Program-made: the position numbers and the translations under genes
From: Alphaproteobacteria bacterium bin52
GTDB taxonomy: Bacteria > Pseudomonadota > Alphaproteobacteria > Thalassobaculales > Thalassobaculaceae
Assembly (NCBI GenBank): GCA_002238645.1
Contig: MPMT01000002.1
Location: 1-64,000 of the forward strand
DNA: 64,000 nt
Direction of reading: 5' to 3'
Part shown: piece after piece, positions 1 to 64,000 of the stretch
How the letters are laid out: each line of letters starts with the position of its first letter
Position numbering within the stretch: position 1 is the first letter of the stretch
Notes under the pieces: generated by a model
The model's input: the letters and a program-made list of their open reading frames with translations, nothing else
The model's database searches: none
Told to the model about the DNA's origin: nothing

Positions 1-662
1 CCTTCCGGAGCCAGGACAAGTCGGTAACTATATGTTTTTACACGAGTGTCACTCCGGGAACCGCAGGAAAAAAGTGCGAAATTACCCAAATTTCTGTCTG
101 ATCAGCGCAAAAATGTTAAACATGGGTTGATCCGCGACCCGCTTCCTGATCGGAGCAAACAGAGCGGGACAGGACGGGTCATGATCGCGCAGATCGCCAA
201 ATTGACCGGGCCGATATTGTCGATCAGCAAACAGGTCGATGCGACGCCTGAACACCCCCGCGCTACAGTCCAGCGACAGGCGTGGGAGGTTCGGCAACCC
301 GAGGCGCGGATATCCGACAAGGGACCATTGGCAAGGACAGGCGAACACAAACCAGTCAACCGCATTCGCAACCACTGCGCCACCGAAGGCTTGCGATTGA
401 TCACTGCGTCAGTTCGAACACGGGCGTCGACCAACGATATCCGAAAGCGGCAGCTGGAATTGCGGCCGGGATGGGAATTTTCCACTCCCGGACGCACGTG
501 TCCGCACCCGATTTGTGGCACAGGAAGGGGATCGAACAAACCGGTTGGTCAGGGTGCCGCGCCGGTACTCCTGCACTGCCGCATTCAGCACTGCAACGAG
601 TCGGCGCATTCCCTGGCCGACGCTGATTCAAGCGGGTCCGGGCGGACCGGCGACGAATGCGC
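1..662. other. Left-edge region without a supported gene
   Basis: Several short open frames cross this stretch on both strands, but none shows a recognisable domain, a ribosome-binding site and a sensible start together. The base composition is somewhat less GC-rich than the genes to the right, which would fit non-coding or decayed DNA downstream of the minus-strand acyl-CoA synthetase. A decayed gene cannot be excluded; none could be identified. Confidence 0.4.
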
Positions 663-2198
663 TCACTGCGCCCGCAACGAGCGCTTGAGAATCTTTCCGG
701 TGGCATTTTTCGGTAGGGATTCAACAAATACGATGTCTCTCGGCACCTTGTAGCCGGACAGGCGATCACGGCAGTAGGCGATGATTGCCTCGGCATCCGG
801 TGCCGGTTGTCCACGCGTGACCACATGGGCCCGCAGTCGTTCTCCCCATTTCTCGTCGGACACCCCGACAACGGCTGCTTCGGCGACTTGCGGATGCCGG
901 TACAGGACTTCCTCGATCTGGCGTGGATAGATGTTGAGTCCGCCTGATATCACCATGTCGTCCTTGCGATCGACAACATGAATGAATCCTTCGTCATCCT
1001 TGCGGGCCAGGTCGCCGGCACTGAACCAGCCACCCTGCAATGGAGGAGGCCTGACTCCGCCTTGCTGCCAGTATCCGGAAAACATGAAGGGAGAATTGGT
1101 GTAGAGTTCGCCGATTTCGTTTGCCGGCACTTCCCGGCCGTCCGGGTCGCGCAATTCGATGGCGCAGTTGGGGAAAGCCAGTCCGACGCTGCCCTGCTTG
1201 CGAAGCTGGTCGGCCGGGCGGATGTTGCAGGCGATGCCGACTTCCGTCGACCCGTAGGTTTCGTGCAACAGATGATCACCCCACAGTGCGACGATTTGCT
1301 CCTTGACCCGTTGCGAAAGCGGTGCGGCGTTGCTGATCAGGCTCTTCAGGGCGACATTCCGGTGTGCGGTCAGAACGTCGTCGGACAGGGAAAGGATCGC
1401 ATGCAGATGGGTCGGCACCATGAACACCCCGGTGAACCGACCATCCCTGAGGCGGCCAATGACGCTGGAGGCGTCGAAGGTGGTGACCAGTTCGCAGGTC
1501 CCGCCGAAAAATATCGGTGCAATCGCAAAGGCCAGACCTGCGCCATGTGCGAGCGGCGCGATCGCCAGAAAGGAGTCTTCGGGACCGAAGCAACCGTACT
1601 CGACTGCCATCGCGTAGAACAGCAGTGCCCGGGCCCGGTGCGGCAACATCACGCCTTTCGGTCGTCCGGTGGTGCCTGATGTAAACGGAATGCTGAATAT
1701 GTCCCACTCGCCGGCAATCGGCCGAAAACCGGCGCCAACGCCTGATTGCAGCAGGGATTCGTACTCCGGGCCGAAAACCACCTGATGCTCAACGGTCTTG
1801 AACGTGGCGCTGCCGGCGACGTTGAGGCAGTCGGGATGAACGAACAGCACCCTGATACAGGCATCGTTGCAAACTTCGGTCAATTCGGCACGGTTCAAGC
1901 GGGCTGAAAGGGTGACGGCCGGCATGCCGGCGTCGGACAGGGCCAGCACAGTCTCGATATAGGCAATGCAGTTGGGCGCCAGGATTCCGATATGCTGCCC
2001 GGGTTTGAGGCCGAGTGACGTTCCCGCTGCGATCGCCAGCGCGTCGATCCGCTTGACCAGGTCGCGAAATGTCCGTTCGACATGACCATGGCGCAACGCC
2101 ACGCGATCAGGATATTTCAGCGCCGAAGTCCGCACTCCGCTCGATACCGTCAACGGCCGATAGGTTTCCGGAACCTGCAGGGCGTGTGTGTTGATCAC
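663..2198 (-). CDS. AMP-forming acyl-CoA synthetase (ligase)
   Basis: Activates a carboxylic acid to its acyl-CoA with ATP via an acyl-adenylate, in the cytoplasm. At 511 residues it has the normal ANL-family length. The ATP-binding loop TSGTTGRPKG is at residues 173-182, the ETYGSTE motif lies near 315, the hinge region GWFSAGDLARKDD and VDRKDDMVISGGLNIYP follow, and the catalytic lysine is in NATGKILK (Lys502). The start is GTG. It is the last gene of a minus-strand operon behind an ABC-transporter ATPase and a periplasmic binding protein, so its substrate is probably the acid that this transporter imports. The acid itself cannot be told from sequence: fatty, aromatic and branched acids are all possible. 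Confidence 0.9.
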   Translation of the reverse strand: MINTHALQVPETYRPLTVSSGVRTSALKYPDRVALRHGHVERTFRDLVKRIDALAIAAGTSLGLKPGQHIGILAPNCIAYIETVLALSDAGMPAVTLSARLNRAELTEVCNDACIRVLFVHPDCLNVAGSATFKTVEHQVVFGPEYESLLQSGVGAGFRPIAGEWDIFSIPFTSGTTGRPKGVMLPHRARALLFYAMAVEYGCFGPEDSFLAIAPLAHGAGLAFAIAPIFFGGTCELVTTFDASSVIGRLRDGRFTGVFMVPTHLHAILSLSDDVLTAHRNVALKSLISNAAPLSQRVKEQIVALWGDHLLHETYGSTEVGIACNIRPADQLRKQGSVGLAFPNCAIELRDPDGREVPANEIGELYTNSPFMFSGYWQQGGVRPPPLQGGWFSAGDLARKDDEGFIHVVDRKDDMVISGGLNIYPRQIEEVLYRHPQVAEAAVVGVSDEKWGERLRAHVVTRGQPAPDAEAIIAYCRDRLSGYKVPRDIVFVESLPKNATGKILKRSLRAQ

Positions 2199-2250
2199 GA
2201 TGTCGATCCTGTATCCTGGACGGTGCCCGCATCGGTGCGGGAACCATCGT

Positions 2251-2952
2251 TCAGACCATCAGATAGCGAAGGCGTATGTCCGGTTCTGCCGCCAGTGCCG
2301 CGATCGATCCGGTGTATCGAATTTCCCCCTTTTCCATGACATAGGCGCGATCAGCGAGTTCGTTGGCAAATCGAAGGTTCTGCTCTGACAGGAGGACCGT
2401 CATGCCGGTGGCACGGAGATGCTTGAGTCGGTCGAGCAAGGCTCCGACGATCCGTGGCGCCAGTCCTTCTGACGGTTCGTCGAGAAGCAGCAGGTCGGGA
2501 TTTCCGACCAGGGTTCGCGCGACCGCGACCATGCGTTGTTGTCCGCCGGACAACATGCCGGCTCGCCTTCCGAGCAGGGTCTGCAGGTCGGGAAACAGGT
2601 CCAGGACCTCGTCGAGACCAAACCGGCTGTGGCCGTCCGTGGCCGGGCGGCGGGCGGTCTCGAAGTTTTCCTCGACCGTCAGCGAAGCAAAAAGGCGGGC
2701 GTTCTCGGGAACAATGCCGATGCCCAGACGGGAGATTTCGTAGGGTTCGAGACCGATGATTGGCTGATCCCGGAACATGATGCGTCCGCCCTGTGGCGGT
2801 ACCAGACCCATGATGCTGGAGAGGGTGGTGGTCTTTCCGGCCCCGTTGCGGCCAAGCAGTGCCACCACTTCTCCTTCCCCGACATCAAGCGTGACCCCGA
2901 ACAGAACCTGGCTGCTGCCGTAGGCGGTCTCCAGTTCGTTGACTTCGAGCAT
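2251..2952 (-). CDS. livF: Branched-chain amino acid-type ABC transporter ATPase (LivF family)
   Basis: One of two ATPases of a LIV-type (HAAT) importer. From the chosen ATG (MLEVNELETAYG) it is 233 residues, the usual LivF length. Walker A GRNGAGKTT is near residue 34, the signature is LSGGQQRM, and Walker B is LLLLDEPSEGLAP. The ATG lies 5 nt after the stop of the binding-protein gene. A longer frame starts inside that gene and was not used because the extra residues do not resemble LivF. The partner ATPase (LivG type) and both permeases are in the divergent operon to the right, so the transporter is built from two transcripts. Confidence 0.9.
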   Translation of the reverse strand: MLEVNELETAYGSSQVLFGVTLDVGEGEVVALLGRNGAGKTTTLSSIMGLVPPQGGRIMFRDQPIIGLEPYEISRLGIGIVPENARLFASLTVEENFETARRPATDGHSRFGLDEVLDLFPDLQTLLGRRAGMLSGGQQRMVAVARTLVGNPDLLLLDEPSEGLAPRIVGALLDRLKHLRATGMTVLLSEQNLRFANELADRAYVMEKGEIRYTGSIAALAAEPDIRLRYLMV

Positions 2953-2957
2953 GACGA

Positions 2958-4196
2958 TCAGGACTTCTTGCGGGCCTCGGCAATCTCCTCGCAACTCCGC
3001 GCGATCGACTTGACGTTGTAGGTGCGCAGATCATCGACACCTATGCCGTCGGGCAGTCCGGGGTCGCGCGTTACCCGGCCGACATAGAAATCATAAAGCG
3101 CCATGCCATCACAGCCCCTGATCATGACCGCGCCGGTTGGTCCGTCGAATTGCACATTCTGCAGGGCGTCGACAACCAGCTCGACGTCTTCAGCGCCACC
3201 AGCGAGGATGATCGCTTCCGATATCATCTTGCCGGCGACATATCCGACAGGAACGGACCCAGTTGGATACGTGCCCATGCGCCGGCTGGCTTCCTGCTCG
3301 ATTTCCCGGGATTTGGCCGAATCCAGCGCATAAAATGGATACCAGAGGGTTCCGAAGGCATTTTCAGGCAGCAGTGCTTCCATCGAACCGAGCTTGCCGA
3401 TGTCAAGGCCATGGACAAACAGTTCGGTATCGCCGTCGAACAGGCCGAAGTCCTGTGCCGATTTCAGGAACTTGATCAGGTCGCCACCGAAAACGCCGGC
3501 GACCACCATGTCTGCCGGCCGGGCCTGCAAGGCGGTAACGTGCGGCGCAAAGTCGGTTGCTCCGAACTTTGGCCATTCCTGGCGAATAACCTGGACGTCG
3601 GGTCGCACGGTCTCGAGATGCGCAACGAAATCAGCGGCGAAGTGCTGGCCATATTCGTAGTCCGGCGCGATCGTCGCCACGGACTTGATATCAGGACGGT
3701 CCTTGATGAATTCGGCCATCACCCGTCCGATCTCGACGGTACTGAGATTGGCCCGGGCGACAAAGCGATGGCCCTCGGATCCGGTCAGGCGCTTGCTGGT
3801 GGCAAATCCGCCGACGACCAGAGCCTTGTATTCTTTGGCAAGACTGCCGACGGCGACCGCTGCGCCGCTGTGGATGCCCACCGTGACGTATCGGATATCC
3901 TGCTCGAGAATCATGCGCCGTGCTTCGGTGACGGCTTTTTCGACGCTGCCTCCCATATCGGCGGTCGTCAGTTCGAACATGCGGCCATTGACACCGCCGG
4001 CGTCATTGGCTTCCTGCAGGGCGATCTCGAAACCGGTACGAATGCTCTCGGCAATGAACGCCACGCCGCCGCTGTAGATGTCGATCAGGCCCAGACGGAT
4101 CGGCCCGGCGTCCTGAGCCCTGGCTGTCGTGGTCACTGTCGCCAAGAGTATTCCTGCCGCCGCCAAAATCGTCCATTTACGGGAAAAGCCCGTCAT
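2958..4196 (-). CDS. Periplasmic substrate-binding protein of LIV-type ABC transporter
   Basis: Captures the transported solute in the periplasm and delivers it to the LivHM permeases. It has 412 residues from an ATG preceded by GGAGGAAC; a longer frame adds about 30 residues upstream of this good ribosome-binding site and was rejected. An N-terminal signal peptide (FSRKWTILAAAGILLA, cleavage near ARAQD) precedes a type-1 periplasmic-binding fold beginning IRLGLIDIYSGG, with NDAGGVNG typical of Peripla_BP_6 proteins. The family binds amino acids, amides, urea or aromatic acids. The acyl-CoA synthetase downstream suggests a carboxylate here, which is inference. Confidence 0.88.
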   Translation of the reverse strand: MTGFSRKWTILAAAGILLATVTTTARAQDAGPIRLGLIDIYSGGVAFIAESIRTGFEIALQEANDAGGVNGRMFELTTADMGGSVEKAVTEARRMILEQDIRYVTVGIHSGAAVAVGSLAKEYKALVVGGFATSKRLTGSEGHRFVARANLSTVEIGRVMAEFIKDRPDIKSVATIAPDYEYGQHFAADFVAHLETVRPDVQVIRQEWPKFGATDFAPHVTALQARPADMVVAGVFGGDLIKFLKSAQDFGLFDGDTELFVHGLDIGKLGSMEALLPENAFGTLWYPFYALDSAKSREIEQEASRRMGTYPTGSVPVGYVAGKMISEAIILAGGAEDVELVVDALQNVQFDGPTGAVMIRGCDGMALYDFYVGRVTRDPGLPDGIGVDDLRTYNVKSIARSCEEIAEARKKS

Positions 4197-4343
4197 TGCC
4201 GTTCCTCCACGCCAGATTCGCTCAGTCCGAAGGTCGTCAATATGATTTCCGTTGTCGTCATTTCCGTCAATAGTCTTGCAGTACAATCACGCAGAGAATC
4301 GGTCCTATGAGGTATCGCGTTGTCAGAAAATGGGGATGCGCTG

Positions 4344-4360
4344 AACGCTTACCGAGCGTT
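4344..4360. promoter_or_regulatory. Inverted repeat in divergent liv promoter region
   Basis: AACGCT-TACCG-AGCGTT is a perfect 6-bp inverted repeat with a 5-nt centre, followed by TTGTTG. It lies in the 257-bp gap between the divergently transcribed binding-protein and livH genes. It could be an operator for a shared regulator or a small hairpin. No regulator gene is next to it. Confidence 0.3.
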
Positions 4361-4453
4361 TTGTTGCTCCACAAGAGCGCCATTTAACCCGCGTATCCTG
4401 CAACACAGAGCTGTCCGCTGGACGTCATATCCTGACTGCGCCATAGTTTCGGC

Positions 4454-5377
4454 ATGGAATCCCTGCTCGACCAGACATGGCAGAATTTCACCCTGTTCGG
4501 CAATCCGACAGTCGTGATCCGGCAGACCCTGTCGGGCATATCGCACGGCATGCTGCTGTTCCTGATCTCGGCCGGTCTGTCGCTGATCTTCGGGGTCACC
4601 CGTATCCTCAACTTCGCCCATGGCGGGCTGTTCATGCTCGGCGCTTATGTCGCCATGTCGGTGATCGGTCTGGTGCTTGGCGGACTGCCCGGCTTTGTCC
4701 TGTCCCTGATCGCCGGGGCCGCCCTGCTCCTGCTGGTCGGCGGTGGACTCGAAATCCTGCTGCTGCGCCGGATCTACCGTTCGGCCCATGAGTTCCAGTT
4801 GCTGCTGACCTTTGGACTGGTTTTCGTTATCGGCGATCTGGTCATGATCATCTGGGACCGGGAAGAGCGATCGGTAGCGGCGCCGGAACTTCTGTCCGGG
4901 GCCACTCGGCTGATCGGCGTGACCTTTCCGACCTATCGCCTGTTCCTGATCCTGGTCGGCATCGCTGTGGCCGTCGCCCTGTGGGTGCTGCTGCACCGGA
5001 CCCGCTTCGGCATCTGGATTCGGGCAGCCACCCTTGATCGCGAGATGCTGGGCGCGCTCGGCGTCAATACGCGGCGACTCTACACGGGTGTGTTTGCCCT
5101 CGGTGCCGCATTGGCCGGCTTCGGGGGCGCACTTGCCGCCCCGGTCCTCGCCGTCGGTCCGGGCCTGCACGTCGAAGTGATTATCGACGCCTTCGTGGTT
5201 GTGGTCATCGGCGGCATGGGCAGCATTCCTGGCGCCCTGGTCGGTTCGTTGCTCGTGGGACTGGTCAATGCCTTCGGAATCCTGGCATTTCCGTCACTCG
5301 CCGTGGTCCTGACCTTCGCGCTGATGGCCGTTATTCTGATCGTGCGGCCCTGGGGTCTGTTTGGAAGGCCGGAATGA
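4454..5377 (+). CDS. livH: LIV-type ABC transporter permease (LivH family)
   Basis: Inner-membrane permease of the importer. It has 307 residues, mostly hydrophobic, with the family hallmark LIFGVTRILNFAHGGLFMLGAY near residues 48-70 and a GGMGSIPGALVGSLLVGL segment near the C-terminus. It begins an operon livH-livM-livG-FAD oxidase divergent from the binding protein. Its stop overlaps the livM start in ATGA, implying coupled translation. Confidence 0.92.
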   Translation: MESLLDQTWQNFTLFGNPTVVIRQTLSGISHGMLLFLISAGLSLIFGVTRILNFAHGGLFMLGAYVAMSVIGLVLGGLPGFVLSLIAGAALLLLVGGGLEILLLRRIYRSAHEFQLLLTFGLVFVIGDLVMIIWDREERSVAAPELLSGATRLIGVTFPTYRLFLILVGIAVAVALWVLLHRTRFGIWIRAATLDREMLGALGVNTRRLYTGVFALGAALAGFGGALAAPVLAVGPGLHVEVIIDAFVVVVIGGMGSIPGALVGSLLVGLVNAFGILAFPSLAVVLTFALMAVILIVRPWGLFGRPE

Positions 5378-6288
5378 GCCGAACCAAGCTGGGTCTCTGG
5401 TCTGTTGCCGCACTGCTGTTCCTTGTTGCCCCGCTGGGCCTTGGAGCCTTCTGGCAGTTCATCGCGATCGAGGCACTGGTCTTCGCCCTGTACGCGATGA
5501 GCTTCAACCTGCTGCTGGGCTATGGCGGCATGCTGTCGTTCGGCCATGCCGCCTATTTCGGTCTCGGCGCCTATGGTGTCGGAATCCTCATGGCCAAGCT
5601 GTCGGCGCCGTTCTGGCTGGCATTGCTGGCAGCGCCCGTGGTTGCCGCAGTCAGCGCCGCGGCGGTGGGGTACTTTTCGGTACGCCTGACCGGTATCTAC
5701 TTTGCCATGCTAACCTTCGCCTTTCAGATGCTGTTCTTTACCGTTGCCCTGAAGGCGACCGTCCTCACCGGCGGCGATGACGGGATCGTCGGGCTGACGC
5801 GCCCGGGCATCCTCGTCGATCCCGCTGTCTACTACCTGTTCGTGCTGTTCATAACCGCGCTGGCGATTGGCCTGTTGTACCGGATGGTGAATGCGCCATT
5901 CGGCCAGACCCTCCGGGCCATTCGCGATAATGCCCGCAGGGTCCAGCATCTGGGCGTTCACACAAGGGCCCATTGCTGGCTGACCTTTGTGATCGCCGGC
6001 GCCTTCGCTGGCCTGGCCGGCGGACTGTTCGCCCTGTCCACTGGCAGCGTGTTTCCCGGTTGGCTCGACTGGACCGCAAGTGCGACGCCGATCGTGATGG
6101 CGGTGCTCGGCGGCCTGCGGGTGTTCGCCGGTCCGATCGCCGGGGCATTCGTGTTCGTTGGCCTGGAGACGGTCATCAGCGGCCACACCGAATACTGGCC
6201 TCTGTTCATGGGAACAATCATCATCGCCCTGGTCCTGTTGCTGCCGGGCGGCATTCTGGGCACGAGGTCCGGACGTGTCGGTCACTGA
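5374..6288 (+). CDS. livM: LIV-type ABC transporter permease (LivM family)
   Basis: Second membrane subunit, 304 residues, with multiple transmembrane helices and the LivM-type motif MSFNLLLGYGGMLSFGHAAYFGLG. The conserved EAA-like stretch RAIRDNARRVQHLGVHT contacts the ATPases. It starts at ATG inside livH (ATGA overlap). Its 3' end overlaps the GTG start of the LivG ATPase by 14 bp. LivM proteins are often slightly longer; the compact N-terminus here is common in alphaproteobacterial versions. Confidence 0.92.
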   Translation: MSRTKLGLWSVAALLFLVAPLGLGAFWQFIAIEALVFALYAMSFNLLLGYGGMLSFGHAAYFGLGAYGVGILMAKLSAPFWLALLAAPVVAAVSAAAVGYFSVRLTGIYFAMLTFAFQMLFFTVALKATVLTGGDDGIVGLTRPGILVDPAVYYLFVLFITALAIGLLYRMVNAPFGQTLRAIRDNARRVQHLGVHTRAHCWLTFVIAGAFAGLAGGLFALSTGSVFPGWLDWTASATPIVMAVLGGLRVFAGPIAGAFVFVGLETVISGHTEYWPLFMGTIIIALVLLLPGGILGTRSGRVGH

Positions 6289-7090
6289 ATCCCGGCCCGA
6301 CGATGCCGCGGTTCCGGAACCACTGTTGCGGATCGAAGCACTGGGCAAGCGCTTTGGGGGACTTGTCGCCCTCGACAACGTGACCATCCGATTGCAACCA
6401 GGTGAGTTTCGTGCCGTCATCGGTCCGAACGGTGCCGGCAAAAGCACGCTGTTCAATACCCTGACAGGCTTGCATCGTCCGGATTTGGGCCGGGTCTTCC
6501 TGTCCGGCACCGAGGTTACCGGTCGGACTCCGCATGCTCTTGCTCGACTTGGAGTCGGGCGCACGTTCCAGATCACCAGCGTGTTTTCGGCACTCACAAG
6601 CCTCGAAAACGTCCAGATTGCGTTGCTCGCGCATTCCGGCAGGAGCTGGAACGTGCTCGCCTGGGCACGATCCATGCAGGTGACGCAGGCCCGCGCCCTG
6701 CTGGATCTGGTCGGCTTGCGAGACCGCGAAAGTCAGCTTGCCGGCACCCTGGCGCATGGCGACCAGAAACGGCTGGAACTGGCCATCGCGCTGGCTACCG
6801 AGCCGAAGCTGCTGCTGCTGGATGAACCGACAGCCGGAATGGCAGCCCGGGAACGGCTCGAATCGATCGCCCTGGTGCACCGGATCGCCCGTGAGATCGG
6901 CCTGACTGTCATCTTCACAGAGCACGACATGGCCGTGGTATTTGCTGTCGCCAGCGCCATTACCGTGTTGCACCAGGGCAGGGTGCTGGCGGAAGGTCTG
7001 CCGGAGGAGGTTCGGGCCAACCCGGTGGTCCATGACGTCTATCTCGGTGAGACGCCGTCAGACTATGCTGCCGAACAGGAGCGTGCATGA
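6275..7090 (+). CDS. livG: LIV-type ABC transporter ATPase (LivG family)
   Basis: Second ATPase of the importer, 271 residues from GTG (VSVTESRPDD), which overlaps livM by 14 bp. A longer frame runs far into livM and is not credible. Walker A is GPNGAGKS; the Walker B core DEPTAGM and H-loop TEHDM are present. The signature reads LAHGDQKRLELA, where most ABC proteins have LSGGQ; LivG proteins often have GxQ variants, so activity is not in doubt. Its TGA overlaps the next ATG. Confidence 0.9.
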   Translation: MSVTESRPDDAAVPEPLLRIEALGKRFGGLVALDNVTIRLQPGEFRAVIGPNGAGKSTLFNTLTGLHRPDLGRVFLSGTEVTGRTPHALARLGVGRTFQITSVFSALTSLENVQIALLAHSGRSWNVLAWARSMQVTQARALLDLVGLRDRESQLAGTLAHGDQKRLELAIALATEPKLLLLDEPTAGMAARERLESIALVHRIAREIGLTVIFTEHDMAVVFAVASAITVLHQGRVLAEGLPEEVRANPVVHDVYLGETPSDYAAEQERA

Positions 7091-8670
7091 GTGAACAGGC
7101 GCTGAAGCGACGACTCAGTGAAGTTCTGGCCCCGGACGACCGGATCTTCGACAGCGGGCGCTGCGCCGAATATTCGGAAGATATTTGTGGCGGTGATCAC
7201 ATTGCTGCCGGAATTGTCCGACCGCGCGACATCGCCGCACTCCGCCACGTGGTCCAAGCGGCGACCGGACTCGGCTACGCCATCATTCCCCGCGGCAGCG
7301 GCCACTCCTATACCGGCGGTGTCGTACCGGACCGGCCTGATTGCCTGATTGTCGATATCACCGGTCTCGACCGGATCGCCGACATCGACACCGTCAACCG
7401 GCGGGTCCAGGTGGAGGCCGGCTGCACCTGGGCCGCTCTGTTCGAGGAACTGGGCGCACACGGACTGCGTACGCCGTTTTTCGGGCCGCTTTCAGGATAT
7501 CGCGCCACGATCGGAGGCACCCTGTCGCAAGGTGCGGCCTTTTTCGGTTCGGCTATGCACGGATATTCAGCCCGGAGCGTCGCCGGCCTGTCGGTGGTGC
7601 TGGCCGACGGCACCCTGTTGCGTACCGGGACCGGAGCCGATGGACGACCGCACCCGCACCCTGGTGGTCCCGACCCGGGGTCGCTGTTTCTCGGCGATTG
7701 CGGGGCATTCGGCATCAAGGCGGAAGTGGTGCTCAACCTGCGCAACGCTCCGGCGAGCGAGACCTTTGCCTCGTTTGAATTCGCCGACATGGAATCGATG
7801 CTGAGCGCCCAGACCGGACTGATCGGGATCGACGGCGTTGCCGACTGCTTCGGCTTCGACCCCCAGACCCATGTCAATCTTGCCCGCGGCGGTTTCGAAA
7901 TCATCCAGGGCGCCCGCATTCTCGCCGACGTCGCGCGCGGTCCGGGCACCCTCGGATCACGCCTCGGACGAATCCGGAGTCTCCTCGGGAACGGCCGCCA
8001 ACAGGTCGCCGCATTGCGTTACTCACTGCATCTCTGCATCGAGGGAGAAAGTGAATCGCATGCCATGCAACGTCTGGCGAACGCGGCCGAATGTGCACTT
8101 GAGGCCGGCGGCCGACCGATTCCGGACACCATTCCCCGGGTTACACGATCGCGCCCGTTTCGACCGATCAAGGCGTTGCTGGGACCGGACGGTGAACGAT
8201 GGTTGACGGTCCATGGCATTTTTCGACCGTCCGACAGCCACACGGCCTGGCGGCACCTTCAGGAGGTGATGGAGCAGTGGGCGCAACCTCGTAGCGACCA
8301 TCAGGTGACTGTCAGCTTCCTGACCGTGACCAGTGCCGACAGCGTGCTGATAGAACCACACCTGTTCTGGCCGGATGCGCTTGGCCCGTTCCACCGACAG
8401 CACGTCACCCCGTCACAGTTGCGGCGCTATCGGAATCAACCGGCCCGTCACTCGGCCCGAGCCTGCGCCCATGATCTGCGTGCCGCATTCGCCCACGCTC
8501 TGCAGGCCGCCGGTGCCGGACATCTGCAGATCGGCCGCTATTACCCTTGGTGGGAGCGTCTCGATCCGGGGCTGCGTGCAGTGCTGCAATCCTTCAAGGC
8601 CACCATCGATCCGGATGGCCGCATGAATCCCGGTGTATTGCTGCCATCGGATCCGGAGCAGCGTGGCTGA
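7087..8670 (+). CDS. FAD-binding (PCMH-type) oxidoreductase, FAD-linked oxidase family
   Basis: Flavoprotein of 527 residues. The FAD-binding type 4 region (about residues 45-215) is recognisable: IIPRGSGHSYTGG, IVDITGLDRI, VQVEAGCTWAALFEEL and a GGTLSQGA pyrophosphate-binding loop. Relatives include glycolate, lactate and aldonolactone oxidases and sugar or aromatic alcohol dehydrogenases; the substrate is unknown. It is translationally coupled to livG (ATGA), so it probably oxidises the imported compound or a derivative. No signal peptide is visible, which suggests a cytoplasmic enzyme. Confidence 0.82.
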   Translation: MSEQALKRRLSEVLAPDDRIFDSGRCAEYSEDICGGDHIAAGIVRPRDIAALRHVVQAATGLGYAIIPRGSGHSYTGGVVPDRPDCLIVDITGLDRIADIDTVNRRVQVEAGCTWAALFEELGAHGLRTPFFGPLSGYRATIGGTLSQGAAFFGSAMHGYSARSVAGLSVVLADGTLLRTGTGADGRPHPHPGGPDPGSLFLGDCGAFGIKAEVVLNLRNAPASETFASFEFADMESMLSAQTGLIGIDGVADCFGFDPQTHVNLARGGFEIIQGARILADVARGPGTLGSRLGRIRSLLGNGRQQVAALRYSLHLCIEGESESHAMQRLANAAECALEAGGRPIPDTIPRVTRSRPFRPIKALLGPDGERWLTVHGIFRPSDSHTAWRHLQEVMEQWAQPRSDHQVTVSFLTVTSADSVLIEPHLFWPDALGPFHRQHVTPSQLRRYRNQPARHSARACAHDLRAAFAHALQAAGAGHLQIGRYYPWWERLDPGLRAVLQSFKATIDPDGRMNPGVLLPSDPEQRG

Positions 8671-9253
8671 AGCTCCGGGAGATATCGCATGGTTGTACCG
8701 GTGCCGCCGCGAAATTCCAGAAAACGGTGCCGGTCCGCGGCAATGGAAGCGATCCCTTGCCGAAATCAGGCGCTGGAGGATCCCCTCATGGCCCGGAACT
8801 CTCATGGGTGGTGGCGGCCGGGAATTGCTGACCCGCACTACCCGGCATGTATCTTTCGCGCCCGGGTTGTGCCGGGTGGTCGGGCCAGCGGCGTGAGAAG
8901 CGCGACAGCGCACGGCTGCCGGGGCGCGCAGGGACCGGTATCGGTGCCGCTGTTTTCGGCATCGACGGAGGGTTGGACAGGAATGGTGCCGACCGCGAGC
9001 TCGGAATTCCGGGCCCAATGATCCGCATGTTGCGTCTGGGGGGTGATTGCGGACCTGCGGCCTTTGCCCGTTGCCTGGACGCGAGGGGCTTCAGGCCAGC
9101 CTCCCGTTGCCGAAATTCCGGGACCTGACGGGGCTCGCCGGATACGGCGCTCGACGATGTGCGGGTGTCCGCCCCGGCCCATGGTTCCATGGTCGTCCGG
9201 CTTCGGTCCGAATTCGTCCTTGAGCCGTCCGCGTTCCACGTCGAAATGTGTGA
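8671..9253. other. Intergenic region, convergent, no supported gene
   Basis: About 580 bp between two convergent genes. Open frames exist on both strands because of the high GC content, but none has a recognisable domain. I saw no U-tract terminator and no RNA gene. Confidence 0.4.
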
Positions 9254-9709
9254 TCAGGGCGGGTTGGGATACAACCGGTGAACCACCCGGTCCCCGACCG
9301 TGATTCCGAGCCGGTCCGCGGTCCCGCCGCGCAGTTCCAGCACCCCCCTGCCCTGTCCCGGCGCTCTGATCGCGCGGGTTGAAAGCGGTATGGCGCGACG
9401 ATGGATATGCATGATGGTTCCATCGCTGCGCAGGAACAGCATGTCGAGCGGGATCAGCGTGTTCTTCATCCACATGGTGAGGCTCCGCTCACGCGGCCAG
9501 TGAAACAGCATGCCTTCGTCTTGCACCAGCGCCTCGCGAAACATGAGGCCGCGAGCCTGCTGCTCCGGGGTCAGGGCGAGTTCCACCCGGAACCTGTGCG
9601 CCTCGCCGGCGATGGTGCGGATCTCGAGTTCTTCGTCTGCGAGTGCCGCAGACGGTCCGGCAATGGTCAGAAACAACCACACCAGCGTGGTGATCATCCT
9701 CGCGGTCAT
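9254..9709 (-). CDS. Exported DUF192 family protein
   Basis: Small secreted protein of unknown function, 151 residues from ATG (MTARMITTLVWLFL), preceded by GAGGACGAG. The signal peptide ends near AALADEE. The DUF192 core follows: VELALTPEQQARGLMFRE, MLFHW, MWMKNTLIPLDMLF and a C-terminal GTADRLGITVGDRV. Proteins of this family are often found near cold-shock genes in alphaproteobacteria, but none is adjacent here. A longer frame with 35 extra residues is unlikely. Confidence 0.82.
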   Translation of the reverse strand: MTARMITTLVWLFLTIAGPSAALADEELEIRTIAGEAHRFRVELALTPEQQARGLMFREALVQDEGMLFHWPRERSLTMWMKNTLIPLDMLFLRSDGTIMHIHRRAIPLSTRAIRAPGQGRGVLELRGGTADRLGITVGDRVVHRLYPNPP

Positions 9710-9801
9710 CTCGTCCTCGCGGGATTGCCGATGATGTCTCCTGCCTCCAGGTCCGATATAAGCCGATAACCGAGTGAGCCAGCCTGTCGGAGAGTCTGGA
9801 C

Positions 9802-10563
9802 GTGAACCTTGCAAGACCGCTCATCATCGCTGCCGGGCTGATCGCCCTGTGGCAGCTCGTGGTCTGGGCAAGCGGCACGCCCCCCTACATCCTGCCGGGT
9901 CCCGTCCGCGTGATCCGGTCCTGGGTCGGGAACGATACCATGATCATGGCCCACGCCGGGGTCACGCTTGCGGAAATCCTGCTGGGCCTGTTGATCGGCG
10001 CCGTATTCGGTGCCGCCGCCGCCATCGTCATGTCCCAGGCACCGGTGCTGCGGCGGTGGCTGTTGCCGGTGCTGGTGGCAAGCCAGGCGCTTCCGGTGTT
10101 CGCTCTCGCACCGCTGCTGGTCCTGTGGCTCGGCTACGGTATGGCTTCGAAGGTGGCGATGGCTGCACTCATCATCTTCTTTCCCGTCACCGCTGCCCTT
10201 TACGACGGACTGCGCCGAACCGAACCGGAATGGATCGACAGCGCGCGCACGCTCGGCTGTCACGGCATTTCCCTGCTGCTCCGCGTCCGCCTGCCGGCTG
10301 CCTTGCCCGCCCTTGCGTCAGGCATTCGGGTGGCAACCGCCGTCGCCCCGATCGGCGCCGTAGTCGGCGAATGGGTCGGGGCCAGTGCCGGGCTCGGTTA
10401 CCTGATGCTGCACGCGAACGCCCGCATGCAGGTCGACCTCATGTTCGCGGCACTGCTCACCCTCACGGTGATGGCCGTGGCACTTTACGGCGTGGTCGAC
10501 CTTGTCCTGCGCCGATCCATGCCGTGGCAGCACGGCGAGGGAGATCACCCGGATGCCGGGTGA
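9802..10563 (+). CDS. ABC transporter permease (SsuC/TauC/ThiX-like family)
   Basis: Inner-membrane permease of 253 residues with about six transmembrane segments and the binding-protein-dependent transport EAA loop (EWIDSARTLGCHGISLLLR, then LPAALPALASGIR). The start is GTG. The family imports sulfonates, taurine, nitrate or thiamine precursors. No ATPase or binding protein is next to it, so either its partners are elsewhere or it borrows them; the substrate cannot be assigned. The 3' end overlaps the convergent RatA-like gene by about 19 bp. Confidence 0.8.
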   Translation: MNLARPLIIAAGLIALWQLVVWASGTPPYILPGPVRVIRSWVGNDTMIMAHAGVTLAEILLGLLIGAVFGAAAAIVMSQAPVLRRWLLPVLVASQALPVFALAPLLVLWLGYGMASKVAMAALIIFFPVTAALYDGLRRTEPEWIDSARTLGCHGISLLLRVRLPAALPALASGIRVATAVAPIGAVVGEWVGASAGLGYLMLHANARMQVDLMFAALLTLTVMAVALYGVVDLVLRRSMPWQHGEGDHPDAG

Positions 10564-11027
10564 GTGACGCCGCCCGGAGCAGGGCCGGCGTGGCGCTGGC
10601 CGTAAATCGCGTGGGCCCGGTTCTCGAAGGCGGCGACCATGCGGTGAACCGCTTCCGTGAACAGTGTTGAGATGATCTTCTGGAGCACCATCGAACGGAA
10701 CTCGAAATCGACATGGAAATCGATCAGGCAACCGTCCGGCGTGTCGCTGAACCGCCAGTGGCTCTCCAGGTACCGGAACGGCCCTTCGGCGTAGACGACA
10801 TCGATGCGGCCTCCGGCCCGGTCCAGTGATACCCGCGACGTAAATCGTTCCCGGACCAGCCGGTAGCCGATCATCAGATCGGCAACGACCTGGGTCCCCG
10901 ATCGCGAACGCACGCGCGCTCCCACGCACCATGGCAGGAATTCGGGATAGCGGGCGACATCCGCCACCAGGTCAAACATCTGGGAACTGCGAAACGGGAT
11001 GGTTCGCTGCTCTCTGTGGCTCGGCAC
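10545..11027 (-). CDS. ratA: Coq10/RatA-like START-domain (polyketide cyclase) protein
   Basis: 160-residue START/SRPBCC protein. The family pattern is clear: SSQMFDLVADVARYPEFLPWCVGARV at the N-terminus and LIDFHVDFEFRSMVLQ followed by FTEAVHRMVAAFENRA at the C-terminus. Mitochondrial Coq10 carries ubiquinone; the E. coli relative is called RatA and has been described as a ribosome-associated toxin. In alphaproteobacteria the gene usually follows lipA, as here (12 nt after its stop). A ubiquinone-chaperone role is therefore more likely than a toxin role. The start is GTG. Confidence 0.8.
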   Translation of the reverse strand: MPSHREQRTIPFRSSQMFDLVADVARYPEFLPWCVGARVRSRSGTQVVADLMIGYRLVRERFTSRVSLDRAGGRIDVVYAEGPFRYLESHWRFSDTPDGCLIDFHVDFEFRSMVLQKIISTLFTEAVHRMVAAFENRAHAIYGQRHAGPAPGGVTHPASG

Positions 11028-11039
11028 GATCCGGGTCCG

Positions 11040-12059
11040 CTACCGATGCGTGGCCAGGCTCGCAAGCCGGACTGTGTCGCTCAACTGTTCGCCCGTCCTG
11101 GCCTGGCGGGCCGCACGCAGCCGCTCGAAATCCTCGTCGGCATGGTATGAGGAACGCGTAAGGGGCGATGCCGAGACCATCAGGAACCCCTTGCCCCTTG
11201 CGATCCGGGCCATGGCGTCGAATTCGTCGGGAGGAACGAAGCGGGCGACCGGGTGGTGCCGCCGGGTCGGCTGCAGGTACTGGCCGATGGTGAGAAAATC
11301 GATGTCGGCCGAACGCATGTCGTCCATGACCTGGCCAATCTCGTCCCTGTTCTCTCCCAGTCCGACCATGAGGCCCGACTTGGTAAACATGGTCGGGTCG
11401 CGTTCCTTCACACGGTCGAGAAGCCTGAGCGAATGGTAATAGCGTGCGCCCGGCCGCACGCCCGGGTAGAGGCGAGGGACTGTCTCCAGGTTGTGGTTGA
11501 AGACGTCGGGACGGGCGTCGATCACCCGTTCGAGTGCTCCGTCCTTGCGCAGGAAGTCCGGCGTGAGGATCTCGATGGTCGTTCCGGGAGAGAGCCGGCG
11601 GATTTCCCGGATCGTATGCGCGAAGTGATCCGCCCCGCCATCGTCGAGATCGTCCCGGTCGACCGAGGTGACCACCACGTGGGCAAGGCCGAGTTCCGAT
11701 ACCGCCGCACCGGTATTGGTCGGTTCCATCGGATCGAGCGGTCGCGGCAGACCGGTGGCGACGTTGCAGAAGCCGCAGGCCCGGGTACAGATGGCGCCCA
11801 TGATCATGAAGGTGGCGTGGCGCTTCGCCCAGCACTCGCCAATGTTCGGACAGGCCGCCTCCTCGCATACCGTGTGCAGGTTGCGGCTGCGGACCAGTTC
11901 GCGGGTCTGGTGGTACTGCGGCGATGTCGGCGCCTTGACCCGGATCCAGGACGGTTTGCGCGGGATCGGGTGTTCCTGCCTGTTGGCCTTTTCGGGATGG
12001 CGTGCCGCTCCGGTCGGGGTTCCCGAGGCAGTCAGCGTGATGTCCGGTTCCGCACCCAT
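11040..12059 (-). CDS. lipA: Lipoyl synthase
   Basis: Radical-SAM enzyme that inserts two sulfurs into octanoyl groups on lipoyl domains, such as those of the PDH subunits encoded just upstream. It has 339 residues from ATG. The auxiliary cluster cysteines are C65, C70 and C76 ([12 protein letters not shown]) and the SAM cluster cysteines C91, C95 and C98 (CTRACGFC). The start overlaps the lpd stop by 1 nt (TGATG), which argues for coupled expression with the complex it modifies. A much longer frame continues into lpd and is spurious. Confidence 0.96.
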
Positions 12060-13471
12060 CAGAAGTGGAGCGCCCGGCCGTAGGCATCCAGCACCGACTC
12101 GTGCATCATCTCCGAGAGTGTCGGATGCGGAAACACCGTGTTCATCAGTTCGGCCTCTGTGGTCTCGAGCGTACGGGCAACGGCGTAGCCGTGGATCAGT
12201 TCGGTAACCTCGGCACCGATCATGTGCGCGCCGAGCAATTCGCCGGTCGCAGCATCGAACACGGTCTTCACCAGCCCCTCGGGCTCGCCGAGTGCAATAG
12301 CCTTGCCGTTGCCGATGAACGGGAACCGGCCGACCTTGACCTCCCTGCCGCTGCTCCTGGCGGCCGCCTCGGTCATCCCGACGCTCGCCACTTGGGGCCG
12401 GCAGTAGGTACATCCCGGGATGGTACTGGGATCCAGCGGGTGGACGTTACCGGTACCGGCGATCGCTTCAACGCACAGCACGCCCTCGTGGCTTGCCTTG
12501 TGGGCCAGCCACGGCGGTCCGGTGAGGTCGCCGATTGCCCGGACTCCCGGCTCCCCGGTCCGGCACCATTCGTCGATCACCACGTGGCCGCGATCGACAC
12601 TGACCGCGGTCGCCTCCAGTCCAAGATCCTCCACATTCCCGGTAATTCCGACGGCGAGGATCACCTTCTCGACATTGAAGTCGCGGGTCCCCGCCCGGTC
12701 CTCAACCGTGACCCGGGCGCCCTCGGCACGGGCCGAGACCCCGGTGACTCGTGCCGCGGTGAGTATCGTCATCCCCCTGGAAGTGAACGCCTTGTGCGCG
12801 CTCTCGGAAATCTCCTCGTCCTCGACCGGCAGGATGCGGTCAAGTACCTCCACCACCGTGACCTCGGCTCCAAGGTCGGAATAGAAGCTGGCGAACTCGA
12901 TGCCAATCGCTCCCGACCCGATCACGAGGACCGATGCCGGCAGGGTGTCCGGTACCATGGCTTCGCGATAGGTCCAGACGGTGGTCCCGTCCGGTTCGAT
13001 CCCGGGCAGGGTCCGCGCCCTTGCCCCGGTTGCCAGGATGACGTGGGCTGCGTCGAACTCGCCCAGCGCAGCACCGTCGCGTTCGACCGACACCAGGCGG
13101 CGGCCGTTCCGGGTTCCGGCGAGCCGTCCGCGCCCGTCGATCACCGCGACACCGTTCTTGCGCAGCAGATGCGCGACACCGCCTGACAGCTGCCGCGCCA
13201 CGGTGCGCGACCGGGCCACGACCCTGTCCATGTCGAACGAGATCTCGCCGACCGAGATTCCGTAGCCGTCGAGATTATGCAGCAGGTGATGGATTTCCGA
13301 GGCGCGCAGAAGTGCCTTGGTAGGGATACATCCCCAGTTGAGGCAGATGCCGCCCAGGTGCGCCTCCTCGACGACGGCGCAGCGAAGCCCGAGCTGCGCA
13401 GCCCTGATGGCGGCGACATAGCCGCCCGGGCCACCGCCGATTACGATGATGTCATGGCTGGTGTCCGACAT
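12059..13471 (-). CDS. lpd: Dihydrolipoyl dehydrogenase (E3)
   Basis: FAD enzyme that reoxidises dihydrolipoyl groups with NAD+. It has 470 residues from ATG ([17 protein letters not shown]); an in-frame GTG 15 nt upstream is an alternative. It shows the FAD dinucleotide fold at the N-terminus, the redox-active disulfide [11 protein letters not shown] (C43/C48), a second GxGxxG for NAD ([15 protein letters not shown]) and the catalytic His in HPHPTLSE near the C-terminus. It lies 18 nt after pdhC in the PDH operon, so it is probably the PDH-dedicated E3. Confidence 0.96.
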
Positions 13472-13489
13472 GTCCGTCCGCCCCACCGG

Positions 13490-14752
13490 TCACAGCAGCA
13501 TCAGCAGCGGGTCCTCGACCAGCCGCTTGAAGGCCGCCAGCAGGCGGGCGCCGACCGCCCCGTCAACAACCCGATGATCGACCGACAGCGTGCAAGTCAT
13601 CACCGTGGCGATTGCCAGTGCATCATCGCGCACGACCGGGCGCTTGCTCCCTTCGCCAACGGCAAGGATTGCACCCTGCGGCGGGTTGATGACGGCGGCG
13701 AATTCCCGCACCCCGTACATGCCGAGGTTCGATATCGAGAAGGTCCCGCCCTGGTATTCCTCGGGAGCGAGCTTGCCATCGCGGGCCCGGGCAGCGAGTT
13801 CCTTCATTTCGGCAGCGATCTGTGCGAGGCCCTTGTGCTGGGCGTTCCGGATGACCGGAGTGATCAGTCCACCGTCGATCGCCACGGCGACCGAGATGTC
13901 GACCGAACCGTAGACGCGGGTCGCGTCCTCGCTCCATGAGGCGTTCGCTTCCGGAACCTGGGCAAGTGCGAGGGCCGCGGCGCGAATGACCATGTCGTTG
14001 ACCGAAATCCGTGCGGTATCGTCGAGACGCGCGTTGAGAGTCCGGCGAACCTCCAGCAGGGCGTCAAGCTCGCAATCCATCGACAGGTAGAAATGCGGTG
14101 CGGTCTGTTTCGATTCGGCAAGCCGGCGCGCAATCACCTTGCGCATGGTGGAATTCGGCCGATCCTCGTACTGCGCCGTTGCAGGCGGCGCCGGCGGAGC
14201 GGCAGCCGCGACCGGCGCCGGGGAGATCGGGGCCGACGGCTGCGGTCGCTCGCTGGTTGCGGCGATGGCAGCCTCGATGTCGACCTTGACGACCCGGCCG
14301 TTCGGACCCGTGCCGCTGATGGCCGCCAGTTCGAGACCGGCCTGGTGTGCCATGCGCCGGGCAAGCGGACTCGCAAAGACGCGCTCGCCGTCCCGGGGCG
14401 GCGCGGCTGGTGTTGCCGTCGCCGGCTTCGGCGCGTCAGGCGGTGGCACGGTGGCCGGCGGTGGCGCAGCCGCTGGCAGGGAGACCGCGTCGAGCACCTC
14501 GTCTCCCTCTCCTTCCTCGAGCAGCAGCGCGATCAGGGTATTCACGGCCACGCTCTCGGTACCGGCGGCCACCAGGATACGTCCCATGGTACCGTCGTCG
14601 ACCGCCTCGATTTCCATGGTTGCTTTGTCGGTCTCGATTTCCGCCATCACATCGCCCGCCTGGACCGGATCGCCGGGCTGACGGTGCCAGGCAACGATCT
14701 TGCCCTCTGTCATGGTCGGGGAGAGCGCGGGCATGAGGATCTGGATCGGCAT
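13490..14752 (-). CDS. pdhC: Pyruvate dehydrogenase complex dihydrolipoyl acetyltransferase (E2)
   Basis: Transfers acetyl from lipoate to CoA and forms the complex core. It has 420 residues from ATG. The order is a lipoyl domain (residues 1-80, lysine in ETDKATMEI), a Pro/Ala linker, a peripheral-subunit-binding domain (FASPLARRMAHQAGLELAAISGTGPNGRV) and a catalytic domain ending in DHRVVDGAVGARLL. There is a single lipoyl domain here; a second one sits on PdhB. A longer frame extends about 65 residues upstream into pdhB and is rejected because the lipoyl domain starts at this ATG. Confidence 0.95.
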   Translation of the reverse strand: MPIQILMPALSPTMTEGKIVAWHRQPGDPVQAGDVMAEIETDKATMEIEAVDDGTMGRILVAAGTESVAVNTLIALLLEEGEGDEVLDAVSLPAAAPPPATVPPPDAPKPATATPAAPPRDGERVFASPLARRMAHQAGLELAAISGTGPNGRVVKVDIEAAIAATSERPQPSAPISPAPVAAAAPPAPPATAQYEDRPNSTMRKVIARRLAESKQTAPHFYLSMDCELDALLEVRRTLNARLDDTARISVNDMVIRAAALALAQVPEANASWSEDATRVYGSVDISVAVAIDGGLITPVIRNAQHKGLAQIAAEMKELAARARDGKLAPEEYQGGTFSISNLGMYGVREFAAVINPPQGAILAVGEGSKRPVVRDDALAIATVMTCTLSVDHRVVDGAVGARLLAAFKRLVEDPLLMLL

Positions 14753-14763
14753 GGCTCTTTCTC

Positions 14764-16104
14764 TCAGGACCTGTAGCAGACTTCGCGGGCCACTGCCGCG
14801 ATATCCTCTGCGCCCGGCAGGGCAAGCTGTTCCAGGTTGGCCGCGTACGGCATCGGCACATCGGCCCCTGTCACCCGCCTGACCGGCGCGTCGAGCCAGT
14901 CGAAGGCCTCTTCCATGACACGTGCGGCAAGTTCGGCCCCGATCCCGCACGCGGGCCAGCCTTCCTCCACCGAGACGATTCGATTGGTGCGCCGAACGGA
15001 CGCGACAACCGTGTCGATATCCAGCGGCCGCAGCGTCCGGAGGTTGACCACCTCCGCCCCGATGCCGTCGGCAGCCAGCAGATCTGCCGCCTCCAGTGCC
15101 TTTCCGACCATGATCGAAAACGCCGTTATGGTGACGTCAGAGCCCGGCAGTACCACGTGGGCCTTGCCGATGGGAACCACGAAGTCGGGGTCGACCGGTA
15201 CTTCGAAGCTGCGACCGTAGAGCACCTCGTTCTCGAGCACAATCACCGGGTTGGGATCACGGATCGCCGACTTGAGCAGGCCCTTGGCATCGGCGCCGGA
15301 CCAGGGCGCGACCACCTTGAGGCCCGGGCAGTGGGCGTACCAGCTCGAATAGTCCTGCGAATGCTGGGCGGCGACGCGTGCCGCCGCACCGTTCGGGCCG
15401 CGGAAGACGATCGGGCATCCCATCTGGCCGCCTGACATGTACAGCGTCTTGGCGGCGGAGTTGATGATGTGATCCATCGCCTGCATGGCGAAATTGAAGG
15501 TCATGAATTCGACGACGGGCCTCAGGCCGCCAAAGGCGGCGCCGACTCCGAGACCGGCGAACCCGTGCTCGGTGATCGGAGTATCGATCACACGCCTGTC
15601 ACCGAACTGCTGCAGCAGGCCCTGGGTGACCTTGTAGGCCCCCTGGTATTCCGCAACCTCCTCGCCCATGACGAAGACCCGTTCGTCGGCGAGCATTTCT
15701 TCCGCCATGGCGTCGCGCAGAGCCTCGCGCACTGTCTGCAACCGGGTCTCGCCAGGTTCTCGTTTGGCATCGACGGAAGCCATGACGGCCGGTTCCGGCC
15801 GGGCCGGCGTGACCGATGCGGGCACAGGCGGCAGCGGCTGCTCGAGTGCGGTCTCCTCCTCGCCTTCGGCCAGCAGGAGGCAGATCGGGGTGTTGACGGC
15901 AATGTTCTCGCTGCCGGCCGGCACCAGGATGCGGCCGAGCACCCCCTCGTCGACGGCTTCCAGCTCCATGGTCGCCTTGTCCGTCTCGATCTCCGCGATC
16001 ACGTCGCCCGGAATGACCTGGTCCCCGGGCTGCCGGTGCCAGGCGACGATCGTGCCTTCCGTCATGGTCGGCGAGAGCGCCGGCATCAGTATCTGCGTGG
16101 CCAC
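14764..16104 (-). CDS. pdhB: Pyruvate dehydrogenase E1 beta subunit with N-terminal lipoyl domain
   Basis: Beta half of the thiamine-diphosphate E1. It has 446 residues with two parts: a complete lipoyl domain (residues 1-80, ETDKATMEL) joined by a Pro/Ala linker to the E1-beta fold (from about 120: [32 protein letters not shown]). Lipoylated E1-beta is known from alphaproteobacteria and supports the assignment of the organism. The start is GTG. The lipoyl part is very similar to that of pdhC next door. The gene is followed by pdhC after 11 nt. Confidence 0.95.
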
Positions 16105-16128
16105 CTTCTCTGCCTCCCCGGGGACGCT

Positions 16129-17148
16129 TCAGTCCTGGACCAGAATGTCGGTAAAGAGTTCCGCCGGATCGGGTTCCGGGCTTGACTGGGCAAAATCGAC
16201 GGCGTCTGTCACTACGGCACGAATTTCGCGATCGATCGCCTTGAGGTCGCCGTCGCTGACCCCCGCCCTGGCGAGACGCTGGCGGGCGTTGTCGATCGGG
16301 TCATGTTCCTGGCGCATCCTCTGCACCTCGTCCTTGGTCCTGTACTTGGCCGGGTCGGACATGGAATGGCCCCGGTACCGATAGGTCTTCATCTCGAGAA
16401 TGTAGGGGCCCTTGCCGGAAGAGGCGTGCGCAATTGCCTTCCTGCCGGCGTCGCGCACCGCAATGACGTCCATACCGTCCACTTCCGTGCCGGGAATACC
16501 GTAGGCCGCGCCGCGTTCCGCCAGGGCTCCCCCGGCCGCCGCCCGGTTGACCGAGGTGCCCATGCCGTACTTGTTGTTCTCGATGATGTAGATGCACGGC
16601 AACTGCCACAGCGCCGCCATGTTGAAACTCTCGTAGACCTGTCCCTGGTTGACCGCGCCGTCACCGAGATAGGTCAGGCTGACCGAGGTTTCGCCACGGT
16701 ACTTGTGGGCAAATGCCAGCCCGGTTCCAATCGGGACCTGTGCCGCAACAATGCCGTGTCCGCCGAAGAAGTTCTTCTCCCGGCTGAACATGTGCATGCT
16801 GCCACCCTTGCCCTTGGAATATCCGCCGACACGTCCGGTCAGTTCGGCCATGACCCCGCGGGGCTCCATGCCGCAGGCGAGCATGTGGCCGTGGTCCCGG
16901 TAGCTGGTGACCACACTGGAACCTTCCTCGACCGCTGCCTGCATGCCGACCACCACCGCTTCCTGTCCGATGTAGAGGTGACAGAAACCGCCGATCAGCC
17001 CCATGCCGTACATCTGCCCGGCCTTTTCCTCGAAGCGGCGGATCAGCAGCATCATGCGGTACAGCTTGAGCAACTCCTCCCGCGACACCCTGGCGGTTCG
17101 CCGGGGCCTCGTTGTGCGGCCGGCTGTCCTGGTGGCTGATCTCGCCAT
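16129..17148 (-). CDS. pdhA: Pyruvate dehydrogenase E1 alpha subunit
   Basis: Thiamine-diphosphate-binding half of E1. It has 339 residues from ATG (MARSATRTAGRTTR) with CCGGAG upstream; a longer frame adds 35 residues and was not used. It carries the pattern RRFEEKAGQMYGMGLIGGFCHLY, GGKGGSMHMFS-like KGKGGSMHMFS, and the diphosphate motif GDGAVNQGQVYESFNMA ending in ENN. The regulatory-loop sequence YRYRGHSMSDP is conserved. It is the first gene of the operon pdhA-pdhB-pdhC-lpd-lipA-ratA. Confidence 0.96.
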   Translation of the reverse strand: MARSATRTAGRTTRPRRTARVSREELLKLYRMMLLIRRFEEKAGQMYGMGLIGGFCHLYIGQEAVVVGMQAAVEEGSSVVTSYRDHGHMLACGMEPRGVMAELTGRVGGYSKGKGGSMHMFSREKNFFGGHGIVAAQVPIGTGLAFAHKYRGETSVSLTYLGDGAVNQGQVYESFNMAALWQLPCIYIIENNKYGMGTSVNRAAAGGALAERGAAYGIPGTEVDGMDVIAVRDAGRKAIAHASSGKGPYILEMKTYRYRGHSMSDPAKYRTKDEVQRMRQEHDPIDNARQRLARAGVSDGDLKAIDREIRAVVTDAVDFAQSSPEPDPAELFTDILVQD

Positions 17149-17325
17149 GACATGCTCCGGATCTCTGGTCGGATGCAGGGGTGTGCTGCCCGTAACCCGG
17201 GCGGAGTCGAGGCGCATTGAACCCGAAACGCCGTGAGGATTCAAGATTTCCACGCTCCGGCGGGGCTGCGGGACCTGAGCCTCCGACCGATCCTCACCCC
17301 GCCGTTGGCGGGCATCACGGCACAG

Positions 17326-17661
17326 CTAGCCGGCCCGTTTCCCGCCTTCCGGCAGCCGGATCAGCAGCTCGTCCGCATGGGAATATCCGAGCTTCGACCG
17401 GACGAGTTCCTCGAGCAGGTCAAGGTCGAGGCTGCCTGCCCGCAACAGTGAGACCTTGTGCTCGAGCCTCTCGCGCGTGGAGCGCACACGTTCGTGCACG
17501 TCCCGGGCCTGCTCGATCCGGAAGTCGAGCGCCCGGGACGCCGACAGACCGTGCTCGCCCTCAAGGAGGTGATAGCTGAAATATGCAAGCACGCTGCAGG
17601 CAAGACACGGGCCGGCGAGGGCCCGCAGACGCTTGCGACTGTTGATGCTGATCGTCAACAC
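17326..17661 (-). CDS. FtsB/DivIC-type septum formation initiator
   Basis: Small bitopic divisome protein of 111 residues. A short basic cytoplasmic N-terminus is followed by one transmembrane segment (about residues 14-32) and a periplasmic coiled coil (IEQARDVHERVRSTRERLEHKVSLL). It ends with the family motif LDLLEELVRSKLGYSHADE. FtsB works with FtsL and FtsQ in septal wall synthesis. The location between eno and pdhA is the usual one in Gram-negative bacteria. The start is GTG. Confidence 0.85.
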   Translation of the reverse strand: MLTISINSRKRLRALAGPCLACSVLAYFSYHLLEGEHGLSASRALDFRIEQARDVHERVRSTRERLEHKVSLLRAGSLDLDLLEELVRSKLGYSHADELLIRLPEGGKRAG

Positions 17662-17731
17662 CGGTGCGGCTCCCGAATTTCTCGAGTGTCACATTAAGAA
17701 CGTACCATACCCGTTCGCGTCGGTACAGGGA

Positions 17732-22977
<5,246 letters not shown>

Positions 22978-23018
22978 TCAAAGGCGGGCCGTACCCGGCC
23001 CCGGCGCGCCGCACGCGC

Positions 23019-23330
23019 CTACTGCGAGACCGGAGCCTGTGGAACCTGCGGATCCTGGCGAGGCTCCTCGACCCGGATCTCGTCGGCGATCGAGCCACGG
23101 CGGCCCGAATCGGCAATAATCGCCAGCGCCAGGCTGGTGACGAAGAAACAGGTTGCCAAGACCGCCGTTGACCGGGTCAGCAGGTTGGCGGTGCCGCGCG
23201 CAGACATGAATCCGCCTCCTCCCCCCCCGCCGCCGATACCGAGGCCGCCGCCCTCGCTGCGCTGCAGCAGGATCACGATGACAAGGGCCGCGGCAATCAT
23301 CAGGTGAATGGCAAGCAGGACTTCGGTCAT
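23019..23330 (-). CDS. secG: Preprotein translocase subunit SecG
   Basis: Small SecYEG component of 103 residues with two hydrophobic segments (LLAIHLMIAAALVIVILLQ and RSTAVLATCFFVTSLALAIIA) linked by a glycine-rich loop with QRSEGGGLGIGGG, the SecG hallmark. The start is ATG. The gene has an 8-base cytosine run on the plus strand at 23221-23228 coding for part of the glycine stretch. It is followed by pyrG in the same direction. Confidence 0.92.
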   Translation of the reverse strand: MTEVLLAIHLMIAAALVIVILLQRSEGGGLGIGGGGGGGGFMSARGTANLLTRSTAVLATCFFVTSLALAIIADSGRRGSIADEIRVEEPRQDPQVPQAPVSQ

Positions 23331-23428
23331 CTCGAGCCGGTTCTGTCTCTGGCACTATGGCAGTGCGTGGAGTATGTACCCGTGCCGGTCAGGCGAATCC
23401 AGCAGATTCGCCCGCTTCCGTCATCCGT

Positions 23429-24160
23429 TCAGACAGCCCGGGCGATCGCGAGGAAGTCCTCCGCCACCAGGCTCGCCCCGCCCACCAGTGCACCGTTCAC
23501 CCCGTCGAGCGCGAGGATCTCGCGGGAGTTCTCCGGCTTGACCGAGCCACCATAGAGGATGCGGCAGCCGGCGAGGCGGTCAGAGTGCGCGCTCACCACC
23601 GATCCGGCGTGAGAATGCATGGCGGCGATGTCATCCAGCGAAGCCGCGGCGCCGGTCCCGATGGCCCACACCGGTTCGTACGCGACGACGGTGTTGCCGG
23701 TGTCGCATCCGGCGGGCAATGACCCGCGCAATTGTGTTTCCACCGTCGGGAGCGCATCGCCCCCGGCCCGCTGGTCGGCGGTCTCGCCGACACACACGAT
23801 GGCAACCATGCCCGCGTCATGGGCCGCGGATACCTTGGCCGCCACCTGCGCGTCGGTCTCGCCGTGGTTCGCGCGACGCTCCGAATGGCCCAGGATGACG
23901 TGGCTGCACCCCGCGTCGGCGAGCTGTCGGGCCGCGATATCGCCCGTATGCGCGCCCTGGCCGACCTGGTGACAGTCCTGGCCACCCAGTGCAACCGCGG
24001 AACCCGCGAGCTGCGAGGCGACCGGGACCAGCCAAACCGCCGGGGGGCAGAGTACGATTTCCGTATCCGCGGGCGCTTCCCGCGCGATGGCGCCAGCCAG
24101 GCGGATCGCCTCGCCGGCCGTCAGGTTCATCTTCCAGTTGCCGACAACAAGGGGGGTCAT
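23429..24160 (-). CDS. tpiA: Triosephosphate isomerase
   Basis: Interconverts dihydroxyacetone phosphate and glyceraldehyde 3-phosphate. It has 243 residues from ATG (MTPLVVGNWKMN). Catalytic Lys10 is in NWKMN, His92 in ILGHSERR, the glutamate in VVAYEPVWAIGTG, and the phosphate loop in ILYGGSVKPEN. A frame reaching to 24820 overlaps the divergent ppiD-like gene and is spurious. tpiA and the ppiD-like gene share a short divergent promoter region (24161-24320). Confidence 0.96.
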   Translation of the reverse strand: MTPLVVGNWKMNLTAGEAIRLAGAIAREAPADTEIVLCPPAVWLVPVASQLAGSAVALGGQDCHQVGQGAHTGDIAARQLADAGCSHVILGHSERRANHGETDAQVAAKVSAAHDAGMVAIVCVGETADQRAGGDALPTVETQLRGSLPAGCDTGNTVVAYEPVWAIGTGAAASLDDIAAMHSHAGSVVSAHSDRLAGCRILYGGSVKPENSREILALDGVNGALVGGASLVAEDFLAIARAV

Positions 24161-24320
24161 GCCGCGTGATGCTCCGGCCGTGAACTGTGCCGGCGCCTTC
24201 CTAGCACGTCGGGCAAGCGCAGGCACGGAGATGCGTGTTGCCGCGGCAATCCCCGTGCCACTAGTATGCGCCGCGCCCGCGGACCCCCGTACCATCCAGG
24301 CCGGAAGGACCCCGTCCCCG

Positions 24321-26206
24321 ATGCTGCAGCTCATCCGTTCCAAGGTATCGTCGATCCTCGTGAAGGCCCTGTTCGCCCTGCTCGTGGTGAGCTTCGCGAT
24401 CTGGGGGATCGGCGACATCTTCCTGGGCGGTTCCGGCGGCCGCGCCGCCATCACCGTGGGCGAGACCATCTTCTCGTCCACCGAGGTGCTAAACGAATAC
24501 GACCGGACCCGCCGTGCGCTGGGTGCTCCGCCACAGGAAGAGGAGCGGATGCGCGCGGCGATTCTCGACGGCGTGATCGAGTCCCTGATCGAGACCGGCC
24601 TGTTCGAGGCCGAGGGCAGGACGCTCGGCCTGCTGGTCGGCGAGGACCAGCTCAAGGCGTGGGTGCGCGAGTCGCCGATGTTCCGCGACCATACAGATCG
24701 ATTCAGTCCGGAGCTGTTCCGCCAGGCCATGTTTCGCTTCGGCATGGCCGAGGCCGAGTTCTTTGCTGCCATCGCCAGGCAGCTGAAACGCGACCAGATC
24801 GCGGCCGCCGTCCGGAACACCGCCCTGGTCCCGGACGCGCTGGCCGGGAGGCTTCATGCGTGGCGTGCCGAAACCCGGATCGCGGACGGCGTGTTCATCT
24901 CCGTCGACTCGATGACTGGCATTCCCGGGCCCGGGCCCGCGGAACTGCAGGATCACTACGAGACCGAACGGTCGGCCTACGTGGCACCCGAGTACCGCGA
25001 GGCGACCTATCTGTCGCTGGCCGCCGAGGAACTCGCAAGCGAGATCCTGGTTCCCGAAACCGAACTGCGTTCCGAGTACGATCAGCGCATCGACGAGTTC
25101 ACCCGGCCCGCGACCCGCGATCTCGCCCAGTTCCTGTTCGATGACGAGGACAGCGCGCGCGCCGCACTCACCACGGCTGCGGCCTCGACGGAGGTGGACT
25201 CCGTGATCGCCGCGCTCACCGCGGCCGCGGGCGCACCGGTGATGCTCGACGCCGCAACCGAGGCGGATTTCATCGAGGATGCGGAACGGGCCGCGGCATT
25301 CGGGACCGCCGGGGAAACCGCCAGCGTACCGGTCGGCACCGCCTTCGGCTGGAAGGTGTTCGTGGTCCGCTCGGCGACGCCGCAGCGCATCCTGTCATTC
25401 GACGAGGCCCGCCAGGGGATACGCGACGCGATTGCCCGCGAGCGTGCGCTCGATGCCATGTTCGAACTCGCGAACAGCTTCGAAGATGCCCTCGCCGGCG
25501 GGGCGACGATCGAGGAAGCGACACGGGGCGTCGACCTGGTTTCACGACGGGTTGGCATGGTCGACAGGACGGGCGCCGGAACGGATGGTCAGCCGGCCCC
25601 GGGGCTTCCCGGCGGCGAGATCTTCCTGCGAACGCTGTTCGAGACCGGTGACGGCGAGCAGAGCACGCTTACCGAAACGCCGGATGGTGGATACTTCCTG
25701 TTGCGTGTCGATCGCGTGATCCCGCCGCGACAGCGCGATCTTACCGAGGTCAGGGACCTGGTCGCGCAGAGCTGGCGGCATGCCAGGGCACTGGAACGGG
25801 CTGATGAACGTGCGCAGCGCCTCGCGGCAGCTTCCCGGGGCGGCGTCGGACTAAAGGCCGGTGCGCGGACACTCGGCCTGACGGCGCAGGCCATCGGACC
25901 GGTCGGGCGTGACGGCTCTGGGCTCGACCACGAGACCTGGCCGGGGTCGACGGTCGACACCATCTTCGGACTCGGACGCGGTGAAGTCGCGACCAGCCCG
26001 GGCAATACCGGGGTTGCGGTGCTGGAACTCCTTGAGATCAGGAGCCCCGATCCCGACCGGACCCGGACCGAGCGCACAGGGCTCGAATCCCAGCTGCAGG
26101 CCGTCATGGGCCAGGACTACATTGACGCCTACACCCGCAACCTGCGCGAACGCCACCCGGCAACCATTGACCGGGGCTACATCGACACGCTGATGGCAGC
26201 CTCGCA

Positions 26207-26210
<4 letters not shown>
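24321..26210 (+). CDS. PpiD-like membrane-anchored periplasmic chaperone / peptidylprolyl isomerase
   Basis: 629 residues from ATG (MLQLIRSKVSSIL). One N-terminal transmembrane anchor (about residues 12-32) is followed by a SurA_N/PpiD-type periplasmic region (VGETIFSSTEVLNEYDRTRR) and a central parvulin-like domain (about residues 250-380: LAQFLFDDEDSA through VPVGTAFGWKVFVVRSATPQ). The role is folding of outer-membrane and secreted proteins at the inner-membrane outlet. It overlaps trpE by ATGA, so a folding factor and tryptophan synthesis share a transcript, an arrangement seen in other alphaproteobacteria. Confidence 0.88.
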
Positions 26211-27709
<1,499 letters not shown>

Positions 27710-27712
27710 CCT

Positions 27713-27727
27713 GCACCGTTCCGGTGC
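27713..27727 (+). terminator. Short hairpin after trpE
   Basis: GCACCG-TTC-CGGTGC is a perfect 6-bp stem with a 3-nt loop, 3 nt after the trpE stop. It has no U-tract, so termination would be weak or need a factor; it could also protect the mRNA 3' end. Confidence 0.35.
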
Positions 27728-27943
27728 GATCCCGGCCCGTTCAGTCCGGCCATTCCCTGCTCCCGGCAGCCCGCATTGATCCTGCCAACCCGCACGGCTA
27801 TTCCTGTCGCGAACGTGCGGTCTCCAGGCCCAACAGGGCAAGAAACGCACTCGGGTAACGCTCGTGTCGGACCCTGTTGTCACACCATTTGCATCACAGA
27901 TGAAGTTCCATTGTCGCCGTGAACGGTGCAAACATGCTGATCA

Positions 27944-27958
27944 TTGCCCGACGGGCAA
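27944..27958. promoter_or_regulatory. Perfect palindrome upstream of island genes
   Basis: TTGCCCG-A-CGGGCAA is a perfect 7-bp inverted repeat around one base. It is about 290 bp upstream of the first island gene. It may be a protein-binding site or a hairpin; no regulator is identifiable nearby. Confidence 0.3.
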
Positions 27959-28096
27959 CCGCAACCGTGGTGTCGCGTTTGCCGACCGGACGCCAGGAAA
28001 CGGGTGAGTAACATCTTCCCCGGACTGAAGGCCGGCAATTTCCGGCAGCGCTTGTCGCTCCACCGATAGTTCTCGCTTCACCGGAGGGCTACTGCC

Positions 28097-28125
28097 TTGC
28101 GTTACCAACGGTCGGAAACGACAAT
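28097..28125 (+). promoter_or_regulatory. Candidate promoter of the two-gene island operon
   Basis: TTGCGT and GACAAT are separated by 17 bp, a reasonable match to a sigma-70 promoter, and lie about 125 bp before the ATG of the coiled-coil gene. The match is moderate and may be chance. Confidence 0.3.
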
Positions 28126-28251
28126 CAAACGAGCCGGAAAACAGCCTGCTGAAGATGGATCGTCACCGCACGACCGAACGCTTACCTTCGGCTTAAGACT
28201 GTTCCTCGTGAACTGATCGAATGGCTTCGTGCCTTGGGGAGACTCTGTGCT

Positions 28252-29748
28252 ATGGAAACGCGTCCATTCGCATGGTTCCTGATCTTGATCTTGGTGTCCG
28301 CGGCCTATGCGTGGCCAGTTTGGATACACAAGGGACTGAGTGACCAGTTCACGTCGCTCGAGGCCAGTATTCAGGAGCAGGGTAGTCGCCTGGATCCCAT
28401 CGCGGCGCTGGTTGACAAGGTTGCAGTGCTTGAATCCGTGGTCCTCGAGCAGCGCGGAATGCTGGATAACGCTCTCGGTCGCGGCGTTCCGGTCCAGATG
28501 TCGGACCAGTGGAATACGCAGCTGGAGACGCTTGAGAAGCGGCTGTCTGAACAAGCATGGCCCGCGCATGCGGACGAAGCCGCGGAGTTTCTGGCTGCGG
28601 TATCCACCTTGGTGTCGGAGTTGTCGCCACTCGCAGAAGCGACCTACTTTGCCCGTCTGGCCCGGTTGCGCTGGTCGGCCGTTGCCTTCGATGCTCTGCG
28701 CCGCGAAAACGTCCCCGAAGAAGTGCTGTTTGGTCAAGTCGAGCAATTGCGTGCCATTGCTGATGCGAAACCGGAAGATGTAGACACGGCCCTCGAGCAG
28801 GCACTTCTGAAGCGGAGTGAGGAACTGTTGTCGGCCGCAGAGAAGTCGGCCCTCGACGCTGTCGTCGATCGAGCGAATAGACTCTTGGACCCCCGGCAGG
28901 GTGATGCACCTGCCGCCCCGCAAGGAGATTCGTCGCAGGCCACCGATGGGTTCCAGGAAGTGTACGACGACCTCGGGGTTTATCTGGATCACCCCAAGCG
29001 CCGTGAGGAGATCAAGGACCTCCGGGAGAAGCTTGCGCGCCGACTGACCGAACACAAAGCCCGGGACCAGGCCGCTGCGCTAAGCGACCAATGGAAGCGA
29101 GCCAGACAATTGGTTGGCGAACATGACGAAGCGTATGAGGCTGCCGCCCGTATGCTGCTGGACGAGGTTACGGGTGCCCGTGCCATGACCGCGCTGTCCG
29201 GCTTGCAGACGACTGAATTTGACGGCTTGGTGGCGGAGATCCAGGCGGCCGTCCACGACGTTCACGACGGCTTACGGCGTGCGTATCAGAAGTGGGCGCT
29301 GAGTCAGATTTTTGAGTTTGAGAAGCTCCGCGCGCAGATCAGGAGCGGCGATGCGATTCCCTCGAAAGTCGAGCCCGTTCAGGAAGAGAGGAACGTAAGC
29401 GGACTGGTACGCCGGGGGTATGAGAAGGTCAAGCGGGTCGCTCAAGCTGCGAACCGCATCGTGGATGGCGAATGCGGTGATCGGTCCAATTGCCAGGAGC
29501 TCCAGAAAGCCATGATTATCAACCTCCTTCCGATCGATCACCTGTTGCTGGATGTACCCGTGTTGAAGCGCTACCAGCATGCCTATGACGCGGGGTGGGA
29601 CGCTCTGAAAGGGCATCCGGAGCAAACCTGTGTGGCGATCGCCGCCATCTTTGTGCCGAAACGGGCGCTCCGGGATGTTGGCGAAGCTGCAGCAGGTTCG
29701 GATGTCGGCCTAGTTGAAGAACTGTGGAGCCATGAGGAATGCGAGTAA
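28252..29748 (+). CDS. Membrane-anchored coiled-coil protein of unknown function (island gene 1)
   Basis: 498 residues from ATG (METRPFAWFLILILV), preceded by GGGGAGA; a TTG 18 nt upstream is a weaker start. One N-terminal transmembrane segment (about residues 6-22) suggests an inner-membrane anchor with a long periplasmic part. The body is rich in Glu, Ala, Leu, Arg and Gln with heptad-like stretches (for example VEQLRAIADAKPEDVDTALE and KDLREKLARRLTEHKARD), so it is probably largely coiled coil. Near the C-terminus are two cysteines (DGECGDRSNCQEL) and a hydrophobic stretch (IINLLPIDHLLLDVPVL). I do not recognise a family. It overlaps the next gene by 10 bp, so the two are probably co-translated and functionally linked. 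Confidence 0.8.
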   Translation: METRPFAWFLILILVSAAYAWPVWIHKGLSDQFTSLEASIQEQGSRLDPIAALVDKVAVLESVVLEQRGMLDNALGRGVPVQMSDQWNTQLETLEKRLSEQAWPAHADEAAEFLAAVSTLVSELSPLAEATYFARLARLRWSAVAFDALRRENVPEEVLFGQVEQLRAIADAKPEDVDTALEQALLKRSEELLSAAEKSALDAVVDRANRLLDPRQGDAPAAPQGDSSQATDGFQEVYDDLGVYLDHPKRREEIKDLREKLARRLTEHKARDQAAALSDQWKRARQLVGEHDEAYEAAARMLLDEVTGARAMTALSGLQTTEFDGLVAEIQAAVHDVHDGLRRAYQKWALSQIFEFEKLRAQIRSGDAIPSKVEPVQEERNVSGLVRRGYEKVKRVAQAANRIVDGECGDRSNCQELQKAMIINLLPIDHLLLDVPVLKRYQHAYDAGWDALKGHPEQTCVAIAAIFVPKRALRDVGEAAAGSDVGLVEELWSHEECE

Positions 29749-30893
29749 CCGCGTGTGTCGGCTGGCTCTGCCTGGGCATTCTGCTCGCTGTCCCGGCCGG
29801 TCCGGCAGTTCCGGACATCCCGCTTACACCCCGGGAGCTGCAATCGGCGCTTGCTGGCGCGTCGAACCCCAGCGTGTGGACCCGGCTTTATCCGTCCAGC
29901 ACTGCGCTGACTGGTGCCGCACCCCTCGTGCAGCGGAACTACCGCACCCGTTGGTTGTCCGCCTCGCATGGCGACCGGGTCCACATTGCGCAGCAGATCG
30001 GCGAGCAAGGTGTTGCACGCTATGCCGATGGGCGGCAATTGAAGACGCTCCTCAGTCCTTTCGGACACCGTGCCCACATTGGGCCGGATTCGATCTTTTG
30101 GAATCGTGCGTCCGGAAAGGTTCAGGTCCTAGAGGCAAAAGGCGGCTCGTCGGTGCCCAAGTGGACGTATCGGTCGATTCAGGGGACGAACGTCAATGCC
30201 ATTCGGTCAGCGGACGGTGTGCTCGCTCGTAGTAGTGCAAGCCTGCGCGAGAAACTTCAAGCTGCCCGGGTCATCAAGGCAGCACAGCGCGGTCATCTTG
30301 AAACGGGTGTTGTCCGGACTGCCCATGTGCTCGGGACGCCGCGTGCGCCGACACTGTCAGCTCGCATGGATGTCGGCAACGTGACGAGGGAGGCTCGGCA
30401 GCTGGAACGCCAACTGGTCCGACAAAATCCCAAATTGCGTCGTGTCTTCGCAACAGCCGGTTCGCAACACCGGGTAGGCCGACTTGCCTATCGCACGTCG
30501 CAAGTCGGCAGGGTTGCCTCCCGGTGGGTGCTGCCGATCCGCGTGGGTCTTGCTGGAGCTAGCTTGACGGTGGCCATTGCGAAATTCGCGAATGCTTCCA
30601 TCAGTTCCCGGGAATTTCTGCGTGCAAGTGCGGATCCTGCACTTCTCGTGGTCTTCACCGGAGCTGGCGCGTTGATCGGCGGACTGACCTCGTCCGGCAT
30701 AGGGACAATACCTGGGGCGGCAGCGGGCGCGATGATTGCGCTGCCGGTTCAACTTGGCCTTGAATGGGTAATTGACCGGTACTATCGGGATTTCCACCCG
30801 GCACAGCAGAACGCTGTCGATCAGGCAATCAAAGTGATGTACTTCGGGACTGGCTCTCGACCGAGGCAAGCGTTATCAGTGCCTGCCCAATGA
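29739..30893 (+). CDS. Exported protein with PD-(D/E)XK nuclease-like motif (island gene 2)
   Basis: 384 residues from ATG, overlapping the previous gene by 10 bp. A signal peptide or N-terminal anchor (about residues 6-24) is followed by a segment with the acidic pattern of PD-(D/E)XK nucleases: Glu89 (QIGEQG), Asp117 in IGPDSIFW, then E132-x-K134 in VLEAKGG, with KWTYRSIQGTN just after. A basic middle part (about 205-260) leads to glycine- and alanine-rich hydrophobic segments (about 266-342, ALIGGLTSSGIGTIPGAAAGAM), which look like membrane helices or a glycine-zipper. The nuclease call rests on motif spacing only. Export of such a fold suggests a secreted effector or an envelope DNA-processing protein. 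No immunity gene is obvious. Confidence 0.75.
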   Translation: MRVTACVGWLCLGILLAVPAGPAVPDIPLTPRELQSALAGASNPSVWTRLYPSSTALTGAAPLVQRNYRTRWLSASHGDRVHIAQQIGEQGVARYADGRQLKTLLSPFGHRAHIGPDSIFWNRASGKVQVLEAKGGSSVPKWTYRSIQGTNVNAIRSADGVLARSSASLREKLQAARVIKAAQRGHLETGVVRTAHVLGTPRAPTLSARMDVGNVTREARQLERQLVRQNPKLRRVFATAGSQHRVGRLAYRTSQVGRVASRWVLPIRVGLAGASLTVAIAKFANASISSREFLRASADPALLVVFTGAGALIGGLTSSGIGTIPGAAAGAMIALPVQLGLEWVIDRYYRDFHPAQQNAVDQAIKVMYFGTGSRPRQALSVPAQ

Positions 30894-30987
30894 CTTGTAC
30901 GCCTGACCTGGCGGGGGAAGCGAGGCCTCTCGTGGCCCGTCGCTCAGGTGCCGTGCTTGCCTCGTTCGCCAAGCGAGGCGGTCGTGG

Positions 30988-31248
30988 TCACAGGGAGCGT
31001 TTGGCGTTACTGTCGGAGGTCGCGGTCGACATCGTGGCGACGATCGCCTGCGTGATGATGCTTCCGATCTTCTCCCCCGCTTCGACCAGATGCGCATCTG
31101 CCACGTGGGCGTAGCCGGCAGTTGTCCGGTGCCTGCGGTGCCCAAGGATTTTCCGCTTAACAGTCTCAAGGCCGTGTCCAGCCGCCTTCTGCGCGAGAAC
31201 CGCACTGAAATCACCAGTCGCTCCCACAAGGGCGTCCTTTGGTCGCCG
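30988..31248 (-). pseudogene. Tyrosine recombinase (phage-type integrase), C-terminal fragment
   Basis: The minus-strand frame encodes about 86 residues, from just after an in-frame TGA to its natural stop. It contains the end of a tyrosine recombinase: QKAAGHGLETVKRKILGH, then RTTAGYAHVADAHLVEAGEK, matching the box with the conserved His of LGH and the nucleophilic Tyr of the RYAH-type motif. The upstream catalytic Arg box (HxLR) and the N-terminal DNA-binding domain are missing from this frame, so it cannot be functional. It marks past mobility of the island. Confidence 0.75.
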
Positions 31249-31319
31249 TCATACTTCGCGGCTTCCTGTGCCGGCGCACCCCTTTCCGTGATCGCCGCTG
31301 ACGTCAATTCACAGCGGGA

Positions 31320-31336
31320 AGCGGCCAACGGCCGCT
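31320..31336. terminator. Strong palindrome between convergent genes
   Basis: AGCGGCC-AAC-GGCCGCT forms a perfect 7-bp GC-rich stem with a 3-nt loop. It lies about 120 bp past the stop of the minus-strand transporter. No U-tract follows on either strand, so it may be a factor-assisted or bidirectional terminator. Confidence 0.35.
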
Positions 31337-31455
31337 CTCGCGTTCCTCCCCTCCCTCAAGGAAGGAAGGGTATCCCGCGAGGTTTCCGATGAAGCGGCGT
31401 TCGTGTCGGCAAGGGTACCGTCCGGCCCCACGGGAGGCGGAGCCGGGCGCTCCGT

Positions 31456-32673
31456 TTACTCCGCCGCGGTCGGCGCCTGGCGGAAGTCAAGCCTCCGATC
31501 CTGGACCGCCCTGGGAAGCAGGGTGGCCGCGAGCGTCGCCGCCGCGGCGATGCAGGCGAGGACGATCAGCAGCCATGCGAAACCCTGGGTGGCCGCGTAG
31601 ATCCAGGCAATGAGCGGAATGGCAGCGGCGGCAACGCCCAGGGAGAGAACAAACTTGACACCGAAGGCGGTGGCCCGCCAGCGCGGCGGGGTAAACCGGG
31701 CGAACAGGCTGTTCTCGGCCGGCGTGCCGATGGTGTTGGCGACGACCATGGCAACAACGAGGACGATCAGCAGGGTCCCGTCGACAAGTGCCGCAACCAG
31801 CAACAGCGGCGCCTGGGCGAGCCACGCACACAGGTACACCCTGCGGACATCGAACCTGTCCGAAAGCCACCCGCCGAGAACCTGGGTCACACTCGAGACC
31901 AGGTAGACCGCCGATACCACGACACCGATTCCGACCAGCCCGTCGCCGAGCAACCCGGAGAGCCGGGCTTCGAACAGCTTGGGCAAGGCGAAGGACGTCG
32001 CCTGGTAGACGAGGCCGGTGCAGGCGACGGTTGCCAGCAGGACCAGGGCGCCGCGCTGCATGTCCCTGCGACTGGCCTCGGGCGGCGCGGAGCGACGATA
32101 GGAGGTGTCCTCGGTCACGAGGCCGGCGCCAATCGCCAGCAGCAACAGCACGCCGGTCGCGACACACAGCGCGCCCGGAAGAATGAAGGCGGCCTGCCAG
32201 GACCAGTAATCGGTCAGGATGCCGGCTACGAGAGGGGCCAGCGCCACGCCGATACTGCCGCACACCCCGTTCCAGCCCAGGGCCCTGCCTCGGTTTGCGA
32301 CACGCCGCACCACCCAGGCAATCCCCACCGGATGGTAGATCGCCCCGAAGAACCCGATGGTTGCAAGTCCCAGGGCAACCTCGAACGGTGTGGTCGCAAG
32401 ACCGGTCAGCACGGAGCCACCACCGGTTCCCAGGAAGAAGACCACCATCATGCCCGGCGCACTCCACCGGTCACCGAGAAAACCCGCCGGCAACGCCATG
32501 GCACCGAACAACACGTTTCCTGCCAGCATCAGGCCGATCAGCTGGTGGTAGGGCAGGTCGAACACCCCTTCGAGTGCAATCACCACCGTCGGGTAGATCA
32601 GCATCAGGAAATGCGAGTAGGCGTGGCCGACATTCGAGAAGGTCAGCGCGGCGCGACTGCGGATGTCGGTCAT
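31456..32673 (-). CDS. Major facilitator superfamily transporter
   Basis: Inner-membrane protein of 405 residues with about 12 hydrophobic segments. The N-terminal NVGHAYSHFLMLIYPTVV and the GFLGDRWSAPGMM loop resemble the fosmidomycin-resistance-like branch of the MFS, in which members export drugs or metabolites; the substrate is unknown. A second loop GGWLSDRFDVRRVY marks the start of the C-terminal half. The start is ATG, about 50 bp downstream of the tRNA-Pro gene on the same strand. Confidence 0.85.
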   Translation of the reverse strand: MTDIRSRAALTFSNVGHAYSHFLMLIYPTVVIALEGVFDLPYHQLIGLMLAGNVLFGAMALPAGFLGDRWSAPGMMVVFFLGTGGGSVLTGLATTPFEVALGLATIGFFGAIYHPVGIAWVVRRVANRGRALGWNGVCGSIGVALAPLVAGILTDYWSWQAAFILPGALCVATGVLLLLAIGAGLVTEDTSYRRSAPPEASRRDMQRGALVLLATVACTGLVYQATSFALPKLFEARLSGLLGDGLVGIGVVVSAVYLVSSVTQVLGGWLSDRFDVRRVYLCAWLAQAPLLLVAALVDGTLLIVLVVAMVVANTIGTPAENSLFARFTPPRWRATAFGVKFVLSLGVAAAAIPLIAWIYAATQGFAWLLIVLACIAAAATLAATLLPRAVQDRRLDFRQAPTAAE

Positions 32674-32724
32674 GGCCCGTCTGCGATTATGAGCGCGGCG
32701 TTCGGGACGTCGACGTTTCGCACG

Positions 32725-32801
32725 TGGTCGGAGCGGCGGGATTTGAACCCACGACCCCTACACCCCCAGTGTAGTGCGCTACCAGACTGCGCCACGCTCC
32801 G
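32725..32801 (-). tRNA. tRNA-Pro (anticodon GGG)
   Basis: 77 nt on the minus strand. The acceptor stem CGGAGCG pairs perfectly with CGCTCCG; the D stem is GCGC/GCGC; the anticodon stem CTACA/TGTAG holds the loop CTGGGGG (anticodon GGG); the T arm is GTGGG-TTCAAAT-CCCGC with one G-U pair. The discriminator is A and the 3' CCA is encoded. It lies between merR and the transporter gene. Confidence 0.96.
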
Positions 32802-32862
32802 GATACCAGGTGCGACTTCTGTTTCTTGTATGGTGTTTGCCTGTCGCGGGCAAGCGGATCGG

Positions 32863-33276
32863 TCAGGAGCCCGGATTGCGTGCCGCCTCGAGCTGCTGGC
32901 GCAGTTCGAGCAATTCCTCGTAGATCTCGAGCAACTGCTCCCGCATGGAAGGCTCGGAGTCGGCATTGGAGACAGGCAAGATATCCATAACGCCAGGTCG
33001 CACGCTGCCGTCCCGCAGGATACGCTGGGCACCCCTGATGGTGTAGCCGTCGTCGTGGAGCAGGCGCTGGATACGGCGCAACACCTGTATGTCCTCGGGC
33101 CGGTAGTAGCGCCGGCCCCCTCCCCGCTTCAGCGGCCTTATCTCGCTGAACTTGGTCTCCCAGAACCGGAGTACGTGGGCCGGAAGGTCGAGTTCGCGCG
33201 CAACCTCGCTGATGGTCTGGAATGCGCGTCCCGGCGTCCGGTCGCCCGGCCGGTCGCTGTCCCTGTCGAACGTCAC
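32863..33276 (-). CDS. MerR-family transcriptional regulator
   Basis: 137 residues, start GTG. The winged helix-turn-helix is clear: [25 protein letters not shown], then [34 protein letters not shown] short C-terminal coiled coil ([20 protein letters not shown]) serves for dimerisation. There are no metal-binding cysteines, so it is not a metal sensor of the classical kind. The gene follows ihfA at 13 nt, the standard ihfA-merR arrangement in alphaproteobacteria. Confidence 0.9.
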
Positions 33277-33289
33277 CGCCGGCTACCGG

Positions 33290-33601
33290 TCACTGATCGT
33301 TTCCACGCAGGCTCTTGTTGATCCGGTCCTTCAGAAGCCGGGACGCCCTGAACACCAGCACACTTCGCGGAGGGATCGGTACCTCTTCCCCGGAACGCGG
33401 ATTGCGTCCGATCCGTTCGCGCTTCTGACACACTGAAAAACTGCCGAATGTCGGTAGCTTGACCGTATCACCGCGTTCGAAGGCCTGGGATATTTCCTCG
33501 AGGATGGACTCGAGCAGAACTGAAGAGTCGTGGCGGGAAAACCCCATCTGCCGGCACAGAGCCTCGCTCAGCTGTGCCCGGGTGAGTGTCGTGCCGTTCA
33601 T
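33290..33601 (-). CDS. ihfA: Integration host factor alpha subunit
   Basis: DNA-bending protein of 103 residues. It has the HU/IHF fold: LTRAQLSEALCRQMGFSRHDS, VKLPTFGSFSVCQKRERIGRNPRSGEEVPIPPR (split here by its beta arm) with the intercalating proline in GRNP, and VLVFRASRLLKDRIN. The partner IHF-beta is encoded elsewhere. IHF alpha is expected in this position between fabH and merR. Confidence 0.94.
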   Translation of the reverse strand: MNGTTLTRAQLSEALCRQMGFSRHDSSVLLESILEEISQAFERGDTVKLPTFGSFSVCQKRERIGRNPRSGEEVPIPPRSVLVFRASRLLKDRINKSLRGNDQ

Positions 33602-33926
33602 GCCGAAAAAACCGCCTCGCTCCAGCCCGGGCGCGATGCTACGCGGTCAGGTCAGATGCGTCAAACCGCTTGTCCCCGTCCCGATGCCCCTGTCCCGGTC
33701 GCTCCGGCCCGCACGCGCGGGAGTGTGCCCCGCGTGCCACGGATACGCATGACAGGATCACTCCCGGCCTGAAACCCGGTGAAATCCGGGACCACCGCGC
33801 GAGACCATGGCTACGCACCCGTGAGCGGCCCTGATCCCGGTCCCCCGTCTTCCGCGCCGACCGGGATCAGAGCCTGTCAGGATTTTGTAGCAGTGCTGTG
33901 GCAAACACGGCACAACCCGTGGCGCA
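33602..33926. other. Intergenic region between fabH and ihfA
   Basis: About 325 bp without a supported gene. It probably carries an ihfA promoter and the fabH 3' end region. A long perfect inverted repeat at 33831-33870 is described separately. Confidence 0.45.
33831..33870 (-). terminator. Long inverted repeat downstream of fabH
   Basis: CTGATCCCGGTC (33831-33842) and GACCGGGATCAG (33859-33870) are perfect 12-bp complements with a 16-nt loop, about 57 bp past the fabH stop. The stem is strong. No U-tract follows on the minus strand, so this is either an unusual terminator, an mRNA-stabilising hairpin or a protein-binding site. Confidence 0.5.
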
Positions 33927-34937
33927 TCAGGCACAGTGGGATCCCTGCGCGTGCCGTGGCACTCCGATCCTGACCAGGCCCGCACCCCACACCAGTCCGC
34001 CACCGATAGCTTCGAACAGCACCAGGTGGCCCGGTTTCACGCGGCCGTCCATGACCGCCTCGGCGAGAGCGAGTGGTACGGAGGCCGCCGAGGTATTGGC
34101 ATGCCGCTCGATGGTGCACACAACCTTCTCGGGCGGCAGCTTCATCCGCGCGGCCATGCTGTCGATGATCCTGCGGTTGGCCTGGTGGGGAACCAGCCAG
34201 TCCACATCGTCTACGCTCAGCCTGTTGGCCGTCAGCGCCTCGTCGATCACCCGCCCGAGCTTGGACACGGCGTGCCGATAGACTTCGCGGCCATTCATGC
34301 GCACATGTCCGCTGGTGCCACTGCGTGACGGACCGCCATCGACGTAGAGAATCTCGCGTTCTCGCCCGTCGGAATGGAGATGTGTCGACAGCACTCCGTA
34401 GCCGGAACTGTCCGGGGAGCTGTCCCCCCTGAGCACGATGGCACCTGCGCCGTCCCCGAACAGCACGCATGTCGAGCGATCCTGCCAGTCGAGGATCCGT
34501 GTGAAGGTCTCGGCTCCTATGACGATGGCGCACTCGAACTGACCGGTGCGGATCAGGCTGTCTGCGACTGACACGGCGTAGATGAACCCCGCGCACACCG
34601 CCTGCACGTCGAATGCGGCACCACGCCGCATGCCCAGACCGGCCTGGACCCGGGTTGCAGTTGACGGGAAGGTGTCGTCCGGAGTTGTGGTGGCGACGAC
34701 GATGAGGTCGACCTCGTCGACGCCCAGTCCCGCGGCGGCAAGCGCGGAGCGGGAGGCGGCAAGTGCGAGATCGGAGGTCAGTTCGTCTTCCGCCGCGATA
34801 TGCCGCTGCCGGATACCGGTACGCTGTACGATCCACTCGTCGGACGTGTCCACGCGTTCGGCCAGTTCATCATTGCTCAGAACGCGATCCGGCAGATAGG
34901 AACCGCAACCGAGAAGCAGGGAGCGCCGGGCGGTCAA
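33927..34937 (-). CDS. fabH: 3-oxoacyl-ACP synthase III (KAS III)
   Basis: Starts fatty-acid synthesis by condensing acetyl-CoA with malonyl-ACP. It has 336 residues. Catalytic Cys115 is in DVQAVCAGF, the histidine in [10 protein letters not shown] and the asparagine in [10 protein letters not shown], and GGGLVWG lies near the end. The start is TTG, overlapping the plsX stop as TTGA; the usual FabH N-terminus ([16 protein letters not shown]) begins right after it, so no better start exists. Confidence 0.94.
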
Positions 34938-35989
34938 GGAAGCGCCGCCGACACGCTGTTCCGGTCCTGGACGGCTCCCTGTACGGACAGCTCCTCCCGC
35001 ACGCTGTCAAGGAAGCCGAACCGGGCCATGTTGGCGGCAACGCAAATGGCATTGGCAAAGCCGAGCCTGTCGGTGCCGCCGTGGCTCTTGACCACGATGC
35101 TGTTGAGCCCGAGGAATACTGCACCGTTGCGACGTCGTGGGTCGACCCGTCCGAGCGTGCGCCTCAGTGCCCGTCTGCACAACAGGTATCCCAGTTGCGC
35201 CATCCAGCTCGAACGGAACGAGTCCCGGAGCAGGCTGGTAAGGAACTGCGCTGACCCCTCGGCGGTTTTCAGGGCGATATTCCCGGTAAATCCGTTGGTT
35301 ACGATCACGTCGACCGATCCCGTCGCCAGATCATTTCCCTCCACGAATCCATGATAGCTGAGCGGCATGTCACGGTTTCGAAGGACATCCGCCGCATCAC
35401 GCAGATCCTGGTATCCCTTCTGCTCTTCGCTGCCGACATTGAGAAGTCCGACCGAAGGTGTCTCCAGCCCCAGGACGATCCGGGTGAAGATCGCACCCAT
35501 CATCGCGAACTGGACGTAGTTCTCGGTGTCGCATTCGATGTTTGCCCCGAGGTCGAGCACGCAGGTCTCGCCCCGAAGAGTAGGGAAGAACCCGGCTATG
35601 GCGGGCCGGGTGATGCCGGGGCAGGTACCGATCAGGAACTTCGACAGGGCCATGAAGGCACCGGTGTTTCCAGCCGAAACCACGCCATCTGCTGCCCCGT
35701 TGGCAACCAGGTCAGTCGCGACCCGCATGCTGGTCCTGCGCCCCCGGCGCAGGACCGCGGATGGACGCTCATCGGCACCGACGACCTCATCGCTGGGCAC
35801 GATCTCCACCGCGCTGTCACGCAACCGCCTGGTCTTCGCCACCAGTTCCAGGACCCGCGGTTCCTCGCCGACCAGGACAAGACGCAGATCCGGCATCCGC
35901 TCGAGAGCGATGTCGGCTCCCTGAACAACGAAATCGGGAGCCTGGTCGCCTCCCATGGCGTCAAGCGCGATGGTTGTGGAGACAGCCAT
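34934..35989 (-). CDS. plsX: Phosphate acyltransferase PlsX
   Basis: Makes acyl-phosphate from acyl-ACP, the first step of phospholipid synthesis through PlsY. It has 351 residues. Family motifs: [62 protein letters not shown] and [14 protein letters not shown]. It is followed by fabH with overlapping stop and start, and preceded by the DUF177 gene, the usual alphaproteobacterial order in which rpmF is not part of the cluster. Confidence 0.95.
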
Positions 35990-36093
35990 TTGTGTATCGG
36001 AACGTGGTTGTCGTTCGTGGATTCACTTCGGTTTCCCTGTCCAGGATGCCGATCGGATTACCGTAACATATACGTTGCACGTCTGCCCGGGCG

Positions 36094-36633
36094 TCATCGA
36101 TCGGACGACCCGTGAAGGTCGAGCGTCCTGAGCGCGGAAAACGGACTGTCGCCATCGAGATCACCGTCGCCGGCACTGCAGGCCAGTGTTCCACTCTCGA
36201 ACCGGCCCGCTTCGAGCATGACAGGGTCGAGCGCCAGCGACAGCTGCTGCGCGCATACCTCCCCCACATCAAACACACCCCCGGGGGCGGGCTCCGCATC
36301 CTCGGCCTGCTCGGAATCGATCTCACCAAGGATCTCGATCGCCTCGGGAGTCGCCACGGTTTCTTCGAATTCCTCGCCAATGATGAAATCAAGCGGCGGT
36401 TCCCCGGCCTCCCCGGCCACAGCGACTTCGGCACATGCCGTACCCTCGAGACGGATCGCGCCCTCATGCAGTCTTCGGGTCCGCAGGGTGACCCGGAAAT
36501 CGGAAATCGATTCGACTCCGAATCGCCGCGCGAGGGCAGCGCACTCCCTCCCGCTCGCCTGCAGGCAGATCCTGCCGGACCCCGAGAGAAGGTCTGCCAG
36601 ATGCATGACCCTGCTGAATTCCGGTGCAGTCAC
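36094..36633 (-). CDS. YceD-family (DUF177) protein
   Basis: 179 residues, start GTG overlapping the preceding stop (GTGA). The family pattern is visible: FRVTLRTRRLHEGAIRLEGTACAEV, an acidic middle (ILGEIDSEQAEDAEP) and VGEVCAQQLSLALDPVML. In E. coli and plants YceD relatives are linked to 23S rRNA processing or accumulation. The usual second partner gene rpmF is absent here; 104 bp separate it from plsX. Confidence 0.82.
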   Translation of the reverse strand: MTAPEFSRVMHLADLLSGSGRICLQASGRECAALARRFGVESISDFRVTLRTRRLHEGAIRLEGTACAEVAVAGEAGEPPLDFIIGEEFEETVATPEAIEILGEIDSEQAEDAEPAPGGVFDVGEVCAQQLSLALDPVMLEAGRFESGTLACSAGDGDLDGDSPFSALRTLDLHGSSDR

Positions 36634-37169
36634 GGGGAGGGATCCCCGAAACAGGCCGTCCCCGCCAGCACGTCGGAGACCGGCTGGGTCGCCAGCAACC
36701 GTTCCGTGGACCTGACATAGTCGGCCAGCCGGCGCACCGTGTCATGATCGGGAACCGTACCGCGGTAGACATTGCGAGCCAGCGCGTCCTCGAGTGTGTG
36801 CCCGGCAAGTCCCGCCTCGTAGGCCTCGAGCCTCCCGTAAAACGCCGCGCCCATCTGTTTCACCCGTTTGCCCACGGACATGTCGCCGACACCGATTTCA
36901 CGCAGGGACTCGTCCATGTCGACGAACATGTGGTCAAACAGTGTCTGGGCGAACCTGGCTGCATCCCGGGACTCTCCCTTCAGGCGGTGTTGAACCAGCA
37001 CCATGTGCAGGACAAGCATATCGAAACGGCCGTCCAGTGAATCCGGAACAGCCAGATCACGGTAGAACTCGATACGACGGGACTGTGCCACAATTCCGTC
37101 ATAGATTCGAGACACGGACTGACGCATGGCCTGCGCACGATTGCGTCGGAGCATCAACCACCGGATCAT
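36630..37169 (-). CDS. Ubiquinol-cytochrome c chaperone (CBP3 family)
   Basis: Assembly factor for cytochrome b of complex III. It has 179 residues from ATG (MIRWLMLRRN); a second in-frame ATG 15 nt later is possible, and a long upstream frame overlaps the divergent bamE-like gene and is unlikely. The core fits the family: IYDGIVAQSRRIEFYRDLAVPDSLDGRFDMLVLH (split), LFDHMFVDMDESLREIGVGDMSVGKRVKQMGAAFYGR. Its presence implies a bc1-type respiratory chain. Confidence 0.82.
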   Translation of the reverse strand: MIRWLMLRRNRAQAMRQSVSRIYDGIVAQSRRIEFYRDLAVPDSLDGRFDMLVLHMVLVQHRLKGESRDAARFAQTLFDHMFVDMDESLREIGVGDMSVGKRVKQMGAAFYGRLEAYEAGLAGHTLEDALARNVYRGTVPDHDTVRRLADYVRSTERLLATQPVSDVLAGTACFGDPSP

Positions 37170-37278
37170 GGCCAGTGCAGACCGGGAAACGTTGCCGGTT
37201 CCGGGATTGACCGCGGACGTGCTTGCGACCACATTCCACGACGAGCACCGGATCGCATGAGTTGATCGTGTTGCGAGA

Positions 37279-37779
37279 ATGATGACATTGACCACCACCG
37301 TGCCGAAACCGCCGTGCGGACAGTCTCGCTTCCGGTTGCGACCGCTGGTCCGCTGCATGGCAGCAGCTGCCATTGCCGCCGTCCTGGCCGCATCCTGTGC
37401 GCCGCGAGTGGAAACCCATGGCAACAGGGTCGATCCTGATCGTCTGGTCCGGATCGTTCCGGGCCAGACAGACCGAAACACGGTCGCTGCCCTTCTGGGC
37501 ACTCCATCCTCATCGTCCGACTTCGGACAGGAGACCTGGTACTACGTGACAAGCAGAACCCGATCCTTCGCCTTCTTCAAGGACAGGCTCGAGTCCCGGC
37601 AGATCGTTTTCGTTTCGTTTGCCGAGGACGGCAGGGTCGACGAGATCGGCACGCTGTCGGAAGTGGACGGGCGCCAAGTGACCCTGGTTGACCGGGAAAC
37701 CCCGACCGCGGGTCAGGAGTTCACCATCCTCCAGCAGCTGCTCGGCAACCTGGGACGGTTCAACCAGGCCACCCAGTAG
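37279..37779 (+). CDS. bamE: BamE (SmpA/OmlA) outer-membrane assembly lipoprotein
   Basis: 166 residues. A lipoprotein signal ends with the lipobox LAASC (Cys at about residue 40). The BamE fold follows: IVPGQTDRNTVAALLGTPSSSS, WYYVTSRT and IVFVSFAEDGRVDEIG. It is part of the BAM complex that inserts beta-barrel proteins. It is transcribed divergently from the CBP3-type gene and converges on hppA. The start is ATG with a second ATG immediately after. Confidence 0.87.
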   Translation: MMTLTTTVPKPPCGQSRFRLRPLVRCMAAAAIAAVLAASCAPRVETHGNRVDPDRLVRIVPGQTDRNTVAALLGTPSSSSDFGQETWYYVTSRTRSFAFFKDRLESRQIVFVSFAEDGRVDEIGTLSEVDGRQVTLVDRETPTAGQEFTILQQLLGNLGRFNQATQ

Positions 37780-37809
37780 GGCCCGTCCCGAAAAACCGTC
37801 CACCCCCAT

Positions 37810-39900
37810 TCACGCCGCAAGTGCCGCCAGCAGCAGGATCGCGACAATATTGATGATCTTGATCATCGGGTTGATTGCCGGTCCTGCCGTGTCCTTGTAG
37901 GGATCGCCGACGGTATCGCCGGTCACCGCGGCCTTGTGGGCGTCGGAGCCCTTGCCGCCATGATTGCCGTCCTCGATGTACTTCTTGGCATTATCCCAGG
38001 CGCCGCCACCCGCCGTCATGGATACGGCAACGAAAATGCCGGTGACGATGGTTCCGAGCAGCATCGCGCCGATTGCGGTAAAGGCCGCAGCCTGGCCGCC
38101 GATCAGGCTGATCACCGCGTACATCACGATCGGGGCGAGTACGGGGAGCAGCGAGGGAATGATCATTTCCTTGATCGCGGCCCGTGTCAGCAGGTCGACG
38201 GCCCGCCCGTATTCGGGGCGAACGGTGCCCTCCATGATTCCCGGGTTTTCCCGGAACTGCCTTCGCACCTCCTCGACCACCGCGCCGCCGGCCCGACCGA
38301 CTGCCTGCATGCCCATCGAGCCGAAGAGGTAAGGCAGCATGCCGCCGATGAACAGGCCGATGACGACGTAGGGGTCCTGCAGCTCGAACCTGACCTCGAG
38401 CTCGGGGAAGTAATGCGACAGGTCCTCGGTGTAGGCCGCGAACAGCACGAGGGCGGCAAGGCCGGCCGATCCGATCGCATATCCCTTGGTCACGGCCTTG
38501 GTGGTATTGCCGACGGCATCCAGCGCATCGGTCGTGTTCCGCACGTTCTCCGGAAGATTGGACATTTCGGCAATGCCGCCGGCGTTGTCGGTGACCGGTC
38601 CGTAGGCATCGAGAGCGACGACCATTCCGGCCAGTGCCAGCATGGTCGTGGCTGCAATTCCGATTCCGTAGATGCCGGCCAGCATGTGTCCGGCGAGGAT
38701 GCCGGCGGAGATGATGACGGCGGGAAGCGCGCAGGCTTCCATCGAGACCGCCAGTCCCTGGATGACGTTGGTCCCGTCGCCTGTTTCCGATGAGCGGGCG
38801 ATACTGCGTACCGGACGGTACTCGGTCGAGGTGTAGTATTCGGTTACCCAGACAATCAGGCCGGTAACGATGAGGCCGACCAGCGCGGACAGGAACAGGT
38901 CGAGCCCGGTGGTCTCGGCGCCGCCGGTCGTGGTCAGGACTTGATCAAACCCGATCATGTGCCAGGTGACGACGCCGATCAGCACGGCGGAGATCACGGC
39001 GCTGGAAATGAAGCCCTTGTAGAGCGCCCACATGATCTTCCGGTTGGCGCCGAGTCGCACGAAGAAGGTCCCGATCACCGAACCGATGATGCAGACTGCG
39101 CCGATCGCAAGCGGGAAGGACATCAGGGTCGCGGCAGTGGCGCCGGAAAAGAAGATGGCGGCAAGCAGCATGGTCGCCACCATCGTCACCGCATAAGTCT
39201 CGAACAGGTCCGCCGCCATGCCGGCGCAATCACCGACATTGTCGCCCACGTTGTCCGCGATGGCGGCGGCATTGCGCGGATCATCCTCCGGAATCCCGGC
39301 TTCCACCTTGCCGACCATGTCGCCGCCGACATCCGCACCCTTGGTGAAGATGCCGCCGCCCAGCCGTGCGAAGATCGAGATCAGGGACGCACCGAAGCTG
39401 AGAGCAATCAGCGCCTCGAGCACGTGGCGCATGCCTTCCTGGGTCGTCGCGTCGAACAGTTCCAGCAGCACCATGTAGTATCCGGCAACTCCCAGCAGGC
39501 CGAGCCCGACCACAAGCATGCCGGTGACGGCGCCGGACCGGAACGCGAGCGCAAGCGCGGGTTCCAGCCCGACAGTCGCCGCCTGGGTCGTGCGAACGTT
39601 TGCGCGGACCGAGACATACATGCCGATGTAGCCCGCCGCGCCCGACAGGATGGCACCGATCACAAAGCCGATTCCCACGGCCAGTCCCAGGGTCAGCGCC
39701 AGGATGACCGCCACCACGACGCCGACGATGGCAATGGTGGTGTACTGGCGGTTGAGGTAGGCCGATGCCCCTTCCTGGATGGCAGCTGCAATCTCCTGCA
39801 TCCTCGACGAGCCGGCATCCGCGGCCAGAACACTGCGTGCCGTGAAGAACCCGTACGCGAGCGCGATCAGCCCGCAAACGATCACGAAGGTCTCGATCAT
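37810..39900 (-). CDS. hppA: Membrane H+-translocating pyrophosphatase, K+-independent type
   Basis: Couples PPi hydrolysis to proton pumping across the cytoplasmic membrane. It has 696 residues from ATG ([14 protein letters not shown]) with about 16 transmembrane segments. The substrate site is [20 protein letters not shown], then [20 protein letters not shown], with a second acidic set near the C-terminus ([19 protein letters not shown]). [17 protein letters not shown] has Lys where K+-dependent enzymes have Ala, which marks the K+-independent class. The gene has its own probable promoter with a palindrome (see 40047-40074). Frames extending to 40149 are not needed. Confidence 0.95.
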
Positions 39901-40046
39901 GTGCTGGTTGTCCCCGTGGTGCTGGTCAGGTGACGGAGTGCCCGATAACCTTGCCTGGAAGATGTTAAACGGTTTGCCTGGTTCGTTCCGCACCGTCGAA
40001 AATGTGGCTGGGAAGACACCAGATACGGTGCGGACAAGCGTGCGGG

Positions 40047-40074
40047 AACATAGCAAGATTATCTTGCGTGGCAA
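40047..40074 (-). promoter_or_regulatory. Candidate hppA promoter with operator-like palindrome in the spacer
   Basis: On the minus strand TTGCCA (40074-40069) and TATGTT (40052-40047) are separated by 16 bp. A perfect 15-bp palindrome, GCAAGAT-T-ATCTTGC (40053-40067), fills that spacer almost exactly, the position where a repressor or a spacer-binding activator would act. hppA starts about 150 bp downstream. The regulator is not identifiable from this window. Confidence 0.45.
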
Positions 40075-40155
40075 GGACCAGGTACACATCTTCCCCCGGT
40101 TTGCCGCGCACGCAGGCGGTGCGGGACGCCGTGGGTGTCCACCCGCCACTTCCGG

Positions 40156-40194
40156 CCCTGACCGACCCTGCCTGGTGACGGGTCCCGGTCAGGG
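40156..40194 (-). terminator. Large hairpin downstream of MFS gene
   Basis: CCCTGACCG (40156-40164) pairs with CGGTCAGGG (40186-40194), and an inner GACCC/GGGTC pair extends the stem with a small bulge. It lies about 120 bp after the stop of the minus-strand MFS gene and before the hppA promoter. There is no U-tract. Confidence 0.45.
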
Positions 40195-40310
40195 ATCGCG
40201 CGGGCCCCGGAACCGGGACAGGGCGCCCGATGCCGGCGGGCAGCCGGCGCCGCAGCGCCGTCACCAACCCGTGGTCATTGCCCGGGAAACCGGTTTGATC
40301 GCCAGGGACA

Positions 40311-41522
40311 TCAGACGCTCGCCGGCGCCGGGCTGCGCGACTTCAACAACAGCCACAGCACCATTGCCATGGTGAGTGCGACCGGCAGCAGCACGCCGAG
40401 GTTGAGGACGACCCAGCCGAAATTGTGGAAGATGGCGCCGGCGGAAAACGAGGCCAGGGCCACGCTGGTGAAGACCAGGAAGTCGTTCAGCCCCTGGACC
40501 TTGGCTTTCTCCGCACCGGTATGACATTCGGCCAGCAGGCTGGTACCGCCGATGAACAGGAAGTTCCAGCCGACGCCGAGCAGGACCAGGCCCCACCAGA
40601 ACTGGTAGAGTTCGAGTCCCGAGACATTGACCCCGACACAGACAAGCAGCAGGGCAGCCCCGGCCATCATGACCTGCAGCACGCCGAAGCGGTTGATGAG
40701 GAAACCGGTGACGAATGACGGGGCGAACATCGCAACCGAATGCCACTGCACGATGAAGGCGGCGTCGGTGAAGCTGAACCCGCATGCGACGACGGCCAGC
40801 GGCGTCGCCGTCATCACGAAGCTCATGACGCCGTAGCCGATCATCCCGCCCGCCACAGCGACCAGGAACCGCGGTTGCCGGGCGATGACGTGCAGGGGCC
40901 TTTCCGGCTCGGAGCGCGTGTGGGCGGATTCGAGCGGGATGTCCACAAAACGCACGAAGGCGAGGATCAGGGTCTGCACCACCGCAACGACGAGAAAGCA
41001 ACCCGAGAAGGTGACCGGTCCAAGCTCGGTTGCCTCGAACAGGTCGTAGGACCACTTGGCAAGTTCGGGACCGATCAGGGCCGAGACCACACCACCTGCC
41101 ATGACCAGCGAAATCGCCTTGCTGCGAAACGCATCACTGGCGGTATCCGCGGCGGCGTGGCGGTAGAACACCGCAAACCCCATGAACGACCCCATCAGCA
41201 TCGAAGCGAGGCAGAAACCGGCAAAGTGGCGCTCGAAGATCATCGCCATGGCAAGCAATGCGCCCGAGACGCCGACCAGCACTCCGATGGCAAAACCGGC
41301 CTGGCGACCGATGCGTCGCATCAGCAGCGATGCCGGCATGGTTGTGCACATGGTGGCGGTGAACTGCAGCGCCAGCGGCAGGGTGGCGAGAGCGGGATCC
41401 TCGCTCAACATCTTGCCGACCAGGGCCGTCACCGTCATGTTGACAGACATGGCCGACATCGCCAGCGCCTGGCAGCAGGACAGCAGCACGACGTTGCGGA
41501 CCGTCGGGTCCCTGGCAGTCAC
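40311..41522 (-). CDS. Major facilitator superfamily transporter
   Basis: 403 residues, start GTG, about 12 hydrophobic segments. Loop motifs LLMRRIGRQAGFAIGVLVG between helices 2 and 3, and FLINRFGVLQVMMAGAALL in the second half, fit the MFS. No substrate-specific motif is recognised. It follows thiL on the same strand after about 40 bp; no metabolic link is evident. Confidence 0.85.
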   Translation of the reverse strand: MTARDPTVRNVVLLSCCQALAMSAMSVNMTVTALVGKMLSEDPALATLPLALQFTATMCTTMPASLLMRRIGRQAGFAIGVLVGVSGALLAMAMIFERHFAGFCLASMLMGSFMGFAVFYRHAAADTASDAFRSKAISLVMAGGVVSALIGPELAKWSYDLFEATELGPVTFSGCFLVVAVVQTLILAFVRFVDIPLESAHTRSEPERPLHVIARQPRFLVAVAGGMIGYGVMSFVMTATPLAVVACGFSFTDAAFIVQWHSVAMFAPSFVTGFLINRFGVLQVMMAGAALLLVCVGVNVSGLELYQFWWGLVLLGVGWNFLFIGGTSLLAECHTGAEKAKVQGLNDFLVFTSVALASFSAGAIFHNFGWVVLNLGVLLPVALTMAMVLWLLLKSRSPAPASV

Positions 41523-41564
41523 GACCTGTCACTCCCGCTTGCGGCGGACAGGCAACCGGCGAAT

Positions 41565-42539
41565 TCAGTCATGCCGGTATCCCGCGGTTTCCAGGTGCAC
41601 TTCGTTGTCCCGGTGATCGAGAACCGTCACCCCGTCGCCGTCGACCATGTCGCCGATACGGGTGACCACCGTGCCACTCCCGCGACCGGCAGCCTCGATT
41701 CCCGCGCGGGCGGCCACCGGCGCGGTGAACAGCAGTTCGTAGTCGTCACCGCCGGCCAGCAGGTCGGGCACATCGACCGTGCGGTCGGCCACCAGGACGG
41801 CAGCAGGCGCAGACAGAGGCACGGTGTCGAGCCTGATGCGGGCGGCAGTGCCGGATTCCCGGCACACGTGCCCGAGGTCCTGCAGCAGCCCGTCGGACAG
41901 ATCGATCGCCGCATGCGCGAGTCCGGGCAACGCCAGGCCGAGCGCGATGCGTGGCTGCGGCAGCAGATAGCGATCGACCAGGGCGGTGGTCGTGCGGGCC
42001 GTATCGAGGTTCCCTTCGAGAATCCGCAGACCCAGGGCGGCATCACCGATGCTCCCGGATACCCAGATGTCGTCACCCGGCCGGGCATCGGCACGACCGA
42101 GCACTCCGCCGGGGCCCGGCCTGCCGAAAATGGTGATCGACAGCATCGACGGTCCCGCGGAGCGAACCGTGTCGCCACCGGCAAGACCGACGCCGAATTC
42201 GCGCTGATCCAGCGCCAGCCCCTCCGCGATCTCCATGGTCCACGATGCGGCGTCGAGGCCGGCCCCGACGGCAAGCCCGAGTGTGTAGACCCAGGGGCAG
42301 GTCCCCATGGCCGCCATGTCGGAAAGATTGGTCCGCAGCGCCTTGCGGCCCACCAGTCCGGCGGGGTCCAGTGACCGGAAGTGAACCGCCTCGACCAGGA
42401 CATCGGTGGAGACCACCAGGTGTTCGAGGCCGCTGACCGGGAGAACAGCAGCATCGTCGCGCAGGTCTCGCGCACCGGCGACAGCTGCCGCAAGCGGCCG
42501 GAATCCGGTCGCGATCCAGTCGAATTCGCCCGCGTTCAT
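41565..42539 (-). CDS. thiL: Thiamine-monophosphate kinase
   Basis: Phosphorylates thiamine monophosphate to thiamine diphosphate, the cofactor of the PDH E1 encoded in this window. It has 324 residues from ATG (MNAGEFDWIATGFRPL), overlapping the nusB stop as ATGA. AIR-synthase-like motifs: DDAAVLPVSG, VVSTDVLVEAVHF, LAGGDTVRSAGP, VSGSIGDAALG, IDLSDGLLQDLGHV and GGDDYELLF. A frame running 216 nt further upstream into nusB is spurious. Confidence 0.94.
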   Translation of the reverse strand: MNAGEFDWIATGFRPLAAAVAGARDLRDDAAVLPVSGLEHLVVSTDVLVEAVHFRSLDPAGLVGRKALRTNLSDMAAMGTCPWVYTLGLAVGAGLDAASWTMEIAEGLALDQREFGVGLAGGDTVRSAGPSMLSITIFGRPGPGGVLGRADARPGDDIWVSGSIGDAALGLRILEGNLDTARTTTALVDRYLLPQPRIALGLALPGLAHAAIDLSDGLLQDLGHVCRESGTAARIRLDTVPLSAPAAVLVADRTVDVPDLLAGGDDYELLFTAPVAARAGIEAAGRGSGTVVTRIGDMVDGDGVTVLDHRDNEVHLETAGYRHD

Positions 42540-43006
42540 GCGCCGCCGTTCCGCCCGGCGGATCGCAACTCGCCCGAGACGCTGTCGAGCACGCCGTTGA
42601 CCAGCCCGACCGCGCGATCGTCGTGAAACGCATGGGCGATGTCGACATACTCCGCGATCACCACCTCGGCCGGCGTCGCTTCGTGGTTTGCAAGCTCGTA
42701 CACGCCAAGCCGCAGGATGGCGCGCAGTGTGGCTTCCAGCCGCTCGATGTCCCAACCGCTCATCAACAGCCTGGCGATCCGTGCATCGACCGGCCCCGGG
42801 TCCCGCATCACCCCGGCAACCAGGTCGCTGAACAACGCCACATCAGGCGGGCGCCTGTTCTTCGACCGGTTTATCCTGTGCAGCATGAATTCGCGAATCA
42901 CGTCGCCAGCCGTCCCGCCGGTCATCTCGAGCTGGTAGAGTGCCTGGACCGCGGCCATCCGCGCCGAGGTACGCGGACCCGCATGCGGCGCCCGTTTCCG
43001 GGTCAA
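42536..43006 (-). CDS. nusB: Transcription antitermination factor NusB
   Basis: All-helical RNA-binding protein of the rRNA antitermination complex, 156 residues. The core is clear: SARMAAVQALYQLEMTG, LFSDLVAGVM, LRAILRLGVYELANHEATPAEVVIAEYVDIAHAF (split) and FVNGVLD-like LVNGVLDSV. The start chosen is TTG at 43006, which overlaps the ribH stop as TTGA and keeps the conserved basic N-terminus (TRKRAPHAGPRTSAR). An ATG 48 nt downstream would cut into it. nusB after ribH is the common order. Confidence 0.93.
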   Translation of the reverse strand: MTRKRAPHAGPRTSARMAAVQALYQLEMTGGTAGDVIREFMLHRINRSKNRRPPDVALFSDLVAGVMRDPGPVDARIARLLMSGWDIERLEATLRAILRLGVYELANHEATPAEVVIAEYVDIAHAFHDDRAVGLVNGVLDSVSGELRSAGRNGGA

Positions 43007-43431
43007 GTCACGGAACTCTGCTTGAGCCTGATCAGGGAAAGACAGGCGATAACGGCATCGCGACCCTTGTTGCGGCCGTCGACACCTGCGCGCACCCGGG
43101 CCTGTTCGGCGGTGTCGACCGTGAGTATTCCGTTTCCGATGGCCAGGTCCCAGGTGATCGCGAGGTCGATCAGTCCGCGCGCACTCTCTCCCGCAACGAT
43201 ATCGTAGTGCGAGGTCTCGCCGCGAATGACGCAACCGAGCGCCACGAATCCGTCGTAGACGCTGTTCCTCCGGGAAACGGTCGAGATCGCCGCGGGAATC
43301 TCGAGTGCGCCCGGGACCATCTCCAGATCCCAGGTGCAGCCCTGCCGGTCAAGCTCGCTGCGTGCACCCCGGATCAATTCCGCCGCAAGATCCTGGTAGA
43401 AGCCGGCGCAGACGATGAGAATTCGGTACAC
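43003..43431 (-). CDS. ribH: 6,7-dimethyl-8-ribityllumazine synthase
   Basis: Penultimate riboflavin step, joining the butanone phosphate from RibB with the pyrimidine from RibD. It has 142 residues, start GTG. Motifs: IVCAGFYQDLAAEL, VPGALEIPAAI, FVALGCVIRGETSHYDIV and NGILTVDTAEQARVRAG. In a cluster ribD-ribE-ribBA-ribH on the minus strand. Confidence 0.94.
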   Translation of the reverse strand: MYRILIVCAGFYQDLAAELIRGARSELDRQGCTWDLEMVPGALEIPAAISTVSRRNSVYDGFVALGCVIRGETSHYDIVAGESARGLIDLAITWDLAIGNGILTVDTAEQARVRAGVDGRNKGRDAVIACLSLIRLKQSSVT

Positions 43432-43437
43432 GGTCTG

Positions 43438-44595
43438 TCACCCTTTCGAGTCGACCTGCATCGGGCGCTGGGCCACGATGGTGAGACCGTATCCTTCCAG
43501 GCCGACCACGGTCCGGCGAGAATTGGACAACAGCAGCATCCGGCTGATGCCCAGGTCGAGCAGGATCTGTGCGCCGACACCGTAGTCACGCAGCTCGTTC
43601 TCGCTGCGCCGCCCGGCCGCATGGTCGCGCAGGCCCTGGCGCACCCGCTCCGACACCGCGGTCGGCGTCGGCTCACGGATCATGACGACAAGTCCCCTGC
43701 CCTCCTGCGCGATGGTTGTCATCGCCTGTTGCACCTCGCCGCCGCCCCGCATGCCGGTGCGATCGCCCAGCACATCCTCCATCACGTTGAGCGAGTGCAT
43801 CCTGACCAGCACCGGCTCGGGTCCGGAAATGTCGCCCTTGATGATTGCGATGTGCTCGGTCCGGGTGGTCCTGTCCTGGTAGACGATCATGCGCCACTGG
43901 CCACCGTGCTTGCTGTCCAGCATGGTCTCGACGCTGCGCTCGACGATGGACTCGGTGCGGCGGCGGTAGGCGATCAGGTCGGCGATCGTGGCGACCTTGA
44001 GATTGTGAAACTGCGCGAACTGGATCAGGTCCGGCAGTCGCGCCATGCTCCCGTCATCGCGCATGATCTCGCAAATGACACCCGACGGGTTCAGACCGGC
44101 CAGCCGCGCGATGTCGATCACCGCCTCGGTATGGCCGGCACGTACCAGGGTGCCGCCATCTCGCGCCATCAGCGGAAACACGTGTCCGGGTGTTACGATG
44201 TCCTGGCGTCCGCATTCCGGATCGATGGCGACCGCAATGGTCCTGGCCCGGTCGTGCGCGGAGATACCGGTCGTCACACCCTCCCGCGCCTCGATCGAGA
44301 TGGTAAACGCCGTCTCATGCCGGGTTTCGTTGCGCGGCGACATCAGCGGCAGGCCGAGACGTTCCACCCGCTCGCGGGTCATCGACAGGCAGATCAGCCC
44401 GCGGGCGTGCATGGCCATGAAATTGATGCACTCGGCCGTCGCCATCTCCGCCGGAACGCACAGGTCGCCCTCGTTCTCCCGGTTTTCGTCATCAACCAGG
44501 ATGAACATCCGACCCGCCCGGGCCTCGGAAACCACCTCCTCGATCGAGGACAGGGCTCCCCGGTAAACATCCCCCAACTGGTCAGGTACCGCCAT
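43438..44595 (-). CDS. ribB: RibBA-type protein: DHBP synthase with degenerate GTP cyclohydrolase II domain
   Basis: 385 residues from ATG preceded by AAGGGG; a GTG 15 nt upstream is an alternative. The N-terminal half (about 1-200) is a complete 3,4-dihydroxy-2-butanone 4-phosphate synthase: FILVDDENRENEGDL, HARGLICLSMT, GITTG-like EGVTTGISAHDRA, GHVFPLMARDGG and AGHTEAVIDIARLAG. The C-terminal half resembles GTP cyclohydrolase II (VLVRMHSLNVMEDVLGD, IAQEGRGLVVMI) but the zinc-binding C-x10-C-x-C is replaced (DRTGMRGGGEVQQA) and it ends early, so that activity is probably lost. The start lies inside ribE (14-bp overlap). Confidence 0.93.
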   Translation of the reverse strand: MAVPDQLGDVYRGALSSIEEVVSEARAGRMFILVDDENRENEGDLCVPAEMATAECINFMAMHARGLICLSMTRERVERLGLPLMSPRNETRHETAFTISIEAREGVTTGISAHDRARTIAVAIDPECGRQDIVTPGHVFPLMARDGGTLVRAGHTEAVIDIARLAGLNPSGVICEIMRDDGSMARLPDLIQFAQFHNLKVATIADLIAYRRRTESIVERSVETMLDSKHGGQWRMIVYQDRTTRTEHIAIIKGDISGPEPVLVRMHSLNVMEDVLGDRTGMRGGGEVQQAMTTIAQEGRGLVVMIREPTPTAVSERVRQGLRDHAAGRRSENELRDYGVGAQILLDLGISRMLLLSNSRRTVVGLEGYGLTIVAQRPMQVDSKG

Positions 44596-45193
44596 TCCAG
44601 GCCCCTTCACCGGATTGCGTCAGTCGCGCCACATAGCGCGCGATCATGTCGATTTCCACATTCAACCGGCCACCCGCCACAATCGATCCGAGTGTCGTTG
44701 CCTCCAGCGTATGCGGAATGATGTTGAGTGAGCAGTCGGTGCCGGCGACCTCGTTGACGGTCAGGGACACGCCGTCAAGCGCAACTGACCCCTTCGGCGC
44801 GACAAATCGCGCCAGTTCACCGGGGACCCGGACATCGAGGCTACGGCTGTCACCCCGCGCAGTCACCGACAGCACCTCGGCGATCCCGTCGACATGCCCG
44901 GAAACCAGGTGACCCCCGAGCTCGTCCCCGAGCCGGAGCGACAGTTCGAGATTGACCGGCGTGCCCCGTGACCATGATCCGAGCGTTGTGCATGCGAGTG
45001 TTTCGTCGGAAACCTCGACCTCGAACCAGCCGGGACCGGTCCCGATCACTGTCAGGCAGGCGCCCGAACAGGAAACCGAGGCCCCCATGGCAAGGGCGGT
45101 GGTATCGTGGGCGGTCGCAAGCCGCACCATCAGTTCGCCGCGGCGCTCCATGAGTTCGACGTGCCCGACGTCAGTGACAATACCGGTGAACAT
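44582..45193 (-). CDS. ribE: Riboflavin synthase alpha chain
   Basis: Dismutates two lumazines into riboflavin. It has 203 residues as an internal duplication: first barrel MFTGIVTDVGHVELME ... VSCSGACLTVIG, second barrel HLVSGHVDGIAEV ... VALDGVSLTVNEV, and a C-terminal helix after NIIPHTLEATTLG. The start is ATG. It follows ribD by about 47 bp. The same gene is called ribC in some organisms. Confidence 0.94.
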   Translation of the reverse strand: MFTGIVTDVGHVELMERRGELMVRLATAHDTTALAMGASVSCSGACLTVIGTGPGWFEVEVSDETLACTTLGSWSRGTPVNLELSLRLGDELGGHLVSGHVDGIAEVLSVTARGDSRSLDVRVPGELARFVAPKGSVALDGVSLTVNEVAGTDCSLNIIPHTLEATTLGSIVAGGRLNVEIDMIARYVARLTQSGEGAWNGGT

Positions 45194-45240
45194 GAGCGTA
45201 ACCTATGACCGGACGGTGCAGGTTTCCACCAAATAACGCC

Positions 45241-46362
45241 TCACCGGAGCGTGTAGTATGCCACCGTGTCCTCGCCGAGTGGGCGCATGTCATCCAGGGT
45301 GAAGCCGGGCGCGGCCCCGAGCCGCGCAAGCCCGAGCGCCCTGATCGCCGGAAGCCCGTCACCGCCGATCACGACCGGTGCGCGAAACCACGCGATCCGG
45401 TCAACGCAGTCGGCGCCCAGGAACGAGGCGGCAAGCCGACCCCCGCTTTCGAGCATGACGTCGTTGAGCCCGAGTTCGGCCAGCCGATGGAGCACGCCGT
45501 CCGGGCGAACCCGCCCGTCCTCGCCTGCCGGGCATTCGACGACCTCGACACCGTGGCTTTCGAGACCGCGAACGCGGTCCGGTTCCGCTCCGGGTGCCGC
45601 CATCACCAGGACGCCGACCGTGCGGGCGGTCCGTACCAGCCGGCTGGTGACCGGAAGTGACGCCCGGGTATCGATCACCACCCTGAGCGGGGAGCGGTCG
45701 CCGAGACCCGGAAGGCGGCAGGTCAATTCCGGATCGTCGGACAACACCGTGCCAATCCCGGTCAAGATAGCGTCGTGGCGGGCACGCAGCAGGTGACCGA
45801 GCCGGCGCGCCTGTGCACCGGTGATCCACTTGCTCTCGCCGCTTCCCGTCGCGATCATGGCATCGCTCGACGTGGCGAGCTTCAGGGTCACGGCCGGACG
45901 CGTCCTCGTGATCCGGCTTGCAAACCCCGCCGTCAGGGAGGCGGCTTCCTCCCCGCACACACCGACCTCGACCTCGATGCCAGCGGCGCGCAACCGGGAG
46001 AACCCCCGTCCGTTGACCCTGGGGTCGGGATCCTGGACGGCGCAGACGACGCGGCGCACACCGGCGGCGATCAGGGCGTCGGTGCAGGGAGGTGTCCGGC
46101 CATGATGCGCACAGGGTTCGAGCGTAACGTAGGCGGCAGCGCCCCGGGCCATTGTGCCCGCCCGCGAGAGCGCGAGCGCCTCGGCATGCGGCCGGCCGGA
46201 GGGCGCCGTCGCCGCGCGTGCCACCACGATCCCGTCACGAACCAGAACGCAGCCGACCGCCGGGTTTGGCGCAACACGGCCCATGCCGCGTCGGGCCAGC
46301 CTGATCGCGAGCCGCATCCAGCGGCGGTCTGTCTCCGGGGTCGGATCTCCTGGGCTGGCCAC
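45241..46362 (-). CDS. ribD: Bifunctional riboflavin deaminase-reductase
   Basis: 373 residues, start GTG, 14 nt after nrdR. The N-terminal deaminase has the zinc site HAEALAL (H59, E61) and PCAHHGRTPPC (C84, C93). The C-terminal reductase begins about residue 150 with PAVTLKLATSSDAMIATGSGESKWITG and includes GIGTVLSDDPELTCR and a GGRLAASFL segment. It deaminates and reduces the pyrimidine produced by GTP cyclohydrolase II. Confidence 0.95.
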   Translation of the reverse strand: MASPGDPTPETDRRWMRLAIRLARRGMGRVAPNPAVGCVLVRDGIVVARAATAPSGRPHAEALALSRAGTMARGAAAYVTLEPCAHHGRTPPCTDALIAAGVRRVVCAVQDPDPRVNGRGFSRLRAAGIEVEVGVCGEEAASLTAGFASRITRTRPAVTLKLATSSDAMIATGSGESKWITGAQARRLGHLLRARHDAILTGIGTVLSDDPELTCRLPGLGDRSPLRVVIDTRASLPVTSRLVRTARTVGVLVMAAPGAEPDRVRGLESHGVEVVECPAGEDGRVRPDGVLHRLAELGLNDVMLESGGRLAASFLGADCVDRIAWFRAPVVIGGDGLPAIRALGLARLGAAPGFTLDDMRPLGEDTVAYYTLR

Positions 46363-46376
46363 CGCTGCGACCGGAA

Positions 46377-46844
46377 TCAGTCGTCGTCGTCGTAGCGCTG
46401 GCTCAGGTCCTCGACGAATTCCTCGAAGTCCTTTGCCTCGCGGAAGTTCTTGTAGACCGAGGCAAAGCGGACGTAGGCAACGGAGTCGAGGTTGGCAAGC
46501 GAGTCCATCACCATTTCGCCAATGACGCTTGAGGGTATCTCGGGTTCGCCCATGCTCTCGAGGCGGCGAACGATGCCTGTGACCATCCGGTCCAGCCGTT
46601 CCGGCTCGACCGGTCGCTTGCGAAGTGCGATCTGGATTGACCGCTCGAGCTTGTCGCGATCGAACGGTGTGCGACGCCCGGTTTTCTTCAGCACCGTGAT
46701 CTCGCGCAGTTGCACCCGCTCGAAGGTCGTGAACCGGGCACCGCAGGCACGGCAGAAACGGCGACGGCGTATGGCCGCATTGTCCTCGGTGGGACGGGAA
46801 TCCTTCACCTGGGTATCAGTGTTGCCGCAGAACGGACACCGCAT
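46377..46844 (-). CDS. nrdR: Ribonucleotide-reductase repressor NrdR
   Basis: Zinc-ribbon/ATP-cone repressor of ribonucleotide reductase genes, 155 residues from ATG ([18 protein letters not shown]). Zinc ligands are C3, C6, C31 and C34; the ATP-cone follows ([20 protein letters not shown]). It overlaps the glyA stop by 29 bp and precedes ribD, a standard neighbour. It acts at NrdR boxes that would lie at nrd genes outside this window. Confidence 0.96.
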
Positions 46845-48180
46845 GGTTGCTCTCTCCCTGTAACGGCACCGCGCTGTTGCCGGCATAGATCGGATGAGTC
46901 CGACACAGCCTCTCAACCGCAGCCCTGGTCCGGACCTCGACATCCGGATCGGGCGTTCCATCGGCGTCGATACCATCAAGCACGTCGCCGATCAGGGTAC
47001 CGACCGTGCGGAAGTCGTCGACGTCGAACCCGCGCGAGGTAGCGGCCGAGGTTCCGAGCCGGATTCCGGAGGTCACCGTCGGCGGCCGCGGATCGAACGG
47101 GATGCCATTCTTGTTGCAGGTCAGCCCGGCACGTTCGAGCGCAGCCTCGGCATCCCTTCCAGTCACCTGCTTGGCGCGCAGGTCAATCAGCATCAGGTGG
47201 GTATCGGTTCCGCCGGAGACGATCTCGAAACCCCGCGATACCAGGGTGCCGGCGAGCGCACGGGCATTGGCAACCACGGCAGTGGCATAATCGCGGAACT
47301 CCGGCCGCAGGGCCTCCCCGAAAGCCACTGCCTTGGCCGCGATCACATGCATGAGCGGCCCGCCCTGCAAACCCGGGAACAGCGCCGAATCGACACGCCT
47401 GGCAAGCGCGGAGTCATTGGTCAGCACCATGCCGCCACGCGGCCCGCGCAGAGTCTTGTGCGTCGTCGTCGTCACCACATCGGCGAAATCCATCGGGTTG
47501 GGATGGACGCCCCCGGCGACGAGACCGGCGAAATGCGCCATGTCCACCATCAGCCGAGCTCCCACCTGGTCGGCGATCTCCCTGAATCTGGCAAAGTCCA
47601 GGACCCTGGGATACGCCGACCCGCCGGCGATAATCAGTTGCGGGCGATGCTGTCTGGCGAGTTCCCGGACCTGGTCGAAGTCCACTCGGGCGTCATCGCG
47701 GTTGACGCCGTACTGGACAGCGTCGAACCACTTTCCCGACTGGTTTGGCGCGGCACCGTGGGTCAGGTGCCCTCCGGCTGCAAGCGACATGCCAAGGATG
47801 GTATCGCCCGGCTTGAGCAGTGCCATGAACACCGTCTGGTTGGCCTGGGCGCCCGAATGGGGCTGGACGTTGGCGAAGCCGGCGTCGAACAGCCGTCGCG
47901 CCCGGTCGATGGCCAGCGTCTCGACCTCGTCGACATGAAGGCAGCCACCGTAGTAGCGCCGGCCCGGGTAGCCTTCGGCGTACTTGTTGGTCAGGACCGA
48001 TCCCATGGCATCGAGCACCGCCGCGGAAACGATATTCTCCGAGGCGATCAGTTCGATCTGCTCGTTCTGCCTGCGGCCCTCGTCGCAGACCGACCGGTAC
48101 ACGTCCGGATCGACAGCGGCGAGCGAATCGGAGAAGAAGCCTGAGGTCGCCGACCCCGGCCGGGTACCGTGTCCCGTCAC
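46816..48180 (-). CDS. glyA: Serine hydroxymethyltransferase
   Basis: PLP enzyme interconverting serine and glycine with tetrahydrofolate. It has 454 residues, slightly longer than usual because of about 20 extra C-terminal residues and a short extra N-terminus. Motifs: [31 protein letters not shown] (split), [37 protein letters not shown] and the PLP lysine in [14 protein letters not shown]. Two features differ from the commonest form: [21 protein letters not shown] is intact, but the usual C-terminal end is extended. The start GTG overlaps the rpiB stop (GTGA). Confidence 0.95.
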
Positions 48181-48647
48181 GACCCGGTTCCCGAAAGTGT
48201 CGGGCCGGACAGTGCCGAGAGCTTGGCGACCCGGCGCTCGTGCCTGCCGCCATCGAACCCGGTACGCAGGAAGGTCTCGAGACAGGCTATCGCCGTCTGT
48301 TCGTCGATCACTCGCGCACCCATGGCAAGAACGTTCGCATTGTTGTGTTCACGGCACAGCCGTGCCGCTGTGACATCGGAGCATAGCGCCGCACGAATCC
48401 AGTGATACCGGTTGAGCGCGATGCTCATGCCGATGCCGGAACCGCAGACCGCGATGCCGACGTCCGCCTCCCCCTGCCGGAGGGCGCAGGCGACTGCTCC
48501 GGCGAAGTCCGGATAATCCACCGGGACCGGCCCGTCGGTCCCCAGATCAAGCACCGGGTAGCCGGCATCAGAAAGCCAGGAGACCAGGGACGATTTCAGC
48601 GACACACCGCCGTGGTCGGCCCCGATCGCGACAACCCTTCCGTCCAT
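48177..48647 (-). CDS. rpiB: Ribose-5-phosphate isomerase B
   Basis: Interconverts ribose 5-phosphate and ribulose 5-phosphate. It has 156 residues. Motifs: [14 protein letters not shown] (D11, H12), [18 protein letters not shown], the catalytic Cys68 in [16 protein letters not shown] and [15 protein letters not shown]. It starts the rpiB-glyA-nrdR-ribD run, a common alphaproteobacterial order. The lacA/lacB family is closely related but the context points to RpiB. Confidence 0.94.
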
Positions 48648-48797
48648 CGATCCAATCGCCCGTTCCCGCCGTAAGGCGAATATACGGTATCCGCGCGAGC
48701 GCTGCCATCTAGCAATTGGGTTCCCCGGGCTTGGAGCGGGTCGAGGTTGCGGCTATACAGGCTCCTTCCCAGCACCACGACAGCCGGACCCCGTGCC

Positions 48798-50030
<1,233 letters not shown>

Positions 50031-50109
50031 CCGGCATCGGTCGGCAAAAGGGTACGGCGCACGGCAGACCGCGGGTCCCCGCGCACCGGAGAGCGGAAGG
50101 GCCAGGACG

Positions 50110-53100
50110 GTGTCCCAGGCAAGGCCGATACGCAAGCTGCTGATCGCGAACCGCGGCGAAATCGCCATCCGCATCACGCGTGCGGCCAACGAACTCGGGA
50201 TCAGGACGGTCGCGGTCTATTCGCACCAGGATCGCTATGCCCTGCACCGGTTCAAGGCTGACGAGGCCTACCTTGTCGGCCGGGACAAGCCGCCGGTCCA
50301 GGCCTATCTCGATATCGAGGACATCCTGCGCGTTGCCCGGATGACCCGGGTGGACGCCGTCCATCCCGGCTACGGCTTCCTGTCGGAGAACCCTGACTTT
50401 GCCGCGGCCTGCATCGCCGCCGGTGTGAACTTCGTCGGCCCGCCGCCCGAGGTGATGCAGCGGCTGGGGAGCAAGGTGGAGGCGCGCCTGCTCGCCGAGC
50501 GCAGCGGACTTGCCGTCATGCCGGCCACCGCCGCGTTGCCCCGGGACCCGGAGCAGTGTGTCGCGCTCGCCGAGGAGATCGGATTTCCGGTGATGGCCAA
50601 GGCGAGTTGGGGCGGTGGAGGCCGCGGCATGCGGGTGATCGCGGATGCCGGGTCCCTCGGCGACCAGCTTGTGCAGGCGCGACGCGAAGCCTACGCCGCC
50701 TTTGGCAACGACGAGATCTTCCTCGAGAAGCTGGTGCGCCGGGCCCGGCACGTCGAGGTGCAGCTGCTCGCCGACAGCGCCGGTACCGTCGTTCACCTGC
50801 ACGAACGTGACTGTTCGATGCAGCGGCGCAACCAGAAGGTGGTCGAACGTGCGCCTGCCCCCTACCTGTCGCGAATCGAGGCCGCGGAGCTCTGTTCAGG
50901 CGCGGTCCGACTTGCGCAGGCGGCCGGATACCGCAACGCCGGAACGGCGGAATTCCTGCTCGACGTGGAGACCGGCCGGTTCCACTTCATCGAGGTCAAT
51001 CCACGCATCCAGGTGGAACATACAGTCACCGAGGAAATCACCGGCATCGATATCGTCAAGGCCCAGATCCGCATCGCGGAGGGCGCGCTCATCGGCGATG
51101 GCGCAAGCGGGGTGCCGGAGCAGGACAGCATCCGAATCAACGGACACGCGCTGCAGTGCCGGATCACCACCGAGGATCCGCTGAACCGGTTCATTCCCGA
51201 CTACGGACGGATTACCGCGTACCGGGGCGCCAACGGATTCGGTATCCGGCTCGATGGAGGCACGGCGTATTCCGGGGCCGTGATCACTCCGTTCTACGAC
51301 TCGCTGCTCGAGAAGGTGACCGCGTGGGCACCGACCGCCGGGGAAGCTGCGGCCCGGATGGACCGGGCACTGCGCGAGTTCCGCATTCGCGGCGTCGCCA
51401 CCAACCTCGTCTTCCTCGAGGCCCTGGTCGGTAACCAGGATTTCCGTGCCGGCAGGGTGACCACCACCTTCATTGACGACACCCCGGCCCTGTTCGACTT
51501 CAGGCCGCGCCGCGACCGTGCCACGCGCCTGCTGACCTTCATGGGCGAGGTGCTGGTCAACGGCAACGAAGAGGTCAGGAACCGGCCGCGGCCGACAGCA
51601 CGTCACCAGATCCGTCCGCTGACCCTGCCGGCGGGGGATACGCCCGCGGGCAGCCGCCAGCACCTGGACACCGCCGGTCCGGATCGATTTGCGCAGTGGA
51701 TGCGGGAGCATGACCGCGCCCTGGTCACGGACACGACAATGCGTGACGCCCACCAGTCGCTGATTGCGACCCGGATGCGCACCCACGACATCCTGCAGAT
51801 CGCACCGGCCTACGCCCGGTTGCTACCGCAACTGCTCTCGCTTGAATGTTGGGGCGGCGCCACCTTCGATGTCTCGATGCGTTTTCTGAAGGAAGATCCG
51901 TGGGACCGTCTCGAGGGCATCCGCGCCGCAGTGCCAAACATCCTGCTCCAGTGCCTGGTTCGCGGCGCCAACGGAGTGGGATACACCAATTATCCGGACA
52001 ACGTGGTCCGGTTCTTCATCCAGCGTGCCGCCGCTTCGGGAATTGACCTGTTCCGGGTATTCGACTGCCTGAACCTGGTGGACAGCATGCGGGTGACCAT
52101 GGACACCATCCTCGAGGAGGAGAAACTCTGCGAGGCCGCAATCTGCTACACCGGAGACCTGACCGACCCGGACAGTCGCTACGATCTCGCCTACTATCTC
52201 GAACTCGCCCGCAGCCTCGAGGCCGCCGGTGCACATATCATCGCCATCAAGGACATGGCGGGTCTGTGCAAGCCGGAGGCGGCGCGCCGGCTGATCACGG
52301 CGCTGCGCCAGGAAGTGGGAACCCCGATCCACTTCCACACCCACGATACCAGCGGAATCGCGGCCGCCAGCGTGCTCGCCGCTGTCGAGGCGGGCTGTGA
52401 CGCCATTGACGGCGCCATGGATTCATGGAGCGGGCTGACTTCGCAGCCCAATCTCGGATCGATCGTCGAAGCCCTGCGCGGCACCAGGCATGACACCGGT
52501 CTTGACCACGACGCCCTGCGCCGCATCGATGGCTACTGGGAAGACGCCCGGCACCACTATGTGGCCTTCGAGAGCGACATGCGTTCCGGGTCTTCGGGCG
52601 TATTCCGGCACGGCATGCCCGGGGGACAGTTTACCAACCTGCGGGAACAGGCCCGGGCCCTGGGACTGGAGACCCGCTGGCCCGAGGTCGAGAAGGCCTA
52701 CGCCGATGTAAACGACATGTTCGGCGACATCATCAAGGTCACACCGACTTCCAAGGTGGTCGGCGACATGGCGGTTGCCATGGTCAGTGCCGGTCTCGCG
52801 CCCGACGACGTTGTTGATCCCGATCGCGACATCTCCTGGCCAGGATCGGTGGTTTCATTCTTTCGCGGTGAGCTCGGCCGGCCGGACGGCGGGTTTCCGC
52901 AGGCGCTGCAACGCAAGATCCTGCAGGACCAGGAACCCCTCGACGGGCGTCCCGGCGCCCTGCTCGATGCGGTCGATCTCGAGGCTGTCCGTGCCGAGGC
53001 CGCGCGCCGTATCCGGCGCAGCGTCAGCGACAACGATTTGGCTTCCTACCTGATGTATCCGGAAGTGTTCGTCGAATTCGCGGCACACCGTCGCAGCTAT

Positions 53101-53565
53101 TCCGATGTCGGCGTACTGCCCACCCCGGTGTTCTTTTTCGGCCCGGTCGTCGATGAGGAATTCGAGATCGAGATCGAGCAGGGCAAGGTGCTGCTGGTCA
53201 CCCTGCTGGCGCTCGGAGAACCTGACGAAGAAGGGATGCAGACCCTGTTCTTCGAGCTGAACGGCCAGCCGCGGACCGTCCGCATTGCCAACCGCGCATT
53301 GCTCTCGGACCAGGCCGCACGCCGCAAGGCGGACGAGACGGCGCCGGAACAGGTGGGCGCCCCGATGCCGGGCCGGATCGTCGGCCTCGCGGTTGCGGTC
53401 GGGGACAGGATCGGGCGCGGCGATCCCCTCTTCACCATCGAGGCAATGAAGATGGAAAGCGTGGTCTTCAGCGAGATCCCGGGCACGGTGGAGGAAATCG
53501 TCGTCCCGGCCGGACACCAGGTGGAAGCCCACGACCTGGTCCTGGTCCTTGCACCAGCGGAGTAA
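50110..53565 (+). CDS. pyc: Pyruvate carboxylase
   Basis: Biotin enzyme carboxylating pyruvate to oxaloacetate. It has 1151 residues, start GTG, full family length. The order is biotin carboxylase (KLLIANRGEIAIRITRA, KASWGGGGRGMRV, FIEVNPRIQVEHTVTEE), carboxyltransferase (DTTMRDAHQSLIATRMRT, FDCLNLVDSM, DMAGLCKPEAA, HFHTHDTSG), the allosteric linker, and the biotinyl domain with the lysine in EAMKMES (Lys1114). It refills the TCA cycle from pyruvate produced by the Eda and Eno routes in this window. Confidence 0.96.
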   Translation: MSQARPIRKLLIANRGEIAIRITRAANELGIRTVAVYSHQDRYALHRFKADEAYLVGRDKPPVQAYLDIEDILRVARMTRVDAVHPGYGFLSENPDFAAACIAAGVNFVGPPPEVMQRLGSKVEARLLAERSGLAVMPATAALPRDPEQCVALAEEIGFPVMAKASWGGGGRGMRVIADAGSLGDQLVQARREAYAAFGNDEIFLEKLVRRARHVEVQLLADSAGTVVHLHERDCSMQRRNQKVVERAPAPYLSRIEAAELCSGAVRLAQAAGYRNAGTAEFLLDVETGRFHFIEVNPRIQVEHTVTEEITGIDIVKAQIRIAEGALIGDGASGVPEQDSIRINGHALQCRITTEDPLNRFIPDYGRITAYRGANGFGIRLDGGTAYSGAVITPFYDSLLEKVTAWAPTAGEAAARMDRALREFRIRGVATNLVFLEALVGNQDFRAGRVTTTFIDDTPALFDFRPRRDRATRLLTFMGEVLVNGNEEVRNRPRPTARHQIRPLTLPAGDTPAGSRQHLDTAGPDRFAQWMREHDRALVTDTTMRDAHQSLIATRMRTHDILQIAPAYARLLPQLLSLECWGGATFDVSMRFLKEDPWDRLEGIRAAVPNILLQCLVRGANGVGYTNYPDNVVRFFIQRAAASGIDLFRVFDCLNLVDSMRVTMDTILEEEKLCEAAICYTGDLTDPDSRYDLAYYLELARSLEAAGAHIIAIKDMAGLCKPEAARRLITALRQEVGTPIHFHTHDTSGIAAASVLAAVEAGCDAIDGAMDSWSGLTSQPNLGSIVEALRGTRHDTGLDHDALRRIDGYWEDARHHYVAFESDMRSGSSGVFRHGMPGGQFTNLREQARALGLETRWPEVEKAYADVNDMFGDIIKVTPTSKVVGDMAVAMVSAGLAPDDVVDPDRDISWPGSVVSFFRGELGRPDGGFPQALQRKILQDQEPLDGRPGALLDAVDLEAVRAEAARRIRRSVSDNDLASYLMYPEVFVEFAAHRRSYSDVGVLPTPVFFFGPVVDEEFEIEIEQGKVLLVTLLALGEPDEEGMQTLFFELNGQPRTVRIANRALLSDQAARRKADETAPEQVGAPMPGRIVGLAVAVGDRIGRGDPLFTIEAMKMESVVFSEIPGTVEEIVVPAGHQVEAHDLVLVLAPAE

Positions 53566-53974
53566 CCATGGTCCTTTCTCCCCATTGCCGGAATGTCGAC
53601 GCCGGAGCGGGACGGAGAAGCGGGGCATGGTTACCGGGGCTACCGGCCCGGGGTACCGGTGGTGGGGCTGCGCAACGACGTGACTGCCAGATCGTCCTTC
53701 GACCGGCATCATCGGTTTCGCGAGCGAGTCGGTTTCCTGTCGGTTGTCGCCGAGCCGCCCGAAGTGCCGCCGGCGCGGAAGAACGCGAGCGTAGGTGCGC
53801 CAACAGGCAGCTCGCAAGTGATTGTTGAACGGGATCCGGACGGCATGGCACCGGCGTGGCTCCCGTCACAAAACCGTAGCGCCCTGAACTCGCTCATAGC
53901 TCAATGTCTACCTGTCTGCCCCTGCGGTTTCCCGAAACCAGACTCAGTCAGGTAACGTCCCTTACTGTCTGTTG
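53566..53974. other. Intergenic region between pyc and the AT-rich lipoprotein gene
   Basis: About 410 bp. The first 300 bp are GC-rich like the core genome; the composition shifts towards AT near 53960. No gene, terminator with U-tract or RNA was recognised. Confidence 0.4.
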
Positions 53975-54625
53975 TCAGTTCCGCAACTTTACAAACACCG
54001 CAGGCCCAATGTCCTCATATATCCCTTGTGAAAAGTACAAGGTAGTCCGTTTTTGAACATTATCCTTTCTATAGATGAGATGCGGCTCGCCACTCACCCT
54101 TGTCCCTAATGCTATGATATCATATCCTTTACCTTTGATTTTGAACTTGGTAGGATGAAATCTTTCCGGTGCCAGCATAATATTCACATTGCTCATTCTC
54201 TCTTTCATAGACGCGAACTTCGCACCAGCTTTGATTTGGATCTTGTAATATCCGTCAAATATATCAGACGGTTCAATATGGAGATAGAATGCATCTGTAG
54301 ACAGTTCATTATTTGTTACCGGAATTGACCCTTCGATATCTACTATGAACTTTGAATCACGAGAATCAATTTCAAATTCCTCAACATCTACATACTCATT
54401 CAGAATGTCCTCAAGCCGGTCAATGTTGGATTTTGCGTTATCGTCCAGTTCTCCGAATTGGGAAAATCCTGCCTGAAACTCGATCACAGAATCTGTGCCA
54501 TTAGCAATGCTTGGTATATCATCTACGTCAAATGAAATCTCAACTTCATCTGCCCGGCAAGCGAAAAGAAAAAAACATACCGCACAAAGAGACATTGGTT
54601 TGACAAGTCTACACAAGGATTCCAC
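53975..54625 (-). CDS. AT-rich putative lipoprotein of unknown function
   Basis: 216 residues from GTG, preceded by GGAGTGTGAG; an ATG 30 nt in is less well placed. The N-terminus looks like a lipoprotein signal: basic start, hydrophobic core MSLCAVCFFLFAC with the Cys at about residue 23, then an acidic region (RADEVEISFDVDDI). The rest is beta-rich and polar, with no catalytic motif. Its codons use A and T far more than the neighbouring core genes, so it was probably acquired recently from an AT-rich source such as a phage or plasmid. I do not recognise the family. Confidence 0.7.
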   Translation of the reverse strand: MESLCRLVKPMSLCAVCFFLFACRADEVEISFDVDDIPSIANGTDSVIEFQAGFSQFGELDDNAKSNIDRLEDILNEYVDVEEFEIDSRDSKFIVDIEGSIPVTNNELSTDAFYLHIEPSDIFDGYYKIQIKAGAKFASMKERMSNVNIMLAPERFHPTKFKIKGKGYDIIALGTRVSGEPHLIYRKDNVQKRTTLYFSQGIYEDIGPAVFVKLRN

Positions 54626-54661
54626 GACTCACACTCCAATTAGTATGTTGTTGTTAGCAAT

Positions 54662-54690
54662 AGCCTAACATCGTCATCTCTCACTGTCAA
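54662..54690 (-). promoter_or_regulatory. Candidate promoter of the AT-rich lipoprotein gene
   Basis: On the minus strand a consensus TTGACA (54690-54685) is followed after 17 bp by TAGGCT (54667-54662), a poor -10. It lies about 37 bp before the GTG start. The -35 match is perfect; the -10 is weak. Confidence 0.35.
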
Positions 54691-54852
54691 TCTGTCAGTT
54701 CTTTGGAGAGCAGTGTCTTATTTCCATGCCTTGGCAAACGCTTTCCATTAGTGTCCTAGTACACATTTACCCGATTTTATGGCGACCGGTAAGTTATTTG
54801 GCGCATCGCTGGATGTGATCTTTGCTCAATTGGTGATAGGTGATGACACGGG

Positions 54853-54934
54853 AGGTGCTCTGTAGCTCAGTAAAAGGGAGCGTCCCCATAACGAAGGTGA
54901 AGGTGCCAAGTTCGGACCCTGCTAAAACTACCGC
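54853..54934 (+). pseudogene. Degraded tRNA-like sequence
   Basis: GTAGCTCAGTAAAAGGGAGC looks like an intact D arm (GCTC/GAGC with AG...GG loop), and AGTTCGGACCC resembles a T arm (loop TTCGGAC). The anticodon stem has a mismatch and the T and acceptor stems do not pair, so this is not a working tRNA. It may be a decayed tRNA gene or an old attachment site fragment; chance similarity is possible. Confidence 0.3.
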
Positions 54935-55223
54935 TTCCCGTGCGTATTCTGGCACACGATTACCAAATGGCGGCACCAATCGTAGCCGCCCCCGATACTA
55001 CGCCGGTCATTGGAGGGACCGGCGGTATCCGCAGCGGCGATGGACCGGGTTCGGACGCGGGAAACGGGGCGGTAGCCGGACCGTCTGTTTCTGCCGCTCG
55101 GGCCCGGGAACCGTTTATCTGCTCATGGCCTGCACCCGGGCGAACCGTGAAGACCTGACGCCAACGGACACCAGAGGCGTTGTCGCGGTTGGTCGCGGCG
55201 ATCAAGAGGGAGGCAACGGGTCA

Positions 55224-55538
55224 ATGACGGGCGAACGTACAGAACTCGGACGGGAAATCGAAACAGCACTGGGCGAGGTTCTCGACCATGTGCGCGGCGA
55301 GACGGCCTTGCCGTGCCGGATCGTCGACGATCCCGCCGCCGACCGAATTGTCGCACTCCGCAAGCGGTTGCGGCTGAGTCGGCAGAAATTCGCCGACCGG
55401 TTCGGTCTCGATGTGCGGGCACTTCAGGAATGGGAACAGGGCCGGCGCGTTCCCGACAGGGCGGCACGGGTGTTGCTCACCGTGATCGACCGGGACCCCG
55501 AGGCCGTGGTCAGGGCACTTGGCGCTGATGGCACCTGA
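55224..55538 (+). CDS. Helix-turn-helix (XRE/antitoxin-like) protein
   Basis: 104 residues from ATG, preceded by GAGGGAGG. A helix-turn-helix is visible in the second half: IVALRKRLRLSRQKFADRFGLDVRALQEWEQGRRVPDRAARVLL, shown here as two pieces of one motif (RLSRQKFADRFGLDVRALQE and WEQGRRVPDRAARVLL). The N-terminus is acidic (GREIETALGEVLDHVRGE). The layout matches antitoxins of type II systems such as HigA-like proteins. No toxin gene is recognisable on either side, so it is an orphan regulator or the remnant of a toxin-antitoxin pair. The frame extends upstream to 54840 but without similarity. Confidence 0.75.
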   Translation: MTGERTELGREIETALGEVLDHVRGETALPCRIVDDPAADRIVALRKRLRLSRQKFADRFGLDVRALQEWEQGRRVPDRAARVLLTVIDRDPEAVVRALGADGT

Positions 55539-56025
55539 GCGGCCAGGGGCGGTCACGTGAACCTGTGAGCAACGTGCTGGCCGCGCGAAAGGGATCAATT
55601 GACAACAATGGACAACCGGGGGACGAGCGCGTCTACGCGGCCTCGAGCCGGACACGCAGCCGGGTTCCCGTTACCTTCGCGACCTTCGCCGGAGAGCGTG
55701 TGCATTGCGGCGTCCGGCTGCTCTCCAGCCGCGCTGCCGCCGACCGTGTTGTCCTCGTCCGTGCGGCCGCTCCGCCCGGGTGAACCCGACGCACTTGCGC
55801 GCCCCGATGAACGCACGGGCCGCCTTGAACTCCGGCTCCAGTTGGCCGTGAGCTTGGACACAGCGCGAGGCGGGTCTTCCTGCCCAGCGCCCGCACCACC
55901 ACCTGCCACCTGGTCGCGGTACCCTGCAACACCTGCCCGATGCCATCCCGGCTGCCGGGACGCATCATCCACAGGGGACCGGTCTCACGATGCGGCACGC
56001 TCCTCCGTGGCAACGGAGCCAGGTA
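55539..56025. other. Intergenic region between HTH gene and TRAP operon
   Basis: About 490 bp, GC-rich. Several overlapping short frames on the minus strand could together be a frameshifted old gene, but no family was recognised. A small hairpin (CTCCG-TGGCAA-CGGAG, 56003-56018) lies just past the TRAP large-subunit stop and may help end that transcript. Confidence 0.35.
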
Positions 56026-58665
56026 TCAGAAATGGGCCTCGAGGGTGCGATGGTCCGAGTTGCAGGCGGCGACATCGAGTGCGGCGTCCGGTGGCAGCCG
56101 CGGCTGCTGGCGCAGCCCCACGGTCTCGCGGATCGCGAGTTCGAACCGCTCGAGCCCCGGCAGGATGCTGACCGCCGCCGCCCGGCGCCAGGCGACCTCG
56201 GCTGCCATCGTCTCCAGCACCTTCGCAAGCTGTCCGCGCACCTTCTCGATGTCGGGGCGCCGCTTGCGCAGGGTCTTGCGCACCTTGGACAGTGCCGAGA
56301 CCAGTGACCTGCTTCCCGGCACCGCGCGCAGCTCGCGTTCCGCCTGCCTCATCGCCTGGGAGGCCTGCTTCGGCTCGGTGGTCGCAATCACCACGTCAAG
56401 CTCGCCGATCCGCGGTGCGAGTTCGGCCAGACCGTCGGCTCCCCGCAGGATCCCGATGGTTTCGCGAAGCGCGCCATAGGCCGTGTCGACAGTCCGGCGA
56501 TAGGTCGTGCGCGCCCGCGCCTCCGCTGCCAGCAGCTGCGCGAACCCCTCCCGTTCGCTGTCCCAGTGCGCGGGAATCTGCGCGAGCAACCCTTCCCGTT
56601 CCCGGTCGAGTTCCGCGATTTCCGCTTCCTCGTTCCCGGTGCGTCCGACACGGTTCGCATCGCGTTTCAGTCTGGCGCTCTCGGTATCGAGGCGACGGAC
56701 GACGCGTTCGATGGCCCGGACCTCACGCAGCACCGGGATGTACCCGGTCTCGGCCGCCTCGCGCGCCTGCTCGGCCGTCCGGACGGCGGCAACCAGTTCC
56801 GGGACCCCGGCAACGGTCTCGAAACTGCTCTCCAGCGCCCGGCGCGGTTTCGGCGGCAGGTCCAACAGGTCAAGTGCCCGGACATCCGACAGCGCCCGGT
56901 CGAGTTCCCCCTGCCCGCTTTCGTAGCGCGCGAACACATGCTCTTCCACACAGGCCTGCAGCCGCGGGTTGATCGGCGGTGGAGCCGTTTCGGAGAGCAG
57001 TGAAACCCGGTTGGGCAGGTAGTTCACCAGCGAGGGCGTCACGCCGACGATCACAAGTGCGAACAGCTGCAGGCAGATGAACGGGACTACGCCCTTGTAC
57101 ATCTCGATCGTGCGCACGGTCGCCGAGGCAACTCCGCGCAGGTAGAACAGAGCGAAACCGAATGGCGGGGTCAGGAACGAGGTCTGGATGTTCAGTCCGA
57201 TCATGACGCCGAGCCACACGGCGGTCACGTTGGCGGATGGGTCGGCCAGCAGGATCGGTGCGACGATCGGAACCACCACGACGGCGATCTCGATGAAATC
57301 GAGGAAGAAGCCCAGGATGAAGATCACCAGCATCACGATGACGAACTGGCTCCAGAAGCCACCAGGAAGGCCCTGGAGGAAATCGCGTACCAGTTCCTCG
57401 CCGCCGAAGGCGCGGAAGGCGGCGGTCAGCATCGCGGCGCCGAGCAGGATGATGAAGACCAGCGAGGTGGTCTTCGCGGTCTCGATCATGACACCGCGCA
57501 ACGTGTCCTCGATGCGCAGCGCCCGCCAGCCGCTCCAGACAATGGCCACCAGCAGGGCCGCAACGGCGACGGCCGCAACGACCAGGGCAGCAACGTCGCG
57601 GCCGGTGTCGATCCGCTTCACGTTGATTTCGTGGATGGCCAGGGCCGCGCCCAGGACCACGACGGCGACTATCGCGAGCGCCGCCGGCCGGTAGGCCCCG
57701 GGCGTCCCCGCGGTCAGCCGGTACCCGGCCATGATCAGCGCCCCGACGGCACCGATGGCGCCGGCCTGGTTGACCGTCGCCACACCGCTCAGGATCGAGC
57801 CCAGAACCAGGAAGATCAGGGTGAGCGGCGGAACCAGGACGACCAGTACCCGCACGACGAAGCCGCGGTCGCCGACGGCCGAGCGCGGTATCGCGGGCGC
57901 CACTCCCGGGCGCAGCAGCGCAATGCCGAGAATGAAGGCCATGTACAGGCCGACCAGCACAAGTCCGGGAATGAAGGCACCGAGGAACATCTCGCCGGCG
58001 CTGGTCGAGGATATGTCGAAGGCCGACGGCATGGTCGGTTCGCCGGTCGCCTGCTTGTACAGCGCCTTGCGCGCCGTGCTCGCCTGATCGGTGGCGCTCG
58101 CCAGCTGGTCGGAGAGGATGATCAGGACGATGGAGGGAGGGATGATCTGACCGAGCGTACCCGACGCCGCCACAGTCCCGGTGGCGAGCGGCCTCGAGTA
58201 GTTGTTCTGCAACATCGCCGGCAGCGAGATCAGTCCCATGGCCACCACTGTCGCCCCGACGATCCCGGTCGTCGCGGCGAGCAGGGCGCCCACGAAAACC
58301 ACCGATATCCCGAGACCGCCCGGGATGCGCCCGAACATCTGCGCCATGGTGATCAGCAGGTCCTCGGCGATGCGGGAGCGCTGCAGCATGATCCCCATGA
58401 AGATGAACAGCGGAATCGCGATCAGGGTATCGCGCTCCGCCTCCCAGTAAATGCCGCGGAAATTGGTGACGCCCGCGCTCAGCCACTGGACCGGCCCGCC
58501 CTGGGCGAAATAGGCGTCGGGATTGTCAGCAAACAACGCCCCGGCGCCGGCCGCCACCGCAACGGACAGGATCGCGGCACCCGGCAAGGCGAACGCGACC
58601 GGGAAACCGGCGCCGAGGGCGGCGGCCATCAGGATGATCAGAAGTGCGAGAAACAGCAGTTCCAT
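56026..58665 (-). CDS. dctM: TRAP transporter large permease (DctM) with C-terminal coiled-coil extension
   Basis: 879 residues. About the first 565 form a DctM subunit: FMGIMLQRSRIAEDLLITMAQMFGRIPGGLG, LPAMLQNNYSRPLATG, SGTLGQIIPPSIVLIIL, FFLDFIEIAVVVVPIVAPIL and NIQTSFLTPPFGFALFYL. It is already longer than typical DctM (about 425-440) owing to extra hydrophobic segments in the middle (about 300-400). The last roughly 300 residues are soluble, charged and helical (ELDREREGLLAQIPAHWDSE, VRKTLRKRRPDIEKVRGQL), predicted coiled coil. It is the last gene of dctP-dctQ-dctM. Confidence 0.9.
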   Translation of the reverse strand: MELLFLALLIILMAAALGAGFPVAFALPGAAILSVAVAAGAGALFADNPDAYFAQGGPVQWLSAGVTNFRGIYWEAERDTLIAIPLFIFMGIMLQRSRIAEDLLITMAQMFGRIPGGLGISVVFVGALLAATTGIVGATVVAMGLISLPAMLQNNYSRPLATGTVAASGTLGQIIPPSIVLIILSDQLASATDQASTARKALYKQATGEPTMPSAFDISSTSAGEMFLGAFIPGLVLVGLYMAFILGIALLRPGVAPAIPRSAVGDRGFVVRVLVVLVPPLTLIFLVLGSILSGVATVNQAGAIGAVGALIMAGYRLTAGTPGAYRPAALAIVAVVVLGAALAIHEINVKRIDTGRDVAALVVAAVAVAALLVAIVWSGWRALRIEDTLRGVMIETAKTTSLVFIILLGAAMLTAAFRAFGGEELVRDFLQGLPGGFWSQFVIVMLVIFILGFFLDFIEIAVVVVPIVAPILLADPSANVTAVWLGVMIGLNIQTSFLTPPFGFALFYLRGVASATVRTIEMYKGVVPFICLQLFALVIVGVTPSLVNYLPNRVSLLSETAPPPINPRLQACVEEHVFARYESGQGELDRALSDVRALDLLDLPPKPRRALESSFETVAGVPELVAAVRTAEQAREAAETGYIPVLREVRAIERVVRRLDTESARLKRDANRVGRTGNEEAEIAELDREREGLLAQIPAHWDSEREGFAQLLAAEARARTTYRRTVDTAYGALRETIGILRGADGLAELAPRIGELDVVIATTEPKQASQAMRQAERELRAVPGSRSLVSALSKVRKTLRKRRPDIEKVRGQLAKVLETMAAEVAWRRAAAVSILPGLERFELAIRETVGLRQQPRLPPDAALDVAACNSDHRTLEAHF

Positions 58666-58692
58666 GACGGCGGCGGGCTCCGGTAGCGGCGA

Positions 58693-59670
58693 TCAGTGGC
58701 CGGGGACGCCTTCCGGCTCGCGACGACCCGCCTCGCCGCGTGTGTCCGCGATCGCTTCGAGGAAGTAACTGGTGAACTGGATCAGCATCGAGACCGCGAA
58801 AAGGCCGAGGAATCCCGCCATCAGGTATTTCACGTACAGTCCGAACCCGGCCTGGGTCACCTCGAAGGCAAGCAACGGGCTGTTGATGACCGACGACTTG
58901 CTGCCCATCCCGAAAGCCAGGATGACCCAGCACATCGACATACCCAGCGTGACGGCGCCCACGGCATTGACCCATCCCTTCGCCCGCCCGGACAGGCCGG
59001 CGTAGAACACGTCGACACGCACATGACCTTCCTCCATGAGGGTATAGGCGCTGGCAAACAGGAACAGTGCCGCGTACCAGAACCGGACCAGGTCGGCCAT
59101 GAAGGCCTGTTCGTAGGAAAAGACGAACCGGGCGATGACGATCAGGAGTTCGGCGATCACCACCAGTGCCGCGAGCCAGTGAAACCCGATCGAACGCGAG
59201 AATGCCGCGCAGACAAGCCCCACGAGTACGAGCGGCCAGTGCAGCCAGGTGCCGCGGAAACTGGACTTGCCGAGATCGCGCGCCAGGGTGTCGCCAACCA
59301 TCCCGGGAAGCAGTTCCTCGATGCGCAGGAACGAGACCACGGCATCGGCGACGCCGACAAGAAGTACCGCCCAGAACGCGCCGCGGATCAGGTACCGATT
59401 GATGTCGGCGATTCTCAGGGCGTCGACGCGAAGCGGGACCGACGGCGTGGCCAGCACCCACGCGCAGGCCAGCACCACCGCGGCGCCGTAAAGGCCGGCC
59501 TGCATCCAGGCGACCGCCGGTGGCGCCGTGTCAGCGATCGCGGTGCTGCCCGGAAACCGGTGCCAGAGCGTCAGGTAATTGTCGGCCAGGAATGCCGCGA
59601 GAATTCCCAGCATGCCCCAGCCGAAACACCGGGCGATCGGGACCCCGGGTCCCGGCGGTCTGTCCGACAT
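58693..59670 (-). CDS. dctQ: TRAP transporter small permease (DctQ family), long form
   Basis: 325 residues with about eight hydrophobic segments, against about four in the common 160-220-residue DctQ. The DctQ signature is in the second half: FLFASAYTLMEEGHVRVDVFYAGLSGRAKGWVNA (split by a membrane edge). The first 150 residues are an extra membrane domain. It lies 27 bp before dctM and 64 bp after dctP, with a good AAGGAACGG site. Together they form a tripartite ATP-independent importer. Confidence 0.85.
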   Translation of the reverse strand: MSDRPPGPGVPIARCFGWGMLGILAAFLADNYLTLWHRFPGSTAIADTAPPAVAWMQAGLYGAAVVLACAWVLATPSVPLRVDALRIADINRYLIRGAFWAVLLVGVADAVVSFLRIEELLPGMVGDTLARDLGKSSFRGTWLHWPLVLVGLVCAAFSRSIGFHWLAALVVIAELLIVIARFVFSYEQAFMADLVRFWYAALFLFASAYTLMEEGHVRVDVFYAGLSGRAKGWVNAVGAVTLGMSMCWVILAFGMGSKSSVINSPLLAFEVTQAGFGLYVKYLMAGFLGLFAVSMLIQFTSYFLEAIADTRGEAGRREPEGVPGH

Positions 59671-59734
59671 GCCGTTCCTTCACGGATGGAGAACGGGCGG
59701 GGGCGATCGCCCCCGCCCGGTTGCGCCGGTCACA

Positions 59735-60829
59735 TCAGAGGTCGAGGACCCGGTTGCGCTGGGCGACGAACGCCATATCGGAGAACCCGCTCCAGCGGCC
59801 GATGTCGTCACGCGCGGACGCGAAGGCATCGTGCACCTTGGCTGCGAGCGGGCTGTGCGCACGGGTTTCGGCAAAGACCTGGGCCGCGGCGTCCCCGAAG
59901 CTGTCGTAGACGTCGTCATTGAACTCGCGCAGTTCGACGCCGTGCTCGGTGATCAGGCGCGACAGGTAGCTGCCGTTATTGGCGTTGGTTTCCGCCGTCT
60001 GGCGCGCGTTTTCCTCGTTGCAGGCCGCCTCGATGATGGCCTTGTCGGTACCCGACAGTCCGGACCAGAAGTCGAGGTTCAAGCCGAAGGCCAGCTGTGA
60101 GCCGGGCTCATGCATGCCGGGGTAGTAGTAGTACTTGGCGGCTTCGTAAAACTTCATGAAGTAGTCGTTGTACGGGCCGACCCATTCGGTCGCGTCAATG
60201 GCGCCCGCGACCAGATTCTCGTAGATCTGGCCGCCCGGCAGCGAAACCGGTGATGCGCCGAGCTTGGCCATGACGTCTCCGCCAAGACCCGGAATGCGCA
60301 TCTTCAGGCCCTTCAGGTCGTCCGCCGTCTCGATTTCCTTGTTAAACCAGCCGCCCATCTGCACGCCGGTGTTGCCGCAGGCGAAGTTCTTCAGGCCGAA
60401 ACCGCCGGCGACCTCGTCCCACAGTGCCTGGCCGCCAGCGTACTTGATCCACGCGTCCATCTCGGTATAGGTCAGCCCGAACGGAACGGACGTGAAATAC
60501 GCCCAGGCCGGATGCTTGCCCTTCCAGTAGTAGTCGGCCGCGATGTAGGCCTGCGCATTGCCCGATGCGACCTCGTCGAACGAGTCGAAGGCCCCGACCC
60601 GCTCGCCGGCCGCAAAGTACTGCACGTTGAGCCGGCCCTCGGTCAGCTCGCCTATGCGCGCAGCCAGACGCTGGGCCGAAATACCGAGGCCAGGGAAGTC
60701 GCGCGGCCAGGTCGAAACGATGGTCAGGTCCTTGGCTCCCTGCGCCAGGGCCGGCGTGGCCAGTGTCGTGGCTGCAGCACCCGCAGCTGCAGCAAGGGTG
60801 CCGGTTTTCAGGAATTCACGGCGATCCAT
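59735..60829 (-). CDS. TRAP transporter periplasmic binding protein (DctP family, TakP-like)
   Basis: Solute receptor of the TRAP importer, 364 residues from ATG (MDRREFLKTGTLAAAAGA), preceded by AGGGAGAA. The RR-containing start, DRREFLK, is of the twin-arginine type, and the signal ends near PALAQGA. The mature fold has TIVSTWPRDFPGLGISAQRLA, MKMRIPG-like LKMRIPGLGGDVMAKLGASP and AIDATEWVGPYNDYFMKFYE, which resembles the TakP group that binds 2-oxo acids. The substrate is inferred, not proved. A frame extending to 61303 is spurious. Confidence 0.88.
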   Translation of the reverse strand: MDRREFLKTGTLAAAAGAAATTLATPALAQGAKDLTIVSTWPRDFPGLGISAQRLAARIGELTEGRLNVQYFAAGERVGAFDSFDEVASGNAQAYIAADYYWKGKHPAWAYFTSVPFGLTYTEMDAWIKYAGGQALWDEVAGGFGLKNFACGNTGVQMGGWFNKEIETADDLKGLKMRIPGLGGDVMAKLGASPVSLPGGQIYENLVAGAIDATEWVGPYNDYFMKFYEAAKYYYYPGMHEPGSQLAFGLNLDFWSGLSGTDKAIIEAACNEENARQTAETNANNGSYLSRLITEHGVELREFNDDVYDSFGDAAAQVFAETRAHSPLAAKVHDAFASARDDIGRWSGFSDMAFVAQRNRVLDL

Positions 60830-61052
60830 GGTTTGATTCTCCCTGAGTTTGAGTACTGTCGATTCCACGACCTGGTGGCCCGACCGTGTACCTGCACCCG
60901 CATGTTCCGCACGGCTCGTGTTGCAGGTGACCCGTTCATACCGTAACTCACGGAGGGGCGAAAGCTGTGAGCGGAGGTGGAGGATGCCGGATCGTCGCGT
61001 CCCGCACTCCCCGGACACGGCTGGATGACCGCGGTTGCCGGCGGAGAAAGTC

Positions 61053-62621
61053 ATGAATGCAGAAACTGACGGCACCTGGCGCAGGCTTCGCGAACACTCC
61101 CGGCGTCTCGGCCCGGTGCACCTTCGCCAGCTGCTCCGTGACGAGCGCCGGACACCGGAACTGGTCGCCTCGCTCGACGACCTGACCCTCGACTTCTCAC
61201 GCGAGAAGCTCGATGCCGCCGCACTCGAGGACCTGGTACAGCTGGCGCGCAACGCCGACGTGGAGGGCATGCGCGAGCGGATGGTCGCCGCGGAACCGAT
61301 CAATTCGAGCGAACGACGCGCCGTGCTTCACATGGCGCTGCGCGGCGGAGCACCGGCGCCGGCCGGTGCCGACGTCGTGGTCGAGCGCGACCGGTTCCTC
61401 GATTTCGCCGAACAGGTCCGCGCCGGCCCGTTCCGGGACGTGCTCAGCCTCGGCATCGGGGGATCCCATCTCGGCCCGGCCATGGCGGCCCGGGCGCTGA
61501 CACCCGACCACGACGGTCCGCGGCTGCACCACGTCTCGAACATCGACGGCGCCGACCTGGCCGATACCGTCCGCGGCCTCGACCCCGCCCGGACCCTTGT
61601 TATCGTCTGCTCCAAGAGCTTCGGTACGCTGGAAACCATGGCCAACGCCCGGCTCGCGCGGGCGTGGCTCGGCGACCGTGCGCCGGCGCACATGGTCGGT
61701 GTCTCGGCCAACCCCGCCGCCTGCCGCGAATTCGGTATTCCGCAGGACCGCATCTTCGGGTTCTGGGACTGGGTCGGCGGGCGATTCTCGGTTTGGTCGG
61801 CGGTCGGACTGTCACTCGCCATCGGCATCGGGGCGCGACGGTTCCGCAGCCTGCTTTCCGGTGCGGCCGACATGGACCGGCATTTCCGCAGCGCGCCGCT
61901 CCGGCACAATCTCCCGGTGCTCCATGCTCTTGTCGGGATCTGGCGACGCAACCTGATGGGCTGGCCCTCCGTTGCGCTGGTTCCCTACGATCAGCGCCTC
62001 GACCGCTTCGTCGCCTTCATCCAGCAGCTCGAGATGGAATCGAACGGCAAGCGGGTCACCCGGGACGGTGAGCCGGCGGGCGGTTCGACCTCCCCGGTCA
62101 TCTGGGGCGAACCGGGGTCCAACGCCCAGCACTCCTTCTTCCAGTTCCTGCACCAGGGCACCGACACGGTTCCGGTCGATTTCCTCATCGCGGCCCGGCC
62201 ACGCGATGCCGACCGCGGGCACCACGCCCTGCTGCAGGCGAACTGCCTCGCCCAGGGACAGGCTCTCGCGCTGGGCCGCACCGCGGACGAGGTGGCGGCA
62301 GCCCTGCGCGCCGGTGGGGAGGACGAGGGCGCGGTCGCGCGACTGGTCCCGCACCTCCTGCTTCCTGGCGACCGTCCCTCGACCACCGTGACCTATCGCA
62401 GCCTCGACCCCTACTCACTCGGACGACTGGTTGCGCTGTACGAACACCGGGTGTTCGTGCAGGGGGTGATCTGGGGCGTGAACTCCCACGACCAGTGGGG
62501 AGTGGAACACGGCAAGGTACTCGCCGACGGCCTGATCCCGGCACTGCGCGACGGCGCTGCGGTCGAGGCCGATCCGTCGACCCGGGCCCTGGTTGCCCGG
62601 CTTCGGGATCTCGGATCATGA
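61053..62621 (+). CDS. pgi: Glucose-6-phosphate isomerase
   Basis: Interconverts glucose 6-phosphate and fructose 6-phosphate. It has 522 residues from ATG (MNAETDGTWRRLREH), preceded by GGAGAAAG. Motifs: LSLGIGGSHLGPAMAARAL, VCSKSFGTLETMANA, GFWDWVGGRFSVWSAVGLSLAIGIG, QQLEMESNGKRV, WGEPGSNAQHSFFQFLHQGT and the C-terminal lysine region GVNSHDQWGVEHGK. First gene of pgi-eda-pgm, divergent from the TRAP operon. Confidence 0.95.
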   Translation: MNAETDGTWRRLREHSRRLGPVHLRQLLRDERRTPELVASLDDLTLDFSREKLDAAALEDLVQLARNADVEGMRERMVAAEPINSSERRAVLHMALRGGAPAPAGADVVVERDRFLDFAEQVRAGPFRDVLSLGIGGSHLGPAMAARALTPDHDGPRLHHVSNIDGADLADTVRGLDPARTLVIVCSKSFGTLETMANARLARAWLGDRAPAHMVGVSANPAACREFGIPQDRIFGFWDWVGGRFSVWSAVGLSLAIGIGARRFRSLLSGAADMDRHFRSAPLRHNLPVLHALVGIWRRNLMGWPSVALVPYDQRLDRFVAFIQQLEMESNGKRVTRDGEPAGGSTSPVIWGEPGSNAQHSFFQFLHQGTDTVPVDFLIAARPRDADRGHHALLQANCLAQGQALALGRTADEVAAALRAGGEDEGAVARLVPHLLLPGDRPSTTVTYRSLDPYSLGRLVALYEHRVFVQGVIWGVNSHDQWGVEHGKVLADGLIPALRDGAAVEADPSTRALVARLRDLGS

Positions 62622-63256
62622 CCGGGTCCCGGATGCGCGACATCTGTGCCCGTGGACCGGTGGTCCCGGTGCTGACCGTCGACGATTCCGCCCGTGCGGA
62701 ACCCCTCGCACGGGCGCTGGTCGAGGGGGGCCTGCGGGTGATCGAGGTCACGCTCAGGACCGCCGCGGCGATCGAGGCGATCGGGATCATTGCGCGGCAG
62801 GTTCCCGACGCCATCGTCGGGGCGGGCACCCTGCGCACGCCCGGGGACGTTTCCCGCGCCGCCGCAGCCGGAGCACGGTTCGGCGTCTCGCCGGGCCTGA
62901 CACCCGCATTACTCGCACGTGCGAAGGCACTGGACCTGCCGTTCCTGCCTGGTGTCGCGACGCCGTCGGAGGCCATGGCGGCAGCGGAGCACGGCTACCG
63001 GCTGCTCAAGTTCTTTCCCGCCGAAAGCTGCGGCGGAGCGGCGGCGCTGTCGGCCTGGGCAAGCCCGCTCGCCGGGCTCGAGTTTTGCCCCACCGGAGGC
63101 ATCGGACCGCACAACGCGTCCGATTACCTCCGGCTTGCCAACGTGACCTGCATCGGCGGCAGCTGGGTCGCGCCACCGGCCCGCATCAGGGCCGGCGACT
63201 GGTCCGGAATCAGGAAGAGTGCCGCCGCGGCGGCAGCGCTCGGCGTGGCGCGATGA
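62618..63256 (+). CDS. eda: KDPG aldolase (2-keto-3-deoxy-6-phosphogluconate aldolase)
   Basis: Splits KDPG into pyruvate and glyceraldehyde 3-phosphate in the Entner-Doudoroff pathway. It has 212 residues from ATG, overlapping the pgi stop as ATGA. Motifs: VVPVLTVDD, GLRVIEVTLRT (catalytic Glu), VGAGTLRTP, FGVSPGL, FLPGVATPSEAM and the Schiff-base lysine in RLLKFFPAE. The companion edd is not in the window. Confidence 0.94.
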   Translation: MTGSRMRDICARGPVVPVLTVDDSARAEPLARALVEGGLRVIEVTLRTAAAIEAIGIIARQVPDAIVGAGTLRTPGDVSRAAAAGARFGVSPGLTPALLARAKALDLPFLPGVATPSEAMAAAEHGYRLLKFFPAESCGGAAALSAWASPLAGLEFCPTGGIGPHNASDYLRLANVTCIGGSWVAPPARIRAGDWSGIRKSAAAAAALGVAR

Positions 63257-64000
63257 CACCGGACCGGTCTGCACCGGCGCTCCGCACCGTGCCGACCGCA
63301 CCGGTCCCCGGCCAGAAGCCTGGCACCTCGGGCCTGCGCGCGCGCACCGTCGAGGCCATGCAGCCAAACTGGATCGAGAACCTCACCCAGTCGATACTCG
63401 ACGTCATCGCGCCGGGAGCCGGATCGTCGCTGGTTCTTGGAGGTGACGGACGGTTCTTCAACGACCGTGCGATCCAGGTTCTGCTGAAAATGGCCGCGGC
63501 GAACGGCGTGGCACATGTCGCCGTCGCCCGAAACGGGCTGCTGTCGACGCCGTCCGCCTCGGCCGAGATCAGGCACCGGCGCGTCGACGGCGGGCTGATC
63601 CTCTCGGCCAGCCACAACCCCGGCGGCGAGGACGGCGATTTCGGCCTGAAGGTCAACATCGCGAACGGCGGCCCGGCGCCGGAACCCGTGACCGACGCGA
63701 TCCATCGCAGGACCCTCGAGCTTGACGTCTACCGAGTCCTCGACGCGCCCGACATCAATCTCGCGAGCGTGGGGAACACCGCGCTCGGCCCGATGCGGGT
63801 GGAGGTGTTTGATCCGGTGCCCCGCTACGTGGAACTGATGCGCTCGCTGTTCGATTTCGACGCGATACGCGCGCTGTTCCGGTCGGGTTTCCGGATGCGG
63901 TTCGACGCCATGCACGCGGTCACCGGCCCCTATGCGCAGGCCCTTCTGGAAGACGAGCTTAGCGCCGGTCCCGGTACCGTCGTCAACGCCACCCCGAAGC
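63253..64000 (+). CDS. pgm: Phosphoglucomutase (alpha-D-glucose phosphate-specific), 5' part
   Basis: Open to the right window edge; 249 codons seen from an ATG that overlaps the eda stop (ATGA). The N-terminal motifs fit phosphoglucomutase: VPGQKPGTSGLRARTV, LVLGGDGRFFNDRAIQ, the phosphoserine loop LILSASHNPGG and GDFGLKVNIANGGPAPEPVT. It interconverts glucose 1- and 6-phosphate, linking glycogen or surface polysaccharides to Pgi and Eda. The catalytic serine is present; the C-terminus cannot be judged. Confidence 0.92.
   Translation, partial: MTPDRSAPALRTVPTAPVPGQKPGTSGLRARTVEAMQPNWIENLTQSILDVIAPGAGSSLVLGGDGRFFNDRAIQVLLKMAAANGVAHVAVARNGLLSTPSASAEIRHRRVDGGLILSASHNPGGEDGDFGLKVNIANGGPAPEPVTDAIHRRTLELDVYRVLDAPDINLASVGNTALGPMRVEVFDPVPRYVELMRSLFDFDAIRALFRSGFRMRFDAMHAVTGPYAQALLEDELSAGPGTVVNATPK

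Follow-up and report, generated by a model that had tools for sequence, protein, structure and literature searches.

The large subunit (M) of a TRAP transporter encoded in the window, the whole stretch of 64,000 nucleotides that was analysed, continues beyond its last membrane helix for about 320 residues with no break in the reading frame. This tail is a real, conserved domain in a known transporter family, and no published description of it was found. The whole system can be read as an alpha-keto-acid TRAP importer in which a periplasmic, disulfide-held tail would dock the binding protein; the docking role is inferred, and we consider the arguments for and against this reading to be about evenly balanced.

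TRAP Operon and Membrane Core of the M Protein

The three TRAP genes are located on the minus strand in the order P–Q–M, separated by gaps of 64 and 27 bases:

59735..60829, minus strand: binding protein (P) of the TakP family with a twin-arginine-type signal (DctP Pfam match, 1e-51; TakP 2hzk, E 1.2e-71)
58693..59670, minus strand: enlarged small subunit (Q), 325 aa, with eight predicted membrane segments (DctQ match, family-mean hydropathy)
56026..58665, minus strand: large subunit (M), 879 aa, with the tail (ORF, Pfam DctM)

The start codon of P was assumed to be the ATG of MDRREFLKTG. In 80 loci from named genomes, the P–Q–M order is kept wherever the contig extends far enough.

A pyruvate carboxylase gene (1151 aa, 50110–53565, plus strand) is convergent with the TRAP operon. 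It was rejected as a partner gene because it is not conserved as a neighbour: it neighbours the tailed operon in only two of the 81 loci, those of the window and L100. Downstream of the operon, the ORF at 54840–55538 (plus strand) has an MqsA-antitoxin-like helix-turn-helix (2e-6, just below the curated cut-off). Genes of histidine kinase-like and response regulator-like proteins lie divergently upstream of the P gene in eight or nine loci (L059:1491-3558 and similar). They are possible regulators of the operon; most loci do not have them, and they are not adjacent to the operon of the window.

The M protein belongs to the DctM family by its profile match, by the possession of both twin-proline motifs and by its operon with P and Q. 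The Pfam DctM family (PF06808) matches residues 11 to about 550 in three stretches with 212.5 bits against a curated cut-off of 23.8. The motifs P176-P177 and P500-P501 are invariant in 95 aligned rows; a twin-proline motif is found at both ion sites of TRAP M subunits (PMC9971032). The last hydrophobic segment of M spans residues 525-543.

57010..58665, minus strand: membrane core, residues 1-552, with both twin-proline motifs (DctM match, PDB TRAP matches, invariant prolines)
57502..57714, minus strand: two extra hydrophobic segments, residues 318-388, common to tailless sisters (hydropathy, sister comparison)

The sequence-only reading had counted extra hydrophobic segments in the DctM part among the oddities of this protein. 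The segments are indeed present at residues 318-388; they are not linked to the tail, since the tailless sister M proteins have the same core, including both segments. The segments are missing only from the two ordinary DctM proteins (~430 aa) that were compared.

Fusion of the Tail to the M Protein and Its Distribution

A long extension after the last membrane helix of M had been flagged at positions 56026-56970, together with the doubt that a frameshift might join two genes. Residues 559-879 correspond to this span, and homologues with the same fusion were found in 19 rows from near genomes and in 80 loci of named genomes; for a few loci, the organism may be the same in both sets. Among the 61 near genomes searched, the tailed M protein was found over essentially all of its 879 residues, with no internal stops, in 20 places in 19 genomes, the window's own included. 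In the named genomes, the tail is present in 80 of 80 loci; most of the proteins are 879-890 aa in length, and one is cut by a contig end.

When the tail alone was used as a query, strong matches were obtained in 31 of 385 genomes of the class and in 7 of 398 genomes of the phylum, all of them in frames of 838-960 aa. No standalone tail gene was found among the 385 class genomes. Three weak matches among the 398 phylum genomes (E from 3e-4 to 5e-4, 87-97 of 328 positions, frames of 457-487 aa) resemble a generic coiled coil. The tail profile had no match in the loci around the tailless sister systems. Thus, neither a separate tail gene nor a stop after the membrane part, the two findings named beforehand as speaking against the fusion, was found.

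Compared with the nearest relative (94% identity), the tail has 18, 14 and 53 nucleotide changes at codon positions 1, 2 and 3. The dN/dS ratio for this pair is about 0.21 in the tail and about 0.04 in the core. A frameshift or assembly error was therefore rejected: the open frame recurs in many genomes, and the tail is under coding constraint in the nearest pair.

Tailed M proteins form one group on the tree built from the core only, where 46 tailed rows lie on one side of a single branch and 13 tailless rows on the other (SH-aLRT 100). This tree comes from a quick search, and its two ordinary DctM rows have very long branches. A plasmid search revealed no place covering 80% of the query, and the best matches listed stop at residues 551-585, short of the tail or close to where it begins.

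Alphaproteobacterial hosts of the named loci include Roseibium, Stappia, Amylibacter, Planktomarina and SAR116; hosts outside this class include Gammaproteobacteria, SAR324 and Desulfofustis. Many of the hosts come from marine sources. One near genome contains a second full-length tailed M protein (G002:C4:34544-37201) with 51% identity to that of the window; the tailed system can thus occur twice per genome.

Structure and Conservation of the Tail

From residue 544 on, the M protein has 52 K+R and 51 D+E residues and no membrane segment. Because the full-length M model from 19 close sequences predicted the core poorly, the tail was modelled separately.

56029..56991, minus strand: tail, residues 559-879, all-helical domain, predicted periplasmic (AlphaFold2, 87 sequences)
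56164..56442, minus strand: four-helix bundle inside the tail, residues about 742-834 (AlphaFold2 model, structure matches)

The AlphaFold2 model of the tail alone, constructed from 87 sequences, has a mean pLDDT of 94.1 and a pTM of 0.86 and consists entirely of helices, with no strand. Helices of 30, 53 and 41 residues are followed by the four-helix bundle and then by short helices. The description of the tail as a coiled coil, made from the sequence, holds in that the region is charged and helical; it understates the case, because the confident all-helical model with its bundle predicts a folded domain, more than a simple coiled coil.

No whole-domain match to the tail was found in the PDB among the structure matches listed. 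Among the rows listed by Foldseek, the best E was 0.057 and the TM to the tail was at most 0.27. The VIA matches cover mainly the bundle, with Z of about 11, and unrelated helical bundles often give values under about 13. One of many bundles matched was the ligand domain of McpS (Z 10.4); since this score is within the range of unrelated bundles, an McpS-like identity of the bundle was rejected.

Conservation of the tail is strongest at its two ends, and the middle is variable, with 25-40% identity to the window in all but the nearest relative. Residues P562, P563, P564, N566, P567, C572, R650, P698, W701, C868 and F879 are invariant in 87 tails.

Enlarged Small Subunit

The DctQ match in the Q protein is limited to residues 176-299 of 325. 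The N-terminal part is an extension that is conserved across 73 aligned Q proteins and missing from the tailless sister systems.

59191..59670, minus strand: N-terminal extension of Q, residues 1-160, four further membrane segments (73 aligned Q proteins)

An origin of the extension by duplication of DctQ is unsupported (hhalign probability 0.4%). The Q gene was seen in 78 of the 80 tailed loci; 74 of these genes are neither cut nor split, and their open frames have 319-402 codons. In the tailless systems, namely nine sister systems and the second systems of L061 and L134, the Q frames have 183-224 codons. The small subunit had been put at about double the ordinary size; the Q protein of the window has 325 aa and eight predicted segments, against these 183-224 codons. 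Q is enlarged in 74 of 74 complete tailed systems and of ordinary size in 11 of 11 tailless systems checked. The long tail and the large Q go together, and both are absent from the 11 tailless sister systems, which bears out the suggestion of an unusual TRAP assembly.

In L061 and L134, the tailless second TRAP system (L061:8780-10961, L134:8648-10578; Q of 185-186 codons) is located directly downstream of the tailed one.

Binding Protein and Putative Substrate

TakP binds pyruvate together with a sodium ion (PMC1839085). The TakP ligand residues Y100, Q156, R177, E214, W215 and E240 correspond to Y111, Q167, R188, E225, W226 and E251 of the window P protein, and all six are invariant in 68 relatives. 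Because P resembles TakP and has all six ligand residues, the substrate is most likely a 2-oxo (alpha-keto) monocarboxylate such as pyruvate, as far as can be judged from sequence. 2-Hydroxy acids may also be substrates by analogy, since a more distant relative of P binds lactate.

A gene with pyruvate:ferredoxin-oxidoreductase and DUF6537 domains, the make-up of indolepyruvate:ferredoxin oxidoreductase, is found downstream at some distance in six loci (neighbour group 14). A gene of this kind also comes after the tailless second systems in L061 and L134.

Comparison with Known TRAP Systems

The closest known system is TakPQM: TakP of Rhodobacter sphaeroides (PDB 2hzk/2hzl) belongs to the same binding-protein family and has the same six sodium-pyruvate ligand residues. 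Sizes were compared with those of nine tailless sister systems. These sisters have M proteins of ~517-529 aa and Q frames of 183-224 codons, whereas in the window a 320-residue tail is added to M and 160 residues to Q. The structures of HiSiaQM (7qe5/8thi), PpSiaQM (7qha/8b01) and IseQM (9pym) contain the same M core by sequence and structure; the matches to SiaQM and IseQM stop at residue 551-553 of the window M protein, and these structures have no counterpart of the tail.

A C-terminal extension is known from VcGluQM, a TAXI-TRAP, where models place a periplasmic claw domain between the transporter and the binding protein; its authors note that no such extension is reported in DctP-type systems (PMC11574862). 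The claw (DUF3394) is mostly beta and lies between extra membrane helices in the fused QM protein of a TAXI system. The tail of the window M protein, in contrast, is all helix, follows directly after the last membrane helix and is part of a DctP-type system whose Q and M are separate proteins. The DUF3394 profile had no match to this protein at E up to 1, whereas the positive control, the L009 protein of the same genome, was matched at 4.8e-58. The tail was accordingly rejected as a claw domain, having no DUF3394 match, no strand and no membrane segment.

The control (L009:6958-9582, contig C5) is a TAXI-type TRAP protein of 874 aa with DctM and a DUF3394 claw, and its gene adjoins a binding-protein gene. 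One genome thus carries two kinds of C-terminal TRAP extension.

In the TPAT systems, a TRAP binding protein is bound by TatT, which is helical and periplasmic (PMC5812351). TatT is a separate protein, whereas the tail is fused to M. TatT was neither among the first 25 of 89 Pfam families for 17 tails nor among the fold matches listed. In the literature on C-terminal or coiled-coil extensions in DctP-type TRAP systems, nothing was found beyond the claw paper (PMC11574862).

Cysteine Pair and Location of the Tail

Each tail contains exactly two cysteines, located in the same two alignment columns in 80 of 80 proteins of the named set and in 19 of 19 of the near set. In the named set, this amounts to 160 cysteines, whereas about 281 would be predicted by the composition of neighbouring genes.

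56950..56952, minus strand: codon of invariant Cys572, near the start of the tail (alignments)
56062..56064, minus strand: codon of invariant Cys868, near the end of the tail (alignments)

Given the invariance of this pair, a Cys572-Cys868 disulfide most likely clamps the two ends of the tail. In the cryo-EM structure of PpSiaQM, the M subunit is N-out/C-out, and its last helix, TM12, forms part of the second transport repeat (PMC9971032). The core of the window M protein has an even number of extra segments, which leaves its C-terminus on that side of the membrane. With the known M protein C-out, the segment count even and the cysteine pair the only one, a periplasmic tail attached to the moving domain is the most likely arrangement.

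A tail on the cytoplasmic side is unlikely, and one that links the importer to an enzyme of metabolism, for example pyruvate carboxylase, is very improbable: the pyruvate carboxylase gene near the window's operon and the two extra hydrophobic segments could suggest it, but this gene is a neighbour in two of the 81 loci only, the even number of segments leaves the end of M on its side, and two invariant cysteines without others would be unusual for a cytoplasmic domain.

Possible Role of the Tail

P, Q and M would together make up a TRAP transporter that imports alpha-keto (2-oxo) monocarboxylates, for example pyruvate, with an ion gradient powering uptake through the usual elevator core. The C-terminus of M would be in the periplasm, and the 320-residue tail would be composed of long helices with an inserted four-helix bundle, its two ends joined by the Cys572-Cys868 disulfide. 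Placed after the last helix of the moving (elevator) domain, the tail could act as a docking arm that holds the TakP-like P protein at the transporter, and the eight-helix Q could be the matching enlarged scaffold. Docking is proposed because the claw of VcGluQM offers an analogy. Two observations speak against it: conservation is poor in the middle of the tail (25-40% identity to the window), though one would expect a docking surface to be retained, and tailless sister systems with TakP-like binding proteins manage without a tail. The wider proposal, that the moving subunit of a widespread DctP-type TRAP clade acquired an all-helical, disulfide-clamped docking arm in the periplasm and that the clade gained an enlarged, eight-helix Q along with it, is tentative and falls just short of an even balance.

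The co-occurrence of the tail and the enlarged Q, without exception in the systems checked, could also mean that the tail packs on Q or on another M copy and stabilises or oligomerises the membrane complex without touching P. HiSiaQM can form dimers (PMC10942642), and the conserved ends of the tail are close to the membrane in sequence terms. The extension of Q, however, is mostly predicted membrane helices and leaves little periplasmic loop for binding a large domain, and it would be odd for the scaffold to be stabilised by a tail fixed to the domain that moves. We regard packing of this kind as rather unlikely.

With its helices of 53 and 41 residues, ~6-8 nm long if straight (0.15 nm per residue), the tail could reach outward from the transporter and connect it with the cell wall, with a porin of the outer membrane or with some other protein in the periplasm. 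Yet no known wall-binding domain was recognised among the best 25 of 89 Pfam families for 17 tails, and among the minority of neighbour groups that carry an annotation, none was recognised as a recurring porin gene. Such a link is improbable.

Little probability is likewise given to the tail as a sensor domain, whose bundle would bind a ligand or report transport to a partner such as a neighbouring two-component system. The likeness to the McpS ligand domain and the kinase-like and regulator-like genes upstream in eight or nine loci agree with it; a Z of 10.4, however, is in the range common for unrelated helical bundles, and the two-component genes are missing from most loci, including the window's operon.

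Significance of the Tailed Systems

TRAP transporters accept their substrate only from the binding protein, and the manner of their meeting is still being worked out. A conserved periplasmic arm on the moving half of the transporter would offer a testable handle on this meeting. If the docking reading is true, the tail would be the first binding-protein docking domain described for a DctP-type TRAP system and a counterpart, with an unrelated fold, of the TAXI-TRAP claw. As many of the hosts are marine, the tailed variant may handle a share of the small keto acids there.
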